Source: an uncultured Bacteroidales bacterium (lineage in GTDB: Bacteria > Bacteroidota > Bacteroidia > Bacteroidales > P3). From it: a stretch of 63,053 bases of DNA. Position numbers and translations under genes: made by a program. Positions within the stretch are counted from its first letter, which is position 1. Each line of letters starts with the position of its first letter. Below, piece by piece: positions 1 through 63,053 of the stretch. The notes under the pieces are model-generated. The model worked only from the letters and a program-made list of their open reading frames with translations. It was not told where the DNA came from and ran no database searches. Location: assembly GCA_900318175.1 (NCBI GenBank), contig ONJQ01000028.1, forward strand, positions 1 through 63,053. The letters run 5' to 3'.

Positions 1-1
1 A

Positions 2-850
2 ACCTCGGTGTCCCGCTGGATGGAGTTCGAAAACCGCGATGGTTATTTTGGATCCATGCAACGCTTCACCATCCCTATCCAGGAAGTGTACTTTGACGAC
101 ACCATTGAGGTTTCCGATACTTTTTTTGTCGGGATTAGCCAGACACAGGACATGTTGCAGGAAACACAACAGAATTATGCCTTTTTTGCCACACAAGTAG
201 GCATGATTATGGCGTACGCTCATCTTTCATCCGAATCAAGTTCAAGTTTTATAGAGCTTGTCCCAAACTGGGAGTATTCTTTAAGGGATTCACAGTGGAT
301 ATACGGTCCCCCATTAAACTGGATTTTTTTCTTCTTCCCCATCATGGACACTACGGGGTTGTACCTGCACTGCGCACAGTTTGTCTGCCCCGAGGCGGAG
401 GATATCAACGTGATGCAGTCGAGCGGCATTGTGATGGCGCGCTGGACCGCTGACACGTTGCAGAACATCAGGTGGCAGGTGTCCTACGGACGGCGGGGGA
501 CCCCGCCGGAACAAGGCCGCATATTGGACTGCGACCAGACGCTTACCATGCTGTATAACCTGATGGACTCGACACATTATGTGCTCTACGTGCGGGGCTT
601 ATGCTCGGAGTGCAACAAGTGGAGCGAGTGGAGCGAGGGCGTGGAGTTCTACACCGGGGCGGAGGGTATAGACCAGCCGCTGCCGGAGGAGTGCGTGACG
701 GTGATGCCCAACCCCGCACGGGAACGGGAACGGCGCACGGTGGGCGGCACCACCGCCGAGGTGGAGGTGAAGGGATGGCCCGCAGGGGTCTACTACGTGG
801 CGGCATTCACCCGCAGCGGTGTTGAACGCCGCCGCATTGTGGTGGAATAA
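2..850 (+). CDS. T9SS cargo protein, C-terminal part (5' end outside window)
   Basis: The frame is open to the left edge of the window, so only the last 280 or so residues are visible; the GTG at position 8 is probably internal. The middle (about residues 140-220) has the spacing and Trp/Tyr pattern of a fibronectin-type-III-like domain ('MARWTADTLQNIRWQVSYG', 'YVLYVRGLC'). The C-terminus has 'VMPNPARE' followed by 'GWPAGVYYVAAF' and a basic tail, the layout of a T9SS type A sorting domain with a rather degenerate middle. Such proteins cross the outer membrane through T9SS and are anchored or released after CTD cleavage. The cargo function cannot be told from what is visible. A decayed relative of the same CTD lies at about 13231-13473. 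Confidence 0.7.
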   Translation, partial: TSVSRWMEFENRDGYFGSMQRFTIPIQEVYFDDTIEVSDTFFVGISQTQDMLQETQQNYAFFATQVGMIMAYAHLSSESSSSFIELVPNWEYSLRDSQWIYGPPLNWIFFFFPIMDTTGLYLHCAQFVCPEAEDINVMQSSGIVMARWTADTLQNIRWQVSYGRRGTPPEQGRILDCDQTLTMLYNLMDSTHYVLYVRGLCSECNKWSEWSEGVEFYTGAEGIDQPLPEECVTVMPNPARERERRTVGGTTAEVEVKGWPAGVYYVAAFTRSGVERRRIVVE

Positions 851-876
851 GAATACATGCACTAAAATAGTCAGCA

Positions 877-894
877 CCCCGGATTGTTCCGGGG
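877..894 (+). terminator. Possible terminator hairpin after the T9SS cargo gene
   Basis: A perfect 7-bp stem (877-883 with 888-894, loop TTGT) starts 26 bases after the stop codon. The tail is only CGCCTTT, so termination strength is uncertain. The 5' arm could alternatively pair with CCGGGGTGC at 917-925. Confidence 0.45.
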
Positions 895-1075
895 CGCCTT
901 TATGCACCGAAACAAACCGGGGTGCAGAGGTTGAGGATCAGTGGTTTTACACCCACGCCCGAACCCCTCCATGATGGCTGAAAGTTAGGGCGGTTTGGGC
1001 ATTGCAACGATAAGACGAAAAAGGAATAATGAAGGTTGGTGTCGACGCAATTGTCAATTATTCATTTATTTTTCG

Positions 1076-1083
1076 TATTTTTG
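1076..1083 (+). promoter_or_regulatory. Bacteroidales -7 box for pgpH unit
   Basis: TATTTTTG followed by CA matches TAnnTTTG and lies 58 nt before the ATG at 1142. A TTG at 1051-1053 could serve as the -33 element (22-nt spacing). Confidence 0.6.
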
Positions 1084-1141
1084 CATTTCGTAATAATTGC
1101 AGCATGTGGCTGCAAGTGATTAATATTGTATCTCATTGCCT

Positions 1142-3142
1142 ATGCAACTGAAGAATATTATCTTTGCCACGGTCAAACATCTGCCATGGCTGACGAAAGC
1201 GTTGCTGATGCTGGTGACATCGGCCCTTATTCCCTTGATGTTCCCCACTGACGGACATGGCGAGCACTACGACTATGCCGAAGGGAGTATATGGCGAAAC
1301 GACGACTTGGTGGCCCCCTTCGACTTTGCCGTGCTGCGCACACAAGGCGAGATAGAGCAGGAGCGTGCCGCAGCACTTTCCGACCTCACGCTCTACTACA
1401 ATGTCAATCCCGGAGCCCACGCTGAGGCTGTGGAGAGGCTCAACGCCCTTGCGCACGAGGGGTTGAACACCCGCGCCCTGCGCCGACAGGTGGACAGCAT
1501 CTATGCCATCGGCTACCTGATGCCCCCGGAGGAGATGCCCGACTATGAGAAGCACACGCTGGTGGTGTTGGACGGCAACGTGGGTTCGGAACACAGGGCA
1601 AGCGACTTTGTGACCCCCATAGATGTGGCTGACGCCTTGCTGCGCGACAGCGTGCTGGTGCCCACCTTGGTGTATGACGCCAACCGCACTCAGCTTGAGA
1701 TGGATTCCCGAATCTCGCAGCTGGTAACGTCAGCGGGAGTGGTGAAACAGGGCGAACGCATCATTGCCAAAGGCGAGACAGTGACGGCGGAACGGGCACG
1801 CATCATTGCCTCGCTGGAACAGGAGAACGACAAACTGTACCGCGAGAACTACCATCCTTGGGGCCGCTATGCCGGACAGCTGATGCTGTGCATCATTGCC
1901 TTCATAGCCCTCTACATGTTCCTTAAAAACACACGGCACCCCGTGTTGGAGGACAACAGGAAGGTGTTTTTTGTGATGCTGCTGGTGCTGCTTATGTCGG
2001 CACTGACAGCTTTAGTGACCAACCAGAGTCCCGAATTGGTGTTGATAGTGCCGCTGTGCATCGTGCCCATCATGATGAGGGTATTCTTTGACATGAGGGT
2101 GGCGCTCTATGTCCACGTCACCACCATCATCATCCTTGCCAACATGGTGCCCAACCCCTTCGAGTTCATCTTCTACCAGCTGATAGCCGGCATGATGTCC
2201 ATTGTCACGGTGCGCAACTTCGAGAACAGGAGCAAGTTCTTCCTTGTCAGCGGAGCCATCTTCCTCTCCTACTCGCTCATCTACACTTTCGGTGTGCTGA
2301 GCCAGGAGAGCAACCTGCAGGGCATCACCGCCGGGCGCTACATGGTCTTCTTCCTCAACGCCCTGCTCACGTTGCTGGCCTACCCGCTCATCTACCTCTT
2401 TGAGCGTGCTTTCGGCATCACTACCAACCTGACGCTTATGGAGCTGTCCTCCACCAACACTCCGGCCCTGCGCGAACTGTCACGCAACGCCCCCGGCACA
2501 TTCCAGCACGCCATGCAGGTGGCCAATATCAGCGAGGATTTGATAAACGAGATTGGCGGCAACGCCCTCCTTGCCAAAGTGGGCGCACTCTACCACGACA
2601 TTGGCAAACTCTCCTCGCCCCTTTTCTTCACCGAGAACCAGAACGGGTCCTTCAATCCCCACGACGAGCTGGACTACACCGAGAGTGCCGCCATCATCAT
2701 CCAGCACGTGCGCTCCGGCTTGGAGCTGGCCAAGAAATACCACCTGCCCGCCTCGGTGCAGGACTTTATCCGCACGCACCACGGCACGACCATGACGGGC
2801 TACTTCTATGCCAAACAGATGAACGAGCATCCGGACGAGCCCATCAACCCGCAGGATTTCCAGTATCCGGGGCCCACACCTTTCTCGCGTGAGACAGCCG
2901 TGGTGATGATAGTGGACAGCGTAGAGGCAGCATGCAAAAGCCTGCCCAACCACAACAGCGAAACCATCAACGCCCTGGTGGACCGCATCATCGACAGCAA
3001 AATCAGTCAGAACCAACTGCAGAACTGCGACCTCACCTTTGGCGACATCACCCGCGTGAGGGCGATGCTGAAATCGAAGATGCTAAGCATCTATCATGCC
3101 CGCATCTCCTATCCCGTGGTGACGGAAACAAATCAAAAGTGA
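1142..3142 (+). CDS. pgpH: 7TM-HD cyclic-di-AMP phosphodiesterase (PgpH family)
   Basis: A 666-residue inner-membrane protein. After a first membrane segment (about residues 15-32) comes an extracytoplasmic 7TMR-HDED-type region (about 40-220), then seven hydrophobic helices (about 240-430) and a cytoplasmic HD domain. The HD motif 'GALYHDIGK' is near residue 485, with 'FQHAMQVAN', 'NPHDELDYTESA' and 'RTHHGTTM' in the order expected of PgpH. The family hydrolyses c-di-AMP to pApA and links this signal to envelope state. A TTG at 1136 would add two residues; the ATG at 1142 is the better start. It heads a unit with the YfhO-family and glycosyltransferase genes (27-nt gap, then a 4-nt overlap). 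Confidence 0.9.
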   Translation: MQLKNIIFATVKHLPWLTKALLMLVTSALIPLMFPTDGHGEHYDYAEGSIWRNDDLVAPFDFAVLRTQGEIEQERAAALSDLTLYYNVNPGAHAEAVERLNALAHEGLNTRALRRQVDSIYAIGYLMPPEEMPDYEKHTLVVLDGNVGSEHRASDFVTPIDVADALLRDSVLVPTLVYDANRTQLEMDSRISQLVTSAGVVKQGERIIAKGETVTAERARIIASLEQENDKLYRENYHPWGRYAGQLMLCIIAFIALYMFLKNTRHPVLEDNRKVFFVMLLVLLMSALTALVTNQSPELVLIVPLCIVPIMMRVFFDMRVALYVHVTTIIILANMVPNPFEFIFYQLIAGMMSIVTVRNFENRSKFFLVSGAIFLSYSLIYTFGVLSQESNLQGITAGRYMVFFLNALLTLLAYPLIYLFERAFGITTNLTLMELSSTNTPALRELSRNAPGTFQHAMQVANISEDLINEIGGNALLAKVGALYHDIGKLSSPLFFTENQNGSFNPHDELDYTESAAIIIQHVRSGLELAKKYHLPASVQDFIRTHHGTTMTGYFYAKQMNEHPDEPINPQDFQYPGPTPFSRETAVVMIVDSVEAACKSLPNHNSETINALVDRIIDSKISQNQLQNCDLTFGDITRVRAMLKSKMLSIYHARISYPVVTETNQK

Positions 3143-3169
3143 ATGTGACACATTGAAAATCTATAAATC

Positions 3170-5707
3170 ATGAAGAAAAATATCCTGACACACATTGGAG
3201 CCGTAGTGGTCATGCTGGCCATTGCAGCCATCTATTTCATGCCCATCATACAGGGCAAGGCCTTGCCACAAGGCGACCTGCAAAAATACGAGGGCATGGC
3301 AAAAGCACAGAAGGACTACCATGCTGCCACAGGCGAGTACAGCACTTGGTGCCCCAGCATGTTCGGCGGTATGCCGGGCTACCAAATCACCAACAGCCCG
3401 CAGCACTCGGTGTTCACCCCGCTGAAGAACATCCTTTCGTTGCAGATTTTCGGACGCCAGAACGATATGGGCGTGCTGTTCCTCTATCTGCTGGGTTTCT
3501 ACATTGCCCTTGTGGCTCTTGGCGTCAGCCCTTGGTTGGCACTGCTTGGCGGACTGGCCTTCGGGTTGGGCAGCTATAACATCATCATCATTGAGGCCGG
3601 CCACATCACCAAAGCATGGGCGTTGGCCCTGATGGCTCCCGTACTGGCTGGCGAGATGCTATGCCTGAAAGGGGCTGGGACATGGCGGACGGACCGCAGA
3701 CGGTCGACCCACATGCTGGTGTGGGGTGGTATACTCTTCATGCTGGCCTTGGGCTTGCAGATTGCCTTGAACCACATCCAGATTACCTTCTACACCGCCA
3801 TAGGGGGGCTGCTGATGGGCATAGCCTATGCGGTATATGCATTGAAAGACAAATACTTTGTCCGATTCCTGCTGTCTACTGGCATCCTTGTTGTGGGTGT
3901 GGTGTTAGCGGTGGTCTGCAACACCCGTCACCTGCTGGTGAATGAGGAGTACATGCAGTACACCATGCGTGGCGGCAGCGAAATCACCGTCACCCCACAA
4001 GACCTGTACGGCAAGGACTACCCCCGCAACAACAACTCCAATGAGAACGGGCTGGACATCAACTACGCCTTCAGCTGGAGCTACGGGATTGGCGAGACCT
4101 ACACCCTGTTGGTGCCTGGGGCACGCGGAGGCGGCAGCGTGGAGCCTGTGAGCAAGAGCAGTGCCTCGTACAGCAATTTCCATCAGGAGAAGATGCCGCT
4201 CTATTGGGGCGACCAACCTTTCACCAGCGGCCCCGTCTACTTCGGAGCCATCGTCATCTTCCTTTGCCTGTTCGGCATGATTGTGGTGCGCGGACCGGAA
4301 CGGTGGTGGATACTTGCAGCCATGGTGCTGGCCATCCTCCTGTCGTGGGGACGCAACTTGATGGGCTTCAACGAGTGGATGTTTAACCATCTGCCCCTGT
4401 ACAATAAATTCCGCACGCCGTCCATGAGTCTTGTGCTGGCCAATGTGCTGGCGGTGCTGATGGCCGTGCTGGGCTTGAAAGAGGCCACCGCGCTGCATGC
4501 CCAGGGCGAGGTGAAACGACTGATGCGCGGTCTGTACATCAGCGCAGGTGCCACGGTGGGAGTCATCCTGATCGGACTGCTGGCAAGCGGAAGCCTTTCC
4601 TTCAGCGGCCTTTCGGACTCGGAGATGGCCCGTCAATACGGCGACCAATGGCCTATGATTCAGGACATCTTTGTCAAGGACAGGAAAGCCCTGTTTGTGA
4701 GCGACTCGTGGCGCAGCATCCTGTTCATCCTGCTGGCAGCAGCCACACTGTGGCTCTACCTGAAGCGCTGGGCTGACAAGCCCAAGGCTGTGCTGCCAGT
4801 GGTGGCAGTGCTGGCCGTGCTGACGGTGATAGACCTGCAAGGCGTGAACAGCCGCTACCTGAACAGCGACAACTATGTGCGCAATGCCCGCATGCTGGAG
4901 ATGCAGCCGGCACAGTATGACCGAGACATCGACGCCATCGCCCTGCAAACAGGCGACCAGGACTACCGCGTGCTGAACCTGGCCGTGAACACCTTCAACG
5001 ACTCCAAGCCCTCGGCCTTCCACAACCAGGTGGGCGGATACAGCGCCGCCAAGCTGCGCCGCTATCAAGACCTGATAGACTTCTATATCGGATACCGCAT
5101 CAACAACAATGTGCTGAACATGCTCAACACACGCTACATTGTGATGAACAACGGGCAGGTGCAGCGCAACCCCGACGCGCTGGGCAACTGCTGGTTTGTA
5201 AGGAATATCCGTCCTGTGGAGACCGCCAACGACGAGATTACCAAACTGAATGAGTACAACCCCGCCGTGGATGCCATCATCAACGTCCCCGAGATGGGCG
5301 ACAAGCTGGCAGGACTGCCGGAGACTTGCATCAAAGGCCTCGCCGGGCTGCCCGTGGACAGCAACGCGACCATCGAGATGGAGCACAAGCGTCCCGCCGA
5401 CCTCAACACCCTCACTTACCACAGCCACTGCGCCACCCCGATGCTGGCCGTATTCAGCGAGATATACTATGCACCCGACTGGAAGGCCTATATCGACGGC
5501 GAGCCCGCCGACTACCTCCGTGCCGACTACATTCTGCGTGCCATGGTCATCCCCGCTGGCGACCACGTCATCGAGTTCCGCAACGAGTCGCCCACCATGC
5601 ACCGACTGGACAATATCACCCTCATCTGCTCCATTGCCACGGTGCTCATCATTGGTGGCGTGCTCTTCTTCTACTACCGCAAACGGAAAAACACTGAGAA
5701 GAAATGA
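3170..5707 (+). CDS. YfhO-family multi-pass membrane protein
   Basis: An 845-residue integral membrane protein with a hydrophobic N-terminal segment (about 8-25) and a dozen or so further helices. It ends with a soluble region whose last part ('YAPDWKAYIDGEPADYLRAD', then 'VIPAGDHVIEFRNES') is the hallmark C-terminal module of YfhO-type proteins, followed by one more helix and a Lys/Arg-rich tail. YfhO proteins are polytopic GT-C-like proteins implicated in adding sugars to lipid-linked polymers in Firmicutes; the Bacteroidota members are uncharacterised. The 4-nt overlap with the next gene, a GT2 glycosyltransferase, supports a role in surface glycan assembly, but the substrate is unknown. 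Confidence 0.85.
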   Translation: MKKNILTHIGAVVVMLAIAAIYFMPIIQGKALPQGDLQKYEGMAKAQKDYHAATGEYSTWCPSMFGGMPGYQITNSPQHSVFTPLKNILSLQIFGRQNDMGVLFLYLLGFYIALVALGVSPWLALLGGLAFGLGSYNIIIIEAGHITKAWALALMAPVLAGEMLCLKGAGTWRTDRRRSTHMLVWGGILFMLALGLQIALNHIQITFYTAIGGLLMGIAYAVYALKDKYFVRFLLSTGILVVGVVLAVVCNTRHLLVNEEYMQYTMRGGSEITVTPQDLYGKDYPRNNNSNENGLDINYAFSWSYGIGETYTLLVPGARGGGSVEPVSKSSASYSNFHQEKMPLYWGDQPFTSGPVYFGAIVIFLCLFGMIVVRGPERWWILAAMVLAILLSWGRNLMGFNEWMFNHLPLYNKFRTPSMSLVLANVLAVLMAVLGLKEATALHAQGEVKRLMRGLYISAGATVGVILIGLLASGSLSFSGLSDSEMARQYGDQWPMIQDIFVKDRKALFVSDSWRSILFILLAAATLWLYLKRWADKPKAVLPVVAVLAVLTVIDLQGVNSRYLNSDNYVRNARMLEMQPAQYDRDIDAIALQTGDQDYRVLNLAVNTFNDSKPSAFHNQVGGYSAAKLRRYQDLIDFYIGYRINNNVLNMLNTRYIVMNNGQVQRNPDALGNCWFVRNIRPVETANDEITKLNEYNPAVDAIINVPEMGDKLAGLPETCIKGLAGLPVDSNATIEMEHKRPADLNTLTYHSHCATPMLAVFSEIYYAPDWKAYIDGEPADYLRADYILRAMVIPAGDHVIEFRNESPTMHRLDNITLICSIATVLIIGGVLFFYYRKRKNTEKK

Positions 5708-6606
5708 TTTCAGTCATCATCTGCACATACAACCGCGACAAATACATCTATAACGTGCTGCGGAGCATCGCCGACAACGACATGCCCCACAGCGAGTACG
5801 AGATAGTGCTGGTGAACAACAACAGCACCGACAAAACCGAGAGCGAATGCCAACGTTTCCAGACGGATTACCCCGACATACGCTTCCGCTACTGTGTGGA
5901 GACCAGCCAAGGACTGTCGTATGCCCGCAACTGCGGCATACGACAGTCCACTGGCGACCTGTTGGCCTACGTCGACGACGACGCTACGGTCAACAAGGAA
6001 TACCTTAGCACCTACGCCAACTTCTTTGCCAGCAACCCTGACGCCGTGGCGGCGGGAGGCCCCATCCTGCCCGTCTACGAGACCGAGGAGCCCGACTGGA
6101 TGACCCACTACACCCGACAGCTTATCACCGGCAAGCTCTATCTGGGCGACAAACAGAAAGAGTTTCCCCGCGGGGCTTTCCCCGGGGGCGGCAACGCCTG
6201 TTACCGCAAAAGTGTTTTCGACACCGTGGGCCTTTTCAACGTAGAGCTTGGCCGCAAGGGCAACAGCCTTATCGGTGCCGAAGAGAAGGACCTTTTTGAC
6301 AAGATGACCACCAACGGCATGCACTTCTACTATCTGCCCACGGCCATCCTCTACCACATCATCCCGCCTCACAAATTGACGCAGGAATATTTTGACAGGC
6401 TCACCTACGGCATTGGTGTCAGCGAGCGCTACCGCACGCTGCAAATATCACGCAAGAAGTATCTCAACCGCCTGTATAAAGAGGCCATCAAATGGGGAGG
6501 CACGCTGGTGCTTTGGTGCTCCTACGCCTTGCGGCTACAGTTCACCAAAGGCAACAAGCTGGTAGCCTTCCGCCGCAATGTCACACGAGGGCTCCTAACC
6601 CGCTAA
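5704..6606 (+). CDS. Glycosyltransferase family 2
   Basis: A 300-residue GT-A-fold transferase. The N-terminus 'ISVIICTYNRDKYI' and 'VLVNNNSTDKTES' form the nucleotide-sugar binding half, and 'LAYVDDDATV' near residue 90 supplies the metal-binding DxD. Positions 150-210 contain 'FPGGGNACYRKSVFD' and 'LIGAEEKDLFDKM', typical of the acceptor half with the ED-type catalytic acid. There is no membrane anchor, so it is probably cytoplasmic and peripheral. It overlaps the YfhO-family gene by ATGA and is likely translationally coupled to it. Donor and acceptor cannot be assigned. Confidence 0.88.
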   Translation: MISVIICTYNRDKYIYNVLRSIADNDMPHSEYEIVLVNNNSTDKTESECQRFQTDYPDIRFRYCVETSQGLSYARNCGIRQSTGDLLAYVDDDATVNKEYLSTYANFFASNPDAVAAGGPILPVYETEEPDWMTHYTRQLITGKLYLGDKQKEFPRGAFPGGGNACYRKSVFDTVGLFNVELGRKGNSLIGAEEKDLFDKMTTNGMHFYYLPTAILYHIIPPHKLTQEYFDRLTYGIGVSERYRTLQISRKKYLNRLYKEAIKWGGTLVLWCSYALRLQFTKGNKLVAFRRNVTRGLLTR

Positions 6607-6708
6607 ACCGAGCCTTGATTAGCCCCATCGGCCACTTGACGTTGAGAACAGAAATGCATTTTTATGACCTTTTAAACACCGTAGACACTCACATTCAAAA
6701 AAAAGTTG

Positions 6709-6716
6709 TATTTTTG
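6709..6716 (+). promoter_or_regulatory. -7 box inside a 6-bp inverted repeat, upstream of DUF349 gene
   Basis: TATTTTTG is flanked exactly by AAGTTG (6703-6708) and CAACTT (6717-6722), perfect inverted arms that could form an operator over the promoter. It is 86 nt before the ATG at 6803. Confidence 0.55.
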
Positions 6717-6802
6717 CAACTTGCCAAAGAGGCAAAATAACCCAATTAAACGTCTGTAACTTTATATTACAGAACTAATTCTAAAAACAATACACCATCA
6801 AA

Positions 6803-8776
6803 ATGGAAGACCTGAATCAAAATGCAGTCACCTCCACAACCGAGGAAAACGTCACCAAAGACGAGACACTGCAACCCGTTGCCCAGCAAGAGGCTCCTGC
6901 CGCTGCCGCCAACGACTCTGACATCAACAACACAACAGCCCCCGAGCCCGCCACCAGCGAGCAACCTGCCGAGAACGAGCAGCCCGCCGCTGCAACGACT
7001 CCCAACAACGAGGCCGAACCCGAACCCGTAGTGGACTATTCGTCCTTAGGACGCGAAGACCTGCTTGCAGCCTTCAACGAACTGATGGGCGACGACATCT
7101 CCCGCATCCGTAACCGTGCGAGCGCCATCCGCAACCAGTTCAACCTCCTCAACAAAGAGGTGGAAAAACAAGCCTTTGAAGCCTTCCTGGCCGAAGGTGG
7201 CAACAAGGAAGACTACAAGCCTGCCGCCGATGCCGTAGCCGAAGCATTCTACAAGGCCTACGACACCTACCGCGCACGCCGCCAAAAGATGCAAGAGGAA
7301 ATTGACGCACAGAAAGCCGCCAACCTTGAGGCCAAGAAACAAATCCTCGAAGAGCTCCGTACGCTTATCAACAAGGATGAGGAGACCCTCAAACAGACCT
7401 ACGACGAGTTCAACGCCATCCAGGACAAATGGAAGGCCATTGGCGAAGTGCCCCGCGACCAGATGAACGACCTCTGGCAGAACTACCATTTCCTGATTGA
7501 ACAATTCTTCAACAAAGTAAAGATAAACAAAGAGCTGCGCATGCTCGACCTGAAGCGCAATCTGGAGCAGAAAATACAGCTCTGCGAACGCGCCGAGGAG
7601 CTGATTGTCGAGACCTCTGTGGTCAAGGCTTTCAAGGCCCTCCAAGAACTCCGTGCCCAGTGGCGCGAGATTGGCCCCGTGCCCACCGAGCAGAACGAGG
7701 AGACCTGGCAGCGTTTCAACAATGCCGCCAACCAGATTGACGAGCGTCGCCGCGAATACTACGACCAGCGCAAAGAGGAGCTCGACCAGAATCTCCTTGC
7801 CAAACAGGCTCTCATCGAAAAAGCCACGGAGCTCACCCAGGAGACACCCCAAAGCACCAAGGCTTGGAACGACACCACCGAGGCCCTCGACGAGCTGCTG
7901 AAGCTCTGGAAGAGCATTGGTCCCGTGCCCCGCGAGCAGAACGAAACGGTTTGGGCTCAGTTCAAGGGCATCATCGACAAGCATTATGCCGACAAGAAAC
8001 TCCATTTCGGCCAGATGCGCGACGAACAGTCCGAGAACTACAACAAGAAGGTTGACCTCTGTCTCCGTGCCGAAGCCATCGCCAAACGCGAGGACTGGAA
8101 GAAAGCCACCGAAGAGCTCCTGCAACTCCAGGCCGAATGGAAGACCATCGGACCTACCAGCCGCAAAGTGAGCGACAAGATATGGCATCGTTTCCGCAGC
8201 GCTTGCGACGAGTTCTTCGCCAAGAAGGGCGAGTTCTTCAAAGACATCCGCAGCAGTGAGAGCGAGAACCTCACCAAGAAGACCGCCATCCTGGAAGAAA
8301 TCAAGGCTTACCAATTCGGCGACAACAAGGAGGAGAATCTCACCGCCATCAAAGACTTCCAACGTCGTTGGGCGGAGATTGGCCACGTCCCCATGAAGGA
8401 GAAAGACCGTATACAAAAGGAATACCGCTCACTCTTGGACGGCATCTTCGAGCAGCTGAAAATCTCAGCACGCGAGGCTGACGAGAACAACTACCGCGAA
8501 CGCATCCGCAACCATAGCGGTGCTGGCAATGAGCGTTTCCGCGACAACGAGCGCAACCAGCTCCTCAACCAGATTGAGAAGATGCGTTCCGACCTCAAAC
8601 TGTGGGAGAACAACCTCGGTTTCCTCGCCAACAGCAAGCAGGCCGACCTCCTGAAGGAGGAATTTGAGCGCAAGATGGACAACACCCGCCGCCAAATTGC
8701 CCTCCTCGAAGCCAAAGTCCGCATCTTAGACGAAGCCTCCGAAGAAAAAGAGCAAAACAATGAAACCAAAGAATAG
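6803..8776 (+). CDS. DUF349 repeat protein
   Basis: A 657-residue, highly charged, helical protein. The first 75 or so residues are a low-complexity Ala/Glu/Pro/Thr-rich tail. Five DUF349 repeats follow, each carrying the W-x(2)-IG-x-V/T-P/S-x-(5-8)-W signature ('WKAIGEVPRDQMNDLW', 'WREIGPVPTEQNEETW', 'WKSIGPVPREQNETVW', 'WKTIGPTSRKVSDKIW', 'WAEIGHVPMKEKDRI'). The C-terminal 80 residues are predicted coiled coil ('LLNQIEKMRSDLKLW'). The domain is widespread in Bacteroidota; its biochemical role is not established. It has its own promoter at 6709 and sits 3 nt before the GldB-like gene. Confidence 0.88.
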   Translation: MEDLNQNAVTSTTEENVTKDETLQPVAQQEAPAAAANDSDINNTTAPEPATSEQPAENEQPAAATTPNNEAEPEPVVDYSSLGREDLLAAFNELMGDDISRIRNRASAIRNQFNLLNKEVEKQAFEAFLAEGGNKEDYKPAADAVAEAFYKAYDTYRARRQKMQEEIDAQKAANLEAKKQILEELRTLINKDEETLKQTYDEFNAIQDKWKAIGEVPRDQMNDLWQNYHFLIEQFFNKVKINKELRMLDLKRNLEQKIQLCERAEELIVETSVVKAFKALQELRAQWREIGPVPTEQNEETWQRFNNAANQIDERRREYYDQRKEELDQNLLAKQALIEKATELTQETPQSTKAWNDTTEALDELLKLWKSIGPVPREQNETVWAQFKGIIDKHYADKKLHFGQMRDEQSENYNKKVDLCLRAEAIAKREDWKKATEELLQLQAEWKTIGPTSRKVSDKIWHRFRSACDEFFAKKGEFFKDIRSSESENLTKKTAILEEIKAYQFGDNKEENLTAIKDFQRRWAEIGHVPMKEKDRIQKEYRSLLDGIFEQLKISAREADENNYRERIRNHSGAGNERFRDNERNQLLNQIEKMRSDLKLWENNLGFLANSKQADLLKEEFERKMDNTRRQIALLEAKVRILDEASEEKEQNNETKE

Positions 8777-8779
8777 TCT

Positions 8780-9835
8780 GTGAATAGAAAAAGCATAGTG
8801 CTAAAACATCCCAAACTGCACATCGACGTGCAACAGAGATATGCTCCATTACGATTCTCTGTACCATTCATTATTCTATTCGTACTAAGTGCGTTTCTTT
8901 ACATTGTTCTTGCCACAAGTTGCAAACAGTCACCTGTCGAAGCGGTAAAAATACACCGCTTCGATAAGGTGCTTTTTGACACCCCTGTCTCGCAGCTTCC
9001 GCAGACCATTGCACAACGCCGCAATGAGTTCAGCACCGACCTCCTCAACCTGCAGCCGGAGAACCCCGAATTCATGCAGATGCTCCAAGGCTTTGTGCAG
9101 GACCCCACCATGCGGGACATCTACCGCATTGCCGACAGCGTTTTCGGCGACATGCAGCCGGAGGCCGAGGGGCTGGGCGATGCCCTGAATAGAGCCGAAA
9201 AACTCTGCCCCACCATCCGCTACGACAAGGTCTACACCTTCCTTTCCGGCACCTTTAACTACGACATGCGTGTGGGTTGCAACAGCCATGAGCTCATCAT
9301 CAGCCTGGACCAATACATCCTTCCCTACACCGAACGCTACAACTATTTCAACAACCCCCTCTACTTGGTGCTGCAAAGCCGCCGCGAGTATCTTTTGGCT
9401 GACTGCATGACGGCCATTGCCCGCCAGCACATTGCCATTCCCCAAGACCGTGAGATGTCCCTTTTGGACTACATGATCTCCGAAGGCAAAGCCATCTATT
9501 TTGCCCAGCAGACACTCCCCAATGCACCCGACAGCATCCTTGTGCGCTACACCACCCAACAACTGGACTGGATGGAACAAAACGAAGAGCACGTATGGTC
9601 CTACCTTCTGCAAACCAAACTTCTTTTCGAGACGGACTACATGCGCTTCCACAACCTTATCGACGATGCCCCCAAAACCAACGCCTTCCGCGACTCATCT
9701 CCCCGCACCACTGACTTCATCGGCTGGCATATCGTCAGCCGCTTTATGAAGAACACCGGCCTCTCCATGCAGCAACTCTTCGAAGAGACCGATGCACAAA
9801 AAATCCTCAACCAATCAAACTACAGACCCAAATGA
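8780..9835 (+). CDS. GldB-like lipoprotein
   Basis: A 351-residue protein that fits the gliding-motility GldB-related lipoprotein family of Bacteroidota. A basic N-terminus and hydrophobic segment end at 'VLATSCKQ', with Cys48 as a lipobox cysteine. Family-like features follow: 'IHRFDKVLF' just after the signal, 'DYMRFHNLIDDAP' and the terminal 'PRTTDFIGWHIVSRFM'. The GTG at 8780 lies 3 nt after the previous stop; an in-frame GTG at 8828 would give a more normal signal-peptide length, so the start is uncertain. It overlaps the next gene by ATGA. In gliding species GldB is needed for motility and T9SS function; in non-gliding Bacteroidales its role is undefined. Confidence 0.8.
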   Translation: MNRKSIVLKHPKLHIDVQQRYAPLRFSVPFIILFVLSAFLYIVLATSCKQSPVEAVKIHRFDKVLFDTPVSQLPQTIAQRRNEFSTDLLNLQPENPEFMQMLQGFVQDPTMRDIYRIADSVFGDMQPEAEGLGDALNRAEKLCPTIRYDKVYTFLSGTFNYDMRVGCNSHELIISLDQYILPYTERYNYFNNPLYLVLQSRREYLLADCMTAIARQHIAIPQDREMSLLDYMISEGKAIYFAQQTLPNAPDSILVRYTTQQLDWMEQNEEHVWSYLLQTKLLFETDYMRFHNLIDDAPKTNAFRDSSPRTTDFIGWHIVSRFMKNTGLSMQQLFEETDAQKILNQSNYRPK

Positions 9836-11802
9836 CCGCTACCCGCAAACGCGGCTGGATACGCACCAGCAACATATACGGCTACCTCTTCAGCAAAGCC
9901 CTCCTGGCCTTGCTGCTGCTCCTGGCCGCCCAGATTTTCTTCTATCTCGACAACACCCGCATCTTTCATATCGCCGATGTGAAGGAATGGCTCGGCATAC
10001 TCTGGGGCAACATCACCTTTGGCATTGCCACCATCGGATGTCTGCTGCTGCCCTACTTTGTCGCCAACCTCCTCCCCTTCAAATTCCGCTGGAACAAGCA
10101 TTACCACCGCCTCGTCGAAATCTTTCTCTACTACGTCCCCGTGCTTTTCATCATTGTCACCGACATCTGCGACGCCGCCTACTACCAATACACCTACCGC
10201 CGCCTGACAGGCGAAATATTCAGCTACCTCGGCATCAGTGGCAACATGGGCTCCCTCTGGCCCCATTTTTTTGTTGACTATTGGCAGGCCACCGTTGTCG
10301 GCGTCCTGCTCATCATTGCCACCTTCTGGATTGGAACGAAGATACGGCTCATAGGCCGCAACCAATATCGCAACCACCGCATCAACGACCTCGTAGGTCT
10401 CATCCTCGGCGTTGGAGTGGTCATCTTCCTGCTTCGTGGCGGTTTCGGCCACAACATCGACTGGCACGACACCACCAAATACTGCCAAGCCAAAAACAGT
10501 GCCCTGGTAACCAACAGCGGCTACAACATTGTCCGCACCTTCAATGGCGGCACTCTGCATGAAGTTGAGTACATGGACCAAGCCCAGGCCCTCAACCTTT
10601 TCAACCCCCAATTCATGCCTGACTCGACCCTTGCTCAGTCCCGTCCCGATGCCACCAACGGTTGGGGTCCCTACGCTGGCCAATTGCCCGCTACCGACTC
10701 CACAGAGCAAACCTACAGCAACATAGTGGTCATTGTCCTCGAAAGCTTCTCGCAGGAGTATATGGGTTGCTACAACCAAGGCATCATGCCTTCCTTCACA
10801 CCTTTCCTCGACTCCCTTGCCCAGCACTCCATCGTCTACCAAGGCCGTGCCAACGGCAAGAAATCCATCGAGGGCATACCTGCCATCTTTGCCTCACTGC
10901 CCACACTGATGCCTTTCCCTCTTACCCTGAGCGACTATGCCGACGACAGTCTCTACGCCCTCCCCGCCATATTGCGCGAAAATGGTTACCATACAGCCTT
11001 CTTCCACGGAAGCTACAACGGCGTGATGTCCTTCGACAAACTCTGCCCCCGCATGGGCTTCTCCGAATACTATGGCCAGAACGAGTATATGGCCGACCGC
11101 CGTGCCCGCCAGTCGGACTATGACGGCTGCTGGGGCATCTTCGACGAGTACTTCCTCCAGTACATGTCGCGCCAGCTCTCCACCTTCCGCCAACCCTTCT
11201 TCACCGGCGTCTTCACCCTCTCCTCCCACCACCCCTACACCATGCAGCCCGACCGCGTAGGCCAGTTCCCCGAAGGCCCCCATCCGCTCTGTCAGGTGGT
11301 CTCCTATTCCGACAACGCCTTGCGCAAGTTCTTCGACGCTGCCCGACGGACGGAGTGGTACAAGAACACTACCTTCATCATCACCGCCGACCACAGCGGC
11401 CAAGGCCTTAGCCGCAAATACAACGACTACAATGGCTGGTATCGCATCCCGATGATTATCTACCGTCCCATGTACGAAGAAGGGCTCGCTCCTGAGCTTG
11501 GCGCCGACTGTCGCTGCCACCAGGTCTACACCCGCCTCATGCAGCAGACGGACATTATGCCCACTCTGCTTGACTTCCTCGGCATCCCCGCACGCACCGT
11601 CTGCTTCGGCACCAGTGCTTTCCGCAATCCCACTGGCGGCTGGCAGATAGCCTACGGCAACAGCTACCACCAACTCGAAACTGCCGACGGTAAAACTGCA
11701 ATCCTCACACACACCAACGAAGAGGGCAACGGCAACATCCAACTGCTCAAAGCCATCGTGCAACAATACAACCATCGTCTCATCAACAACCAAGTCCACT
11801 AA
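9832..11802 (+). CDS. LtaS-like phosphoglycerol transferase / sulfatase-fold membrane protein
   Basis: A 656-residue protein with five hydrophobic helices in the first 200 residues and a large extracytoplasmic alkaline-phosphatase/sulfatase-fold domain from about 250. Visible motifs are 'VIVLESFSQEYMG' (metal-binding Glu), 'NGKKSIEGIPAI' (the nucleophile region; Ser sits where LtaS has Thr), 'FTLSSHHPY' and 'ITADHSGQ' (metal-binding Asp-His). Family members such as LtaS, OpgB and Gram-negative homologs move glycerophosphate or phosphoethanolamine from phospholipids to glycans or lipids. The lipid kinase 2 nt downstream is the partner expected if diacylglycerol is the by-product. Substrate and acceptor are inferred. 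Confidence 0.82.
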   Translation: MTATRKRGWIRTSNIYGYLFSKALLALLLLLAAQIFFYLDNTRIFHIADVKEWLGILWGNITFGIATIGCLLLPYFVANLLPFKFRWNKHYHRLVEIFLYYVPVLFIIVTDICDAAYYQYTYRRLTGEIFSYLGISGNMGSLWPHFFVDYWQATVVGVLLIIATFWIGTKIRLIGRNQYRNHRINDLVGLILGVGVVIFLLRGGFGHNIDWHDTTKYCQAKNSALVTNSGYNIVRTFNGGTLHEVEYMDQAQALNLFNPQFMPDSTLAQSRPDATNGWGPYAGQLPATDSTEQTYSNIVVIVLESFSQEYMGCYNQGIMPSFTPFLDSLAQHSIVYQGRANGKKSIEGIPAIFASLPTLMPFPLTLSDYADDSLYALPAILRENGYHTAFFHGSYNGVMSFDKLCPRMGFSEYYGQNEYMADRRARQSDYDGCWGIFDEYFLQYMSRQLSTFRQPFFTGVFTLSSHHPYTMQPDRVGQFPEGPHPLCQVVSYSDNALRKFFDAARRTEWYKNTTFIITADHSGQGLSRKYNDYNGWYRIPMIIYRPMYEEGLAPELGADCRCHQVYTRLMQQTDIMPTLLDFLGIPARTVCFGTSAFRNPTGGWQIAYGNSYHQLETADGKTAILTHTNEEGNGNIQLLKAIVQQYNHRLINNQVH

Positions 11803-11804
11803 CC

Positions 11805-12785
11805 ATGAAGAAAAGAATGCTCGTCATCGTCAACCCCATCTCGGGCGTTGGCCGACAGAAGAAAATAGAACGGCTGCTCAGCGCGAACCTTAACCCCGAC
11901 CTCTACGACTACGAAGTGCGCTATACCGAGCGCATACACCACGGCACCGAGCTGGCACGCCAAGGTGCCGACGAAGGCTTTGACGTCATTACCGCCGTGG
12001 GCGGCGACGGCAGTGTGAACGATGTCATTGCCGGCATGCACGGCAGCGACGCCACTCTCGGCATCATTCCCTGTGGCAGTGGCAACGGGCTGGCACGCTG
12101 CATGAAGATTCCCCTCACCCCGGCGTTGGCCATCCGCGTCCTCAACCAGAACAATCCCGGCCTTATCGACACCATCATCCTCAATGAGAAGTACTACATT
12201 GCAAGCATCGCCGGCGTGGGGTTCGACGCCTACATCGCACGCCTTATGAAGGCGGCCAAAATGCGCGGGTTCTCCGCCTACCTCAACCTCATCCTCCGCG
12301 AATACCCCACCTACGAGTCGAAGGACTACACCCTTGTCATCGACGGCCACGAGATACATCGCAAAGCCTGGTTCACCACCTTTGCCAACAGCAACCAGTT
12401 TGGCTACAATGCCGCTGTAGCGCCCCAAGCCAAACTCGACGACGGACTGATTGACATCAGCATTGTCGACAAAATACCCATCGAGCACCTTCCCGTCACC
12501 GGCCCCCTTGTCTATGCCAACCACTTTGAGCTCAGCCAGCATGTCGAGATGTTCAAAGCCCACGAAGTCTTCGTGGCCGGCAATATCGACAAATGGGTCA
12601 ACATCGACGGTGAAGGCGAGAACGTAGGCAACGAGCTCCATTTCGTCAACCACACACGCAGTATCAAAATCATGAAACGCGACATGAAACGCGCCCTCAT
12701 CTCCCATCAGACTTCGGAGAACCTCCAGGTGATACGCGAACAATTGGAGCAGACCCGCGCCCAACTCCTCCCCAAGAAGAAATAG
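11805..12785 (+). CDS. Diacylglycerol-kinase-family lipid kinase (YegS/DgkB type)
   Basis: A 326-residue cytoplasmic kinase. The N-terminus 'MLVIVNPISGVGRQKK' is the family's opening strand. 'AVGGDGSVNDVIAGM' near residue 68 is the GGDGT-type ATP motif, and 'IPCGSGNGLARC' follows. The C-terminal half has 'NIDGEGENVGNELHFVN', matching the Asp-Gly-Glu segment that completes the active site. Members phosphorylate diacylglycerol or related lipids. It starts 2 nt after the LtaS-like gene, which suggests recycling of diacylglycerol released when phosphatidylglycerol headgroups are transferred in the periplasm. The exact lipid substrate is not visible from sequence. Confidence 0.9.
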   Translation: MKKRMLVIVNPISGVGRQKKIERLLSANLNPDLYDYEVRYTERIHHGTELARQGADEGFDVITAVGGDGSVNDVIAGMHGSDATLGIIPCGSGNGLARCMKIPLTPALAIRVLNQNNPGLIDTIILNEKYYIASIAGVGFDAYIARLMKAAKMRGFSAYLNLILREYPTYESKDYTLVIDGHEIHRKAWFTTFANSNQFGYNAAVAPQAKLDDGLIDISIVDKIPIEHLPVTGPLVYANHFELSQHVEMFKAHEVFVAGNIDKWVNIDGEGENVGNELHFVNHTRSIKIMKRDMKRALISHQTSENLQVIREQLEQTRAQLLPKKK

Positions 12786-12787
12786 CC

Positions 12788-13129
12788 ATGTCCAAGAAAC
12801 ATACACCACGGAATGCCACAGGCGTGGTCTACTCCACCAACCCCGACTTCCAATACCAATACGAAGACGACTCCTCCCAGCCCGAGACCCTGGCCCCGTC
12901 GGCTCAGAAGTTGAGGGTTCGGATGGAACGCAGTGGGCGTGGCGGCAAGACCGTCACCGTCGTTTCTGGCTTTATCGGCACTGATGACGACCTTAGCGAC
13001 CTTGGCAAAACCCTCAAAACACGCCTTGGAGTGGGCGGCAGTGCCAAAGACGGACTCATCATCATCCAAGGCGATTTCCGCGACCGCCTTATTGCCCTGC
13101 TTCAATCCCTCGGCTACCCCGCCAAATAG
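12788..13129 (+). CDS. SUI1/eIF1-family translation factor (YciH-like)
   Basis: A 113-residue protein with a disordered first 40 residues and a SUI1 domain: 'VRMERSGRGGKTVTVVSGF', then 'LGKTLKTRLGVGGSAKDG' and 'IIIQGDFRDRL'. The domain is that of eukaryotic eIF1 and bacterial YciH, which bind the small ribosomal subunit and affect start-site fidelity. It follows the lipid kinase by 2 nt and closes the operon that starts at 6803. The coupling to lipid genes looks like simple co-transcription. Confidence 0.92.
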   Translation: MSKKHTPRNATGVVYSTNPDFQYQYEDDSSQPETLAPSAQKLRVRMERSGRGGKTVTVVSGFIGTDDDLSDLGKTLKTRLGVGGSAKDGLIIIQGDFRDRLIALLQSLGYPAK

Positions 13130-13230
13130 TTCCCCCCGCGGGTTTTGGCATGGCCACAGCGCAGCCCTATCTGTTTATCTGAGTGCACATACTACGGAGC
13201 CGTTACCGACCACTCCCCCTCAATGCGGCG

Positions 13231-13473
13231 AGATTCCGTGAATGCTGCAACGTGGTAGTCCCCATGCGGGCCACCCCTTCATATCCTCCTCGGAAGTGGT
13301 GCCATCCACCGTGCGTCGCTCCACCATCGTTCAGTTTCAATCTTATACCCCTCTATCCTCGTCTCCACCCACGTTGTCATACAGAAGCGCTCCCCTGCCG
13401 GATTGGGCATCACCGACATGCTCTCCTTTAGCATCGCTTGGGCAATCCCGTTGTCACTTGCGGGGAGACCCAT
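13231..13473 (-). pseudogene. Decayed T9SS type A sorting-domain remnant
   Basis: Read on the minus strand, this stretch contains 'SVMPNPAGERFC' (about 13395-13435) in one frame and, after frameshifts, 'RTVDGTTSEEDMKGWPA' and 'DYHVAAFTES' in others. The DNA is clearly homologous to the last 130 bases of the first gene of the window, sharing blocks such as CGCACGGTGG, GGCACCAC, TGGCCCGCA and CATTCAC, but with small indels. No intact reading frame joins the pieces and no upstream body of the gene is recognisable. It is therefore a relic of a secreted protein's C-terminus in the 573-bp gap between the SUI1 and NlpC genes. Confidence 0.65.
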
Positions 13474-13585
13474 ACCACAGATACCGCCATGAAGAGCAGA
13501 TCCCTGCGGGGAAAAGAAACGGAATGATTGCCAGCCGCTCGCAGCAACTTCGCTATTTGTTGTTCATTTGTCAGATTGTATTTAC

Positions 13586-13650
13586 ATCATTTATCCAATG
13601 AAAAAGGAAGAAATGAGGAACAAATGTTAGAGAACTGACCTATAAGGAGC
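13586..13650 (+). repeat. Dispersed intergenic repeat, copy A
   Basis: It begins with CATCATTTATCC and a purine-rich GAAAAAGGAA stretch (13586-13610), shared with copy B at 37349-37373 except for one base. It then has the 20-mer GAGGAACAAATGTTAGAGAA (13616-13635), found inverted at 25225-25244 and as 18 of 20 bases at 37370-37387. It ends CTGACCTATAA, close to CTGACCTACAA of copy B. No coding potential. Confidence 0.7.
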
Positions 13651-13702
13651 GAAGAAAGGGTTGTGGAACGGAGGAAAGGGTGCAGAAAAGGAAAGGCGCG
13701 AC

Positions 13703-14311
13703 CTACTGGATGCGGCCACCTTTGTAGAAATGCTTGCTCCAGTAGCCTTCATCCAAGCGACTGATAATAACGCCGCGGGAGGTGGAGGAGTGGGCAAAGA
13801 GTCCATTTTTGAGGTAGATGCCGACGTGGGAGACACGGCCTTTGCTGTTGGTGAAGAAAACCACGTCGCCCTCGCGCAGCTGGCTGCGGGAGACGAGTTC
13901 GGCATCCTGCTGCATGTCGTTGGCCACGCGGTGGAGGTTGCGCCCATAGACCTGGCGGTATATGTTGCCTACGAAGCCTGAACAGTCCACCCCGTTCTTG
14001 TCGGTGCCGCCGTAGCGGTAGGGGGTTCCCATCCACTCGTTGATGGCGTCATAAAGGGCCTCGTTGTCGCCTGGTTCGCGCTCTATGCCCAAAGCGTTGA
14101 CATTGCCGGCGCGGCGCGCCTCGTCGGAGGGGGTGGGCACGTAGGGCACTTCCTTCACATATTCGTCGACGTAGAGCTCGCCCATGGAGTAGTCCTCCTC
14201 CTCCAAATCCTTGTCGAGGAAACGTTTCACACTCTCGCACGAGGCGAAGCAGACGAGGGTTGCAAGACCGAGAAATAGCAGAAGAAGACGGTGGCGCATG
14301 GGGGTTGTCAT
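13703..14311 (-). CDS. NlpC/P60 cell-wall peptidase, lipoprotein
   Basis: A 202-residue lipoprotein. The signal runs to 'VCFASCES' with Cys25 as lipidation site; an ATG at 14299 (Met5) is an equally good start. The NlpC/P60 domain occupies about residues 85-200, with catalytic Cys110 in 'NGVDCSGFV', His162 in 'VSHVGIY' and a polar residue after 'FAHSST' (His174). The family cleaves gamma-D-Glu-diaminopimelate bonds in peptide stems. It overlaps the DivIC-like gene by ATGA, and MltD lies just upstream, so this is a peptidoglycan-remodelling and division operon on the minus strand. Confidence 0.92.
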   Translation of the reverse strand: MTTPMRHRLLLLFLGLATLVCFASCESVKRFLDKDLEEEDYSMGELYVDEYVKEVPYVPTPSDEARRAGNVNALGIEREPGDNEALYDAINEWMGTPYRYGGTDKNGVDCSGFVGNIYRQVYGRNLHRVANDMQQDAELVSRSQLREGDVVFFTNSKGRVSHVGIYLKNGLFAHSSTSRGVIISRLDEGYWSKHFYKGGRIQ

Positions 14312-14604
14312 TCTTTGACGAGGAAGATATCCTCGTTTTGGCGTTTCATATAGTAGTGTTCGCGCCCATAGGTTTCGATGGCTTCGGGGTTGTCGATGAG
14401 GGATACGGCGGCTATGCTGTCCTGCTCGATACCCTGACGGATGAGGTCGGCCTCTTTGTTGAGTTCGGAGACCTCACGATTCAGCTTATGCGTCACCATG
14501 ACGTTGTTCTCCCCAAGGAAGAGGAAGAAGAGCAGGAAGATGAGCGTAGCGGCCACGTACTTGTTCTTCACTATGCGCCAGATGGTGAGGAGGGTCTTTT
14601 TCAT
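14308..14604 (-). CDS. Septum formation initiator family protein (DivIC/FtsB)
   Basis: A 98-residue bitopic membrane protein with a short basic cytoplasmic start, one membrane helix (about residues 18-32, 'AATLIFLLFFLFLG') and an extracytoplasmic coiled coil ('HKLNREVSELNKEADLIRQG'). It ends with 'YGREHYYMKRQNEDIF', the conserved FtsB/DivIC tail. These proteins scaffold the divisome with FtsL and FtsQ. It lies 44 nt downstream of mltD and overlaps the NlpC gene by 4 nt. Confidence 0.92.
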   Translation of the reverse strand: MKKTLLTIWRIVKNKYVAATLIFLLFFLFLGENNVMVTHKLNREVSELNKEADLIRQGIEQDSIAAVSLIDNPEAIETYGREHYYMKRQNEDIFLVKE

Positions 14605-14648
14605 GGTAAGGGGTGTTTGGGTGGGGAAATCGAGTGAGGCAAGAGTGG

Positions 14649-15920
14649 TTAGCGCACTTTGAGCCGCTGGCCATAGCGGATACGGTCGGAGCGGAGGTGG
14701 TTGAGTTTTTTGAGTTTGCTGACGGTGGTGCCATGCTTGGCAGCGATGGAGGAGAGCGTCTCGCCACGGCGCACTTTGTGGTAGGAGCTGTTGTTGTTGC
14801 GACGGTTGGAAGCACTCTTCTTGGTGACGGCGGGGCGCTCCTGGTCAGGGGCGACGACGACAGGTGAGGCACTGAGGGAGTCCTCCGAGTCGCGGAAAAT
14901 CTCCTCGGCATGCTGGATGAGGTCGTTCATCTTGCTGGTGGGCAGGCAGAGGGGATAGGAGCCGTTCTGACCGGGGATGTAGTCGGCACGGTATTGGGGG
15001 TTAAGGGCGCGAATCTCTTCGATGTCAATGCCGATATACTTGCTAATGTTGGCAAAGGTCATGTTGCGTTCCACCATGACGGTGTCGGTGCGCAGGGGCA
15101 GGGTGACACGCTTGGGGTGAAGGCCGTGCTCGGGATAGAAGTTCATGATGTAGGTGGCGGCGATGAAGGCGGGCACATAGCCGCGGGTCTCGCGGGGCAG
15201 GTAGGGGTAGATCTGCCAGAAGTTCTGTTTGCCCCCGCTGCGGGCTATGGCTTTGTTGACGTTGCCTGGACCGCAGTTGTAGGCGGCAATAGCCAAGTGC
15301 CAGTCGCCAAAGACATTGTGGAGGTCGTGGAGATAGTGGGCGGCGGCATCGGAGGATTTGTAGGCGTCGCGACGTTCGTCGATGACGGAGTTGACCTCCA
15401 GGCCATAGTTCTTGCCGGTGGTGTACATGAACTGCCACAGGCCGGCGGCACCCACACGCGAGGTGGCCTTGGGATTCATGGCGGACTCGACGATGGTGAG
15501 GTATTTAAGCTCTTCGGGCACATCGTAGCGTGCCAGAGACTCCTCGAAGAGGGAGTTGTAGTATTCCGAAAGGGTGAGCATGACGTCAAGACGGTTGCGC
15601 ATACGGTTGAGGTACATGCGGATGTGGGAACGGACCTCTTGGTTGAAGGTCATGGGGATGACGGTGTGGAGAGAGGCCAGACGATGGGCAATGACCGAAT
15701 CGGGAATTTGGTCGAAGGCATAGTCGGTATTGATGTTGGCGTGGTGCCTACGGGTGGTGGAGGTGTATTTTGTGAGGACATAGCTGTTGAGCAGGCTGTC
15801 GTAGTTGGTGACAAACTGGTCGGCCATGTCGAGTGCCTCTTGGTTGACGTGATGGATTTGTGCTGTGGCAGCGGGCGCGACAAGCAGCAGGACGATGAGG
15901 GTGTATATGAATCGTTTCAT
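14649..15920 (-). CDS. mltD: Membrane-bound lytic murein transglycosylase D with LysM domains
   Basis: A 423-residue exported protein (signal peptide MKRFIYTLIVLLLVAPAATA). The SLT domain spans about residues 115-240 with the catalytic Glu in 'LTIVESAMNPKATS', plus 'GAAGLWQFM' and 'AIAAYNCGPGNVNKAI', the standard MltD motifs. A first LysM-like region ('ANISKYIGIDIEEIRALNP') and a C-terminal LysM ('YHKVRRGETLSSIAAKHG') bind glycan. It cleaves the MurNAc-GlcNAc bond with formation of an anhydro-MurNAc end. It is the first gene of a minus-strand unit with its promoter at 16049-16056. Confidence 0.93.
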   Translation of the reverse strand: MKRFIYTLIVLLLVAPAATAQIHHVNQEALDMADQFVTNYDSLLNSYVLTKYTSTTRRHHANINTDYAFDQIPDSVIAHRLASLHTVIPMTFNQEVRSHIRMYLNRMRNRLDVMLTLSEYYNSLFEESLARYDVPEELKYLTIVESAMNPKATSRVGAAGLWQFMYTTGKNYGLEVNSVIDERRDAYKSSDAAAHYLHDLHNVFGDWHLAIAAYNCGPGNVNKAIARSGGKQNFWQIYPYLPRETRGYVPAFIAATYIMNFYPEHGLHPKRVTLPLRTDTVMVERNMTFANISKYIGIDIEEIRALNPQYRADYIPGQNGSYPLCLPTSKMNDLIQHAEEIFRDSEDSLSASPVVVAPDQERPAVTKKSASNRRNNNSSYHKVRRGETLSSIAAKHGTTVSKLKKLNHLRSDRIRYGQRLKVR

Positions 15921-16048
15921 TTGTTATAACGGGATAGTCCCGGACTGTGTTTGTTTGGCCTGGGCGACAGCTGGCGGAGGGCGAAAAGGCTATCCCTCAG
16001 CATGTCGAAAAGGCATTCGGTTCTCTGTTTTCTATATTATTGAGGTTG

Positions 16049-16056
16049 CAAAAATA
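16049..16056 (-). promoter_or_regulatory. -7 box for mltD operon
   Basis: On the minus strand this reads TATTTTTG followed by CA, 128 nt upstream of the mltD ATG. The rest of the 349-bp divergent gap (15921-16269) holds a small GGGATAGTCCC hairpin near mltD and the trx promoter, and nothing that looks coding. Confidence 0.6.
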
Positions 16057-16225
16057 CGCATATTTTTGTTTATGGCAAAATAAAAATGGAGGATTTTACC
16101 AACGGTCGGATGTCGGAAAATAGTTATTCACATACAACATATTGAGGGAATAAAAATTAACCGACAGGGAGGTGGAGAAAAAAAATATTTTGAGCGGGAA
16201 AGGGGTGTGAAAGGATTTTTTTTCG

Positions 16226-16233
16226 TATCTTTG
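16226..16233 (+). promoter_or_regulatory. -7 box for thioredoxin gene
   Basis: TATCTTTG followed by CAGC, 36 nt before the ATG at 16270, preceded by a T-run and CG, as in other promoters of this window. Confidence 0.65.
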
Positions 16234-16269
16234 CAGCATCATCAAAACGAAACAAACAACATTATAGTC

Positions 16270-16584
16270 ATGGAAATCACGATTACAGAACAGAATTTCG
16301 ACGAAGTATTGAAGAGCAACGCCGTCGTCATGGTTGATTTTGGTGCCACCTGGTGCGGTCCCTGCAAAGCCCTTGCCCCCGTGGTGGAGGAGATTGCCAA
16401 CGAATATGCCGGACGCTGCGCCGTGGGTAAGGCCGACGTGGACCAGTGCCCTGAAGTGACCGGACGGTTCCGTATCCGCAACGTGCCCACAGTGCTGTTT
16501 TTCAAAAACGGCGAGCTGAAGGACAAGAGCGTGGGCGCCGTGCAGAAGAAGACCCTCACTGACAAGATTGACGCCCTGCTGTAA
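16270..16584 (+). CDS. trxA: Thioredoxin
   Basis: A 104-residue single-domain thioredoxin. 'FGATWCGPCKALAPVVEEI' carries the redox pair Cys29/Cys32, and 'IRNVPTVLFFKNGE' has the conserved cis-Pro. It has no signal peptide, so it is cytosolic. A longer in-frame start at 16207 would overlap the promoter and is rejected. It reduces protein disulfides at the expense of thioredoxin reductase, which is not in this window. The DUF58 gene starts 5 nt after its stop. Confidence 0.95.
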   Translation: MEITITEQNFDEVLKSNAVVMVDFGATWCGPCKALAPVVEEIANEYAGRCAVGKADVDQCPEVTGRFRIRNVPTVLFFKNGELKDKSVGAVQKKTLTDKIDALL

Positions 16585-16589
16585 GAGAG

Positions 16590-17537
16590 TTGTTCGAAGA
16601 TTTAGAAAGATACAAGTCGCTGGACTTCTACGCACGCCAGACGGTGGAGGGATTCATCGCGGGCTTGCATAGAAGTCCTTTTCACGGTTTTTCGGTCGAG
16701 TTTGCCGAGCACAGGCAGTACTCGCAGGGTGAATCGACCCGCAACATAGACTGGAAGCTGTATGGCCGCACGGACAAGCTCTTTGTGAAGCGCTATGAGG
16801 AAGAGACCAACCTGCGCTGCCAGCTGGTTATTGATCATAGCAGTTCGATGCTGCTGCCCACCGAGGGACAGGGCAACCTGAAACAGCCCAACAAACTGAC
16901 TTTTGCCTGCTATGCCGCAGCGGTGCTCTCAGAGCTGCTGGTGCGACAGCGCGATGCCTTCGGCCTGTCGCTGTTGAGCGATGGGATAGACCTACAGACC
17001 GATTGCCGCAGCAGCCGCGCTTTCCAACAATACATACTGCAGCTACTGGAGGCCGAGCTGAAGCCAGTGGCCGGCAACAAGGGGCGCAACGCTGACAAAA
17101 GTGAGGCCTTGCGGGGGACACAGATTACGGAAGCCCTGCACTTGACGGCAGAGCGGCTGCACCGACGTTCGATGGTAGTGATATTCACCGACGCACTGGT
17201 GAAGCCCTCGGACCGCGACCCGTTGATGGATGCACTGAGGCACCTACGACATTGCAAACACGAGGTGCTGCTGTTCCACACCCTGCACCACGCGCAGGAG
17301 GTGGAATTCGAGTTTGCCAACCGCCCGACCGAATTTATCGACCTTGAAAGCGGTCGACACCTGAAAGTAATGCCATCGGAAGTGACGGAACGATATCGCG
17401 AGATTATGCGCCAACAGACCGCCGACCTGAAACGCCACGCAATACAATATAGGATTGACTATCAACCTATAGATGTGGGGCTTGGGATGGAGCAAGTGCT
17501 GCTGCCATACCTACTGAAGAGGAGCCGACACCAGTAA
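16590..17537 (+). CDS. DUF58 domain protein
   Basis: A 315-residue protein starting at a TTG 5 nt after the trxA stop; no better in-frame ATG exists nearby. The DUF58 core ('ESTRNIDWKLYGRTDKLFVK', residues about 48-68) precedes a von Willebrand A-like fold with a MIDAS-type 'VIDHSSSML' near residue 80 and 'MVVIFTDAL' later. DUF58 proteins usually neighbour MoxR ATPases and further VWA proteins in chaperone-like complexes; neither is present here, so this copy stands alone next to thioredoxin. Its molecular function is not established. Confidence 0.88.
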   Translation: MFEDLERYKSLDFYARQTVEGFIAGLHRSPFHGFSVEFAEHRQYSQGESTRNIDWKLYGRTDKLFVKRYEEETNLRCQLVIDHSSSMLLPTEGQGNLKQPNKLTFACYAAAVLSELLVRQRDAFGLSLLSDGIDLQTDCRSSRAFQQYILQLLEAELKPVAGNKGRNADKSEALRGTQITEALHLTAERLHRRSMVVIFTDALVKPSDRDPLMDALRHLRHCKHEVLLFHTLHHAQEVEFEFANRPTEFIDLESGRHLKVMPSEVTERYREIMRQQTADLKRHAIQYRIDYQPIDVGLGMEQVLLPYLLKRSRHQ

Positions 17538-17597
17538 GAAGAATAATCTTTTTTGTTAAAATATTAAACAGACTTGCAATAAATCAATTATTTTTCT

Positions 17598-17605
17598 TAT
17601 CTTTG
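17598..17605 (+). promoter_or_regulatory. Promoter for butyrate kinase
   Basis: TATCTTTG followed by CA, with a TTG at 17574-17576 (21-nt spacing) as the likely -33 element. It is 74 nt upstream of the ATG. Confidence 0.7.
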
Positions 17606-17679
17606 CAAATTGAAGATTTACACTTAGACGGGTGTAAAGTAATGAATAAAAATGTATCGAATTAAAATATAACAATAGT

Positions 17680-18771
17680 ATGAGCACAAGGAAATACACC
17701 TTAGTAATCAACCCCGGTGCAACCTCGACCAAGGCTGCTATCTATGACGGGGAGACGGAAGTGTTTACCGAAAACCTGTCGCACCCCATTGAAGAAATAC
17801 AGAAATTCCACGAAGTGGCTGACCAATTCGACTACCGCAAAGGGGCCATCCTGGACATGCTGAAGCGCCACAACATCGGCACCGACGAGATTGCCGTAGT
17901 GATGGGCCGCGGCGGTCTGACCCGCCCGTGCGAGAGCGGTGTCTACCGTGTCAACGACTTGATGAAAAAGGAGTGCCATGACGGTATCCAGGGCAAGCAC
18001 GCCTGCAACTTGGGTGCCCTCATCAGCGACTCGATCGCCAACGAGATTGGGTTGCCATGCGCCTACATTGCCGACCCCGGCATCGTCGACGAGCGTCCCG
18101 ACTACGCCAAGATCACCGGTCACCCCGTATTCGACCTCGACCCCTCGCACGAGGGCGTCATTTGGCACTGCCTGAATCAGAAGATGACCGCTAAGCTTTA
18201 CGCCCGCGAACTGGGCAAACACTATGAGGACCTGAACCTCATCATCGCCCACATGGGCGGCGGCGTCAGCGTGGGTATCCACGAGCATGGCCGTTGCGTG
18301 GAGGTGAACCGTGCACTGTGCGGACTGGGAGCCTTCTCCCCCACCCGCTGCGGAAGCATCAACGCCAGCAAGCTGATCGAGGTGGCATGCAGTGGCAAGT
18401 ACACCGAAGCCCAGCTGAAGAAACTGGTGACTGCTGAAGGCGGATTTGTGGCCTACCTGGGCACCAACGATGCCTACGAGGTGGAGAAAAAAGCCATCGC
18501 CGGCGACAAGAAATGCCAACTGCTGGTAGACGCTTTCTGCTATCAGGTTTCGCTGGAAATCAGCCGTCTGGCAGCTGTGGTGAACGGCAAAGTCGACGCC
18601 ATCCTCCTTACGGGCGGTATCGCTTACAGCAAACCCTGGATGCAGATGATAACCGACCGCGTCAGCTGGATTGCCCCCGTAAAAGTGTACAAGGGCGAGA
18701 ACGAGATGCTGGCTTTGGCCATCTGTGGCAAGGAAATCCTTGACGGCGTAGAGCCAAAGGAGTACAAATAA
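17680..18771 (+). CDS. buk: Butyrate kinase
   Basis: A 363-residue acetate/butyrate-kinase-family enzyme. 'LVINPGATSTKAAIYDGE' is the N-terminal phosphate-binding strand, 'VMGRGGLTRPCESGVYRV' the second signature, 'IIAHMGGGVSVGIHEHGRC' the catalytic/adenosine motif and 'ILLTGGIAYS' the C-terminal nucleotide loop. The length and the RGGL motif favour butyrate (or branched-chain fatty acid) over acetate kinase. It makes ATP from butyryl phosphate and ADP in the cytosol. It is monocistronic, with its own promoter and a strong stem-loop after the stop. Its partner phosphotransbutyrylase is not in the window; the lysine fermentation genes at 59761-62988 could feed it. Confidence 0.93.
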   Translation: MSTRKYTLVINPGATSTKAAIYDGETEVFTENLSHPIEEIQKFHEVADQFDYRKGAILDMLKRHNIGTDEIAVVMGRGGLTRPCESGVYRVNDLMKKECHDGIQGKHACNLGALISDSIANEIGLPCAYIADPGIVDERPDYAKITGHPVFDLDPSHEGVIWHCLNQKMTAKLYARELGKHYEDLNLIIAHMGGGVSVGIHEHGRCVEVNRALCGLGAFSPTRCGSINASKLIEVACSGKYTEAQLKKLVTAEGGFVAYLGTNDAYEVEKKAIAGDKKCQLLVDAFCYQVSLEISRLAAVVNGKVDAILLTGGIAYSKPWMQMITDRVSWIAPVKVYKGENEMLALAICGKEILDGVEPKEYK

Positions 18772-18796
18772 ACTACGGGAACGCTCCCTGAAAAAG

Positions 18797-18840
18797 CAAC
18801 ATTAATGTCAGCCGACATCCGTCGGGTGACATTGATGTTG
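18797..18840 (+). terminator. Long stem-loop after buk
   Basis: Arms 18797-18810 and 18827-18840 pair over 14 bp with one G-U, and an inner CCGAC/GTCGG stem closes an ATCC loop. There is no T-tract, so it may terminate weakly or protect the mRNA 3' end. It starts 25 nt after the buk stop. Confidence 0.6.
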
Positions 18841-18896
18841 TGCATACAAGTAGGGTTAAGAGATTAATTTATAAAGTAAAACAATATCTTTAGAAC

Positions 18897-19778
18897 ATGA
18901 AAAAAGCACTGATTCTATTGGCAGTCCTGACCGTGGGAGCCATGGCCACTGCACAAGAGGTGAAAATCAAACGCGGCAAAGTAACCATGAGCGAGGCCGA
19001 CTACAACCTGCTGAAACAGAAGGCAGACGCCTATGAGAGCACCAAGAAGGCCCTCGACGAGACACTGGCAAGCTACCAAAAACAGCAGAGCATGAACGAC
19101 ATGTACAGACCCGTCGAGTTGAAGACCTTCATCGACTCGGCATCGTATGCCATCGGTAAGGACATCTACCAAAACTGGCTTCAGCAGAACCTGGGCATCA
19201 ACGGCGAGGCTGCTGGCCAGTCGATGATTGACTGCTACAAAGGTCAGAACACTTGGAACGAGGCCACGATGCGCCCGCTGCTCAACCGCTTCCAGCAGGA
19301 GTTTGAGAAACGCCAGCGCGAAGAGCAGGAGAAGTTGATGGCCGGCAAGGACGACAACATTGCCGCCGGCAAGGAATTCCTGGCCAAGAACGCTGAGAAC
19401 AAATCCGTCTACCAGACCAAGAGCGGTCTGCAATACAAGATTGAAAAGAAAGGCAACGGCAAAAAGCCCAAGGCTACCGACAAGGTGAAAGTCCACTACA
19501 CCGGCAAATTACTGGACGGCAAAGTGTTCGACAGCAGTGTTGAGCGCGGACAACCCGCCGAGTTCTTCCTCAACCAAGTGATTCCCGGCTGGACGGAAGG
19601 CCTTCAGTTGATGGAAGTGGGTTCCAAATACACCCTCTACATCCCCTACAATCTGGCATACGGCGAGCAGCCTGTGGGTTCCATCCCTCCCGGCTCAACC
19701 CTTATTTTCGAGGTTGAACTGCTCGAAATCCTCCCCGGAGGCAACAACAATAACGGCATCCAGGTAATCCACAAATAA
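18897..19778 (+). CDS. FKBP-type peptidyl-prolyl isomerase, exported
   Basis: A 293-residue protein with signal peptide '[20 protein letters not shown]'. A helical N-terminal dimerisation region (about 95-185, FKBP_N type) leads through a charged linker to the FKBP domain (about 190-285): '[18 protein letters not shown]', '[20 protein letters not shown]', '[14 protein letters not shown]'. This layout is that of periplasmic FkpA/Mip proteins, which isomerise X-Pro bonds and chaperone envelope proteins. The next gene (aroC) begins at the base after its stop codon, so the two are translationally linked although functionally unrelated. Confidence 0.93.
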
Positions 19779-20720
19779 GTGAACACCTTCGGCACATTAT
19801 TCCGGCTGACAACCTTCGGCGAATCCCACGGCACAGCCTTGGGCGGCATCGTCGACGGTTGTCCAGCCGGACTTGTTATCGACCACTCGTTGATAGCTGC
19901 CGAACTGCTCCGCCGGCGTGAAGGTGACACCCCTTCTCCCCTCACCACACGCCGACACGAAGCCGATGAGGTGGAATGGCTGAGCGGAATCCTTGACGGG
20001 AAAACGCTGGGCACCCCCATTGCCTTCGTCATCCACAATAGCGACCAACGCCCTGCCGACTACGAGGCACTGCGCGACTGTTTCCGACCCGGCCATGCCG
20101 ACTATACCTACATGCAGAAGTACGGCACCCGCGACTATCGGGGCGGAGGGAGAGCCTCGGGCCGCGAGACGGCGGCACGTGTTGTTGGCGGCTCCATTGC
20201 CAAAATGTGGCTCAAAGAACAGCACGTCGCATTCAGAACACACCGCGACGGTCGGCTCATCACCTGCACCATCAGCGGACTGCCAGCCGGCATTGGCAGC
20301 CCCATTTTCGACCGCCTTAACGCCCGTCTGGCATACGCCGTCCTGTCCATTCCCTCGGCACAATCCTTCGTCACGGGTGAGAATCCCAACGATTGGCAAT
20401 TGCCCAACGACCAATATCCCGACCAATGGACCCCGCAGAGCACAGGCTCCAACCTCACCCTAACCAACCACTGCGGCGGCATACAAGGCGGCATCAGCAA
20501 CGGCATGCCTGTCGTGTTCCACGTCGGTTTTCATTCCCCCGTCACCCAGCCGCAGGGCATGACCTGCCGCAAGGCTGACGGAACGCTGACCACGGTTGCC
20601 CCCGGTGGCCGCCACGACGTGGACCACAGTTCACGCTTGCCTGTCATTGTAGAGAGCATGGCCGCCCTTGCCGTTGCCGACAGTCTCATGGCTGCAAAAG
20701 CCTATAATCAACAACCCTAA
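19779..20720 (+). CDS. aroC: Chorismate synthase, unusually short
   Basis: A 313-residue enzyme starting at the GTG directly after the FKBP stop; it makes chorismate from EPSP using reduced FMN. The three family signatures are present: 'FGESHGTALGGIVDG', 'YRGGGRASGRETAARVVGG' and 'GRHDVDHSSRLPVIVES', as is 'FRPGHADYTYMQKYG'. The invariant His, His and Asp of these motifs are therefore retained. Most family members have about 355-365 residues. Here about 45 residues are missing after 'IAKMWLKE', the segment that normally contains a CPD motif and a GD(S/T)xGG motif, and the sequence rejoins at 'CTISGLPAGIG'. Activity is likely but not certain. Confidence 0.88.
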   Translation: MNTFGTLFRLTTFGESHGTALGGIVDGCPAGLVIDHSLIAAELLRRREGDTPSPLTTRRHEADEVEWLSGILDGKTLGTPIAFVIHNSDQRPADYEALRDCFRPGHADYTYMQKYGTRDYRGGGRASGRETAARVVGGSIAKMWLKEQHVAFRTHRDGRLITCTISGLPAGIGSPIFDRLNARLAYAVLSIPSAQSFVTGENPNDWQLPNDQYPDQWTPQSTGSNLTLTNHCGGIQGGISNGMPVVFHVGFHSPVTQPQGMTCRKADGTLTTVAPGGRHDVDHSSRLPVIVESMAALAVADSLMAAKAYNQQP

Positions 20721-20724
20721 ATCC

Positions 20725-21477
20725 TTGAAAACCTTGAAACATATTATCCCCATCCTTGCCGTGGCCACGCTACTCATTGCCTCCTGCGGCAACAAGAACG
20801 ACATCACCATCCAAGGCACCCTCGCCGACGGGGCCGGGAAAGTAATCTACATCGAGGAGATGACCCCTGAAGCACGCCTGTTCATTGACTCCATCACCCT
20901 CGACAGCAAAGGGCACTTCAAGTTCCGCTACACCATGCCCTACAAGACTTTCTACAATGTCCACGTGAGCGAATCCGACTACATAGTCCTGCTCCCAGAC
21001 ATGGGCGAAACAATTACTATCGAGGGCAGCTACGACTCCCTTTCCACCACCTACCATCTCAACGCAGGTCCCGAATCGCAACTGCTGTGGCAACTGCAGG
21101 ACTACTCCAACGATGGCAGCCGTGCTTTGCGCGACATCGTAGCCACGGACCAGCACAACCAGCAACTGCTTGCCGACGGGCAAATCACCAATGCCGACTA
21201 TGACGCAGCCCGCCAGGTGACCGACTCACTCTACTTGGCCGCTTTTGCCGACCAGCAGCACTATGTCGTTGACTTCATTCAGAACAACCTCGGCTCCCTT
21301 GCCACCCTCATTGCCCTCTACAAGCCCTTCAACAACCGTCCTCTGATTGACCCTGAAGACAGCTTCGAGTTCTACGAGGCCGTGCTCGAAGGCCTTGAGG
21401 AAACCATGCCTGACAACCCCCACACCCTCAACTTCAAGAACCAAGTGGAGCGCACCCGATTCCAGTATGCCCGGTAA
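20725..21477 (+). CDS. DUF4369 lipoprotein
   Basis: A 250-residue lipoprotein read from a TTG at 20725, 4 nt after the aroC stop. This start gives a clean lipoprotein signal ('ILAVATLLIASCGNK', Cys21), whereas an ATG at 20668 would overlap aroC and add a non-signal leader. Residues 28-115 ('ITIQGTLADGAGKVIYIEE', 'LLPDMGETITIEGSYD') match the DUF4369 beta-domain that usually precedes a TlpA-like thioredoxin in Bacteroidota. Here the thioredoxin part is absent and a helical region ends the protein. It is probably periplasm-facing; its function is unknown. It overlaps lpxH by 11 nt. Confidence 0.78.
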   Translation: MKTLKHIIPILAVATLLIASCGNKNDITIQGTLADGAGKVIYIEEMTPEARLFIDSITLDSKGHFKFRYTMPYKTFYNVHVSESDYIVLLPDMGETITIEGSYDSLSTTYHLNAGPESQLLWQLQDYSNDGSRALRDIVATDQHNQQLLADGQITNADYDAARQVTDSLYLAAFADQQHYVVDFIQNNLGSLATLIALYKPFNNRPLIDPEDSFEFYEAVLEGLEETMPDNPHTLNFKNQVERTRFQYAR

Positions 21478-22240
21478 CAAGCTCTATTTCATCACCGATG
21501 CCCACCTTGGCGCAGGGCCCGACACCCTTGAGCGGGAAAAGGAGCTCTGCACCCTGTTGAACCGCATAGCCGAAGATGCCTCCATGATAATCTTTCTTGG
21601 CGACATGTTCGACTTCTGGTTCACCTATCGGCATGTGGTGCCGAGGGGCTACACCCGGCTGCTTGGGTGCATGGCGGGTCTTGCCGACAGGGGGATAACA
21701 CTGCACTACTTTGTCGGCAACCACGATATGTGGATGTTCGACTACCTCACCGACCAAATGGCCATCTCCATGCACAACGACCCCGCTATTCTTGAGTTTG
21801 ACGGCAAACGCTTCCTCATCGGCCATGGCGACGGCCTCGGCCACCTTGACAAGACCTACGACTGCCTCCGCTGGATATTCCGCAACCGCGTCAATCAAAA
21901 GCTTTTATCCCTTCTGCCCGAATGGATGACTTTCGGCATTGCCTCTGGCTGGAGCCAAAAGAAGCGCAGCACCCGTATGCGCCGCAAACCAGAAATACTC
22001 GAATACCAAGGCGACGACCGCGAAGGCATAGTCCTGCACTGCCGTGAGCGCCTTGCCACAGATCGACTCGACTACTGCGTCTTCGGCCACCGCCATACCC
22101 CCTTGGTCAAAGAAATCGCTGCCCCGAATGGCAACAAAACCACCTACGTAAATGTCGGCGATTGGTTGATACACAGGAACTACGCCGTCTATTCCGACGG
22201 CCATATCACCCTCCACGACCAAGCGTCCGTCACCGCCTAA
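21467..22240 (+). CDS. lpxH: UDP-2,3-diacylglucosamine diphosphatase (LpxH-like)
   Basis: A 257-residue calcineurin-like metallophosphoesterase. Metal-binding motifs run in order: 'FITDAHLGAG' (D-x-H), 'IFLGDMFDFWF' (GD), 'FVGNHDMWMF' (GNHD), 'LIGHGDGLG' and 'FGHRHTPL' (GHxH). The set matches LpxH, which removes UMP from UDP-2,3-diacylglucosamine in lipid A synthesis at the inner membrane. The ATG at 21467 is chosen because it begins the conserved fold; the longer upstream frame lies inside the DUF4369 gene. It ends at a bidirectional terminator shared with clpB. Confidence 0.9.
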   Translation: MPGNKLYFITDAHLGAGPDTLEREKELCTLLNRIAEDASMIIFLGDMFDFWFTYRHVVPRGYTRLLGCMAGLADRGITLHYFVGNHDMWMFDYLTDQMAISMHNDPAILEFDGKRFLIGHGDGLGHLDKTYDCLRWIFRNRVNQKLLSLLPEWMTFGIASGWSQKKRSTRMRRKPEILEYQGDDREGIVLHCRERLATDRLDYCVFGHRHTPLVKEIAAPNGNKTTYVNVGDWLIHRNYAVYSDGHITLHDQASVTA

Positions 22241-22260
22241 ACCATCAAAACAGAAAAAAA

Positions 22261-22297
22261 GGAGCCGGAACTCAGCAGTTCCAGCTCCTTTTTTTTT
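22261..22297. terminator. Bidirectional rho-independent terminator between lpxH and clpB
   Basis: The stem pairs GGAGC-GGAACT (22261-22272) with AGTTCC-GCTCC (22277-22288), with one A/C mismatch and loop CAGC. Nine T follow on the plus strand, and seven A precede it, giving a T-run for the minus strand too. Confidence 0.92.
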
Positions 22298-22314
22298 CAA
22301 TCGTCCCGTCAGCA

Positions 22315-24909
22315 TTATTTCTTCTGCGGGTTGTAGAAGACAAACTGGTTGTCAATCACATCGATGACTATGGTGTCATTGGTCTTGATTTTTTCTTCCA
22401 GTATCTGACGCGACAACTCGTTCAGTATCTCGCGCTGAATCACGCGCTTCACAGGACGTGCGCCCATTGCCGGGTCGTAGCCTATTGTGGCTAAGTGGTC
22501 TATGGCCTCTTCGGTTGCAGTGATGAGGATTTCGTTCTTCTCCAGCATCTTGGCTGCGTTGTTCAGCTGTATTTTCACCACCTCGCGGATTTGGCTCTGC
22601 GTCAGCGGGCGGAACATAACAATCTCGTCGATACGGTTGATGAACTCCGGACGCACCTGCTGCTTCAGCAGTTCCAGCACAGCCTTCTTGGTCTCCTCCA
22701 GCTCATACTCGTTCATCGGGCTGCCCTCCAACCGCTCGCGAATCACATCGCTGCCCATGTTCGAGGTCATGATGATAACCGTATTCTTGAAGTCGGCTGT
22801 GCGGCCCTTATTGTCCGTCAGTCTGCCATCCTCCAGCACCTGCAGCAATGTGTTGAACACGTCGGGGTGAGCCTTTTCAATCTCGTCGAAGAGGACAATG
22901 CTGTAGGGTTTGCGACGCACGGCCTCGGTCAGCTGGCCGCTCTCGTCATAGCCTACGTATCCCGGAGGCGCTCCAATCAGTCGCGACACGCTGTGACGCT
23001 CCTGGTACTCGCTCATATCGATACGCACCATCATGTCCTCATCGTCAAACATCACTTCGGCCAGGGCGCGTGCCAGTTCGGTCTTACCCACGCCTGTAGT
23101 ACCGAGGAAGAGGAAGCTGCCTATGGGTCGGCGACCGTCGCTCAGACCCGTACGGCTACGGCGTATGGCGTTGGCTATTGTGCTGATGGCCTCGTCCTGT
23201 CCCACCACACGTTTGTGCAACTCATCTTCCAGGTGAAGCAGACGTTCGCGTTCGCTTTGCAGCATACGGGTGACGGGGATGCCGGTCCACTTGGAGACCA
23301 CCTCGGCAATCTGCTCCGAGTCCACCTCCTCATTAATCATTGCATTGTCGGCCTGCATGGCCTTCAACTGTTGTTTCAGGTCGGCCACGTGCTTCTCGGC
23401 CTCCTTGATGCGGCCGTAGCGCAGTTCGGCCACCTTGCCGTAGTCGCCGGAGCGCTCGGCCTGTTCGGCTTCGAACTTGTAGCTCTCGATGTTTTTCACC
23501 TCGGCCTGAATGTTCTCCACTATGCTCTTCTCGCTCTGCCAACGGGCTTTCATCTGATTGCGCTGCTCGCTCAGGTCGGCAATCTCTTTGCCCAGTTGGG
23601 CCAGCTTGTCGGTGTCGTTCTCGCGCTTGATGGCCTCGCGTTCAATTTCCAACTGGCGGATACGACGTTCAATCTCGTCCAGTTCCTCAGGCACCGAGTC
23701 AATCTCCAGTCTCAACTTGGCGGCAGCCTCGTCAATCAGGTCGATGGCCTTGTCCGGGAGGAAACGGTCGCTGATGTAGCGGTTGCTCAGCTCGGCAGCG
23801 GCAATTATGGCTTCGTCCTTGATACGCACCTTGTGATGCACCTCGTAGCGCTCCTTCAGCCCACGCAGTATACTGATGGTGTCGTTCACGTCAGGCTCGT
23901 CGATAAGTACGGACTGGAAACGGCGCTCCAAAGCCTTGTCCTTCTCGAAATATTTCTGATACTCGGCCAGAGTTGTGGCGCCGATAGCCCGCAACTCGCC
24001 TCGTGCCAAGGCGGGTTTCAGGATGTTGGCTGCATCCATGGCCCCCTCGCCTCCGCCGGCACCCACCAGGGTGTGTATCTCGTCGATGAAGAGGATAATC
24101 TCGCCGTCGGCCTCGTTGATTTCGCGGATGACGCTTTTCAGCCTCTCTTCGAACTCGCCCTTGTACTTGGCACCGGCAATCAGTGCGCCCATGTCGAGAC
24201 TGTAGATGGTCTTGCTCTTCAGGTTCTCCGGCACGTCGCCGCTGACAATACGGTGCGCCAAGCCCTCCGCGATGGCGGTCTTACCCACGCCGGGCTCACC
24301 AATCAGTATGGGGTTGTTCTTGGTCCTGCGGCTGAGGATTTGCAACACACGGCGTATTTCTTCGTCACGCCCGATGACGGGGTCCAGTTTGCCCGCTTGC
24401 GCCAGCTGGTTGAGGTTTTTTGCATACTTGTTAAGGGCGTTGTAGCTGTCCTCGGCGCTCTGGCTGCCCACCTTGCTGCCCTTGCGCAGGTCGGCAATGG
24501 CGGTGCGCAAGCTCTTATCGCTCACACCCGCATCCTTCATCAGGCGCGACAGCTCGTCGCGTCCGGCCAAGAGGCCCAGCAGCAGATGCTCAATGGAGAT
24601 GAAGTCGTCGCCCATCTCAGTGGCCAGCTGAGTGGCCTTGACGAGGGCTTGATTGGCATCGGCGGAGAGGTACTGGCTCCCCCCGCTGACGCGCGGCAGA
24701 CGGTCGATCAGTGCGTCCACCTGCCCGCTGAACCTGGGGATATTCACCTCCAGCTTCTTCAACAGGAAAGGAGTCACATTCTCGTCGACACTCAGAATGC
24801 CCTTCATCAGGTGCCCCGTCTCGATAGCTTGGTGCTGACGGGCCATGGCAATCTCCTGTGCCTTCTGTACGGCTTCCTGTGCTTTGATTGTGAATTTGTC
24901 TAAGGTCAT
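22315..24909 (-). CDS. clpB: ATP-dependent disaggregase ClpB
   Basis: An 864-residue Hsp100 protein. The N-terminal Clp-R domain (about 1-150, '[19 protein letters not shown]') is followed by two AAA+ modules: Walker A '[13 protein letters not shown]' and Walker B '[14 protein letters not shown]', then '[13 protein letters not shown]' and '[13 protein letters not shown]'. The coiled-coil M-domain (about 410-530, '[17 protein letters not shown]') between them identifies ClpB rather than ClpA/C. It rescues aggregated proteins with DnaK. The start is the ATG at 24909; upstream in-frame Met codons lie in leader DNA. A perfect inverted repeat about 120-140 bp upstream (25027-25049) may control heat-shock expression. 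Confidence 0.97.
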
Positions 24910-25026
24910 AATATTATTGTTTTTATTTTTTTCGGAATCTGGTTTTTGTTGTGCTGTGTTTGCCTGCCCGTGATTAGGCGGCTGCAAGCAACACCTCAAT
25001 CCCATCAAAAGGGATACCAACTGCAA

Positions 25027-25049
25027 CAGACTGACAAAATGTCAGTCTG
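25027..25049 (-). promoter_or_regulatory. Perfect 10-bp inverted repeat upstream of clpB
   Basis: CAGACTGACA-AAA-TGTCAGTCTG is a perfect dyad with a 3-nt centre in the 497-bp gap before clpB. It does not match the CIRCE element (TTAGCACTC-N9-GAGTGCTAA). Its place upstream of a heat-shock gene makes it a candidate operator. The rest of the gap holds repeat copy C, a terminator and no gene. Confidence 0.55.
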
Positions 25050-25224
25050 GCAACGCAACCGTTTTCTTGCAATGGGGCTGCCAACAAAGGCACGTCAAAG
25101 GGAAGGCTGCCGACGGAAAGGTTTGAGGCAAGACCCTACAATGGCATTAGCCTGAAGGGAAGCCACAACATAAAGGGGGCTCCCCCACCCTTCCTCCACT
25201 ACTTCTATATCATTTCTCTAATAT

Positions 25225-25260
25225 TTCTCTAACATTTGTTCCTCTCTGGGAGGAACAAAT
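25225..25260 (-). repeat. Dispersed intergenic repeat, copy C, with hairpin
   Basis: 25225-25244 is the exact reverse complement of the 20-mer at 13616-13635. With 25250-25260 it forms an 11-bp perfect hairpin (ATTTGTTCCTC / GAGGAACAAAT, loop TCTGG). AGGAGCGAAGAAAG at 25291-25304 also recurs next to copy A (about 13647-13660). Confidence 0.65.
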
Positions 25261-25318
25261 GATAAATGAGGATATGAAAAAAGAGGGCTGAGGAGCGAAG
25301 AAAGAGTTGACAGAGACC

Positions 25319-25356
25319 AAAAAAGCGCGAGGGTCGGAAAGACCGACCCCCGCGCT
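25319..25356 (-). terminator. Rho-independent terminator of the thioredoxin-like T9SS cargo gene
   Basis: On the minus strand a GC-rich stem (GCGCG-GGGTCGG pairing across AAAGA with one mismatch) is followed by six T. It lies about 50 nt after the stop at 25407. Confidence 0.88.
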
Positions 25357-25406
25357 TATATTGGGCTGAAAACCCGTGGGAGCTTCAGCCTGCTGGGTGT
25401 TCGAAC

Positions 25407-27005
25407 TTATTTCTTCACCACTTTCTGGAGAGTAGTGCCATTGGCGGTGATGACGCGGAACATGTAGACACCGTTGTCAAGGTTGCTGATGTTCACCTCG
25501 TTCTGGGTGGTGGTGGCAACAGTGCGGCCAGTAACATCGAGAACTTCGACGCGGACGATGTTGTCAGCATGGATGCTAACCATGTCGGTAGCGGGGTTGG
25601 GATAGATGGCCACCTGGGCGTCCTCAACGGGAGCAATGCCTACGTTAGGATCGTCGCCAGTGGTGACTCTGATTGCCCAAGAACCCTCAATTTGGCCATT
25701 GGTAGCCTCAGTAAGAGGCATCCAGGTATTACCATTCTTAAGATAAGAACCGTTGATATCGCCATTGTAAGGACCTGAAGCCATGGGGTAGTTACCAGTT
25801 ACAGTGATAGTGACCCACAATGCCTTAGAAGCATCGATGGGGCAAGGACCACTGATATTGATGGTGCGCCAGCCTTCAGACTGCAGGGGAAGAGTACGGC
25901 TGCTGATAAGGGTTTGAGGAGCGGTTTCGGTACCGGAGTAGACCTCGATGGTGTAGTTGCCATTTTCTTTAACATAGAGGTCGACGCTCTTGACATGATT
26001 TCTGCCGGCAAGGTACTTGGACGGGAAGACAACACCCCAAGTAAATTGGCCACCATTACGGGAACCAATGTTGTTATCAACTTCACCTTCAAGATAAGTC
26101 ATGGTGTTGCCCCATTGGTAATTGAATTCAATCACCTGAACAGTTTGGGTGACGGTGGTGGAACCGTTCTCGTTGGAAACGGTCACGGAAACGGTATAGG
26201 TGCCGCCATGCTCCCAGGTGGTGGAAGCAGTCATACCAGTGGCCGTGGCAGGAGAACCACCCTCGAAACTCCACTCAACGTTGGTAACAGGGCTGATGGT
26301 GTGGGCAACAACACTGAATTGGGTAGCGGTTTCAGCAATGATACGCTCGGGGAGGTTGAGAGAAACATTAGGAGCACCACCAACTACGGGTTTGAGAGCC
26401 AGAAGGTCGGCCATGTGAGAATTGCAGATGGCAGTGTCGCCATGGGAAATACCATCAGGCTCGCCATAGATGGAGGTGTAGTTTCCAGTTGAACCCTCGA
26501 TGTAAACAACGTAAGGCACAGCATTGCCAAAGAGGCTCATGCAAGTGTTCAGAGCGGAGGCATCGTCAACAATGGGGATGGGGAATGTGCCACCAAAAGT
26601 CCAGTCGCCTTGGGTGGTGCCGGATTGGCCACCGCCAGCACCTGACACACCACGAATTTGGTCAATGGTGTTGGTGCTCTCGATTTCAACCCAGAGACAA
26701 CGCAGCTCGTTGGTACCATTGGGTCCGAAACGGTTGTAGAAACCCTCCAGGATACCAGCCTGGTGGAGAGTCCAGCAAGGACCACACCAGCAAGCGGAAT
26801 AGTCAATTACCACAGAATAGCCTGAGTCAATCCAAGCCTGGAGATCGATGGTTGCACCATCGATGGTGGTAGCGACAAAAGGCTGTCCAATTTGAGACCA
26901 TGCGCCTTTGGCAGCACTGCCCTTGGCAAGATCAAGGTCGCTGAACTGTGCAAAGCTCACTGTACTGAACAGCAAAGCAGCAACAAATAATAGTTTTTTA
27001 AGCAT
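25407..27005 (-). CDS. Secreted thioredoxin-like/PKD protein with T9SS type A sorting domain
   Basis: A 532-residue exported protein (signal 'MLKKLLFVAALLFSTVSFAQ'). Residues 40-210 form a thioredoxin-like/Omp28-like domain with 'DYSACWCGPCWTLHQAG' (CGPC at 74-77). A PKD-like beta domain follows ('NVEWSFEGGSPATATG', 'VSVTVSNENGSTTV'), then a beta-rich region. The C-terminal 75 residues ('VAIYPNPATDMVSIHADN', 'LDNGVYMFRVITANG', 'LQKVVKK') are a canonical type A T9SS signal. It is probably a surface or secreted oxidoreductase-like protein; no partner lies beside it. It has its own promoter (27083-27090) and terminator, so it is monocistronic. Confidence 0.9.
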   Translation of the reverse strand: MLKKLLFVAALLFSTVSFAQFSDLDLAKGSAAKGAWSQIGQPFVATTIDGATIDLQAWIDSGYSVVIDYSACWCGPCWTLHQAGILEGFYNRFGPNGTNELRCLWVEIESTNTIDQIRGVSGAGGGQSGTTQGDWTFGGTFPIPIVDDASALNTCMSLFGNAVPYVVYIEGSTGNYTSIYGEPDGISHGDTAICNSHMADLLALKPVVGGAPNVSLNLPERIIAETATQFSVVAHTISPVTNVEWSFEGGSPATATGMTASTTWEHGGTYTVSVTVSNENGSTTVTQTVQVIEFNYQWGNTMTYLEGEVDNNIGSRNGGQFTWGVVFPSKYLAGRNHVKSVDLYVKENGNYTIEVYSGTETAPQTLISSRTLPLQSEGWRTINISGPCPIDASKALWVTITVTGNYPMASGPYNGDINGSYLKNGNTWMPLTEATNGQIEGSWAIRVTTGDDPNVGIAPVEDAQVAIYPNPATDMVSIHADNIVRVEVLDVTGRTVATTTQNEVNISNLDNGVYMFRVITANGTTLQKVVKK

Positions 27006-27082
27006 AAAATTTTTGTGTCTTGTTATTGGCCATCAGACACTTCGGCTTTAAATGATTAATATTATTTTATTCTTTCGAAATG

Positions 27083-27090
27083 CAAAAATA
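27083..27090 (-). promoter_or_regulatory. -7 box for the thioredoxin-like T9SS cargo gene
   Basis: It reads TATTTTTG followed by CA on the minus strand, preceded by TTTTTTCG, 77 nt before the ATG at 27005. Confidence 0.65.
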
Positions 27091-27160
27091 CGAAAAAATC
27101 CACAATGGAAAATAAAAAAACACAAAAAAATGGTTGTTAATAATTGTTATTCTCAACCGA

Positions 27161-27874
27161 TTATATAGAATAAGAGTCATCGGGTGCATAGAAGTGAACA
27201 ACTGTGTCGGAGAAGGCGGAAGAATTAGAGCAAAGAGTAATGTAGAGGATGTTGTGGCTGTCGGCTTTGAAGAGTTGTGGGGTCCCCTCATAGCGGCAGT
27301 GGAAGGGGATGCCCTCAGTGGTATCCAGAGGCACCTTGAAGAGGCTTTTGACCCAGGGAGTGAACACCCCTGTGGAGGTATGCTCCCAAGCGGGATTGTA
27401 GTGCATATAGACGTCGCGCAGGTTGTAGCCCAGCGAGGGGAGCAAGGTGCGGTACTTGTTGGCAAAATGGGCAAAATTGCCGAGGGTGTCTTCCACCAGA
27501 TTGCCCTCGGCATCGGGTACAAGACGGTGCAGCCAGTTGAGACCCGCCACAAGATAGAAACGCCACTGCGAAGTGTCGTGGGCCGAGTACATAGCGGCCA
27601 CCTCGTTTTTGAGGTGCTCCAGACAGGGCTTGCAGAGGATGTCGAAGTAGTAGACCACTTTGTTGTGGGTGGTGTCGCTCTGGATGAGTCGTGTCAGCTC
27701 GTCGGTGGTGAGGAGGGCCGGTTCCACGGCCTTTGCCCTTTGGAAGGAGAGAACATCGACTGGGGAGGAATCGTGGTCGGGGGATTGGCTGCCACACCCG
27801 GTGCCGCAGCAGACAATGGCGAGTGACAGGAAGAGACGGAGGGTGTTGATGATGTGTGCTTTCGTGAGTATCAT
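27161..27874 (-). CDS. Lipoprotein with CxxC motif, paralog of the 30134-30820 product
   Basis: A 237-residue lipoprotein starting at the ATG at 27874; the signal ends at 'CCGTGCGSQ' (Cys27). 'VEPALLTTDELTRLIQSD' leads into 'VVYYFDILCKPCLEHLKNE', a beta-strand followed by CKPC (81-84) and a helix, as in thioredoxin-like folds. Then come 'FYLVAGLNWLHRLVPD' and 'VYMHYNPAWEHTSTGVFTPW'. No known family was recognised. It is last in the unit BlaI - M56 - lipoprotein - beta-barrel and is separated from the barrel gene by a long stem-loop. It is probably a periplasmic or surface redox or binding partner of the barrel; that is inference. Confidence 0.72.
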   Translation of the reverse strand: MILTKAHIINTLRLFLSLAIVCCGTGCGSQSPDHDSSPVDVLSFQRAKAVEPALLTTDELTRLIQSDTTHNKVVYYFDILCKPCLEHLKNEVAAMYSAHDTSQWRFYLVAGLNWLHRLVPDAEGNLVEDTLGNFAHFANKYRTLLPSLGYNLRDVYMHYNPAWEHTSTGVFTPWVKSLFKVPLDTTEGIPFHCRYEGTPQLFKADSHNILYITLCSNSSAFSDTVVHFYAPDDSYSI

Positions 27875-27906
27875 ATTGCCTTTTATTATGTTAGTGTTTG
27901 AAATGA

Positions 27907-27964
27907 GCCGTTGTGCCACTGCAAGGGCTCCGCTGCGAAGCGGGGCACACGGTGGCACAACGGC
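27907..27964 (-). terminator. Intercistronic stem-loop between beta-barrel and second lipoprotein
   Basis: Perfect 13-bp arms (27907-27919 and 27952-27964) enclose a smaller CCGCT/AGCGG hairpin (27930-27943). There is no T-run. It sits between the stop at 27977 and the start at 27874, so it may cause partial termination or stabilise the upstream mRNA. Confidence 0.55.
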
Positions 27965-27976
27965 AAATTGTGGCTG

Positions 27977-30121
27977 CTAATCATTGTTGCCCATGCGGGC
28001 CTGGCTTTCGAGCTCCATTTTGCCCAAGCGGAGGGTGAGACCGAAGGAGATGTAGCGCGAGCTGTAGCGGGTGGTGGAGTTGCTTGAGAGGTAGGGGTTG
28101 GTGTTGGCTGAGGAACGCGAGTAGGTGTTGAAGACATCCTTGACGTTGAGGTAGAGTGACAGGTGACGGTCGAGCAGGTCGGCGCTCACCCCGAGGTCGG
28201 TGGTGAAGAAGGGGTCGTAGCTGCTGAGGAAGGAGATTTGCCGGGTGGTGTAGTTGACGTTGCCGAACACTTGCAGCACATTCCACAGCTTGCCCCACAC
28301 GTTCAGCCGCAGGTTACCCGCCCAAAGGTTGTCGTCCACCCACTCGCCCGGGCGGAACTGGCTGTGGTAGCCCATGTGTACGGCGCGGGCCGAGAGGCGC
28401 AGATTGAACATGGCCGTGGGGCGGTAGGTGAGATTGATGTCGGCACCCGCCGTATGGCTGCTGCCGATGTTGAACGGCTGGCTGAAAGAGAGGTCTACCC
28501 CGACGGAGCCAAAGCCCTCGAAGTACTTGTTCCAGCCGCCTTCGAGGTTGTGGGTGTGGCTGGGAAGCAGGTCGGGGTTGCCGATCTCGTAGCTCTCGTT
28601 GCTGAAAACGATGAAGCGTGTGAGGTCGGTGGCGGAAGGCGTGGAGGTGCGGAGGGTGTAGCTGAGCGTGAAATTGTGCATCGAGGGGGTACGATAGGAG
28701 AGGTGGACGGAGGGTGAGGGAATGAGGTAGTTCTCGCGCGACACCTCGGTTGTATAGCCTGTATATGTGGCAGAGCCGATGCTTTGTTCCAGCCGTAATC
28801 CCACCTTGGCGGCGAAGTTGCCAAAGTTGCGCTTGAGGGTGAAGTAGCTCCCATACCCCTCATGGCTGTATGATTTGATGTAGCTCTGCAGCGTGTCACG
28901 ACGGTTGCCGGGCAGGGTGTCGCGCGTGTAGGTACGGACGCTCGGGGTGTGGTAGTCGCCGGTTAGGCCCGCCTCCAGTTCCCAATGCTCGGCAAAGGGC
29001 AGCGAGTAGCCCACCTCGGCCGAGAGACCCACGCCGCCCCTGTTAATACCTAAATGGCGCACGGTGTAGTCGAGGGCTGGTTGGCTGAGGAATTGACGTT
29101 GCTCGGTACCGTCGGAGGTGTAGTTGAAACCATTGGCAGCGGTGCGTATCCACAGCATCTGCCCCTTGTCGTCGAGACGATGGGAGAAATGCAGCCCGCC
29201 ATAATAGCCCACTTGGGGTATGGACGATGTGGCGGTGGAGCGATAGCTGTAGTCGCCAGGACCGTAGATGCGCTCCTGCCACTGCATGTCGACGGTCGAC
29301 ACGCCACGATACCACGACGGGTAGGCCCCGCCCCAGAAACTAAGGGAACGCATCGTGTCGAAATCGTAGTTGCCGCTCAGGTAGAAATAGCTGCCGTGTC
29401 TCCAGTTGTCGCTATGGGAGGTGTATGACTTGATGGTGGAGGTGTCGCCCTGCGGGGTGAGCAGGACGGAGCGACCCGACTGGTCACTCCACGTGTGGCT
29501 GTAGTCGTATTCGGCATAAAGATTGACGGTGAACTTCTTGTTGCTATACACATACGAAAGCCACGGCGACACCTGCGGGCGGTGATTGCCCGTGGCTCCG
29601 ATGCTGATGAACTCGTTGCGCAGAATCTTCTTGGAGGTGATGATATTGACCACGGGTCCGCTGCCGCCGTAACGGGCGGAGGGGTTGGTGATGACCTCGA
29701 TGCGGGCAATGCTGTTGGCAGGGAGGGTCTTAATGTACTGCCGCAAGCTCTCGCCGCTGAGGTTGGATGGGCGGTCGTTAATCCACACCTCCACGCTTTG
29801 TGAGCCCCGCAGGGTGATATTACCTTCGGCGTCCACCTCCACCCCCGGGGCGTTCTGCAGTGCGTCGCTGGCGGTGCCGGTCTGCACACTGGGGTCGTCA
29901 GCGGTGTTGTAGATATTCTTCTCGCCATCGACTGTATAAAGCGGTCGGTCGGCGGTAATCTTCACCTCTTCAAGTGCCTTGACCGAAGGCGAGAGGTAGA
30001 AATTGGTGTCGGAAACGGTGGCGGTGGTGTCCTGCGAAACCCTTACAGTGTCGTTGACTTGGGCGTAGCTTACGCCCGCTACTGTCATCAGTGACAGCAG
30101 CAACATGATTTGCTTTGTCAT
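27977..30121 (-). CDS. Outer-membrane beta-barrel protein with TonB-type plug
   Basis: A 714-residue protein with signal 'MTKQIMLLLSLMTVAGVSYA'. A plug-like domain (about 45-180) shows 'GTASDALQNAPGVEVDAEGN', 'GSQSVEVWINDRPSN' and 'IARIEVITNPSARYGGSG'. It is followed by about 520 residues of amphipathic, aromatic-rich strands to the C-terminus, as in the Bacteroidota 'outer membrane beta-barrel family' related to TonB receptors. An N-terminal carboxypeptidase-like domain is lacking and no clear TonB box is seen. The flanking lipoprotein paralogs and the upstream BlaI/M56 pair suggest a regulated uptake or sensing complex. The ligand is unknown. Confidence 0.85.
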   Translation of the reverse strand: MTKQIMLLLSLMTVAGVSYAQVNDTVRVSQDTTATVSDTNFYLSPSVKALEEVKITADRPLYTVDGEKNIYNTADDPSVQTGTASDALQNAPGVEVDAEGNITLRGSQSVEVWINDRPSNLSGESLRQYIKTLPANSIARIEVITNPSARYGGSGPVVNIITSKKILRNEFISIGATGNHRPQVSPWLSYVYSNKKFTVNLYAEYDYSHTWSDQSGRSVLLTPQGDTSTIKSYTSHSDNWRHGSYFYLSGNYDFDTMRSLSFWGGAYPSWYRGVSTVDMQWQERIYGPGDYSYRSTATSSIPQVGYYGGLHFSHRLDDKGQMLWIRTAANGFNYTSDGTEQRQFLSQPALDYTVRHLGINRGGVGLSAEVGYSLPFAEHWELEAGLTGDYHTPSVRTYTRDTLPGNRRDTLQSYIKSYSHEGYGSYFTLKRNFGNFAAKVGLRLEQSIGSATYTGYTTEVSRENYLIPSPSVHLSYRTPSMHNFTLSYTLRTSTPSATDLTRFIVFSNESYEIGNPDLLPSHTHNLEGGWNKYFEGFGSVGVDLSFSQPFNIGSSHTAGADINLTYRPTAMFNLRLSARAVHMGYHSQFRPGEWVDDNLWAGNLRLNVWGKLWNVLQVFGNVNYTTRQISFLSSYDPFFTTDLGVSADLLDRHLSLYLNVKDVFNTYSRSSANTNPYLSSNSTTRYSSRYISFGLTLRLGKMELESQARMGNND

Positions 30122-30133
30122 AATATTATGGGG

Positions 30134-30820
30134 TTATTTTATTGTTATAATGGTATTTGGATTATGAAAACAATGGGTGTCGAGCGTGTATTCGCAGCGG
30201 GGCGAATAATACTGGTCTGTGGTGTCGCCGTCCTTGTTCTTCTGGACAATGCAATCAAGAGCGATGCGGCCATGTCGGTCGGCGATGAACAGTTGCGGCG
30301 AGCCTTCGTACTGGCAGCGGAAGGGATGGTCGGAGTGGAACATGCTTTTTGCCCAGGGGGTGAACACCCCGGTGTCGGTGTGCTCCCAAGTGGGGTTATA
30401 GTGCATGTAAACGTCGTTCATATCGTAGCCCAACGAGGGGAGCAGGTCGCGGTAAAGTTTGGCAAAATGGACGATGTTGCCGAGGGTATCTTCCACCAGG
30501 TTGCCTATGGAATCGGGGATTAGGCGGTGAAGCCAGTTGAAACCCGCCACAAGATAGAACCGCCACAGTGCAGTGTCGCGGTTGGCATACATCGCGGCCA
30601 ATTCGTTGCGGAGGTGTTCGAGGCAGGGTTTGTTGTGCGTCGTGTCGCTCTTGACGAGACGGGTAATCTCGTCGGTGGTGAGCATGGAGGGTTCCACTGC
30701 CTTGACCTGTTCAAAGGTCAGCACACCTTTCTCCTGCTCCTCGGCTGGGCGGCCGGTGCACCCGGTGAGTGCGAGTGCAACAGCCGCCAGCAGTGTGATA
30801 TGTCTTAATGCTTTTGCCAT
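30134..30820 (-). CDS. Lipoprotein paralog that has lost its CxxC
   Basis: A 228-residue lipoprotein (signal to 'ALALTGCTGR', Cys21) about half identical to the 27161-27874 product over most of its length ('LTTDEITRLVKSDTTHNK', 'FYLVAGFNWLHRLIPDS', 'VYMHYNPTWEHTDTGVFTPW'). It lacks exactly the ten residues VVYYFDILCK of the paralog, so the hydrophobic strand and the first cysteine of CKPC are gone and 'NK' runs directly into 'PCLEHL'. Its C-terminus is also different and longer. It lies 5 nt after the M56 gene and 12 nt before the beta-barrel gene. Function unknown. Confidence 0.72.
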   Translation of the reverse strand: MAKALRHITLLAAVALALTGCTGRPAEEQEKGVLTFEQVKAVEPSMLTTDEITRLVKSDTTHNKPCLEHLRNELAAMYANRDTALWRFYLVAGFNWLHRLIPDSIGNLVEDTLGNIVHFAKLYRDLLPSLGYDMNDVYMHYNPTWEHTDTGVFTPWAKSMFHSDHPFRCQYEGSPQLFIADRHGRIALDCIVQKNKDGDTTDQYYSPRCEYTLDTHCFHNPNTIITIK

Positions 30821-30825
30821 AGCTT

Positions 30826-32529
30826 TTAGGGTTCAATCTGTTGGGCTAATGAGTCGGCGTAGTGTTTGTTGATAGCCTTCAGTGTCACTTCCAGAATGAA
30901 GCGGTCGCCCTCCATAAGAGGATTAAAACGACTGGTGGTGTCGTAAAAATGGCGGGCATCGGGATGGATTGTGTTGTTATGAAAGTGCCACCCTTTGTAG
31001 AATTCCCTTTCTGTCTCGCCAGAATGTGTTTTGTACTCATGGACGGCGGTGTAGTCGGCGGTAGAGGTTGACCCCAAAAGACGGTTGTAGTCGTTCCAGT
31101 AGTCTGGTTTCTCTGAGCCGTATGACACCTCCACTCGGGGATAGATAGTGTCGTTTTCAATGCGTTCGTTGAACTCAATTATCTCGTCACCCACCTTTTT
31201 TGTGTTGGAAACCGTAACGGTGTCAATGCGGTAGCGGTACATGGGCAGGCCTTTGAGTGCCTTGACTATCCCCTCAATCGGGTCGGCATTGACAAAGCGT
31301 AGCTTGATGCTGTCGCCGTCGCAGTGGAGGGTTTCGAGCTTCATGTCGAGCCATGGATTGCCTGTGCTGTCAAAAAGATGGAGGCCGCTGTCGTCTATCG
31401 TGTAGGAAAAGAGTTGCGCGTTTCCTGCTGTGTCGCGGGAAAGGATGTGCAACCGTCCGTCGCGGTGGAAGCAAAACAGACGGCTTTCAAGTCCCATGAA
31501 CTTATTGCATTGGAGGGTGGGTTCGGCGGGATTGTCCGACTTGAGTTCGATGGAGCTTACTTCGTAGAAGCCATCCAGCGTTTGGCGAGAGACACATCCG
31601 ACCAGCAGCACCACGAACGCGATGGGCAGCACGACGAGCGGCAGTAGCCCTCCGTGGCGGGAGCGGCGCCGTGCCATCATGGCGATGCGTTTCTTCACCA
31701 ACGAGTAGTCGAAAGTGTTGCCTATGGCGCTATACGGTTTGCCGCTCACCTGATGGTAGAACAACTCGGCGTAGGCGGCTCCGTTGTCGGTTGCCAGCAT
31801 TGCGTTGTCGGCCTGGTATTCATGCACACGCTTCAATTCACGCTGGTAGAGATAAACAAACGGATTGAACCAAAGTATTACTTTAACTACTTCGCTCAAC
31901 AAGAGGTCAAGCGTGTGACGTTGGCGCACATGTACCATTTCGTGTCCAATAAGCTGCTGCATCTCGGTTGGGTTGAAGCCGTTACGGCCTAAGACGACAT
32001 GTTTGCCAAAGGAGTAGGCTGGTGTGTCGTCATTCAGTACGCTGACCTTGACACCGTCCTGCATCTTATATTGCAGTCGGCCAAGGTGGCGTTGTAATCT
32101 TGCCAGTCTTATGGTTAAGAGTATCATGGTGGTGGCAACACCTATCCAATAGATAATGGGCAGAATGTCCACCACTTTGTCAAGGATGGTCGGGGTGGTC
32201 CCTCCTTCGGACAGGCTGATTCGTCTCATTCCGTTATTGTCCTGAGCAAGCTTGATTTCAGATACGCCACCTTTAGTACTAATATAAGTCATAGCCATGC
32301 CCTCAGGTGTGGTGCTGTAGGCCAACTGCGCCGTCGCTTCGGCATTGTTGCCGTCATAGTTGGCCTGACGTATGAGCGGAAGATGGATGAAGGGTAGCAG
32401 CAGTGACAACAATAAGGTGCCCAGCAGATAGTAGCGTACCATGGTGAAGCGAGTTTCACGCCGCATGAGCAGCCAGTAGGAGCCGAAGAAAAGCACAGTG
32501 CCAATGGTGGCAAGGAGGAGGTATTTCAT
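30826..32529 (-). CDS. M56-family (BlaR1/MecR1-like) membrane metallopeptidase sensor
   Basis: A 567-residue membrane protein. Hydrophobic helices lie at about 3-20, 33-50, 122-142 and near 295-315. The zinc protease core 'LIGHEMVHVRQRHTLDLLLS' has HExxH at 196-200, and 'VHEYQADNAML' supplies the third ligand Glu. A long extracytoplasmic C-terminal domain (about 320-567) with no recognised family could sense ligand or interact with neighbours. In BlaR1/MecR1 systems, sensing activates the protease and leads to loss of the BlaI repressor. The gene overlaps blaI by ATGA. No beta-lactam-binding domain is visible, so the signal is probably not an antibiotic. Confidence 0.88.
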   Translation of the reverse strand: MKYLLLATIGTVLFFGSYWLLMRRETRFTMVRYYLLGTLLLSLLLPFIHLPLIRQANYDGNNAEATAQLAYSTTPEGMAMTYISTKGGVSEIKLAQDNNGMRRISLSEGGTTPTILDKVVDILPIIYWIGVATTMILLTIRLARLQRHLGRLQYKMQDGVKVSVLNDDTPAYSFGKHVVLGRNGFNPTEMQQLIGHEMVHVRQRHTLDLLLSEVVKVILWFNPFVYLYQRELKRVHEYQADNAMLATDNGAAYAELFYHQVSGKPYSAIGNTFDYSLVKKRIAMMARRRSRHGGLLPLVVLPIAFVVLLVGCVSRQTLDGFYEVSSIELKSDNPAEPTLQCNKFMGLESRLFCFHRDGRLHILSRDTAGNAQLFSYTIDDSGLHLFDSTGNPWLDMKLETLHCDGDSIKLRFVNADPIEGIVKALKGLPMYRYRIDTVTVSNTKKVGDEIIEFNERIENDTIYPRVEVSYGSEKPDYWNDYNRLLGSTSTADYTAVHEYKTHSGETEREFYKGWHFHNNTIHPDARHFYDTTSRFNPLMEGDRFILEVTLKAINKHYADSLAQQIEP

Positions 32530-32942
32530 TGCTTGCCCTCCTTTCCATCGTTTTGGGCATGGCGTTTTTCTTCGATGATACGGCTCAGTGCCTCCAGCTC
32601 GTCATTAGTCACCTCTCCACCATCGAGGAAAAAGGATACTAACGAGGTGTAGGATGAGGAAAAGTAGTTCTTCATCAGCGTGCCCAACATCCGTCCCTTG
32701 TATGCCTCGCGACTGACAAGGGGATAATACTGATTGTTGCCGTTAAAGTCTTTGTGTGCCACAAAACCCTTCTGCTCGAGGATGCGTATTTCGGTGAGCA
32801 CTGTGCGGTAGGCGGGCTTGGGTTCTTCCACGGCGGCGGCAATGTCGCCCGCAAAACCTTTGCCCACTTGCCACACCGCCTGCATCACCTGCTCCTCCGC
32901 CTTCGTAAGTGTTTGACTTTTTTCTTGTTTCTTACTATTCAT
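32526..32942 (-). CDS. BlaI/MecI/CopY-family repressor
   Basis: A 138-residue winged-helix repressor. 'LTKAEEQVMQAVWQVGKGF' and 'PAYRTVLTEIRILEQKGFV' form the DNA-binding domain and 'YYPLVSREAYKGRML' the wing and cleavage region, followed by a C-terminal dimerisation helix. The ATG at 32942 is preferred over one at 32966. It is coupled by ATGA to its cognate M56 protease, and a perfect 16-bp palindrome lies 28 bp upstream of its start. It probably represses the whole locus down to 27161. Confidence 0.9.
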   Translation of the reverse strand: MNSKKQEKSQTLTKAEEQVMQAVWQVGKGFAGDIAAAVEEPKPAYRTVLTEIRILEQKGFVAHKDFNGNNQYYPLVSREAYKGRMLGTLMKNYFSSSYTSLVSFFLDGGEVTNDELEALSRIIEEKRHAQNDGKEGKQ

Positions 32943-32970
32943 ATATATTCGATTTAAAAAATACACATTG

Positions 32971-32986
32971 GATTAAAATTTTAATC
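32971..32986 (-). promoter_or_regulatory. 16-bp perfect palindrome, candidate BlaI-type operator
   Basis: GATTAAAATTTTAATC lies just upstream of the repressor gene, near a TATTTTTT that resembles the -7 box on the minus strand (about 32956-32963). Autoregulation of blaI-type genes through such dyads is usual. Confidence 0.6.
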
Positions 32987-33096
32987 TCACCCACCAAAAC
33001 GGAGAAGAAAAAGAATTATTGTGCACTTATGATTATTTTTTTAGTCCAAGTCGTACTTTTTTCAACAATTATCTATCTGTAAAACGATTATGATAT

Positions 33097-33130
33097 AAAA
33101 AAAATGTGTGTCCAGCGCCTTGAACACACA
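33097..33130 (-). terminator. Terminator of galE
   Basis: On the minus strand TGTGTGT...ACACACA arms (33124-33130 with 33105-33111) are followed by eight T. It begins 26 nt after the galE stop. Confidence 0.8.
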
Positions 33131-33155
33131 CAAATGATTTAATGAGGACGAAAGT

Positions 33156-34178
33156 TTATTCTTCAGGATAGCCATCTGGGTTCTGGCGTTGCCAGTTCCA
33201 ACTGTCGCGCACCATCTCGTCAATTCCATAACGGGCTTTCCAACCCAGTTCCTTTTCAGCCTTGGCGGGGTTACTGTAGCAGGTGGCAATGTCGCCAGCA
33301 CGACGGGGCTTGATGCTGTAGGGAACTTTAACACCGTTGACCTTCTCAAAAGCATGCACCATGTCAAGGACGCTATAGCCATGGCCGGTGCCAAGATTGT
33401 AAATACCGATGCCGCAACGGCGTTCAATGGCCTTGAGAGCACTGACATGACCTGCAGCGAGGTCGCATACGTGTATATAGTCGCGCACTCCTGTACCGTC
33501 AGGTGTAGGGTAGTCGTTACCAAAAACGCCAAGTTCAGGTCGTTTGCCTACTGCCACTTGAGAGATGTAAGGCATCAGATTGTTAGGAATGCCGTTGGGG
33601 TTCTCCCCTATCCTGCCCGAAGGATGGGCACCCACAGGATTGAAGTAGCGTAGCAGTACCACGTTCCATTCGGGGTCGGCCTTCTGTATATCCATGAGCA
33701 CCTGTTCCAACATGCTCTTGGTCCAGCCGTAAGGATTTGTACACTGACCTTTGGGACATTGTTCGGTGATAGGTATTTCGGCAGGGTCGCCATAGACTGT
33801 GGCACTACTGCTGAAAATAATACTCTTGCAGCCATGACGGTGCATCACATCTACCAGAACCAGTGTGCCGCTGATATTGTTTTCGTAATATTCCCATGGT
33901 TTCTCAACGCTCTCTCCCACTGCCTTTAGTCCAGCAAAATGGATGCATGCATCAAACCGATGTTTAGCAAAGATCTTCTCCAAACCTTCGCGGTCACGAA
34001 TGTCAACGTGGTAGAATGGTACCTCCGCAATGCCTATTATTTCAGCCGCACGGCGCAAAGCCTCACGGTTGCTGTTGCTCAGATTGTCCACAACCACAGC
34101 GGTGTGTCCAGCCTTATAAAGTTCTATTATAGTGTGGGAGCCAATATACCCCGCTCCCCCGGTAACAAGAATATTCAT
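33156..34178 (-). CDS. galE: UDP-glucose 4-epimerase
   Basis: A 340-residue short-chain dehydrogenase-type epimerase. 'ILVTGGAGYIGSHTIIEL' is the NAD-binding GxxGxxG, 'IIFSSSATVYGDP' carries the catalytic Ser/Thr, and 'NPYGWTKSMLEQ' is the YxxxK pair, with Trp-Thr where Ser or Thr is more usual. 'GVFGNDYPTPDGTGVRDYIH' and 'NLGTGHGYSVLDMV' confirm GalE. It interconverts UDP-glucose and UDP-galactose, feeding surface polysaccharide synthesis. It is monocistronic, with a terminator immediately downstream. Confidence 0.95.
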   Translation of the reverse strand: MNILVTGGAGYIGSHTIIELYKAGHTAVVVDNLSNSNREALRRAAEIIGIAEVPFYHVDIRDREGLEKIFAKHRFDACIHFAGLKAVGESVEKPWEYYENNISGTLVLVDVMHRHGCKSIIFSSSATVYGDPAEIPITEQCPKGQCTNPYGWTKSMLEQVLMDIQKADPEWNVVLLRYFNPVGAHPSGRIGENPNGIPNNLMPYISQVAVGKRPELGVFGNDYPTPDGTGVRDYIHVCDLAAGHVSALKAIERRCGIGIYNLGTGHGYSVLDMVHAFEKVNGVKVPYSIKPRRAGDIATCYSNPAKAEKELGWKARYGIDEMVRDSWNWQRQNPDGYPEE

Positions 34179-34310
34179 ATCTAAAAGAAACTATTTTCAA
34201 TACTATAACGTCAATACCTGATCATTATTGTTCCCATCATGCAAAATTGAACAAAAAAAGCAGAGCAATAAGTCAGTTCCCGCTGTAAAGCCATCTAAGA
34301 ACTGTCGAGT

Positions 34311-35447
34311 TCAACGCGACACCTCCCAGTGGCCACCTTTGTCGGGGCCAATACGGCGGATAACACCCTGTTCTTTCAGTTTTGCAATATGCTTGGCTAT
34401 TGACTGACGACTTACACCTATCATTTCAGCCATGGCAGTAGTCGTCACATTTCCATCCCTCTCTATAAGAGTGATAATCCTATGCGGGATGTCCCTCTTT
34501 TTCTGTAAACCAACATCCGTTTTCTGTAAACTTTCCTGTATACCTTTCTGTAAACTTTTCTGTTTGTTATTCTCTTTTTTCTGTGAACTCACTTGAAAGA
34601 CATACTCCATTGGCTCTTCGACCACATCACCCTTAATCTCCTTCCAACGGATATGCAGATAACGGTTTTTCAACTCGTTGTGTTCACCCATCATAAGGTT
34701 GCGGAAGAACCGTTCAAGGTATTCGGTGGTGCGTTCCACTCCTGCGGGCAGGTTCTGATAGTTTGCGCGCACCAACGCATTGCGGAAATACCACGAATGC
34801 TCTTTGAAGGGGTCGTTGTTTACACGATAGCCAAGCTGACGCAAATACTTGATGGTAAATACCGCCGTTGTGCGGGTGTTACCCTCGGAAAAAGGATGAA
34901 TCTGCCATATACCCGACACAAAATTGCTGATACGTCTAACCACTCGTGGCAAGTCAATGCCTTTATAGCTAAACAACCTTTCTTGCTCGAAATCATAATC
35001 CAGTGTAGCAGCAATCATGTCGCATGAGCTATAAAGCACCGAAGCTCCATCAAGCACCCACTCTTTTTTCTTGATATTGTTTTGTCTGTAACGTCCTGCG
35101 CGAAGCAATACACCCTCAAACAGACGCCGATGAATTGCAGCAAGCATTGCTGGCGAGAAGGTGAACGCATCCTCGGCAAGCAGACGAGCTATGCGAGCAG
35201 AAACCCCGTCGGCCTCGTCAGTGCCAGCCTCCTCGTGTCGGCCTTGCTCGGTTTGGTAGTAGGCGGCTATGCGACGGTCCACCTCATCGATGCCGATGCG
35301 TTCCTCGATGTGGTCTTGTGCCGTCTGCAAAAGGTAGCGCGAGGGTTTCAATCCGTCGACTGCCTGAAGCCCGATGGCCACTTGCCAGTTTTCAGCACGC
35401 TCTTTGCGACCGGGTTCCCCTTGGGTTATGTATTCCTCGAAGTCCAT
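34311..35447 (-). CDS. Fic-domain protein with C-terminal winged helix
   Basis: A 378-residue protein. The Fic core has 'IWQIHPFSEGNTRTTAVF' (184-192 is the HxFx(D/E)GNxR motif with catalytic His184; Thr replaces the usual Gly after GN), preceded by the flap-like 'GRYRQNNIKKKEWVLDGA'. The C-terminal 60 residues ('NVTTTAMAEMIGVSRQSIAK') are a helix-turn-helix. Fic proteins transfer AMP or other phosphate-containing groups to target hydroxyls. This architecture is common as stand-alone, often self-regulating proteins; no antitoxin gene is adjacent. Its promoter lies 24 nt upstream. Confidence 0.9.
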   Translation of the reverse strand: MDFEEYITQGEPGRKERAENWQVAIGLQAVDGLKPSRYLLQTAQDHIEERIGIDEVDRRIAAYYQTEQGRHEEAGTDEADGVSARIARLLAEDAFTFSPAMLAAIHRRLFEGVLLRAGRYRQNNIKKKEWVLDGASVLYSSCDMIAATLDYDFEQERLFSYKGIDLPRVVRRISNFVSGIWQIHPFSEGNTRTTAVFTIKYLRQLGYRVNNDPFKEHSWYFRNALVRANYQNLPAGVERTTEYLERFFRNLMMGEHNELKNRYLHIRWKEIKGDVVEEPMEYVFQVSSQKKENNKQKSLQKGIQESLQKTDVGLQKKRDIPHRIITLIERDGNVTTTAMAEMIGVSRQSIAKHIAKLKEQGVIRRIGPDKGGHWEVSR

Positions 35448-35470
35448 TGTTTGTTGTTTCTTTTACAATG

Positions 35471-35478
35471 CAAAGATA
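35471..35478 (-). promoter_or_regulatory. -7 box for the fic gene
   Basis: TATCTTTG followed by CA on the minus strand, preceded by AGTCG, 23 nt before the ATG; the leader is therefore very short. Confidence 0.6.
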
Positions 35479-35600
35479 CGACTTTTTTCTGAGGTGACCA
35501 AATTTTTTACCACTTTTTATGAAGTTTTTTCTCCTCTTTTTCGCTTATCAATGAGGTGATTGGGTGGTAAATCCATACTGCCGGAGACAGGCTCTGAGCC

Positions 35601-35762
35601 CTATCGTGAGAACACTCCTACCCAAAGGCCTTTCGGCAGGGCTACCATCAGCAGGAAGAGCATTGCCACAATGAACAATCCCAACTTCACCACCGTAACA
35701 AGCACCTTGGAGGCAAATGTTGGCTGTTTTTCTGATTTACGTTCTTCAAATTCTTTTGTCAT
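35601..35762 (-). CDS. 53-residue single-span membrane protein
   Basis: A short frame, ATG at 35762 to TAG at 35601. It encodes a charged N-terminus ('MTKEFEERKSEKQPTFASK'), one long hydrophobic helix ('VLVTVVKLGLFIVAMLFLLM') and a short tail ending 'GLWVGVFSR'. The amphipathic, charge-then-helix organisation and the absence of a better frame in this 475-bp gap support a real gene. No family is recognised. It sits between the fic and glyA genes on the same strand, upstream of fic by about 150 bp. A small inverted repeat (35810-35829) lies upstream of it. Confidence 0.6.
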   Translation of the reverse strand: MTKEFEERKSEKQPTFASKVLVTVVKLGLFIVAMLFLLMVALPKGLWVGVFSR

Positions 35763-35863
35763 TATGGGTCTGGTTGTTTAAGGTTGTTCATTCCTGGTGA
35801 CATGAGTTGATGGTTCATTACCGAACCATTTGCGTTTCACCGCCTGTTGCTCATACAAGAAAT

Positions 35864-35900
35864 CCGGCATCCAAGAACGCGGAGACGTCTTGAATGCCGG
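35864..35900 (-). terminator. Hairpin downstream of glyA
   Basis: CCGGCAT-CAAGA (35864-35876) pairs with TCTTG-ATGCCGG (35888-35900) with one mismatch. On the minus strand it is followed by ATTTCTT, a weak T-tract. Confidence 0.65.
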
Positions 35901-35922
35901 AAAAAACCATATTCATAATATC

Positions 35923-37203
35923 TTACCAAGCGAAGAGCGGGCGGTTCTGCATCATCTCGTTCACTTGTCCGGTGATGCGGGCGCGCACTGCCTCGTCGGT
36001 GGGGTTGCAGAGGACGGTGTCGATCATGTCGACAATCACCTGCATGTCGCCTTCTTTGAGGCCACGAGTGGTGATAGCGGGAGTTCCAACACGCAGACCG
36101 CTGGTCTTGAAGGCGCTGCGGCTGTCGAAAGGAACCATGTTCTTGTTCACAGTGATGTCGGCTGCCACCAGTGCGTTCTCAGCTTCCTTACCAGTCAGTT
36201 CGGGGAACTTGGTGCGGAGGTCGATGAGCATAAGGTGGTTGTCGGTACCGCCGCTGATGACCTTGTAGCCCTTGTTGACAAAGGCCTCGCACATCACCTT
36301 GGCGTTCTTCATCACCTGCTGGATATACTGGTCGTAGCTGTCGGTCAGGGCCTCGCCAAGGGCGACGGCTTTGGCAGCAATGACGTGCTCCAGCGGGCCA
36401 CCCTGCGTGCCGGGGAACACGGCGCTATCCAACAGGGCGCTCATCTTCTTAATCTCACCCTTAGGAGTGGTCTTGCCCCAAGGATTGTCAAAGTCCTGAC
36501 CCATCAGAATCATGCCGCCGCGAGGTCCGCGGAGGGTCTTGTGGGTGGTGGTGGTGACGATGTGGCAATACTTCACGGCGTTGTTCAGATAGCCTTTGGC
36601 GATGAGGCCGCTGGGATGGCTGATGTCGCCCATGAGGATGGCGCCAATCTTGTCAGCGATGGCACGCATGCGCTCCCAATCCCAGTCGCGGCTGTAGGCC
36701 GAGCCGCCACCGATGATGAGCTTGGGACGGAATTCGAGGGCTTTCTTCTCCATGTCTTCATAGTCGACGGTGCCGGTCTCTTCCTTCACCTGGTAGCCAA
36801 CCACCTTGTACATGATGCCCGAGAAATTGACAGGGCTGCCGTGGCTGAGGTGACCACCGTGGTTGAGGTCCATGCCCATGAAGGTGTCGCCAGCGTTAAG
36901 GCAAGCCAGGAACACGGCCATGTTGGCCTGTGCACCGCTGTGGGGCTGCACATTTGCCCAGCAAGCACCGTAGAGCTTCTTGGCGCGCTCGATGGCGATG
37001 GTCTCGCTCTGGTCAACCACTTGGCAACCGCCGTAGTAACGTTTGCCGGGATAGCCTTCGGCATATTTGTTGGTCATGACAGAACCCATGGCTTCCATGA
37101 CCTGGTCGCTCACGAAATTCTCAGAAGCAATCAGCTCAATACCCTTGGTCTGACGTTCACGCTCTTTCTGAATGAGGTCGAAAATTTGCGTATCTCTTTG
37201 CAT
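35923..37203 (-). CDS. glyA: Serine hydroxymethyltransferase
   Basis: A 426-residue PLP enzyme. '[19 protein letters not shown]' is the N-terminal signature. The PLP lysine is in '[19 protein letters not shown]', followed by '[19 protein letters not shown]'. It converts serine plus tetrahydrofolate to glycine plus methylene-THF in the cytosol. Length and motifs are standard. It has its own promoter at 37246-37253 and a downstream hairpin. The long open frame on the opposite strand is a shadow of this gene. Confidence 0.97.
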
Positions 37204-37245
37204 ATCAATTTTGTATTTAATTAATTATATGTTATTTCAATTCTG

Positions 37246-37253
37246 CAAATATA
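37246..37253 (-). promoter_or_regulatory. -7 box for glyA
   Basis: TATATTTG followed by CA on the minus strand, preceded by AAAAAGCG, 42 nt before the start codon. Confidence 0.65.
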
Positions 37254-37318
37254 CGCTTTTTTTCTCAATTAAACAAAATTCCGCTGTCGAAAAGAAAAAA
37301 AGTATCTGCAACTCCACT

Positions 37319-37411
37319 CGTTGTAGGTCATTTCTTACACATGCAACCCATCATTTATCCAAGGAAAAAGGAACAAATGTTAGAGAAATGAGGAACAACT
37401 GACCTACAACG
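37319..37411. repeat. Dispersed repeat copy B inside a 93-bp element with inverted ends
   Basis: The ends CGTTGTAGGTCA (37319-37330) and TGACCTACAACG (37400-37411) are perfect 12-bp inverted repeats. The interior carries the same CATCATTTATCC block and the ACAAATGTTAGAGAA core as copy A. It lies in the glyA-GH3 divergent gap (37204-37517). The structure resembles a very small non-autonomous element or a conserved regulatory hairpin. Confidence 0.65.
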
Positions 37412-37487
37412 ACCGAACCAAGGGCGAGGAAAGAGGGACCGTAAGGCGGGCGAGTAACAAAAAGTTGGCTATGTCGGATTTTTGATG

Positions 37488-37495
37488 TATTTTTG
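37488..37495 (+). promoter_or_regulatory. -7 box for the GH3/beta-lactamase fusion gene
   Basis: TATTTTTG followed by CAGC, 22 nt before the ATG at 37518; it also excludes an upstream ATG at 37482 as the start. Confidence 0.65.
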
Positions 37496-37517
37496 CAGCA
37501 AAATTTTTGGTTACGAT

Positions 37518-39887
37518 ATGATGAGGAAAATCTTTGTATTGATGTGTGTTGCAGTGCTGGTAGGCATGGGCGCAACCCAAGGGCAAGTGCGCGGAATGAA
37601 GCGTTCGGCCCGCAAGGGAGGCGCAATATCGACCCAAGTGCGACGCTCCAGCCCCCGCATGGCCACTGCCTGGATTGACGCAACGATGAGGGACATGACC
37701 CTGCAACAAAAGGTTGCACAGCTGATGGTAATCCGCGTGCCTTTGGACCTGGAGGGTGAGAGATTGGAGGATTTCGAGCACTTGCTGGGCGAGACCGAGG
37801 TGGGAGGAGTCTGTTTCTTTGTGGGCAGGGCCTACAAGACGCTACCCCTCATCCGTCGTTTCCAAACGCTCAGCCGGGTGCCCCTGCTGGTTTGCATCGA
37901 TGCCGAATGGGGCTTGGGCATGCGGCTGAAGGACTGCTATTCCTTCCCGCAGAACGGCGACCTCGGGCTGCTGCCCCGCGAGATGGACACCCTGGTCTAC
38001 GACATGGGGCGCGAAATCGGAGCCCAGTGCCGCCACATGGGCATCCATGTCAATTTCGCCCCTGTGGTGGACGTGAACAGCAACCCCAACAACCCCGTCA
38101 TCGGGCCGCGCTCGTTCAGCGACAATCCCCAGCGTGTTGCCGAACTGGGCATACAGTACATGCGCGGATTGCAGAGCCAAGGAGTCATGGCTGTGGCCAA
38201 GCACTTCCCCGGCCATGGCGACACGGAGACGGACAGCCACGTCGACCTCCCCGTCATCAACCACACGCGCCAATATATGGACACGGTGGACCTCTACCCT
38301 TTCCGACGGCTGATTGAGGCCGGTGTGGAGGGTGTGATGACCGCCCACCTGCAAGTGAACGCCTACGAAAAGGAGAAGAACCACCCCTCGTCACTCTCAG
38401 CGCGCGTGGTGAGCGACCTGCTGCGCGAACAGCTGCATTTTGACGGCCTCGTCATCACGGACGGTCTGGACATGAAGGGCGTGACCAAATACTATAAAGA
38501 CGGGCAGGAGTCACTGGCAGCACTGCTGGCCGGGAGCGACATCCTGCTGCTTCCGCCCGACGTGCCAAAAGCCATCAGCACGATATGCCAAGCCGCCGAG
38601 AACGACCAGGACCTGCAAAAGCTTATTGACATGCGCTGCCGCCGCGTGCTGCGCAGCAAATACTACCACGGCTGCGCCGACCTTCAGCCGGACTCGTGGC
38701 GCGTGCCCAACAAGGCTGACAGTCTGCGCTGCGACTCGATAGTGCGTGCCATGCAGCTGTCCACCCACACTCGCATTGACAGTCTGGTCACCGAAGGCAT
38801 TGCCAAAGGTGCCTATCCCGGGTGCCAGGTGCTGGCCATGCAGAACGGGAGACTGCTCTACCGCAAAGCTTTTGGCCACCTGACCTACGACAGCGGCGCA
38901 CCCGCAGTGACGATGAACACCATCTACGACCTTGCATCAGTGACCAAGATGGTATCCACCACCCTTGCCGTGATGAAACTGGTGGAGACCGGCCGCGTGA
39001 AGCTGAACGACCCGCTGAGCCGTTACCTCCCCTATCTGAAGCACACCGACAAGGAGAAGATTACCGTCTTGCAGGCACTGAGCCATACGGGCAGACTGAA
39101 AGCCTTCGACGCCTACTGGCGGAAAGCCCAGAGCGCAGACGACCCCTTGGCCAGCGTCATCGAGCAGGTGACGGCCACACCCCTGCTGCCCAAGGCCGAA
39201 TATGTCTACAGTGACCTCGGTTTCATCCTGCTGGGGCAGTTGGTGCAACAGGTTTCCGGCCAGCGTCTGGACATTTTTGTGGAGCGCCACTTCTACGGCC
39301 CCATGGGCTTGACCCACACCCACTATAACCCCACAGAGCACGGCATTGACACCAACTTGATTGCTCCCACGGAGATGGATGAACACTACCGCCACCGCTT
39401 GGTGCGCGGAGTGGTGCACGACGAGAATGCCTACGCTATGGGCGGGGTGTCCGGCCACGCGGGCGTATTCAGCACTGCCGACGACGTGGCCAAGCTGTTG
39501 CAGATGCTGCTCAACGGCGGCACCTACAACGGCAAGCGTTATCTGCGCAAAGAGACCATCGACATGTTCAACCAGCGGCATTTCGCCATGCTGGGATGCC
39601 GCCGCGGACTGGGGTTCGACAAGCCTTTGATTCACGGCGCCGGCGGGAGTTGCTGCGACGAGGCTTCGCAGAGTAGCTTTGGCCACACGGGCTTTACTGG
39701 CACCATGGTGTGGGTGGACCCAGAATGCGGGCTCATCTATGTGTTCCTCTCCAACCGTGTCTGCCCCAATGCCCACCCCAACAAACTGGCACAAATGAAC
39801 ATCCGCACCAATGTGCAGAGCGAGTTGTACAAAGCCCTGCGTGGCAACCAAAAAGGTGCCGGACTTGCCCAATTCGGCAACCGGTAG
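37518..39887 (+). CDS. GH3 beta-N-acetylglucosaminidase fused to a beta-lactamase-type serine hydrolase
   Basis: A 789-residue exported protein. After the signal region, residues about 45-380 are a GH3 domain of the NagZ type: 'AVAKHFPGHGDTETDSHVDL' carries the Asp239/His241 dyad loop, and 'GLVITDGLDMKGV' supplies the nucleophile Asp. Residues about 410-780 are a class-C beta-lactamase/DD-peptidase fold with Ser474-x-x-Lys477 ('SVTK'), 'YVYSDLGFILLG' as the Tyr motif and 'FGHTGFTGT' as the third motif. The pairing suggests coordinated attack on peptidoglycan fragments, removing GlcNAc and acting on peptide or ester bonds. Such fusions occur in Bacteroidota. It is monocistronic with a strong terminator. 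Confidence 0.92.
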   Translation: MMRKIFVLMCVAVLVGMGATQGQVRGMKRSARKGGAISTQVRRSSPRMATAWIDATMRDMTLQQKVAQLMVIRVPLDLEGERLEDFEHLLGETEVGGVCFFVGRAYKTLPLIRRFQTLSRVPLLVCIDAEWGLGMRLKDCYSFPQNGDLGLLPREMDTLVYDMGREIGAQCRHMGIHVNFAPVVDVNSNPNNPVIGPRSFSDNPQRVAELGIQYMRGLQSQGVMAVAKHFPGHGDTETDSHVDLPVINHTRQYMDTVDLYPFRRLIEAGVEGVMTAHLQVNAYEKEKNHPSSLSARVVSDLLREQLHFDGLVITDGLDMKGVTKYYKDGQESLAALLAGSDILLLPPDVPKAISTICQAAENDQDLQKLIDMRCRRVLRSKYYHGCADLQPDSWRVPNKADSLRCDSIVRAMQLSTHTRIDSLVTEGIAKGAYPGCQVLAMQNGRLLYRKAFGHLTYDSGAPAVTMNTIYDLASVTKMVSTTLAVMKLVETGRVKLNDPLSRYLPYLKHTDKEKITVLQALSHTGRLKAFDAYWRKAQSADDPLASVIEQVTATPLLPKAEYVYSDLGFILLGQLVQQVSGQRLDIFVERHFYGPMGLTHTHYNPTEHGIDTNLIAPTEMDEHYRHRLVRGVVHDENAYAMGGVSGHAGVFSTADDVAKLLQMLLNGGTYNGKRYLRKETIDMFNQRHFAMLGCRRGLGFDKPLIHGAGGSCCDEASQSSFGHTGFTGTMVWVDPECGLIYVFLSNRVCPNAHPNKLAQMNIRTNVQSELYKALRGNQKGAGLAQFGNR

Positions 39888-39907
39888 ACCCCCAACCGAA
39901 ACAAAAA

Positions 39908-39937
39908 GGGCGCAACCGCAACGGTTGCGCCCTTTTT
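39908..39937. terminator. Bidirectional terminator after the GH3 fusion gene
   Basis: A perfect 10-bp GGGCGCAACC/GGTTGCGCCC stem, loop GCAAC, with TTTTT after it and AAAAA before it. It serves the convergent DnaJ-like gene as well. Confidence 0.93.
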
Positions 39938-39961
39938 GTTGGCAGAAGGCTGCGACGCGGT

Positions 39962-40831
39962 TCACTTCATGCCGCGGGCAGTCTTGATTTGCTCGTAGGC
40001 CTCGTTGATTTCGCGGAATTGTGCTTCGGCGTTTTTCTTCACCTCCTCGCCCATTGATTCCACCTTGTCAGGGTGGTATTTCATGGCCATGCGACGGTAG
40101 GCTTTCTTCACCTCGTCGTCGGTAGCGCTGCTATCAAGCCCCAGCACTTTATAGGGGTCGCGGTAGGTGGAGGAAGAGGAGGTCGAGCCGGAATAGGAGC
40201 GTGAATAGCCCGAACCGTAGGATGAGCCGCCGCCAAAGCCTCCCCCATAGCGGGATGAGACGTGGCGGGTGAAGATGGAAACATAGTCGCGCATGTTGAT
40301 TCCCAAAAGGTTGGAGATGGTTCGAAGGGTGGCGTTCTCGGTGTTGGAATAGTTTCCGTCGGCCACTGCCAAACCGAAGAGGAAGTCGACCATGTGGTAT
40401 CGGGTTGTGTAGTCGGTGTTGGGCTTTATCTGCCCGCAAACGGCGTTAAGGTCAATGTGGGTCTCGGGTTTGACAAGGTCGCGCAGTATGGCAAGGAGGG
40501 ATTTGCCTTTCTCCTCGCCATAGTTTTTCAGGAGGAACTGCTTGACATAGTCTAACTCGGTGCGACGCACTTCGCCGTCGGACTTCATGACGGAGGCAAT
40601 GAGGACCAGCAAAGCCACGTCGATGTCTTCCCGCGTGCCTGTGTTACGGTATGAGCCGTGATGGCCGCTTTGGGCGTTGCCGCTGTTCATGTTGTAACTG
40701 TTGTTGCCCAGCCGGGGGGAGCCTTTGCTGACGCCTTCGATGATTCGGCCCAAAAGGAAGCCCATCAAAGCCCCTATGGGGCCACTGGAAGCCCAGCCTA
40801 AGCCGGTGAGAATCCATTTGTATATACTCAT
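39962..40831 (-). CDS. TerB/DjlA-like protein with C-terminal J domain
   Basis: A 289-residue protein. A glycine-rich N-terminal hydrophobic stretch ('[20 protein letters not shown]') may anchor it. A TerB-like helical domain follows (about 70-175, '[20 protein letters not shown]'), then a Ser/Gly/Tyr-rich linker and a J domain (about 220-289) with the HPD motif ('AMKYHPDKV'). The layout is that of DjlA, a membrane-linked co-chaperone that stimulates DnaK. It begins 9 nt after the M6 protease gene and is last in that operon. Confidence 0.88.
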
Positions 40832-40840
40832 GTTATTGTG

Positions 40841-42481
40841 TTATTTAATTGTGAGTTTCTGTGTGTGTCGAGCGGTATGTGTGGTGACGGCGATGAGGTA
40901 GACCGAAGGGGTCAGACTGGCGGTGTTCAACTGCAGGGTGCGCTCCGTGATTGTGCGGTGAAGGACCCTGTGCCCAAGCATGTCGAACAGCTCAACTTGG
41001 CACTCCTGTCCCTCAAGCCATGAGGGGGGAAGGGCGAGAGTCACCTCGCCGTGGGCGGGATTGGGGAAGAGCCTGGGAGCCTCGGCAGTCTCGTGAGCAT
41101 CGGAGCCTATACCCTCGTCGAGGAATTGAACGGAGAAGCTGCATGTGCTCTCGTTGGGTGTGATGCCATAGAGGCGGAACGACCTTTCCGGGGTTCCGTC
41201 GGCCAAGTAGGGATGTGGGTCGGTATCGGGGCCGAACTCCGCGGTGCCAAGGTCGGGAGAAAAGAGCGCCCTCATGCGTGAGCCGTCGATGGTGTCAATA
41301 GTGCTGCCGGGACGGAAGGTCCAATAGGTGTTGGGAATTGTGTAGAAGTCGTAGAAGCCATTCCCTCCCCAATGGATGGTGCAGGAAGAGGTGTCCATCC
41401 AACGACCTATGACAAGCCCGTCGCAAAGCAAGCCCGTCTCAAAGGGGTCGCCCCTGCGGCGGTATTCAATCGTATACCATTGGTTGGAGTCTATGGCCGA
41501 CGGGATGTAGTAGAGATTGTTCTCGGCATGGCCGCCACTGCTGCTGATGGTGTAGGTGCCGTCGTGCGTAATGCGGACGGGGTCGCCTGTCAGGTGCAGG
41601 AACTTGTGCTTGTAGATGGCTGAGGGCTGGACGTTGGCCCCGCCCATAATGTCGTAGGGGACAGGGACGATGTCAGTGTGCACGTTGTAATGATACAGGT
41701 CAGGCAACCCGATGGAGTGGCACATCTCGTGGCAGAAGGTACGGATGGAAAAATAGGCCGGACCCGACCCCTCAAACTCGAAGTTGAAGGCATCGATGCG
41801 TTTCCCGTTGATGGTTGCGGGTTCGGGGACCGAATCGTGCGGGAAAAACTCCATGTGCGGCCACAGCAGCTCGGCCCAGCCCTCCACATTGCCCTGCACG
41901 ATGATGGAGAGATTGTCGACCGTGCCATTCCCGTCGCCATCCAACTCATGTTCCGGACTCACCAAGCCGAGCGAGTCGACATACCGTACAGCACGGGCAA
42001 TCAACTCGGCCTCCCTTCGCGAGATGCCTATCAGCGGATTGGGCGTAGTGTAGCCCATGGGGTTCACCTCGCTGTAGGGCTTGAAATAGCCGCGAGGATG
42101 GCTGTCGACGTATGAGACGATACGGTTGCCGCTATTCTGCATGGCAAAGACCGTGTTGAAATGAATCTGACCGTAAGAGACAGTCTCGAAGAAATGCGCC
42201 ACACTGACAGCCGAATCGGTGAACATTGACTGGAAAGTGGACAGGGGTGTGACGATTTCGGGATCGTCAGCAAAGCGGACAAAGAGGACGAGATTCGTGT
42301 AATCCCTGTTCACAGTGTCCGACTTCGAGCCGTCGCCCTCCGCCACCATCCCGCCGGAGAGGCAGGCGGCTGGAATCTCATCGCGCATGCCGCCATCTCT
42401 GCCCTCCTCAGTCGCATTGGCCGACACTGTCGCGCTGGCCAGCAAAGCGGTCATTAGCAATATCGTTTTTTTCATGTTCAT
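40841..42481 (-). CDS. M6-family metalloprotease with T9SS type A sorting domain
   Basis: A 546-residue secreted protease. The signal peptide covers about residues 1-22. The catalytic motif 'FCHEMCHSIGLPDLY' (HExxHxxGxxD, 251-261) and 'YDIMGG' (the Met turn) identify an immune-inhibitor-A-like M6 peptidase. 'ELDGDGNGTVDNL' at 179-191 resembles a calcium-binding loop. The last 75 residues ('RLFPNPAHGEVTLAL', then 'QVELFDMLGHRVLHRTI') form a T9SS type A signal. It probably degrades host or dietary protein outside the cell. It starts at the base next to the DUF748 stop codon. Confidence 0.92.
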   Translation of the reverse strand: MNMKKTILLMTALLASATVSANATEEGRDGGMRDEIPAACLSGGMVAEGDGSKSDTVNRDYTNLVLFVRFADDPEIVTPLSTFQSMFTDSAVSVAHFFETVSYGQIHFNTVFAMQNSGNRIVSYVDSHPRGYFKPYSEVNPMGYTTPNPLIGISRREAELIARAVRYVDSLGLVSPEHELDGDGNGTVDNLSIIVQGNVEGWAELLWPHMEFFPHDSVPEPATINGKRIDAFNFEFEGSGPAYFSIRTFCHEMCHSIGLPDLYHYNVHTDIVPVPYDIMGGANVQPSAIYKHKFLHLTGDPVRITHDGTYTISSSGGHAENNLYYIPSAIDSNQWYTIEYRRRGDPFETGLLCDGLVIGRWMDTSSCTIHWGGNGFYDFYTIPNTYWTFRPGSTIDTIDGSRMRALFSPDLGTAEFGPDTDPHPYLADGTPERSFRLYGITPNESTCSFSVQFLDEGIGSDAHETAEAPRLFPNPAHGEVTLALPPSWLEGQECQVELFDMLGHRVLHRTITERTLQLNTASLTPSVYLIAVTTHTARHTQKLTIK

Positions 42482-44509
42482 TTATCTCGTTTCTATTTTT
42501 ACAACATAACCCTCGTCGCTGTGAGTGTCGTCGCAGAGGGCCTCGCTGATGCTGAGTTGTCCCTCGGCCACGCCCAACTCGGCCAGATGGTGACGCAGTA
42601 TCCTGTTGCGCCGCTCGTGGTTCTCCGCCGCCCGCTGCCCGCCGTCGGGACGGGAATAGAGGCAGAAATCCAGCGTAACGCTCTCATCCACCTTGGCCAG
42701 CTCCGCCACCCTGTCAATCTGGTAGAACTGCTCCGACGTGAAGTCGTGCTCGTCGGCATCCACCGCAATCCAGACGTTCCCATCCGCATCCAGAGCCACA
42801 CTGTCCGAAGTTCCCAGCGGCGAGGTGGCCACCTTCACAATCAAGTTGCCCAGCGTCTTCCACACCAGTTTCATATAGTTGAACTTTGGGTTGTCCACAT
42901 TACCGCTCACCGGCACCGGCAGCAGTACCTTCTCGTCCTTATCCTTCAGCACGTAGAGGGCTGCACGCACAGGCAGGTGCAGTTGCGGCTTCACATCCGC
43001 GCGCTTCTCGCCCAGGGTCGGCTTGAAAATATCTATCTTGTTGTCGCCCTTCAGCTCGCTGTTGCGGATAGTGTTCAGACTGGTGAAACTAAACACACCG
43101 TCCGAGAACGGCATGCCGAAATAGGCCACCATGTAAGGGCTCAAATCCGTCAGGTGCAGATTCTTCACGCTCAGCATCAGCCGTTGGTTCAGTTTCCAGT
43201 CGCTGATGTTGCCCTCCCAGTTCACCATTGCCTTGCCTCCGCTGGGCAGTGTCGCCATCAGGCGGGCGTTGTTCGCACCGCTGGTCGACAGGTTCTCGGC
43301 CGACAGCCGCACATCCTTCACCGCAAACTCAAACTCGTCCGGCAGTGTGTGGTCCGCCAGTGTCACGCTCACATCCCTTAGCGACAGCTTGCCCACGCGC
43401 AGGTGCAACGGTCTCTGAGCCGCCTTCGCGCTGTCCGTCTCGGGCTCCTCGGCCTCCTGAGGCTCGGGTTGCGCAGCCTCTTGCCCTGCGGGCTGCTGCC
43501 GCAGCAGCCGGCTCAGCGTGTTCGTCCCGTCGGCAAAAAGCTCATAGCGCACCTTAAGCCCCTCTACCTCCACGCCGTTAATGTCATACACATTCTTCCC
43601 TGGCACCATCCGCTCCACATCTACCCCCAAGTGGCCCAGTTGCACCACAGGCCCCTGACTGAGGTCTCTCATCTCCGCGTCGTCCACCCCTGCCCACAGC
43701 CTCAGGTCCACATCGCTTAGGCTGTCCAGCTGCCCCCTGGCCTCGGCCCGAAGCGCAAGGCGTCCCTTAAGGCCGCCCACCTGCGCCGCCTCCGCCACGT
43801 AGGGACGCAACTGCTCCAGTGCAAAGCCCTCGATGGCCACCGCCGCGTCGAAGCGGTTCGTCGTGCCGTCTACCGCCGCGCTGGCCGTCAGCCTGCCGCC
43901 GCCGTCAAACGCCAGCGTCAGGCCCGCATCCGTGCCCTCGCTCCCCCCGATGGTGAGGTCCGGCACCTTCAGGTTCAGGTCGTTCATCCCCGTGCGGCTG
44001 CCACGCTGCGCGTCCGTGTAGCCCAAGCGTCCGCCCACCAGCTCCACATTGTGCAGACTCACCGCCCAGCCGCCACCTGTCGTATCCTGTTCCGTGTCGG
44101 CCGCAGTGTCGGCCTGTTGGAAATGCTCGATAATGCTCGTGAAGTTAAAGCCTTTCCCCTCCCGGCGCACCTCCACCTGCAAGCCCTCCACTTGCAGCCG
44201 GCGCACCTGCACCCTGCGACCCACGGCGCGCAGCAGGCTCACATCCACCCTCAGCCGGTCGAACCCCGCGAACCTTTCCTTGCCGTCATCCTCATACACA
44301 GTCAGCCCATTCACCCTCACGCTACCCGTGAATAGGTTCAGCCCCACGCGCTCCACAGTCACCCTGCGCCCCACAAGCTCCTCGCCGTGGCCGTTCAGAT
44401 AGGAGCTTGCCACCCGTCCGCCGAACAGCGAGCCGCACGCAAGAAGCAAAACCACCAGTGCCAACACACCTGCCAGCACCAAGACAAACACCCTGACCAA
44501 CTTTTTCAT
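42482..44509 (-). CDS. DUF748/AsmA-like envelope protein
   Basis: A 675-residue protein anchored by one N-terminal helix ('LVRVFVLVLAGVLALVVLLL'). It then has an AsmA-like beta-rich body: 'VGRRVTVERVGLNLFTGSVR' opens the repeat-like groove, and 'LQVEGLQVEVRREGKGFNFT' follows. Later 'LTDLSPYMVAYFGMPFSDGV' and the acidic C-terminal region complete the DUF748 family pattern. AsmA-type proteins span the periplasm and are linked to lipid transport and outer-membrane assembly. The start at 44509 is chosen because it begins the membrane anchor. It is first in an operon with the M6 protease and the DnaJ-like gene. Confidence 0.85.
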   Translation of the reverse strand: MKKLVRVFVLVLAGVLALVVLLLACGSLFGGRVASSYLNGHGEELVGRRVTVERVGLNLFTGSVRVNGLTVYEDDGKERFAGFDRLRVDVSLLRAVGRRVQVRRLQVEGLQVEVRREGKGFNFTSIIEHFQQADTAADTEQDTTGGGWAVSLHNVELVGGRLGYTDAQRGSRTGMNDLNLKVPDLTIGGSEGTDAGLTLAFDGGGRLTASAAVDGTTNRFDAAVAIEGFALEQLRPYVAEAAQVGGLKGRLALRAEARGQLDSLSDVDLRLWAGVDDAEMRDLSQGPVVQLGHLGVDVERMVPGKNVYDINGVEVEGLKVRYELFADGTNTLSRLLRQQPAGQEAAQPEPQEAEEPETDSAKAAQRPLHLRVGKLSLRDVSVTLADHTLPDEFEFAVKDVRLSAENLSTSGANNARLMATLPSGGKAMVNWEGNISDWKLNQRLMLSVKNLHLTDLSPYMVAYFGMPFSDGVFSFTSLNTIRNSELKGDNKIDIFKPTLGEKRADVKPQLHLPVRAALYVLKDKDEKVLLPVPVSGNVDNPKFNYMKLVWKTLGNLIVKVATSPLGTSDSVALDADGNVWIAVDADEHDFTSEQFYQIDRVAELAKVDESVTLDFCLYSRPDGGQRAAENHERRNRILRHHLAELGVAEGQLSISEALCDDTHSDEGYVVKIETR

Positions 44510-44604
44510 ACAGCCTGAAATATTATCGATAATTAGAAAAAAACATTCACTATCAATGTCTTTGGAGTACCCACTTAACACGGGAATGCTCCTCCGCCAC
44601 GTTG

Positions 44605-44612
44605 CAAAAATA
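44605..44612 (-). promoter_or_regulatory. -7 box for the DUF748 operon
   Basis: TATTTTTG followed by CA on the minus strand, 95 nt upstream of the ATG at 44509. Confidence 0.6.
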
Positions 44613-44909
44613 GCACTTTTTTTCCATCCCCGCAAACCCTTGCGGCATTTTTTCACACTTACCTCCCATCCCTCCGCAGACCCACGCAACGCATCGGCAT
44701 GCAAATCCCACCCCTATGGACAGGAGAAGGCTAAGAAAGCAGTGCCATGCGGCAGCAAAGATGATGCCCTCAGCGCGACAAATCGTTTTTGCCAATTGCA
44801 ACAACGTTTCAGTACATCCCAATCCATTTTATGGCCAATACGCCACATTTTTCACCCCCTTTCCCTTGGCTTGCAACAAATTTTTCCTCAGCGATTCGAA
44901 AAAAAATCG

Positions 44910-44917
44910 TACCTTTG
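44910..44917 (+). promoter_or_regulatory. -7 box for the 45005-47043 operon
   Basis: TACCTTTG followed by CAG, preceded by AAAAAATCG, 87 nt before the ATG at 45005. Confidence 0.6.
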
Positions 44918-45004
44918 CAGTCTGCAGTATGTTGGTTTATCTCCACACACACTGCAAACAACGCTCTGATAAATAAAACATTAGTATTATAAACTCAACA
45001 GAAA

Positions 45005-45526
45005 ATGAACACCCTAACGTGCAACAAACCTGCCCTGCTGCGCACGGCCCTTGTCGACATCACGCTTCTTGCCGTGGTCAGTCTCATCCCAACCCTCTCG
45101 CACCTCACGGCCCTGCCCCTCTACCAGATCAACCCCATGATGCTGGTGCTGCTGAGCGGAATGCTGCTGGTCCGTGGCCGCGCAAACGCCATACTGCTGG
45201 CAGTTCTGCTGCCCGTGGTCTCCATGGTGGCTGTGGGCATGCCCACTCCCCTCAAAGCCCTCTGCATGGTGGCCGAGATGCTCACCGTGGTATCCATCTT
45301 CACCCTGATGGAGCGCAACTGGAACCTTGACCGGAAACCCTTTGTAGCCTGCTTCGGCTCCTTGCTGGCCGCTATGCTTTGCGGCAAGGCGGTCTACTAT
45401 GCTCTCAAAGCCCTTCTGCTCAGCCCCGCAGTGCTCGTTTCCACCCCCGTGGCCACACAGGTGCTGGCCATGCTTGGTACCGCACTCCTTTTCTGCTTTT
45501 GCGGGCGGATGCTTTCCCGTCGCTAA
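45005..45526 (+). CDS. Small polytopic membrane protein, possibly ECF-transporter S-like
   Basis: A 173-residue protein with about five hydrophobic helices ('LVDITLLAVVSLIPTLSHL', 'MMLVLLSGMLLV', 'ILLAVLLPVVSMVAVG', 'CFGSLLAAMLCGKAVYYAL', 'VLAMLGTALLFCF'). The pattern of short loops and 'YQINPMM' near the first loop resembles the substrate-binding S component of energy-coupling-factor transporters, but no signature proves it. No ECF ATPases are nearby. It is first in an operon with a secreted protein and a cytidylyltransferase. Confidence 0.65.
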   Translation: MNTLTCNKPALLRTALVDITLLAVVSLIPTLSHLTALPLYQINPMMLVLLSGMLLVRGRANAILLAVLLPVVSMVAVGMPTPLKALCMVAEMLTVVSIFTLMERNWNLDRKPFVACFGSLLAAMLCGKAVYYALKALLLSPAVLVSTPVATQVLAMLGTALLFCFCGRMLSRR

Positions 45527-45544
45527 CCTACATACTGCAGCCTT

Positions 45545-46339
45545 ATGAGACGTCTTTTAATAGCCCTTCTGATGCTCCTTGCCGGCCTTCAGGCTTCGGC
45601 ACAGGTGCCGGCCACCGACTCCTCCGCGAGCCCGTTGCCCTTATTCTCCGTATCGGCCGAATGTCGCGTGCGCTTCGCTCCCGGCAACCTGCAATACCAG
45701 CCCTCCACTCAACTGTGGCGTTTTGCACCCTCGCAAATCGAGACCCTCGGCTGGCAGGAGAAATACTCTTACCCCCGCTACCGCGGATGGATAGACCTCT
45801 TCGGCTACGGCACCGCTCTGCAACCCACCAACTATTCCGTCAGCAGTGCCGAGTATGAGTTCGTCGACTGGGGGCTTTTCTGCGCCCTACCCACGGGTGG
45901 TGGGAAGCAGTGGCGCACCCTGACCACCGCCGAGTGGACCTACCTCCTCAGCCGACGTCCGCATGCCCGCCGGCTCTATGCACTGGCCTACGTCTGCGGT
46001 CAGTACGGGCTCATCCTGCTGCCGGACAACTGGCAGCGGCCCAAAGGCATCTATATGCGCACAGGTCCCAAGGAGGAGGGCACCAACGTCTACAACGAGG
46101 AGCGCTGGAAAGTGCTGGAGGCTGCCGGAGCTGTCTTCCTTCCCGCCGAGGTGCGCCGCGTGGGCACAGAAAGCCAAGGGTCGGCATCCGCCTGCCGTTA
46201 TTGGACCGCCACCACCAATCCCAAAAACCACGCTGAAGCCCTCTACCTGATGGTGGACCCCTACCTGCCGCAGATCAAATCGGCACCCCGCGCCCACGGT
46301 CTCTCAGTCCGCCTGGTGCAGGAGGTTGACAATAATTGA
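45545..46339 (+). CDS. Secreted Bacteroidales protein of unknown function
   Basis: A 264-residue protein with signal peptide 'MRRLLIALLMLLAGLQASAQ'. The mature part has 'VRFAPGNLQYQPSTQLWRFA', 'GWIDLFGYGTALQPTNYS' and 'WRTLTTAEWTYLLSRRP', a motif set that recurs in many Bacteroidales extracellular proteins, and ends 'ARAHGLSVRLV'-like. The pattern has some resemblance to the formylglycine-generating-enzyme/lectin fold, without catalytic cysteines in the expected places. No function is assigned. It sits 18 nt after the membrane protein gene and 17 nt before the cytidylyltransferase gene. Confidence 0.7.
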   Translation: MRRLLIALLMLLAGLQASAQVPATDSSASPLPLFSVSAECRVRFAPGNLQYQPSTQLWRFAPSQIETLGWQEKYSYPRYRGWIDLFGYGTALQPTNYSVSSAEYEFVDWGLFCALPTGGGKQWRTLTTAEWTYLLSRRPHARRLYALAYVCGQYGLILLPDNWQRPKGIYMRTGPKEEGTNVYNEERWKVLEAAGAVFLPAEVRRVGTESQGSASACRYWTATTNPKNHAEALYLMVDPYLPQIKSAPRAHGLSVRLVQEVDNN

Positions 46340-46356
46340 CATTTAGTTTTTTCATC

Positions 46357-47043
46357 ATGAATATTGCAGTCATACTGGCTGGCGGGACAGGCAGCCGCAT
46401 GCATGCCGACCGTCCCAAACAGTTCCTTCCCTTAGAAGACGGGACCGTAATTGAGAAAACCATTGCAGCCTTCGAAGCCGCCCCCGCCATTGACGAGATA
46501 GCCGTGGTAGTACATCCCGACTGGATGGACCACATGCGCGCAATAGCCCAGCGACACAGCTGGCGCAAAGTGGCCAAGCTCGTTGAGGGAGGCGATGAAC
46601 GCTACATGTCATCCCTCAATGCCATAGCGGCCTATCTGGACTACCCCGACGACACCAACCTGCTGATACACGACGGCGCGCGCCCCTGGGTGTCGCAAGC
46701 CATCATTGCACGTGTCGCAGAGGCCCTGCGTGACCACGAGGCCGTGGGTGTGGGCATCCCTGCTACCGACACCGTGTGGGAAGTGCGGCAGGAGATTGAC
46801 CCGCATCTCTCCACCATCATCACACGCATCCCGCTGCGCAGCTCCATGTGGCTTGCTCAGACGCCGCAAGCCTTCCGTCTGCCCCTTATCCGCGACGCCT
46901 ACCAGCACGCCCTGCAGGACCCCTCATTCCGCGCAACGGACGATTGCGGTGTGGTCCGCCGCTACCTCCCCGGCACAAAAATCCACGTAGTCCCAGGCGA
47001 AGAGCAAAACAGGAAAATCACCTTCCCCTCCGATTTGGCTTAA
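46357..47043 (+). CDS. IspD/TarI-family cytidylyltransferase
   Basis: A 228-residue nucleotidyltransferase. 'AVILAGGTGSRMHADRPKQF' is the CTP-binding loop, 'LLIHDGARPWVS' holds the metal-binding Asp, and 'WLAQTPQAFRLPLI' and 'ATDDCGVVRRYL' are the later IspD signatures. IspD makes CDP-methylerythritol for isoprenoids; close relatives (TarI, LicC-like) make CDP-ribitol or similar. The LAGGxGSRM opening is nearer to TarI than to the AAGxGxRM common in IspD, so the substrate stays open. It is last in its operon and about 2.4 kb from the phosphonate operon, which also relies on CTP activation. Confidence 0.85.
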   Translation: MNIAVILAGGTGSRMHADRPKQFLPLEDGTVIEKTIAAFEAAPAIDEIAVVVHPDWMDHMRAIAQRHSWRKVAKLVEGGDERYMSSLNAIAAYLDYPDDTNLLIHDGARPWVSQAIIARVAEALRDHEAVGVGIPATDTVWEVRQEIDPHLSTIITRIPLRSSMWLAQTPQAFRLPLIRDAYQHALQDPSFRATDDCGVVRRYLPGTKIHVVPGEEQNRKITFPSDLA

Positions 47044-47103
47044 TCAGCCCTCTCACTGGACCCCGCCCTTAGTCAGCGAACCAAGATTTCCAATAAGGTT
47101 TTA

Positions 47104-49347
47104 CTAACGCAGCAGGGTCACGGTTCCTGCCAGGACATTCTCACCTACATCACCCTTTTTGCGATATTTAATTCGGTACACGTAGGTACCCTGTTCGCAG
47201 GGCGTACCATCCATTGTACCATCCCATGACTGGGTTAGGCCGTCGAAATCGACAACAAAGACACCCCAACGATGGTACACTGCGACCTTGGCCTCAGCAA
47301 TGTCCCCACTACAAAAAATGCGGAACCTGCAATTCTCTCCTGCAATATCAGGGGTGAAAACATTGGGCACCCATATGGCAAACGTGTCAACCGAGGGCAT
47401 CGGTTCTTCGGGAGTGCGGGGGCAATGCATGGTATGGAAATTGAGGACGATAATGCTGTCGGCACCGTGCACGTTCTGCAGAAGGTAAGTCGCTATGCTG
47501 TCATACGGGAAGAGAACTCCACGCCAAGCAAAGGGAAGCAGCGTGTCGCACACCGTGGTGTCATAAGTGTGGTTCTCATTGTACCATACCTTCAAACTGA
47601 GAACATTGACGCTGTCGCATCCATAAACAGATTGGAGCTTGAGGGTGTCGTTTTCAACGTCTGAATAAAGTATGCGACCATAGTCCATATATGGCAACGA
47701 GTTCTCCACACAAGTATCATAAACCACACTGAAATAATCAGGGTGCACGTGGATGGTGGTACAAAGCGTGTCATAGTGCCAAGCTCCCTCACCATCCACG
47801 CCATTCACATAGGCACAGACCTCATAATCACCAGCCGAATCGAAAGAATGGGTTGCAGGATTGGGGATTGCCGTCGTCCCGTCGCCAAAAACCCATTGCA
47901 CCGAGAGGCTGTCGTAATCGGCAACCACCTCAAAGCGTACAGCGTCATGCACGCACACGTCAAAGCCATTGAGAAAAGAGGATGCACTAATGGAATTGAC
48001 ATATAAATCGGCAGAATCAGCAGAATGGGAATAGACTTGACGACCTGCAAATCCCAACGAATAGCCATAACTTACACGGTTGCCCGACCCGAAGAGGAAG
48101 GCGACAAACCCCACCTGCCCCGAATCGTAAAGTAAATGTGAACCCTGGGCGAGTGACCTTCGGAGCCATGCATAACCAGGGGCAGATGGCACAGGGGTGA
48201 AATAAGGAGCCATGGGGATTCCGTCAAGATGGATGGTGGAGACGGCAGCAGTGTCGCAGATGACATTTATCCAATGAGAGGTAATGTTTACAGAGGAGAG
48301 CACAGGGAAGCGTATAGTGGTAAAGCTCTGTTCGAGCGGGGTTATTGTAGTCATCGCAGGATCGCCTATTCCTACACCGTTGTAACTTGCTATGTAATGA
48401 TAGACCATTGCGGGTTGGGAAGTTTCGATATAATCAGCCGATGTGGTCGAGTGCATGATATATTGGTGCGTCTCAGCGCGGGAAAGAGTCGCAACAAAGT
48501 CCCCATTCACAAAGACGGTACAATTGTCCGCCATAGCGGTTATCCGCACATAGTCATTCTTTGTCAGATTGGAGGGGGGCACCACAAAACGCTCACCCCA
48601 ACAGTTGATGGGAATGGCCTGCTCGACAACATGGTCACAGCTGGGACCGTGGAGATAGTCCGGAATGTAGACACAGGCATCGCCATTAAAGACAGCAATC
48701 TTTTTGTTGTTCAAAACGGTGATGCGTGTTCCGGACAAATCGCCAGGCGGTACACCGCAGACCTGGCAAACCTGACCGGCATGCGGCAGGGTGACAGTGT
48801 ATGGCTGATAAGCATCGTGGCCACCAATGGTGCCCGCCGTCGGGGTGATAGAAACCGATACATTGTCTTCGGCAGCGACTATTGAGAACTCGGTGCTGTA
48901 ACGTTCGGCAGGGAATGTCTGGACTATATAGTCGGTTCCCAGCATCTGGGTGGGGAGCAAGCAGGTGTAGTCAAGGTTGGGGTACCCCTGTGTGATAGAA
49001 TACAACGAAATGGTATCAGTAGCGGTGACATGGAGGCCGGTGTTGGTAACGATATTTGAAGTGGTAGTGAAAGCTTGGCTGAGAGGGATATAAACCCTGT
49101 TGTCAGTTGTAGGACTGATTGCGAAGGTTTGGCTCCAACCCGTATTGGGATTGGTCACGGTGGCGCTGCAGGGACGGTCGGAAGTGGCGAAAATGCTCAG
49201 GGCCTGTGACCCCATTGTGGTGTCGACATTATCCATGAAAGTGAGCCAGAAATCGGTACCCACAGAGGTTTGAGCCACAGAAAGTTGAGACCCACTCAAC
49301 AGAATGGAGACGAGAAAGAGTATCGTAGTGCGACGAATAGTTTTCAT
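47104..49347 (-). CDS. IgGFc-binding/PKD surface protein with T9SS type B sorting domain
   Basis: A 747-residue secreted protein (signal to 'SQLSVAQ'). Residues about 28-440 match the IgGFc-binding N-terminal domain family: 'SVGTDFWLTFMDN' at the start, 'YSTEFSIVAAEDNVSVSITP' and 'INCWGERFVVPPSN'. A PKD-like domain follows ('VQWVFGDGTTAIPNPATHSF'), then Cys-containing 'YDTCVENSLPYMDYGRILYS'-type repeats. The C-terminal 85 residues ('WVPNVFTPDIAGENCRFRI', 'VYHRWGVFVVDFDG', 'QGTYVYRIKYRKKG') are the gliding-motility-associated CHU_C/type B signal. It is likely a surface adhesin. Its promoter lies almost on the start codon. Confidence 0.9.
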   Translation of the reverse strand: MKTIRRTTILFLVSILLSGSQLSVAQTSVGTDFWLTFMDNVDTTMGSQALSIFATSDRPCSATVTNPNTGWSQTFAISPTTDNRVYIPLSQAFTTTSNIVTNTGLHVTATDTISLYSITQGYPNLDYTCLLPTQMLGTDYIVQTFPAERYSTEFSIVAAEDNVSVSITPTAGTIGGHDAYQPYTVTLPHAGQVCQVCGVPPGDLSGTRITVLNNKKIAVFNGDACVYIPDYLHGPSCDHVVEQAIPINCWGERFVVPPSNLTKNDYVRITAMADNCTVFVNGDFVATLSRAETHQYIMHSTTSADYIETSQPAMVYHYIASYNGVGIGDPAMTTITPLEQSFTTIRFPVLSSVNITSHWINVICDTAAVSTIHLDGIPMAPYFTPVPSAPGYAWLRRSLAQGSHLLYDSGQVGFVAFLFGSGNRVSYGYSLGFAGRQVYSHSADSADLYVNSISASSFLNGFDVCVHDAVRFEVVADYDSLSVQWVFGDGTTAIPNPATHSFDSAGDYEVCAYVNGVDGEGAWHYDTLCTTIHVHPDYFSVVYDTCVENSLPYMDYGRILYSDVENDTLKLQSVYGCDSVNVLSLKVWYNENHTYDTTVCDTLLPFAWRGVLFPYDSIATYLLQNVHGADSIIVLNFHTMHCPRTPEEPMPSVDTFAIWVPNVFTPDIAGENCRFRIFCSGDIAEAKVAVYHRWGVFVVDFDGLTQSWDGTMDGTPCEQGTYVYRIKYRKKGDVGENVLAGTVTLLR

Positions 49348-49351
49348 GATG

Positions 49352-49359
49352 CAAATATA
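49352..49359 (-). promoter_or_regulatory. -7 box immediately before the IgGFc-like gene start
   Basis: TATATTTG followed by CATC and then the ATG, on the minus strand. The expected start of transcription would fall on or near the start codon, implying a leaderless or nearly leaderless mRNA. Confidence 0.5.
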
Positions 49360-49401
49360 CTAATAAAAAACAAAATAATAGGTCAATTGAAAAAAAAAGT
49401 G

Positions 49402-49409
49402 TATTTTTG
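49402..49409 (+). promoter_or_regulatory. -7 box for the phosphonate operon
   Basis: TATTTTTG followed by CA, 65 nt upstream of the ATG at 49475. It is the only good promoter match before the four-gene operon; no clear -33 partner is at standard spacing. Confidence 0.6.
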
Positions 49410-49474
49410 CAAGAAAATATTAATCCATAAAGGAAGTTAACTATCTGAATAGCCTAACAAAAGGAACACATTCT

Positions 49475-50788
49475 ATGGAAAAAAAGACAGTATACGTAGG
49501 GATGAGTGCAGATATGATACATCCCGGACATCTGAATATCATCAAGGAGGCGTGCAAGCTGGGCACGGTGACGGTTGGCGTGCTGACGGATGCCGCCATT
49601 GCAAGCTACAAACGGTTGCCGTACCTGAACTATGAGCAGCGCGCAGAGGTGGTGGCAAGCATCAAAGGCGTGGAGAGGGTTGTGCCCCAGACGACGCTGG
49701 ATTATGTCCCCAACCTGCGCGAGCTGAAGCCGGACTATGTAGTGCACGGGGACGACTGGAAGGAGGGGGTGCAGCAGCAGACGCGCCAACGCATCATCGA
49801 GGTGATGGCGGAGTGGGGCGGAAAAGTGGTGGACATCCCCTACACAAAGGGGTTCTCCTCCACGGCCATGAACCAGCGCCTGAAGGAAATCGGCACGACG
49901 CCCGAAATAAGAATGAAAAGGCTCAGGAGACTGATAGCCGCCAAAAGGATTGTAAGGATCCTGGAGTCGCACAACGGCCTGACGGGCCTGATCATCGAAA
50001 ACACAAGCGTGACGGTGGACGGCATGAGGAGGGAGTTTGACGGGATGTGGGCCAGCTCGCTGACTGACTCGACCAGCAAGGGCAAGCCGGACATCGAGGC
50101 GGTGGACGTGACGACGCGTCTGCACGACCTGAACGACGCGCTTGAGGTGACGACGAAGCCGGTCATCTTCGACGGCGACACGGGGGGCAAGGTGGAGCAC
50201 TTTGTCTTCACGGTGCGCACGCTGGAGCGGCTGGGCATCTCGGCGGTTATCATCGAGGACAAGGTGGGGCTGAAGCAGAACTCGCTCTTCGGCACGGAGG
50301 CTGTGCAAACGCAGGACAGCATCGAGGGCTTCTGCGCCAAGATTCAGGCAGGGAAGCGCGCGCAGGTGACTGACGACTTTATGATCATTGCCCGCATCGA
50401 AAGCCTGATAGCGGGCAAAACGGTGGAGGATGCGCTGCAGCGGGCCCGGGCCTACGTGGCCGCGGGTGCCGACGGCATCATGATCCACAGCCGCAACAGG
50501 GACGGGATGGATGTGAAGGAGTTCTGCCAAAGGTTCCGCAAGGAGAACGCGTCGACGCCCATTGTGGCGGTCCCGACGACCTACAACCAATTCACGGAGG
50601 ATGAGCTGGCGGAGTGGGGAGTGAATGTGGTGATCTACGCCAACCACCTACTGCGGAGCGCCTACCCCGCAATGGTGGACTGCGCAAAGTCCATCCTGAC
50701 GCATGGGCGCAGCTTAGAGGCCTCGGAGCGCTACTGCATGCCCATCAAGGAGATTTTGGAGTTGATCCCCGGCACGAAAAAGGGTTGA
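49475..50788 (+). CDS. Phosphonate cytidylyltransferase - phosphoenolpyruvate mutase fusion
   Basis: A 437-residue cytosolic fusion. Residues 1-135 are a cytidylyltransferase of the GlyCT/TagD fold: '[20 protein letters not shown]' with HPGH at 16-19, and 'KGFSSTAM' where the family has its second CTP motif (ISTT-like). Residues 145-437 are PEP mutase (isocitrate lyase superfamily): '[14 protein letters not shown]' (Mg-binding Asp), the diagnostic '[10 protein letters not shown]' at 261-270, and '[13 protein letters not shown]'. PEP mutase forms the C-P bond of phosphonopyruvate from PEP; the N-terminal domain would activate the final phosphonate as a CMP ester. Use of AGG/AGA Arg codons (about 49908-49965) is higher than in the neighbours. 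Confidence 0.93.
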
Positions 50789-50817
50789 CGGGAGAGTGAA
50801 GGACTGTGAAAAAAAAC

Positions 50818-50852
50818 GGGCTGTCGGCAGCACACTTGACCGCCGCCAGCCC
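50818..50852 (+). other. Intercistronic stem-loop between PEP mutase and decarboxylase genes
   Basis: GGGCTG-CGGC (50818-50828) can pair with GCCG-CAGCCC (50842-50852) with one mismatch. It lies in the 97-nt gap, the only sizeable gap of the operon, and has no T-run. It could tune expression of the downstream genes. Confidence 0.4.
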
Positions 50853-50885
50853 CGCAGGTGAGAGAAAAAGAAAAGGAAATTGAGT

Positions 50886-52031
50886 ATGATTAAGCCAGAA
50901 TTTTTTGTAACAGAGCTGTTGTCGGCGGGGGTCGACTTTTTTGCCGGGGTGCCGGACTCGCTGCTGAAGAGCATGTGCGCCTACATCACGGAGCGTGTGG
51001 ATGCCGACCGCCACGTAATCACCGCCAACGAAGGGGGAGCCGTGGCCCTGGCCACGGGCTACCATCTGGCCACGGGGGGCATAGGCTGCGTCTATATGCA
51101 GAACTCGGGCTTGGGAAATGTGGTCAACCCGCTGGCCTCGCTGACGGACAGGGAGGTCTACCACATACCGATGCTGCTAATTGTGGGATGGCGCGGACGC
51201 CCCGGCGTGCACGACGAACCCCAGCACGTGAAACAGGGCAAGGTGACAACGGGACTGCTGAACGTGATGGGCGTGAACTACGAGGTGCTGAGCCACGACG
51301 AGACGGTTGCCGCGCGCCAGATTGCCCATGCCGTAAGGGAAATCAAGGAGCGGGGCGACGTGTTCGCCCTTGTGGTTGAGAAGGACACTTTTGAGCCATA
51401 CGCACTGACTGTCCCCACACCCACGTCCGATTGGGAGCTGAGCCGCGAGGAGGCCATCGCGCACGTGGCGCGCGGCGCGGAACCCGACGCCGTCATGGTG
51501 AGCACCACGGGCATGATAAGCCGCGAGCTGTTTGAGTACCGTGCCCGGAAGGGCGAAGGGCACGAGCGGGACTTCCTGACCGTGGGGTCCATGGGCCACG
51601 CATCGCAGATAGCCCTGGGTGTGGCCATGCAGCAAAGCGGGCGACGGGTCTACTGCATGGACGGCGACGGGGCCGCAATCATGCACATGGGTTCCATGGC
51701 CATTGTCGGCAGCCGCAAGCCGCGGAACCTTGTCCACATCGTGTTCAACAACGGTGCGCACGACAGCGTCGGCGGCCAGCCCACGGTGGGGTTTGACATT
51801 GACCTTGTGCAGATAGCCACCGCTTGCGGCTACCGCAAAGCGATACGAATAGAGAGCCTCGCGGAGCTGGAGGCCCTCCCCTCGAAACTGAAGGGGACGG
51901 AGGGACCCATCTTTGTCGAAATCCGCGTGCGGAAGGGGAACAGGAAGGACCTGGGCCGCCCCACCACCACCCCGATTGAGAACAAGGAGGCGCTGATGAA
52001 TTTTTTGAAGAAAGGAGCGCCCGAAGCATGA
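50886..52031 (+). CDS. Phosphonopyruvate decarboxylase
   Basis: A 381-residue thiamine-diphosphate enzyme. The N-terminal pyrimidine-binding half has 'FFAGVPDSLLKSMCAY' and the cofactor-activating Glu in 'ITANEGGAVALATGYHLATG'. The C-terminal half has the ThDP motif 'MDGDGAAIMHMGSMAI' through 'VFNNGAHDSVGGQP' (about 256-300). It decarboxylates phosphonopyruvate to phosphonoacetaldehyde, the irreversible step that pulls the unfavourable PEP mutase reaction. The ATG at 50886 follows an AAAAGGAAA Shine-Dalgarno-like run; a TTG two codons earlier is less likely. It overlaps the next gene by ATGA. Confidence 0.94.
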   Translation: MIKPEFFVTELLSAGVDFFAGVPDSLLKSMCAYITERVDADRHVITANEGGAVALATGYHLATGGIGCVYMQNSGLGNVVNPLASLTDREVYHIPMLLIVGWRGRPGVHDEPQHVKQGKVTTGLLNVMGVNYEVLSHDETVAARQIAHAVREIKERGDVFALVVEKDTFEPYALTVPTPTSDWELSREEAIAHVARGAEPDAVMVSTTGMISRELFEYRARKGEGHERDFLTVGSMGHASQIALGVAMQQSGRRVYCMDGDGAAIMHMGSMAIVGSRKPRNLVHIVFNNGAHDSVGGQPTVGFDIDLVQIATACGYRKAIRIESLAELEALPSKLKGTEGPIFVEIRVRKGNRKDLGRPTTTPIENKEALMNFLKKGAPEA

Positions 52032-53125
52032 GCCAACAGATAGTGTGGGGCATCGACCGCCTGCAGACCCTTCCCCCCGTGGCTGCGGGAGTCAAGGTGA
52101 TGCTTGTGGCGGACTCCTCTTTCCCCTACCTCAGCATCCGCCGCCGGATTGAAGAGAGTCTCGGCCCGCACGTGGGGTTCGACGCCTTCGGCTCCAACCC
52201 CCTCTACGAGGATGTGTGCAAGGGCGTAGAGTTGTTTGTAAAAGAGGGCTGCGCGGCAATAGTGGCCGTAGGCGGAGGCAGCAGCATCGACGTTGCCAAA
52301 TGCATCAAACTGTTCTGTCGCCTGGCTCCCGGCACCGACTACTTGAAAGCTGAATGGGGGGACAGCCGCGTTCCCCTCATCGCCATCCCCACCACCGCCG
52401 GCACAGGGAGCGAGTCCACGCGCTACGCCGTCATCTACCGCGACGGGGCCAAACAGTCCGTGGCCCACAGCAGCATCGTCCCCGACTATGCCCTGCTGGA
52501 ACCCGCCGCGCTTTCCACTCTGCCCCTCTATCAAAAAAAATGCACCCTCCTCGACGCCCTCAGCCAGGGCATAGAGTCGTGGTGGTCCGTCAACTCCACC
52601 GACGAGTCCATCAGCCACTCCACCTATGCCGTGGAAACCATCATGGCAAATATGGGCCGTTATCTGTCCGGCGACGCTGACGCTGCGCGGGCCATCATGG
52701 ACGCTGCCAACCGTGCGGGGCAAGCCATCAACATCACCCAGACCACCGCCCCCCACGCCTTCAGCTATAAGCTCACCTCACTCTATTCGTTGCCCCACGG
52801 CCATGCCGTGGCCCTCTGCCTTCCCCCCATCTGGCGCTACATGCTTGCCAACGGTTCCAGATGCACCGACCCACGCGGATGGGAGCACCTGCAAAGTGTG
52901 TTCGAATCAATCTCGCATGCCATGCAATGCGACAGCGCGCTCGACGCTGTCTCCCTGTTCCAATCCCTGCTGTCTAAGCTCGGGATGCAGCGTCCGCACA
53001 CCGATACGCCTGAGCGCGACCTCACATTGCTTTCACAAACCGTCAACCCCGTGAGGCTGAAGAACAGCCCCGTTGCGATTGACCAAACTGCAGCCTACGC
53101 AATCTATAAAACAATCCTCCTATGA
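52028..53125 (+). CDS. Phosphonoacetaldehyde reductase (iron-containing ADH family)
   Basis: A 365-residue member of group III alcohol dehydrogenases. 'IVAVGGGSSIDVAKCIK' (82-88) and 'AIPTTAGTGSES' (121-129) bind NAD(P). Metal ligands expected are Asp176 in 'LLDALSQGIESWW', His243 in 'APHAFSY' and His257 in 'LPHGHAVAL'; the usual first His ligand (DALxH) is Gln180 here. Its place after phosphonopyruvate decarboxylase indicates reduction of phosphonoacetaldehyde to 2-hydroxyethylphosphonate. It overlaps both neighbours by 4 nt. The substrate is inferred from context. Confidence 0.88.
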   Translation: MSQQIVWGIDRLQTLPPVAAGVKVMLVADSSFPYLSIRRRIEESLGPHVGFDAFGSNPLYEDVCKGVELFVKEGCAAIVAVGGGSSIDVAKCIKLFCRLAPGTDYLKAEWGDSRVPLIAIPTTAGTGSESTRYAVIYRDGAKQSVAHSSIVPDYALLEPAALSTLPLYQKKCTLLDALSQGIESWWSVNSTDESISHSTYAVETIMANMGRYLSGDADAARAIMDAANRAGQAINITQTTAPHAFSYKLTSLYSLPHGHAVALCLPPIWRYMLANGSRCTDPRGWEHLQSVFESISHAMQCDSALDAVSLFQSLLSKLGMQRPHTDTPERDLTLLSQTVNPVRLKNSPVAIDQTAAYAIYKTILL

Positions 53126-53820
53126 ACAGAGATCTCTTGGTGCGCCTCGCCATTAAGACGGGGCTCTACCCCAGCATGATGAAGCTGGACAATCGGATAC
53201 AGATGCACCGCCAGAACAAGGCCTTCGCCCAATACGGCCTCGAAACCCTGCAGCAGGCCGACGCGGCAGCCACCGAGGCCCAATGCCGCCTCTTCCTCAC
53301 CTTCGGAACCCTGCTGGGGGCTTACCGCAACAAGGGGTTTATCCCCTACGACTGCGATTTGGACACGGGCATGATGCACAGCGAGTACAACGATGACTTC
53401 ATTCCGTGTATGGAACGGGCCGGGCTGAAACACATACGCCGTTATTACGTGAAGGCGACGGGCCGCATCTGCGAGGATAAGTTTGACTATAAGGGTGTGC
53501 ATATCGACGTCCATCATTATTACCCCGACGGCGAGGGGAACCTGTATTGCGACCTTTGTCTGCCCCATGAATCAAAGGACTGGCGCACCGCCAACAAGAC
53601 GGACGGTTTCCCCTCCATCATCCGGACGTGCCCGGACACGGAACTGGAACGGACCCCATTTCTCGGCATTGAGTGCTACAGGCCCGTGAAGACTGTCGAA
53701 TGGTTGAAAACGCTATATGGCGAACATTTTATGACCCCTGACCCGAAATGGTCTATGAACGACCATAAGCAACGGGCTCAGAGCCATGGAGAGCGTCTGT
53801 TTAGGATAGAATATCGGTAG
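53122..53820 (+). CDS. LicD-family (phospho/phosphono) transferase
   Basis: A 232-residue protein with the LicD core 'FLTFGTLLGAYRNKGFIPYD' followed by CDLD (62-81): a GTxLG loop and paired acidic residues of the nucleotidyltransferase fold. 'DYKGVHIDVHHYYPDG' gives the second acidic strand. LicD proteins transfer phosphocholine from CDP-choline to surface sugars. Here, last in a phosphonate operon and coupled by ATGA, it is the likely transferase that moves the CMP-activated phosphonate to a glycan or lipid. Acceptor unknown. Confidence 0.88.
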   Translation: MNRDLLVRLAIKTGLYPSMMKLDNRIQMHRQNKAFAQYGLETLQQADAAATEAQCRLFLTFGTLLGAYRNKGFIPYDCDLDTGMMHSEYNDDFIPCMERAGLKHIRRYYVKATGRICEDKFDYKGVHIDVHHYYPDGEGNLYCDLCLPHESKDWRTANKTDGFPSIIRTCPDTELERTPFLGIECYRPVKTVEWLKTLYGEHFMTPDPKWSMNDHKQRAQSHGERLFRIEYR

Positions 53821-53863
53821 TAAATCCCCCCTGCATATCGTATCTTTCCCCCTGACTTTTTTG

Positions 53864-55069
53864 CTAATTGAGCCAGTGGCGCGGGTTGAGGGGGTCGGTG
53901 CCGTACCAGAGTTGGAAGCTGAACTGTGATGTAGGCTCGTCGGACTGGTAGACTGTGCCGATGCTCTGACCACCGCTGACTTTGGCTCCTGCCTTTACGC
54001 TGACGGTGCCGAGGCCGGCATAGACGGTGAGATACTTGCCATGGCGAAGGATGACCCCGTTGGAACCGTCGGGTGCCTCGAATATTCTGGCCACGACGCC
54101 AGCAGCCACAGCGCGGACATTTGTCCCCGGGGTGCAGTTGAGGTCTATGCCCAGGTTGCGGTTCTGCCCACCGGAGGCTCGGGTGTAGAGTCCATATTCA
54201 CGCGCCACAGATTTGTAATGGACAGGCCAAGGCATACGGCCTTTGTTTTGCACAAAATCGGCCGAGGCGGCATCGCCGGCTGCCGGGACCGCACCGCTGC
54301 ATTTGCTGCCTGATGCGGGCTTGGTTCCGCCACTCTTGGCCACTTCGGCGTTGATGAGTTGCTGGATTTGCTGCTGGAGTTGGCGTTTCTGTTGCTCTTT
54401 CTTGTTTATCTGCTGTTGCAGGGTGCGCTCGCTCTGCTGGCTCTTGTCCAGGCTCCTTTGATGTTGCTGCTGCTCGCGGGTGAGGGCCTGCCGCTGTTTA
54501 CGCTCCTGCGCCAGGAGTGTGCTCTTCTCGTTGCGCTGGCGTTGAAGGTCGAGGTCGATGTTTGTGAAGAGCTGCTCTTTCCTCTTGATGGCAGCAGCCT
54601 GGTGTTTACGGTATCGCGAGTACTCCTTGAAGTACTTCATCTTGAGATAGGTAAGATTGTAGGTGGTGTTGTCGAACAGGAGCGTGGCGGAGTTCACATT
54701 GCCACGGAGACCATACAGCGTGCGGACAATGAGGGCATACTCGGCCTTCATGCTGTCAATTTGGCCGCGGACCACCCGCAGGGAATCCTCCGTGCGGGTG
54801 ATCTGGCGGTCAAGGTGTGACATCTGGCTGTTGATGTTGTTGATAAGTTTGTTGCGTTCGTCGATGCGCTGGTTGATGAGTTTAATCTGACGGGTGCGGT
54901 TGCGGGTGTCTTTCCGGGCTTTGCCCAGTTCAGAAGTGAGCCGCTCGATTTCTTTCTCGATGCGGGCTTTGTCGCGTTCGAGTTGTTTCTTGTTTTGTCC
55001 CGATGCGGCGGGGGCTACCAAGAGGATGGCGAGCAGCAGGGGAAGTGTTTTCTTTACAACAGTCAGCAT
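53864..55069 (-). CDS. EnvC-like murein hydrolase activator (degenerate LytM)
   Basis: A 401-residue exported protein (signal 'LPLLLAILLVAPAASGQ'). Residues about 25-260 are a long coiled coil ('RARIEKEIERLTSELGK'-type heptads and a Gln-rich 'RQLQQQIQQLINAEV'). Residues about 285-400 are a LytM/M23 fold. The zinc ligands are replaced: Asn in 'NRNLGIDLNC' (His expected), Gly in 'VYAGLG' and Ser in 'QFSFQLW', so it should not be catalytic. EnvC and NlpD activate amidases at the septum in the same way. It lies 23 nt downstream of the PPi-PFK gene. Confidence 0.88.
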   Translation of the reverse strand: MLTVVKKTLPLLLAILLVAPAASGQNKKQLERDKARIEKEIERLTSELGKARKDTRNRTRQIKLINQRIDERNKLINNINSQMSHLDRQITRTEDSLRVVRGQIDSMKAEYALIVRTLYGLRGNVNSATLLFDNTTYNLTYLKMKYFKEYSRYRKHQAAAIKRKEQLFTNIDLDLQRQRNEKSTLLAQERKQRQALTREQQQHQRSLDKSQQSERTLQQQINKKEQQKRQLQQQIQQLINAEVAKSGGTKPASGSKCSGAVPAAGDAASADFVQNKGRMPWPVHYKSVAREYGLYTRASGGQNRNLGIDLNCTPGTNVRAVAAGVVARIFEAPDGSNGVILRHGKYLTVYAGLGTVSVKAGAKVSGGQSIGTVYQSDEPTSQFSFQLWYGTDPLNPRHWLN

Positions 55070-55092
55070 GTTTCTTCTTTTTTCAATGTGGG

Positions 55093-56325
55093 TTATTTCC
55101 AGTTGAGGATGCGCATGAAGTCGTATTCCTCAGGGTTGGGAAGGTAGGCTTTGGCGGCCTCGTAGTCGGCGGGGGTGATGTAGTCCATGATGTCGTTGAT
55201 GTAGGACTGCACTTTGTTGGTGTTGACGTTTACCTGACGGGGAGGAATCTTGCCTGTGAGGGGGTCCTGAAGGTCTTTGAGGTAGAGGGGCGAGACGTTG
55301 CCCTGATGGTCGGAGTAGACCATGCAGCCCGTGCAGCCTTGGTTGAAGAGGGTGTGGACTCCCATGCCCATGAGGGAGCAGTAGGTGAGGTCGAAGGCTA
55401 TGGGGGTATGGCAGCGGATTTCGTAGCCCACCTCGACGGGACGGCTCTTCACTTTAAGGCCGAGGGCCTTGACTTTGTGCTCCAGCAGGTCGTTAAAGAT
55501 ATGGGCCTTTGAGACTTTGCCCAGCTCGGGGTGGCCGTGGTCGTCATAGCTGAAGTGGATACCGGAATTCTTGATTTCCTCATCGGAGAGGCTGTGGAAG
55601 ACACCTTCGGAAATCATGGCGCAGCCATAGTTGATGCCCATGATTTTGCGCTTGACGATGCAGCTGACGACGAGATTGATAATCTTGTCGACGGTGATCT
55701 CGGTCTTGTTGAAGAATTCGGGAATGACGACCATGGGGTAATGGCAAGCGCCAGCGATGCCGAGTGCCAGGTGGCCGGCGGAACGTCCCATGGCGGAGAC
55801 GACGAACCAGTTCTCCGAAGTGCGTGCATCCTCCATCACGGCGGTGCAGATGACGGTGCCCTGAGCCTTGGCGCTGTTGTAGCCGAAGGTGGGGGAGCCG
55901 TTGGGGAGAGGCAGGTCGTTGTCGATGGTTTTGGGCACGTGGATGTTGGCAATGGGGTAGTGTTTGCTCTCCAGGAACTTTGCAATGCGGTTGGCGGTGG
56001 AGGCGGTGTCGTCGCCACCCACGGTCACCAGCAGTTTCACCTCGTTGTCGGTGAAGAACGCCAGGTTGAAACGTTTCTCGAAGTCCTCGTCAGTGGGTTT
56101 GAATCGGCTCATCTTCAAGATACTGCCACCCTTATTGAAAATCTCGTCAGCTGTGAGGAAGTCGAGATCCTGCATGCGGGGTTTGTCGGTGAAGAGGGCG
56201 CTGTAGCCGCCATGAAGGCCTATCACGCGGTAGCCGTCTCTGAGGAAAGTTTTGGCCACGGAGGCCACCACGGTGTTCATTCCGGGGGCAGGACCGCCGC
56301 CCGTGAGGATTGCTATACTTTTCAT
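55093..56325 (-). CDS. Pyrophosphate-dependent phosphofructokinase
   Basis: A 410-residue phosphofructokinase. 'AILTGGGPAPGMNTVV' opens the fold. 'VTVGGDDTAST' (GGDD at 103-106) has Asp where ATP enzymes have Gly, and 'VPKTIDNDLPLPNG' (131-137) has Lys where ATP enzymes have Gly; together these mark pyrophosphate as phosphoryl donor. 'SAMGRSAGHLALGIAGACHY' binds fructose 6-phosphate. It catalyses the reversible PPi-F6P/F1,6BP reaction in glycolysis and gluconeogenesis, sparing ATP in fermenters. It starts 13 nt after the stop of the upstream hypothetical gene. Confidence 0.93.
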   Translation of the reverse strand: MKSIAILTGGGPAPGMNTVVASVAKTFLRDGYRVIGLHGGYSALFTDKPRMQDLDFLTADEIFNKGGSILKMSRFKPTDEDFEKRFNLAFFTDNEVKLLVTVGGDDTASTANRIAKFLESKHYPIANIHVPKTIDNDLPLPNGSPTFGYNSAKAQGTVICTAVMEDARTSENWFVVSAMGRSAGHLALGIAGACHYPMVVIPEFFNKTEITVDKIINLVVSCIVKRKIMGINYGCAMISEGVFHSLSDEEIKNSGIHFSYDDHGHPELGKVSKAHIFNDLLEHKVKALGLKVKSRPVEVGYEIRCHTPIAFDLTYCSLMGMGVHTLFNQGCTGCMVYSDHQGNVSPLYLKDLQDPLTGKIPPRQVNVNTNKVQSYINDIMDYITPADYEAAKAYLPNPEEYDFMRILNWK

Positions 56326-56338
56326 CTCTGTTTAGTGT

Positions 56339-57499
56339 TTATTGTTGGTTGGATAATAATTTCTTCAGTTCGTCGACGGTCACTATGACCCTGATGCTGT
56401 CGCCGCCATAGGGGGAGGCGTAGAGGTAAACGGCTTCCACACCTGCCTTGACCAGGTGGGTGGCCAGACGGCTCCCCTCGGTGGTAGTGTAGGTGTGCAG
56501 GATGGCCTCTTCGAGAGCCTGGCGCTGCTGCTCACTGCCCCTGAGGTTGCTCATGGCGGCCTCCGTCAGGCTGTAGGTATAGGTGAGCCTGCGGGCCTCG
56601 CGGTCCAGCTTGCAACTCACCAGCTTGGTTTGGGCGTCGACCTGGAGGGGGCATTGTCCGTCCACATCGTTGGCAATAATCTGCACTTGGTCCATGTGGT
56701 TGCCGGTGTTGCCGAGACCGCGTTCAAAAACGGTGTTCCACATCCATGGCTCGATGACCATCACCACCGAGTCGGTCTGTTTCTCATTCATATAGACGTG
56801 GCGCAGTGTCACCTCACCCTTGTAGGCGGAAAAGGCAAGGTGGTTGGCCGTGTCCCGCACCAAATCGTAGGCGCGGTCCTTGCGCACCAAGTCCATATTC
56901 TCCTGCACGTATTGCTTCACTTCCGGCCAGTAGCCGTCGGGGTATAGATATACGGTGGTCATGGCATTCTTTACACCGTCATACATACACTTTGCCATCA
57001 CCTCGTTCTCGCCCACCTGGTGGGGAAGACGGCTATTGATGCGGCGTGCCAGACTGGCCACAAATGTCCGCGCCTGTTCCTCAAGCGATGGAGCGAGGGA
57101 GTTCCGTATGTCTTCAGGGGTGAAATTGAAAGCGGCTGAACCTCCGTTTATCTTCTCGGCTACGGGCAGCTTTATAAGCATCCGCAAATCGTATTGATGG
57201 TACAGCAGCGGGCTCACGTCCCATAGTTCGTTGTGGCAAAGATAGTCCAGATACCAGTCGGCCTCCTTCACATCGTAGCCTTTTTCCATGGCATACTCTA
57301 TCCGCAGAAAGCGGCCGTCGTGGTTAAGGTTCACGCCCACCAACGACATGTGGTTCTCTTTGTCGTAATAGGGTATCAACCCTTTGATGGTCTGCCCAAG
57401 TTCTATCAAGTCCGCCAATTCTTCGAGGTCGGGCTCCTGGGCTCGCACCGGGGCCCACAGAAGGGTCAAGACAATAAGCAATAGACTAATTCTTTTCAT
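56339..57499 (-). CDS. Exported protein of unknown function
   Basis: A 386-residue protein with signal peptide 'MKRISLLLIVLTLLWAPVRAQ'. It has no recognised domain. Features seen: acidic start after the signal ('EPDLEELADLIELG'), a mixed alpha/beta body with several Trp/Tyr-rich segments ('YWPEVKQYVQENMDLVRKD', 'VIEPWMWNTVFERGLGN') and a C-terminal 'VTVDELKKLLSN' helix. It overlaps lplA by 14 nt and precedes the PPi-PFK gene by 13 nt. It is probably periplasmic. Confidence 0.75.
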   Translation of the reverse strand: MKRISLLLIVLTLLWAPVRAQEPDLEELADLIELGQTIKGLIPYYDKENHMSLVGVNLNHDGRFLRIEYAMEKGYDVKEADWYLDYLCHNELWDVSPLLYHQYDLRMLIKLPVAEKINGGSAAFNFTPEDIRNSLAPSLEEQARTFVASLARRINSRLPHQVGENEVMAKCMYDGVKNAMTTVYLYPDGYWPEVKQYVQENMDLVRKDRAYDLVRDTANHLAFSAYKGEVTLRHVYMNEKQTDSVVMVIEPWMWNTVFERGLGNTGNHMDQVQIIANDVDGQCPLQVDAQTKLVSCKLDREARRLTYTYSLTEAAMSNLRGSEQQRQALEEAILHTYTTTEGSRLATHLVKAGVEAVYLYASPYGGDSIRVIVTVDELKKLLSNQQ

Positions 57500-58454
57500 A
57501 TAGCATTTGGATTATATCGGTCAGTATTTGGCTGTTTTCACAATCATCCACTTTCGGGGGCTCCGATGTCGACGCTCCCGTCAACCTGCGCTGTGCCTCG
57601 GCAATTGCATCGGGGAAGAGGGAATCTGACGCTATCTGCACACTTCTTATCACGCCCGCGGCCTGGTCCACCTCGGCCGACAGGGCCACCTCGCCCCACT
57701 CGAATTGTGCCGACCGCCCAACACGGAATTCCCGCCAGCGGCCATATTTCCACTCAGCACTGGCAAACTCATCGCGCAGAGCCTTCACGGCGGGCAGGGC
57801 TGCCAGCTGGTCGAAGTCTAAACGTTGCGCCGTGCCGTACTCCCGTTCAAAGGCCTCCACCAACAGGGGCGCAAGACCCTCAGCAGTGATGGTGGGCACC
57901 AGCTCCGAAAGGTTTACTATACGGCTCTGCACCGAGGCCACGCCATGCTTCTGCAACTTGGAGGGCTTGGGCTTGAGGTAGCGTTGCAGCTCCTCCACGT
58001 CGGTACGTATCAGTATGGTACCGTGGTGCAACCGGTTGTCCGCACCGCGGGCAAAAGCGTTGCCCGAGAACTTCCGGCCTTCGACCAGTATGTCGTTCCT
58101 CCCGCTCACCTCGGTCCTCAGCCCGAAGTGTTCCACAGCATCCTGCACCACATGCATCTGCCGTGCTGTGTCATAGCTCTCGTTGGGGGCCACAAAGGTG
58201 AAGTTGAGATTGCCCATGTCGTGGTAGACAGCTCCCCCGCCCGTGCGGCGGCGCATCAGGTGGCCTCCGTCGGCTTCGAGCCGCGCAAGGTCGCACTCAG
58301 CGTAGGGGTTTTGGTTCTGCCCAATCACTACGGTGCGTCGGTTACGCCAAAGGTACAGCACCGCTCCCCCATCCAAACGCTGCGTGAAAAGGTGGTTCTC
58401 AACAGCAATGTTGAGGTACGGGTTGAACTGGTTACTGATTACAATTTGCGGCAC
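57486..58454 (-). CDS. lplA: Lipoate-protein ligase A
   Basis: A 322-residue ligase. 'VVIGQNQNPYAECDLARLEA' and 'LMRRRTGGGAVYHDMGNLNF' form the lipoyl-AMP binding site, and 'GRNDILVEGRKFSGNAFA' carries the catalytic Lys. The C-terminal accessory domain is present. It attaches exogenous lipoate to E2 or GcvH proteins. It is first in the unit lplA - hypothetical - PPi-PFK - envC. Confidence 0.94.
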   Translation of the reverse strand: MPQIVISNQFNPYLNIAVENHLFTQRLDGGAVLYLWRNRRTVVIGQNQNPYAECDLARLEADGGHLMRRRTGGGAVYHDMGNLNFTFVAPNESYDTARQMHVVQDAVEHFGLRTEVSGRNDILVEGRKFSGNAFARGADNRLHHGTILIRTDVEELQRYLKPKPSKLQKHGVASVQSRIVNLSELVPTITAEGLAPLLVEAFEREYGTAQRLDFDQLAALPAVKALRDEFASAEWKYGRWREFRVGRSAQFEWGEVALSAEVDQAAGVIRSVQIASDSLFPDAIAEAQRRLTGASTSEPPKVDDCENSQILTDIIQMLYEKN

Positions 58455-58535
58455 GACCTGAACAAAAGATTATATCGAATAATTATTTAACTATCTATCA
58501 ACTCTATATATATCAATCAAATCCGCCCTCCCCTA

Positions 58536-59573
58536 TCAGAACAACCTCTCCAAGTCGGTGGATATGGAGATGTAGTTGGGGGCTTGGGCAAAGTGGTAGT
58601 TGTTGCGGGCATAACTGATGTTGAAACCCTTCACAGTAAAGCCTATGCCAAAGGAGAAACCGGAGGTGTTGAAACGGTCGGCAGCTTTCATCTCCACCAT
58701 CTGCCTGTAGCTGTAGCCCACAAGCAGGTGGAGGCTCTTGCCGAGGGTCAATTCCACACCCACGTTGACGTGGCGCCCCAGATTGTCCAGCGTCCGCTCC
58801 AAGGGGGTCATGCCCGTCACTTGGCCGGTGAAAGGGTCGGTTACGGACGAGGGATTCAATGGGTCTTCGTATGCCAGATTCCATTTCTGCAACTCGTTGA
58901 GCGAGAACATGAGACAGAACGGGGCATCCTGCAGTTTGTACGACCCTGCCACCGAGAGCTCGAAAGGCAAAGACTCCGTCGAGCCGTCGAAGGTGCTGAG
59001 CTGCGCACCGATGTTGCGTCCCATGAGGGTGGCGGCGAAGGCTTTGTTGGTGGAGATGTAGGTGGCGGCAAGGTCGAAAGCAAGCGCGAAAGCGGTGTAG
59101 GACTCGTAGTGCGAGAGGATAGGCTTGAAATTGACGCCCACGCTGACGTGGTCGTCCACGGCATGGCCCCAGCCGACGGTCATCACATAGTCCGCAGCCG
59201 AGAAGGTACCCGTGGGCTGGTCGTTCTCGTCGTAACCCGCAAAACGCCCATAGCTGCCGAACTGGAAGCCGAAGGTGAGGGTGCCAATCCCCTTAAAGGT
59301 GTGGCCGTATGCCGCCGACCCGAAATTAGAACCGGCAAACACATTCACAAAGCCAAGGGCTAGCTTGTTGTTCAGCCCCTCGCCTATCAGCGAAGGATTG
59401 CCCAAGGCCACGGGCAGGTCTGCGCCATAAAGAGAGAGGAAGTCAAAGCCCATACCTGCGGCCTGAGCCGAGGCTGGCATGTCGAGGACGGACAGCGCCG
59501 ACATGCCGGCCACTTGGGCGCGTGCGGCTCCGAGGCTGAACATCAGCAGGACAAAAGCCAAGACTTTCCTCAT
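58536..59573 (-). CDS. porQ: Type IX secretion system protein PorQ
   Basis: A 345-residue outer-membrane beta-barrel protein of the FadL-like superfamily (signal to 'AARAQ'). It opens with 'LSVLDMPASAQAAGMGFDFL' and then 'VALGNPSLIGEGLNNKLALG', the PorQ/PorV-type start. 'GTFSAADYVMTVGWGHAVDD' and 'LMGRNIGAQLSTFDGSTESL' support PorQ. PorQ works with PorU, PorV and PorZ in the T9SS attachment complex that removes CTDs and anchors cargo, and it fits the four cargo genes in the window. It is monocistronic, 81 bp from lplA. Confidence 0.88.
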   Translation of the reverse strand: MRKVLAFVLLMFSLGAARAQVAGMSALSVLDMPASAQAAGMGFDFLSLYGADLPVALGNPSLIGEGLNNKLALGFVNVFAGSNFGSAAYGHTFKGIGTLTFGFQFGSYGRFAGYDENDQPTGTFSAADYVMTVGWGHAVDDHVSVGVNFKPILSHYESYTAFALAFDLAATYISTNKAFAATLMGRNIGAQLSTFDGSTESLPFELSVAGSYKLQDAPFCLMFSLNELQKWNLAYEDPLNPSSVTDPFTGQVTGMTPLERTLDNLGRHVNVGVELTLGKSLHLLVGYSYRQMVEMKAADRFNTSGFSFGIGFTVKGFNISYARNNYHFAQAPNYISISTDLERLF

Positions 59574-59603
59574 CTATCGGTTATGCATTAATCTTTATTA
59601 TAC

Positions 59604-59740
59604 ATTAGGGGGTTAAAGTGGTGGTCGTAAGGGGAGGACTCGGAGGAAAGTCTGAAGGTGTAAACCCTTCGCATTGCCTGAGCCATCGCCCATATATTAC
59701 CAGCGGCTGTTTGCCACCCACTTTAACTCCCATTAATAAT
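59604..59740. repeat. Imperfect inverted-repeat element between porQ and kamA
   Basis: GTTAAAGTGG at 59612-59621 is repeated in inverse at 59718-59727 (CCACTTTAAC), and the flanks continue to match over about 20 bp each (ATTAGGGGG against TAATGGGAG). The 96-bp interior has no gene. Structure suggests a small mobile or regulatory element. Confidence 0.5.
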
Positions 59741-59760
59741 CATCTGCGGTTGCAGCCGTA

Positions 59761-61017
59761 TCAGCCGTTGCGCTTCTTGTTGCGCTCGTGGCGCATCAGG
59801 TGGCTGGGCTCAAGAGCCATGCGGTCGGTCTCCAACAGCGAGGCTACGCCCTCGTCCACTTTGCGCTGAGCCTGGCAGGCCTCGCAGTGGCACTCCTCGT
59901 GGTACTCACGCGGCTCGGTGTAGGTGGTGATGACACCCTCGAAATTGCGGAGGATAACCTTGTTGGGGCTCTGAGAAATGACGTAGTTGGGCATGACAGG
60001 GGTCTTGCCGCCACCACCGGGGGCGTCCACCACAAAGGTGGGAACGGCAAAGCCGCTGGTGTGTCCGCGCAGGTTCTCGATGATTTCGATACCCTTGCTG
60101 ACGGGGGTGCGGAAATGCTCCAGACCCATGCTCAAATCGCACTGGTAGATGTAGTAGGGGCGCACGCGGTTCTTCACCAACTCGTGCATCAGTTTCTTCA
60201 TCACGTGCACGCAATCGTTCACGCCGCGCAGCAGCACCGTCTGGTTGCCCAGGGGAATGCCGGCGTTGGCCAGTTTGGCAACGGCGGCTTGTGCCTCGGG
60301 GGTCATCTCGTTGGGGTGGTTGAAGTGGGTGTTCAGCCAGATGGGGTGGTATTTCTTCAGCATGTTGCAGAGGTCGTCGGTGATGCGCTGGGGGCAGACA
60401 ACAGGCGTGCGGCTGCCGATGCGGACAATCTCGACATGAGGAATGGCGCGGAGGCGGGAGATGATATACTCCAGCTTGGCATCGCTCACCATCAGGGCGT
60501 CGCCACCCGAGAGGAGAACGTCGCGCACTTCGGGAGTACGCTCGATATACTGGAGGCACTTCTCAATGCGCTCCTGGGGCGACTCGTCGTCCTTTTGGCC
60601 GGCGAAACGGCGGCGGGTGCAATGGCGGCAGTACATGGAGCACATGTCAGTAATGAGGAACAGCACACGGTCCGGGTAGCGGTGTGTCAGTCCGGGAGCG
60701 GGCGAATCCTCGTCCTCATGCAGCGGGTCGTTCAAATCGGCGGGGGCGATGTTGCACTCGGCACCCTGCGGGATGCACTGACGACGGATGGGGTCGTAGG
60801 GGTCGTTAGGGTCGATAAGACTCAAATAGTAAGGCGTAATTGCCATGCGGAACTTGGCAAGGGCTTTCTTGATGCCCTCAGCCTCCTCGGCGGAGAAGGT
60901 GAAGTACTTGCTCAGTTCCTCATAGGTCTCGATGCGGTTCTTGACCTGCCATTTCCAATCGTTCCACTGCTCGTCGGTGACAGCGGGGAAAAGTTCTTTT
61001 CTGCGGTTGACTTTCAT
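59761..61017 (-). CDS. kamA: Lysine 2,3-aminomutase
   Basis: A 418-residue radical SAM/PLP enzyme, about the length of the clostridial enzyme. The cluster motif is 'MCSMYCRHCTRRR' (Cys126, Cys130, Cys133). The PLP lysine is in 'VVDAPGGGGKTPVMP', and 'CHCEACQ' near the C-terminus gives structural zinc ligands. It isomerises L-lysine to L-beta-lysine, the first step of lysine fermentation. Its promoter is at 61096-61103. Kdd, a later enzyme of the same pathway, is the next gene on this strand, though 0.9 kb upstream. Confidence 0.95.
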   Translation of the reverse strand: MKVNRRKELFPAVTDEQWNDWKWQVKNRIETYEELSKYFTFSAEEAEGIKKALAKFRMAITPYYLSLIDPNDPYDPIRRQCIPQGAECNIAPADLNDPLHEDEDSPAPGLTHRYPDRVLFLITDMCSMYCRHCTRRRFAGQKDDESPQERIEKCLQYIERTPEVRDVLLSGGDALMVSDAKLEYIISRLRAIPHVEIVRIGSRTPVVCPQRITDDLCNMLKKYHPIWLNTHFNHPNEMTPEAQAAVAKLANAGIPLGNQTVLLRGVNDCVHVMKKLMHELVKNRVRPYYIYQCDLSMGLEHFRTPVSKGIEIIENLRGHTSGFAVPTFVVDAPGGGGKTPVMPNYVISQSPNKVILRNFEGVITTYTEPREYHEECHCEACQAQRKVDEGVASLLETDRMALEPSHLMRHERNKKRNG

Positions 61018-61095
61018 AAAATATGATGTTTATATTATTATCTGTCAAAAATATAGTATATATATTGCTGCGCCGCTGGCACAACAAACACGATG

Positions 61096-61103
61096 CAAAG
61101 ATA
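61096..61103 (-). promoter_or_regulatory. -7 box for kamA
   Basis: TATCTTTG followed by CATCG on the minus strand, preceded by TTTTTTCG, 78 nt upstream of the ATG at 61017. Confidence 0.65.
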
Positions 61104-61709
61104 CGAAAAAAAATCCAATTATGAACACAAATCTCTTCACCTGTTGTCAATCCGAGCCGTTCGGACCGCAACAAGCAGTTTTTTTCAGCCTCCGCGACGG
61201 TGAGCCCAAGGGGCGCTCTCGGTCCACTCTTGGTCCACTCTTTATTCCCCATTTTTTGTTCAGTTTCCTAATTGTTCTCTAAGGTTTGACGAAGAACTAT
61301 TAAAGAACGATACAATGAGGATGGGAGAAGGAGCGAACCTACAGTTAGTTAGCTCCGACCATGCCGTTCTCGAATCCGCCGTTTGGAGGGTTTTCTCGCT
61401 TTTGTTGAAACGGCGACCGAATAGTATTGGGAATTGGCATTGGCGGTGAAGTTGTTGCGGATGTGCGAATAATCCGCTCCCTTGGAGACATGGTGGTGGT
61501 AGGTGCTGGTCAGCGAGGGGGGCAGGTGGTCCCAGAGACATCTGACGCCCACTTCGGCTTAGGCGTATGGGACGTACCAATAGGTATGGAAAATGCACAT
61601 GGCACCGATGGACGAAAAGGCATGGAAGCCACTGGAGTGGTTGTAGCGCAACAGGAGCGTGTCGCGGAGCTGCTCGCTGGGATTGAGGCGCAAGCGGACA
61701 AAAAAGAAC

Positions 61710-61739
61710 AGCTGCCTGAAAATGTATTTTCAGACAGCT
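61710..61739 (-). terminator. Second hairpin downstream of kdd
   Basis: Arms of 14 nt (61710-61723 and 61726-61739) pair with one mismatch. On the minus strand a T-rich TTCTTTTTTG follows, so it is probably a rho-independent terminator, backup for kdd or relic of a lost gene. Confidence 0.6.
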
Positions 61740-61800
61740 GATAATCAACTCACAGGAAAACCATAAAAAATGGCAACCTGCGTTCCTTACATAACCTCAC

Positions 61801-61837
61801 AAAAAAAACTGCTGCGAGGGTATACCTCACAGCAGTT
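61801..61837 (-). terminator. Terminator of kdd
   Basis: On the minus strand AACTGCTG...CAGCAGTT arms with an inner GAGG/CCTC stem are followed by about nine T. It lies 78 nt after the kdd stop. Confidence 0.88.
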
Positions 61838-61914
61838 TATGTATGTTAATAGATTGATTGTGTTACACGTAAAAGCAAAACATCTAATCAATGTATCAAC
61901 TTTCGTGGAGCGAA

Positions 61915-62988
61915 TTACGCATAGAGTTCTTCGAAGATCTTGCGCAGTTTGGGGCTCTCGCGGAGCTCCTGCAGGGTGAATTCGGCGTGACCCTTGGTGT
62001 AGCCGTTACCCATAATCATGTTGACATCGCTGCCGATACCTTCGGCACCGAGGCTGGCTTTGGTGAAGCTGGTGGCCATGCTGAAGAAGTAGACAATGCC
62101 GTCGTCCTTGGTGCAGAGCACAGCGGTCATCTCCTGGTCGGGAACGTTGACGCAGTTGATGGTGACGTCGGCCATCTTGCCGTTGGTGAGCTTCTCGATG
62201 AGTTCGTAGACCTGAACGGGGGTCATGCCGGCAGCAGACTCGACGATGTCGCAGAAGCCGAGATCCTTGATGCGCTGGGTGCTCTTGGGGCTGTTGGCAA
62301 TACCGATAACCTTACCGGTGACGCCTACGCGCTTTTTGGCCTCGTAGCAGCAGAGCATACCGCTCTTGCCACCAGCACCGAGGATGACAACGGTCTGGCC
62401 ATACTGGCACAGCTTGGCAGTCTGGGCGGGAGCACCGGCGACGTCGAGGGCGGAGAGGGCCAGCTTCTCAGGCATGTCGGTAGGGATCTTGGCATAGATG
62501 CCGCTCTCGAAGAGGATGGCCTTACCCTTGATGTCGACCTGGTCGACGTCGGGACGGATTTCGATAATCTCGTCGATGCGGAGAGGAGTCAGGGAGAGGC
62601 TGACGAGGGTAGCAATGCGGTCACCTTCTTTCAGGTCGATCTTGCCCTTCAGAGCGTCGCCGATTTTCTCAACCTTGCCGAGGAGCATGCCGCCGGAACC
62701 GGTGCGACGGTTGCGGTGCTTGCCCTGCAGTTCCACGTTGAGGAACATCTCCTTCTTGACCTCTTCCATGATTTTCTCCTGGCTTGCGCCTTCGCCGGCC
62801 TGCTGTTTGGCATAGTTGTGGATGTCGGTGAAGCTGGCGGAGTCGATATTCAGGGTCTGCACGTCGATGAGAATCTCATTGTCGTAGAGAACATCCATGT
62901 TATTGTCCAGTTTGTTTGCGGGCTGCGGAAGAACGCCCTTGGGCTCGATGACACGGTGAGTGCCGTACTTGTTACCTTTTGGTTGCAT
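61915..62988 (-). CDS. kdd: L-erythro-3,5-diaminohexanoate dehydrogenase
   Basis: A 357-residue enzyme started at the ATG at 62988 ('MQPKGNKYGTHRVIEPKGVL', the family's conserved opening); an upstream Met at 63036 adds only leader residues. The Rossmann part has 'TVVILGAGGKSGMLCCYEA' for NAD(P), and 'RNRRTGSGGMLLGKVEKIG' precedes it. It oxidatively deaminates 3,5-diaminohexanoate to 5-amino-3-oxohexanoate, the third main step of lysine fermentation after KamA and KamDE. KamDE, Kce and Kal are probably beyond the right edge, where this operon begins. Confidence 0.93.
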   Translation of the reverse strand: MQPKGNKYGTHRVIEPKGVLPQPANKLDNNMDVLYDNEILIDVQTLNIDSASFTDIHNYAKQQAGEGASQEKIMEEVKKEMFLNVELQGKHRNRRTGSGGMLLGKVEKIGDALKGKIDLKEGDRIATLVSLSLTPLRIDEIIEIRPDVDQVDIKGKAILFESGIYAKIPTDMPEKLALSALDVAGAPAQTAKLCQYGQTVVILGAGGKSGMLCCYEAKKRVGVTGKVIGIANSPKSTQRIKDLGFCDIVESAAGMTPVQVYELIEKLTNGKMADVTINCVNVPDQEMTAVLCTKDDGIVYFFSMATSFTKASLGAEGIGSDVNMIMGNGYTKGHAEFTLQELRESPKLRKIFEELYA

Positions 62989-63053
62989 AATGATAATATT
63001 TATTTTGTTGATTATTAATATTGTACTTAAAAACAAATAGCCTTTAAAACGTA

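Follow-up and report, generated by a model that had tools for sequence, protein, structure and literature searches.

The four genes at 49475..53820 (+) of the window, our term for the whole analysed stretch of 63,053 nucleotides from an uncultured Bacteroidales bacterium, raise the question of which phosphonate they make and to what it is attached. A first-pass annotation took them for a complete route to a surface group of the 2-hydroxyethylphosphonate (HEP) type. Judging from families, motifs, gene linkage and covariation, all of which are observed in the sequences, we think it likely that HEP is the product of the operon, that it is activated as CMP-HEP and that it is then passed on to an acceptor. 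The PEP mutase would convert PEP to phosphonopyruvate, which the ThDP enzyme would decarboxylate to phosphonoacetaldehyde, and the iron-type dehydrogenase would reduce this aldehyde to HEP. The N-terminal Fom1-type domain would then form CMP-HEP from HEP and CTP. Finally, the LicD protein, with its FKRP-like nucleotidyltransferase fold and DxDxD metal site, would shift the phosphonyl group of HEP onto an acceptor hydroxyl with release of CMP; the acceptor would most likely be a sugar of a surface glycan.

Gene families and layout of the operon

An ORF check found all four genes open without internal stops, and the families assigned to them by the annotation (PEP mutase, ThDP decarboxylase, iron-ADH-type reductase and LicD) were borne out by Pfam and NCBIfam profile scores. 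The claimed 4-nt overlaps were found between genes 2 and 3 and between genes 3 and 4, and the gap between genes 1 and 2 is 91 nt with the listed TTG start at 50880 or 97 nt with the likelier ATG at 50886. Among labelled genes, the decarboxylase and the dehydrogenase come directly after the PEP mutase in 88 of 136 stretches (135 fetched loci and the window, some loci being one genome from two collections), thus this order is no accident. The G+C content is 59.8% in the operon (49475-53820), 55.5% in the LicD gene alone and 55.3% in the window.

Gene 1 (49475..50788, +) encodes a Fom1-type bifunctional protein of 437 residues, with Pfam matches to CTP_transf_like (PF01467) at residues 11-131 and PEP_mutase (PF13714) at residues 150-408. 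It scores 410.7 bits with the PEP mutase model TIGR02320, above the equivalog cut-off of 319.55, and carries the PEP mutase motif [10 protein letters not shown] at residues 261-270; all 107 distinct fusions of this kind have the EDKxxxxxNS motif. The cytidylyltransferase domain covers about residues 1-139, with HPGH at 16-19 and HGDDW at 91-95. Residues 1-139 match PDB entry 5x3d with E 5.9e-59 and 88 of 139 positions identical (63%); the PDB labels this entry merely as PEP phosphomutase, and we take it to be the Fom1 cytidylyltransferase domain. Besides HxGH, the window's protein keeps all 62 positions at which 5x3d has the residue that is conserved to 94% or more among 65 reductase-type fusions with two domains, as in a Fom1-type HEP cytidylyltransferase. 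The Fom1 N-terminal domain makes CMP-HEP, according to two papers (PMC6697681; PMC8976061). The CMP activation step therefore has a characterised precedent in this known type of domain.

Gene 2 (50886..52031, +), whose start was set by comparison with relatives, scores 514.8 bits with the phosphonopyruvate decarboxylase model TIGR03297 against an equivalog cut-off of 312.5. Gene 3 (52028..53125, +) belongs to the iron-type alcohol dehydrogenases (PF00465, 118.9 bits against a gathering cut-off of 31.3), and phosphonoacetaldehyde is the substrate that we infer for it. TIGR03405, the model of the PsrA-type phosphonate enzymes of this family, is the best-scoring of 16 NCBIfam models for this protein, at 153.5 bits against a cut-off of 423.7. 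This score, far below the cut-off, counts against the HEP reading, as does the Segatella copri relative of the dehydrogenase, for which two other models of the family score slightly above TIGR03405. The gene 3 protein shares 50% identity with a protein from Segatella copri that a plasmid record names phosphonoacetaldehyde reductase. We predict that it is a phosphonoacetaldehyde reductase and keep it outside TIGR03405.

The operon is preceded by an A+T-rich divergent intergenic region of 127 nt (49348..49474, no strand) with one TAnnTTTG motif per strand, at 49352-49359 (-) and 49402-49409 (+). We assume this motif to be the Bacteroidota promoter consensus, and its two copies are possible promoters on weak grounds, with 24 motifs in the whole window against 19.0 expected. 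A scan for sigma-70-type promoters and for terminators gave nothing usable.

Reductase and transaminase versions among relatives

The choice of HEP has to be weighed against 2-aminoethylphosphonate (AEP), which could be made by a transaminase encoded elsewhere while the dehydrogenase does something else. PMC6697681 gives AEP as the typical surface phosphonate, and relatives in the same genus have a transaminase version of the operon. The annotation's statement that a PhnW-type aminotransferase is lacking holds for the genome: no PhnW/AepZ transaminase was over the cut-off genome-wide, the best score being 41.5 bits against 360.8, in an assembly that is 91.78% complete. PhnJ of the C-P lyase was also not found in this assembly, and such absences are provisional because of its completeness. 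The PF12804 PntC domain is absent from the four operon proteins by Pfam, which sets them apart from the characterised AEP-type Pnt systems. In addition, the dehydrogenase gene is embedded in the operon by its 4-nt overlaps, which argues against an unrelated function.

The genome has one PEP mutase and one IspD over the cut-off, together with two LicD and two iron-type dehydrogenases. The ispD gene (46336..47043, +) lies 2.4 kb upstream of the PEP mutase gene and was considered as a dedicated second cytidylyltransferase. We rejected this role and take it as a housekeeping gene, presumably with no part in the operon chemistry, because it is the only IspD over the cut-off in the genome. An ispD gene overlaps the PEP mutase gene or lies at most 60 nt upstream of it in 11 of the 107 distinct fusions.

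Further evidence on the AEP alternative comes from these 107 fusions, which were classed by their neighbour within 5 kb. They were drawn from the window, the best 80 of 327 stretches, 54 further stretches and a Segatella copri plasmid stretch; the labels (reductase, transaminase, PntC-like and CDP-alcohol transferase) come from profiles built on these loci, and Pfam and NCBIfam served as a check on representatives. With TIGR03301 (cut-off 360.8), the representative of the transaminases reaches 466 bits. All 65 reductase-type two-domain fusions have HxGH (63 HPGH and 2 HTGH). Five reductase-type fusions (L130-L132, L174 and L178) are triple, with an extra N-terminal MobA-like domain; four read HSGH and one NSAH. 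In these the reductase stands beside a drifted cytidylyltransferase that has lost its SST motif, which speaks against the HEP reading; the MobA-like domain may activate HEP there. The L178 fusion lies at 7284-9293, and the NSAH form is that of Segatella copri.

Among the 24 transaminase-type fusions, the 18 with a separate PntC-like gene within 5 kb all have HPGL, and the other six have HHGH (four), HPGL (one) or HPGI (one). Overall, 69 of the 70 fusions of the reductase type retain HxGH, as do four of the 24 with a transaminase, so that 20 of the 24 have lost it; an earlier count from 80 loci had been 50 of 50 against 20 of 20, and the wider set brought the exceptions. The four HHGH proteins (L154-L157) form a separate transaminase clade in which HGTDW replaces HGDDW and serine replaces the lysine of YKRLP (FSRIP/YSRMP); their fused domain is perhaps AEP-specific. 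A separate PntC-like gene occurs in the fetched stretch of 19 of 24 transaminase-type fusions and in none of the 70 of the reductase type. By our own profiles, a CDP-alcohol phosphatidyltransferase-like gene likewise occurs in 15 of 24 against 0 of 70, and from these two contrasts the versions may differ in their acceptor. Most simply, the fused cytidylyltransferase would serve HEP, and in loci that make AEP it would decay or change and mostly be replaced by the PntC-like enzyme. Counted against our explanation are the 13 fusions with neither neighbour, some at contig ends, of which five keep HxGH (as HPGH), seven have HPGL and one is unreadable.

The correlation between reductase and cytidylyltransferase was not accepted as a strong statistical result. 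On a tree of the PEP mutase part only, the partner changes three times and the last histidine of HxGH twice; two of three independent pairs agree, and the third, in which the transaminase clade keeps HxGH, does not differ in most pairings. This was a quick LG+G4 tree with 50 of 104 inner branches open and a long-branch warning. Because there are three partner changes and the sign test is not significant, we use the correlation as supporting evidence only, and the covariation of partner and cytidylyltransferase is suggestive. Taken with the genome content and the gene overlaps, we regard AEP as the product as highly improbable. HEP rather than AEP, with CMP activation and LicD transfer, as the annotation had proposed, appears in comparison with relatives to be the best-supported reading.

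Several other arrangements were seen in this set. Four HPGL fusions (L050, L052, L063 and L069, with the PEP mutase at ~7995) have neither reductase nor transaminase; after the decarboxylase come genes for a calcineurin-like phosphoesterase and for an NAD-dependent epimerase-like protein, with a DUF6564 gene farther along. These families were assigned by direct test in L063 and by sequence cluster in the others. These clusters possibly make a third phosphonate product. AEP-type clusters such as L056, L064, L067 and L074 carry a CDP-alcohol phosphatidyltransferase-like protein, which suggests phosphonolipids, and L056, L067 and L074 also carry a lysylphosphatidylglycerol-synthase-TM-like protein (by Pfam in L067 only). 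The L173 locus combines the HPGI fusion with two transaminase-like genes and an extra separate cytidylyltransferase-like ORF nearby. One genome has two reductase-type fusions ~51 kb apart on one contig (G810, C20), the one with two domains and the other triple, and another genome has two transaminase-type copies (G837, contigs C3 and C10).

The predicted transferase and its likely acceptor

Gene 4 (53122..53820, +) encodes a short LicD-family protein, predicted to be a CMP-HEP:acceptor transferase. It scores 42.4 bits with PF04991 against a gathering cut-off of 22.6, in a match that spans 35 of 227 profile positions and in this respect counts against our explanation. D77, D79 and D81 are invariant in 20 aligned sequences, the window's included, and an FKRP-like fold was found. 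Human FKRP, a ribitol-phosphate transferase, which transfers from a CDP-alcohol, resembles the LicD protein in fold and in the predicted kind of reaction, and shares the acidic DxDxD motif in a sub-threshold sequence alignment; it differs in its donor and is about 20% identical.

In the slot straight after the operon core of the 70 reductase-type fusions (window included), a LicD stands in 38, of which 20 are of the window's type and 18 of the canonical type. PF04464 (CDP-glycerol glycerophosphotransferase) is over the cut-off in nine, some weakly. The slot gene is in neither transferase family by Pfam in 11, being a flippase, a capsule synthesis, glycosyltransferase, sugar oxidoreductase or other gene, or one with no Pfam family; this again counts against our explanation. 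Nine slots are left unclassed and three more are cut by contig ends. Both LicD and PF04464 families use CDP-activated alcohols, and their presence in the slot argues for a CMP-activated donor. In one reductase-type locus (L161) the slot gene is an RmlA-like sugar nucleotidyltransferase that is also over the PF12804 cut-off and has no PntC-like profile match.

The same data bear on the possibility that LicD is an unrelated neighbour acting on phosphocholine or another CDP-alcohol, the phosphonate being attached otherwise or not at all. The LicD family includes phosphocholine transferases, and the genus has weaker homologues (30-36% identity), several of them in genomes that lack the PEP mutase. 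Against this stand the 4-nt overlap with the reductase gene, the slot that holds the other LicD type or PF04464 proteins in many relatives, and the distribution of close homologues: all 16 of 99 genus genomes with a close LicD (at least 57% identity) also have the close dehydrogenase. We therefore consider an unrelated LicD improbable, and CMP-HEP is the donor that we infer for the window's enzyme.

The surroundings of the operon speak to the fate of HEP. The twelve neighbours scanned in the window include ispD, LplA, phosphofructokinase, an M23 peptidase protein, a type IX secretion protein and four without a family. The secretion protein (type B, 47104-49347, -), with IgGFc-binding and PKD domains, lies between ispD and the operon, and its homologues take the same position in L003, L004 and L006. 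HEP is a known branch point (PMC9381506; PMC8976061), and it might be a mere intermediate toward a small secreted compound or toward methylphosphonate or hydroxymethylphosphonate. This seems very unlikely to us, since no further phosphonate-tailoring enzyme, Fom3 and Fom4 included, was seen among the 12 neighbours and the operon ends in a transferase gene. Furthermore, assays of HEP dioxygenase used Fe(II) and O2 (PMC8976061), and such an enzyme would be unlikely to serve a gut-type anaerobe.

Transfer of HEP to a surface glycan, the decoration that the annotation had proposed, found partial support. No glycan family was found by Pfam among the 12 neighbours, so the window's operon does not lie within a recognizable glycan locus, which counts against our explanation. 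In some relatives the operon stands among glycan genes; one example is Segatella copri DSM 18205, where the genes after the reductase version encode a protein of the CDP-glycerol glycerophosphotransferase family, an O-antigen polymerase, a flippase and glycosyltransferases. From this a surface glycan is likely as the acceptor in general, and by analogy it would be the acceptor of the window's operon.

Distribution, known systems and significance

The annotation had presented the operon as a minimal phosphonate tailoring system in a Bacteroidales, and it proved not to be a singular one. One scan across 84,980 species genomes gave 327 stretches with fusion relatives; by their titles, the best 80 of the 327 comprise one spirochaete and otherwise Bacteroidota, with some Candidatus names presumably placed there. 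In even draws, the fusion has matches at E 1e-20 in 13 of 395 genomes from the phylum (seven near full length), in 20 of 393 from the order (18 near full length) and in 30 of 99 from the genus. From these draws the operon is widespread but patchy, across Bacteroidales as well, and its spread rules it out as a rarity. A close dehydrogenase (at least 51% identity) is found in 24 of the 99 genus genomes, all of them with the PEP mutase; the six remaining genomes with the PEP mutase are five of the transaminase type and one cut by a contig end. In one genome (G797) the first two genes and the last two are on separate contigs. By record titles, the family occurs in rumen and faecal Bacteroidales, and named carriers are Segatella copri DSM 18205, Bacteroides propionicigenes NSJ-90, Capnocytophaga cynodegmi DSM 19736, and Marinifilum and Ancylomarina strains.

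Fom1 of the Streptomyces fosfomycin pathway has the same N-terminal cytidylyltransferase fused to PEP mutase. That pathway has the decarboxylase Fom2 and the reductase FomC and goes on with methylation and epoxidation genes, whereas the window's operon ends in LicD; CMP-HEP is a transient antibiotic intermediate there and a predicted transfer donor here. The phosphonoglycans of Glycomyces and Stackebrandtia (Yu 2014, cited in PMC8931226), reportedly with HEP, are similar in that a phosphonate is attached to a glycan but come from Actinobacteria. The AEP pathway of Bacteroides fragilis presumably has the same first two enzymes as the window's operon. Its capsular polysaccharide is also a surface glycan of a Bacteroidales but is modified with AEP (PMC6697681). 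The Pnt pathway of Rice et al. 2019 (PMC6697681) shares the cytidylyltransferase-fused PEP mutase, CMP activation and nearby LicD-like transferases or glycosyltransferases. It differs in using PF12804 PntC and AEP, as against PF01467, a reductase and predicted HEP here; the PntC enzymes characterised there are PF12804 and AEP-preferring, and PF01467 fusions are put at 23.6% of Ppm proteins.

The window's operon thus appears to represent the HEP form of a surface phosphonate pathway whose kind is already known, and it is commoner than was first thought. As far as we searched, the new element is the joint sorting across relatives of the state of the fused cytidylyltransferase, reductase or transaminase, and transferase type. 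A search of the open literature found no description of an HEP operon with LicD in Bacteroidales, which is weak evidence of novelty as subscription papers lay outside it. We lean toward a broader interpretation in which Bacteroidota have a modular, exchangeable surface-phosphonate system, whose core of cytidylyltransferase-PEP mutase and decarboxylase is switched between HEP and AEP, and in which the window's LicD is specific for CMP-HEP. The HEP arm would have the reductase, a working Fom1-type cytidylyltransferase and a soluble LicD or CDP-glycerol-transferase-like protein. The AEP arm would have the transaminase, an inactivated or altered fused cytidylyltransferase, usually a separate PF12804 cytidylyltransferase and often a membrane CDP-alcohol transferase. 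We know of no characterised enzyme for CMP-HEP-specific phosphonyl transfer.

According to Rice et al. 2019 (PMC6697681), the tailoring steps that follow C-P bond formation are enigmatic, and the enzymes characterised there are of the AEP type. The present family is a compact four-gene test case for the HEP version of phosphonate tailoring. If true, an HEP-bearing glycan pool in anaerobic guts would touch host-microbe contact and phosphonate origins.
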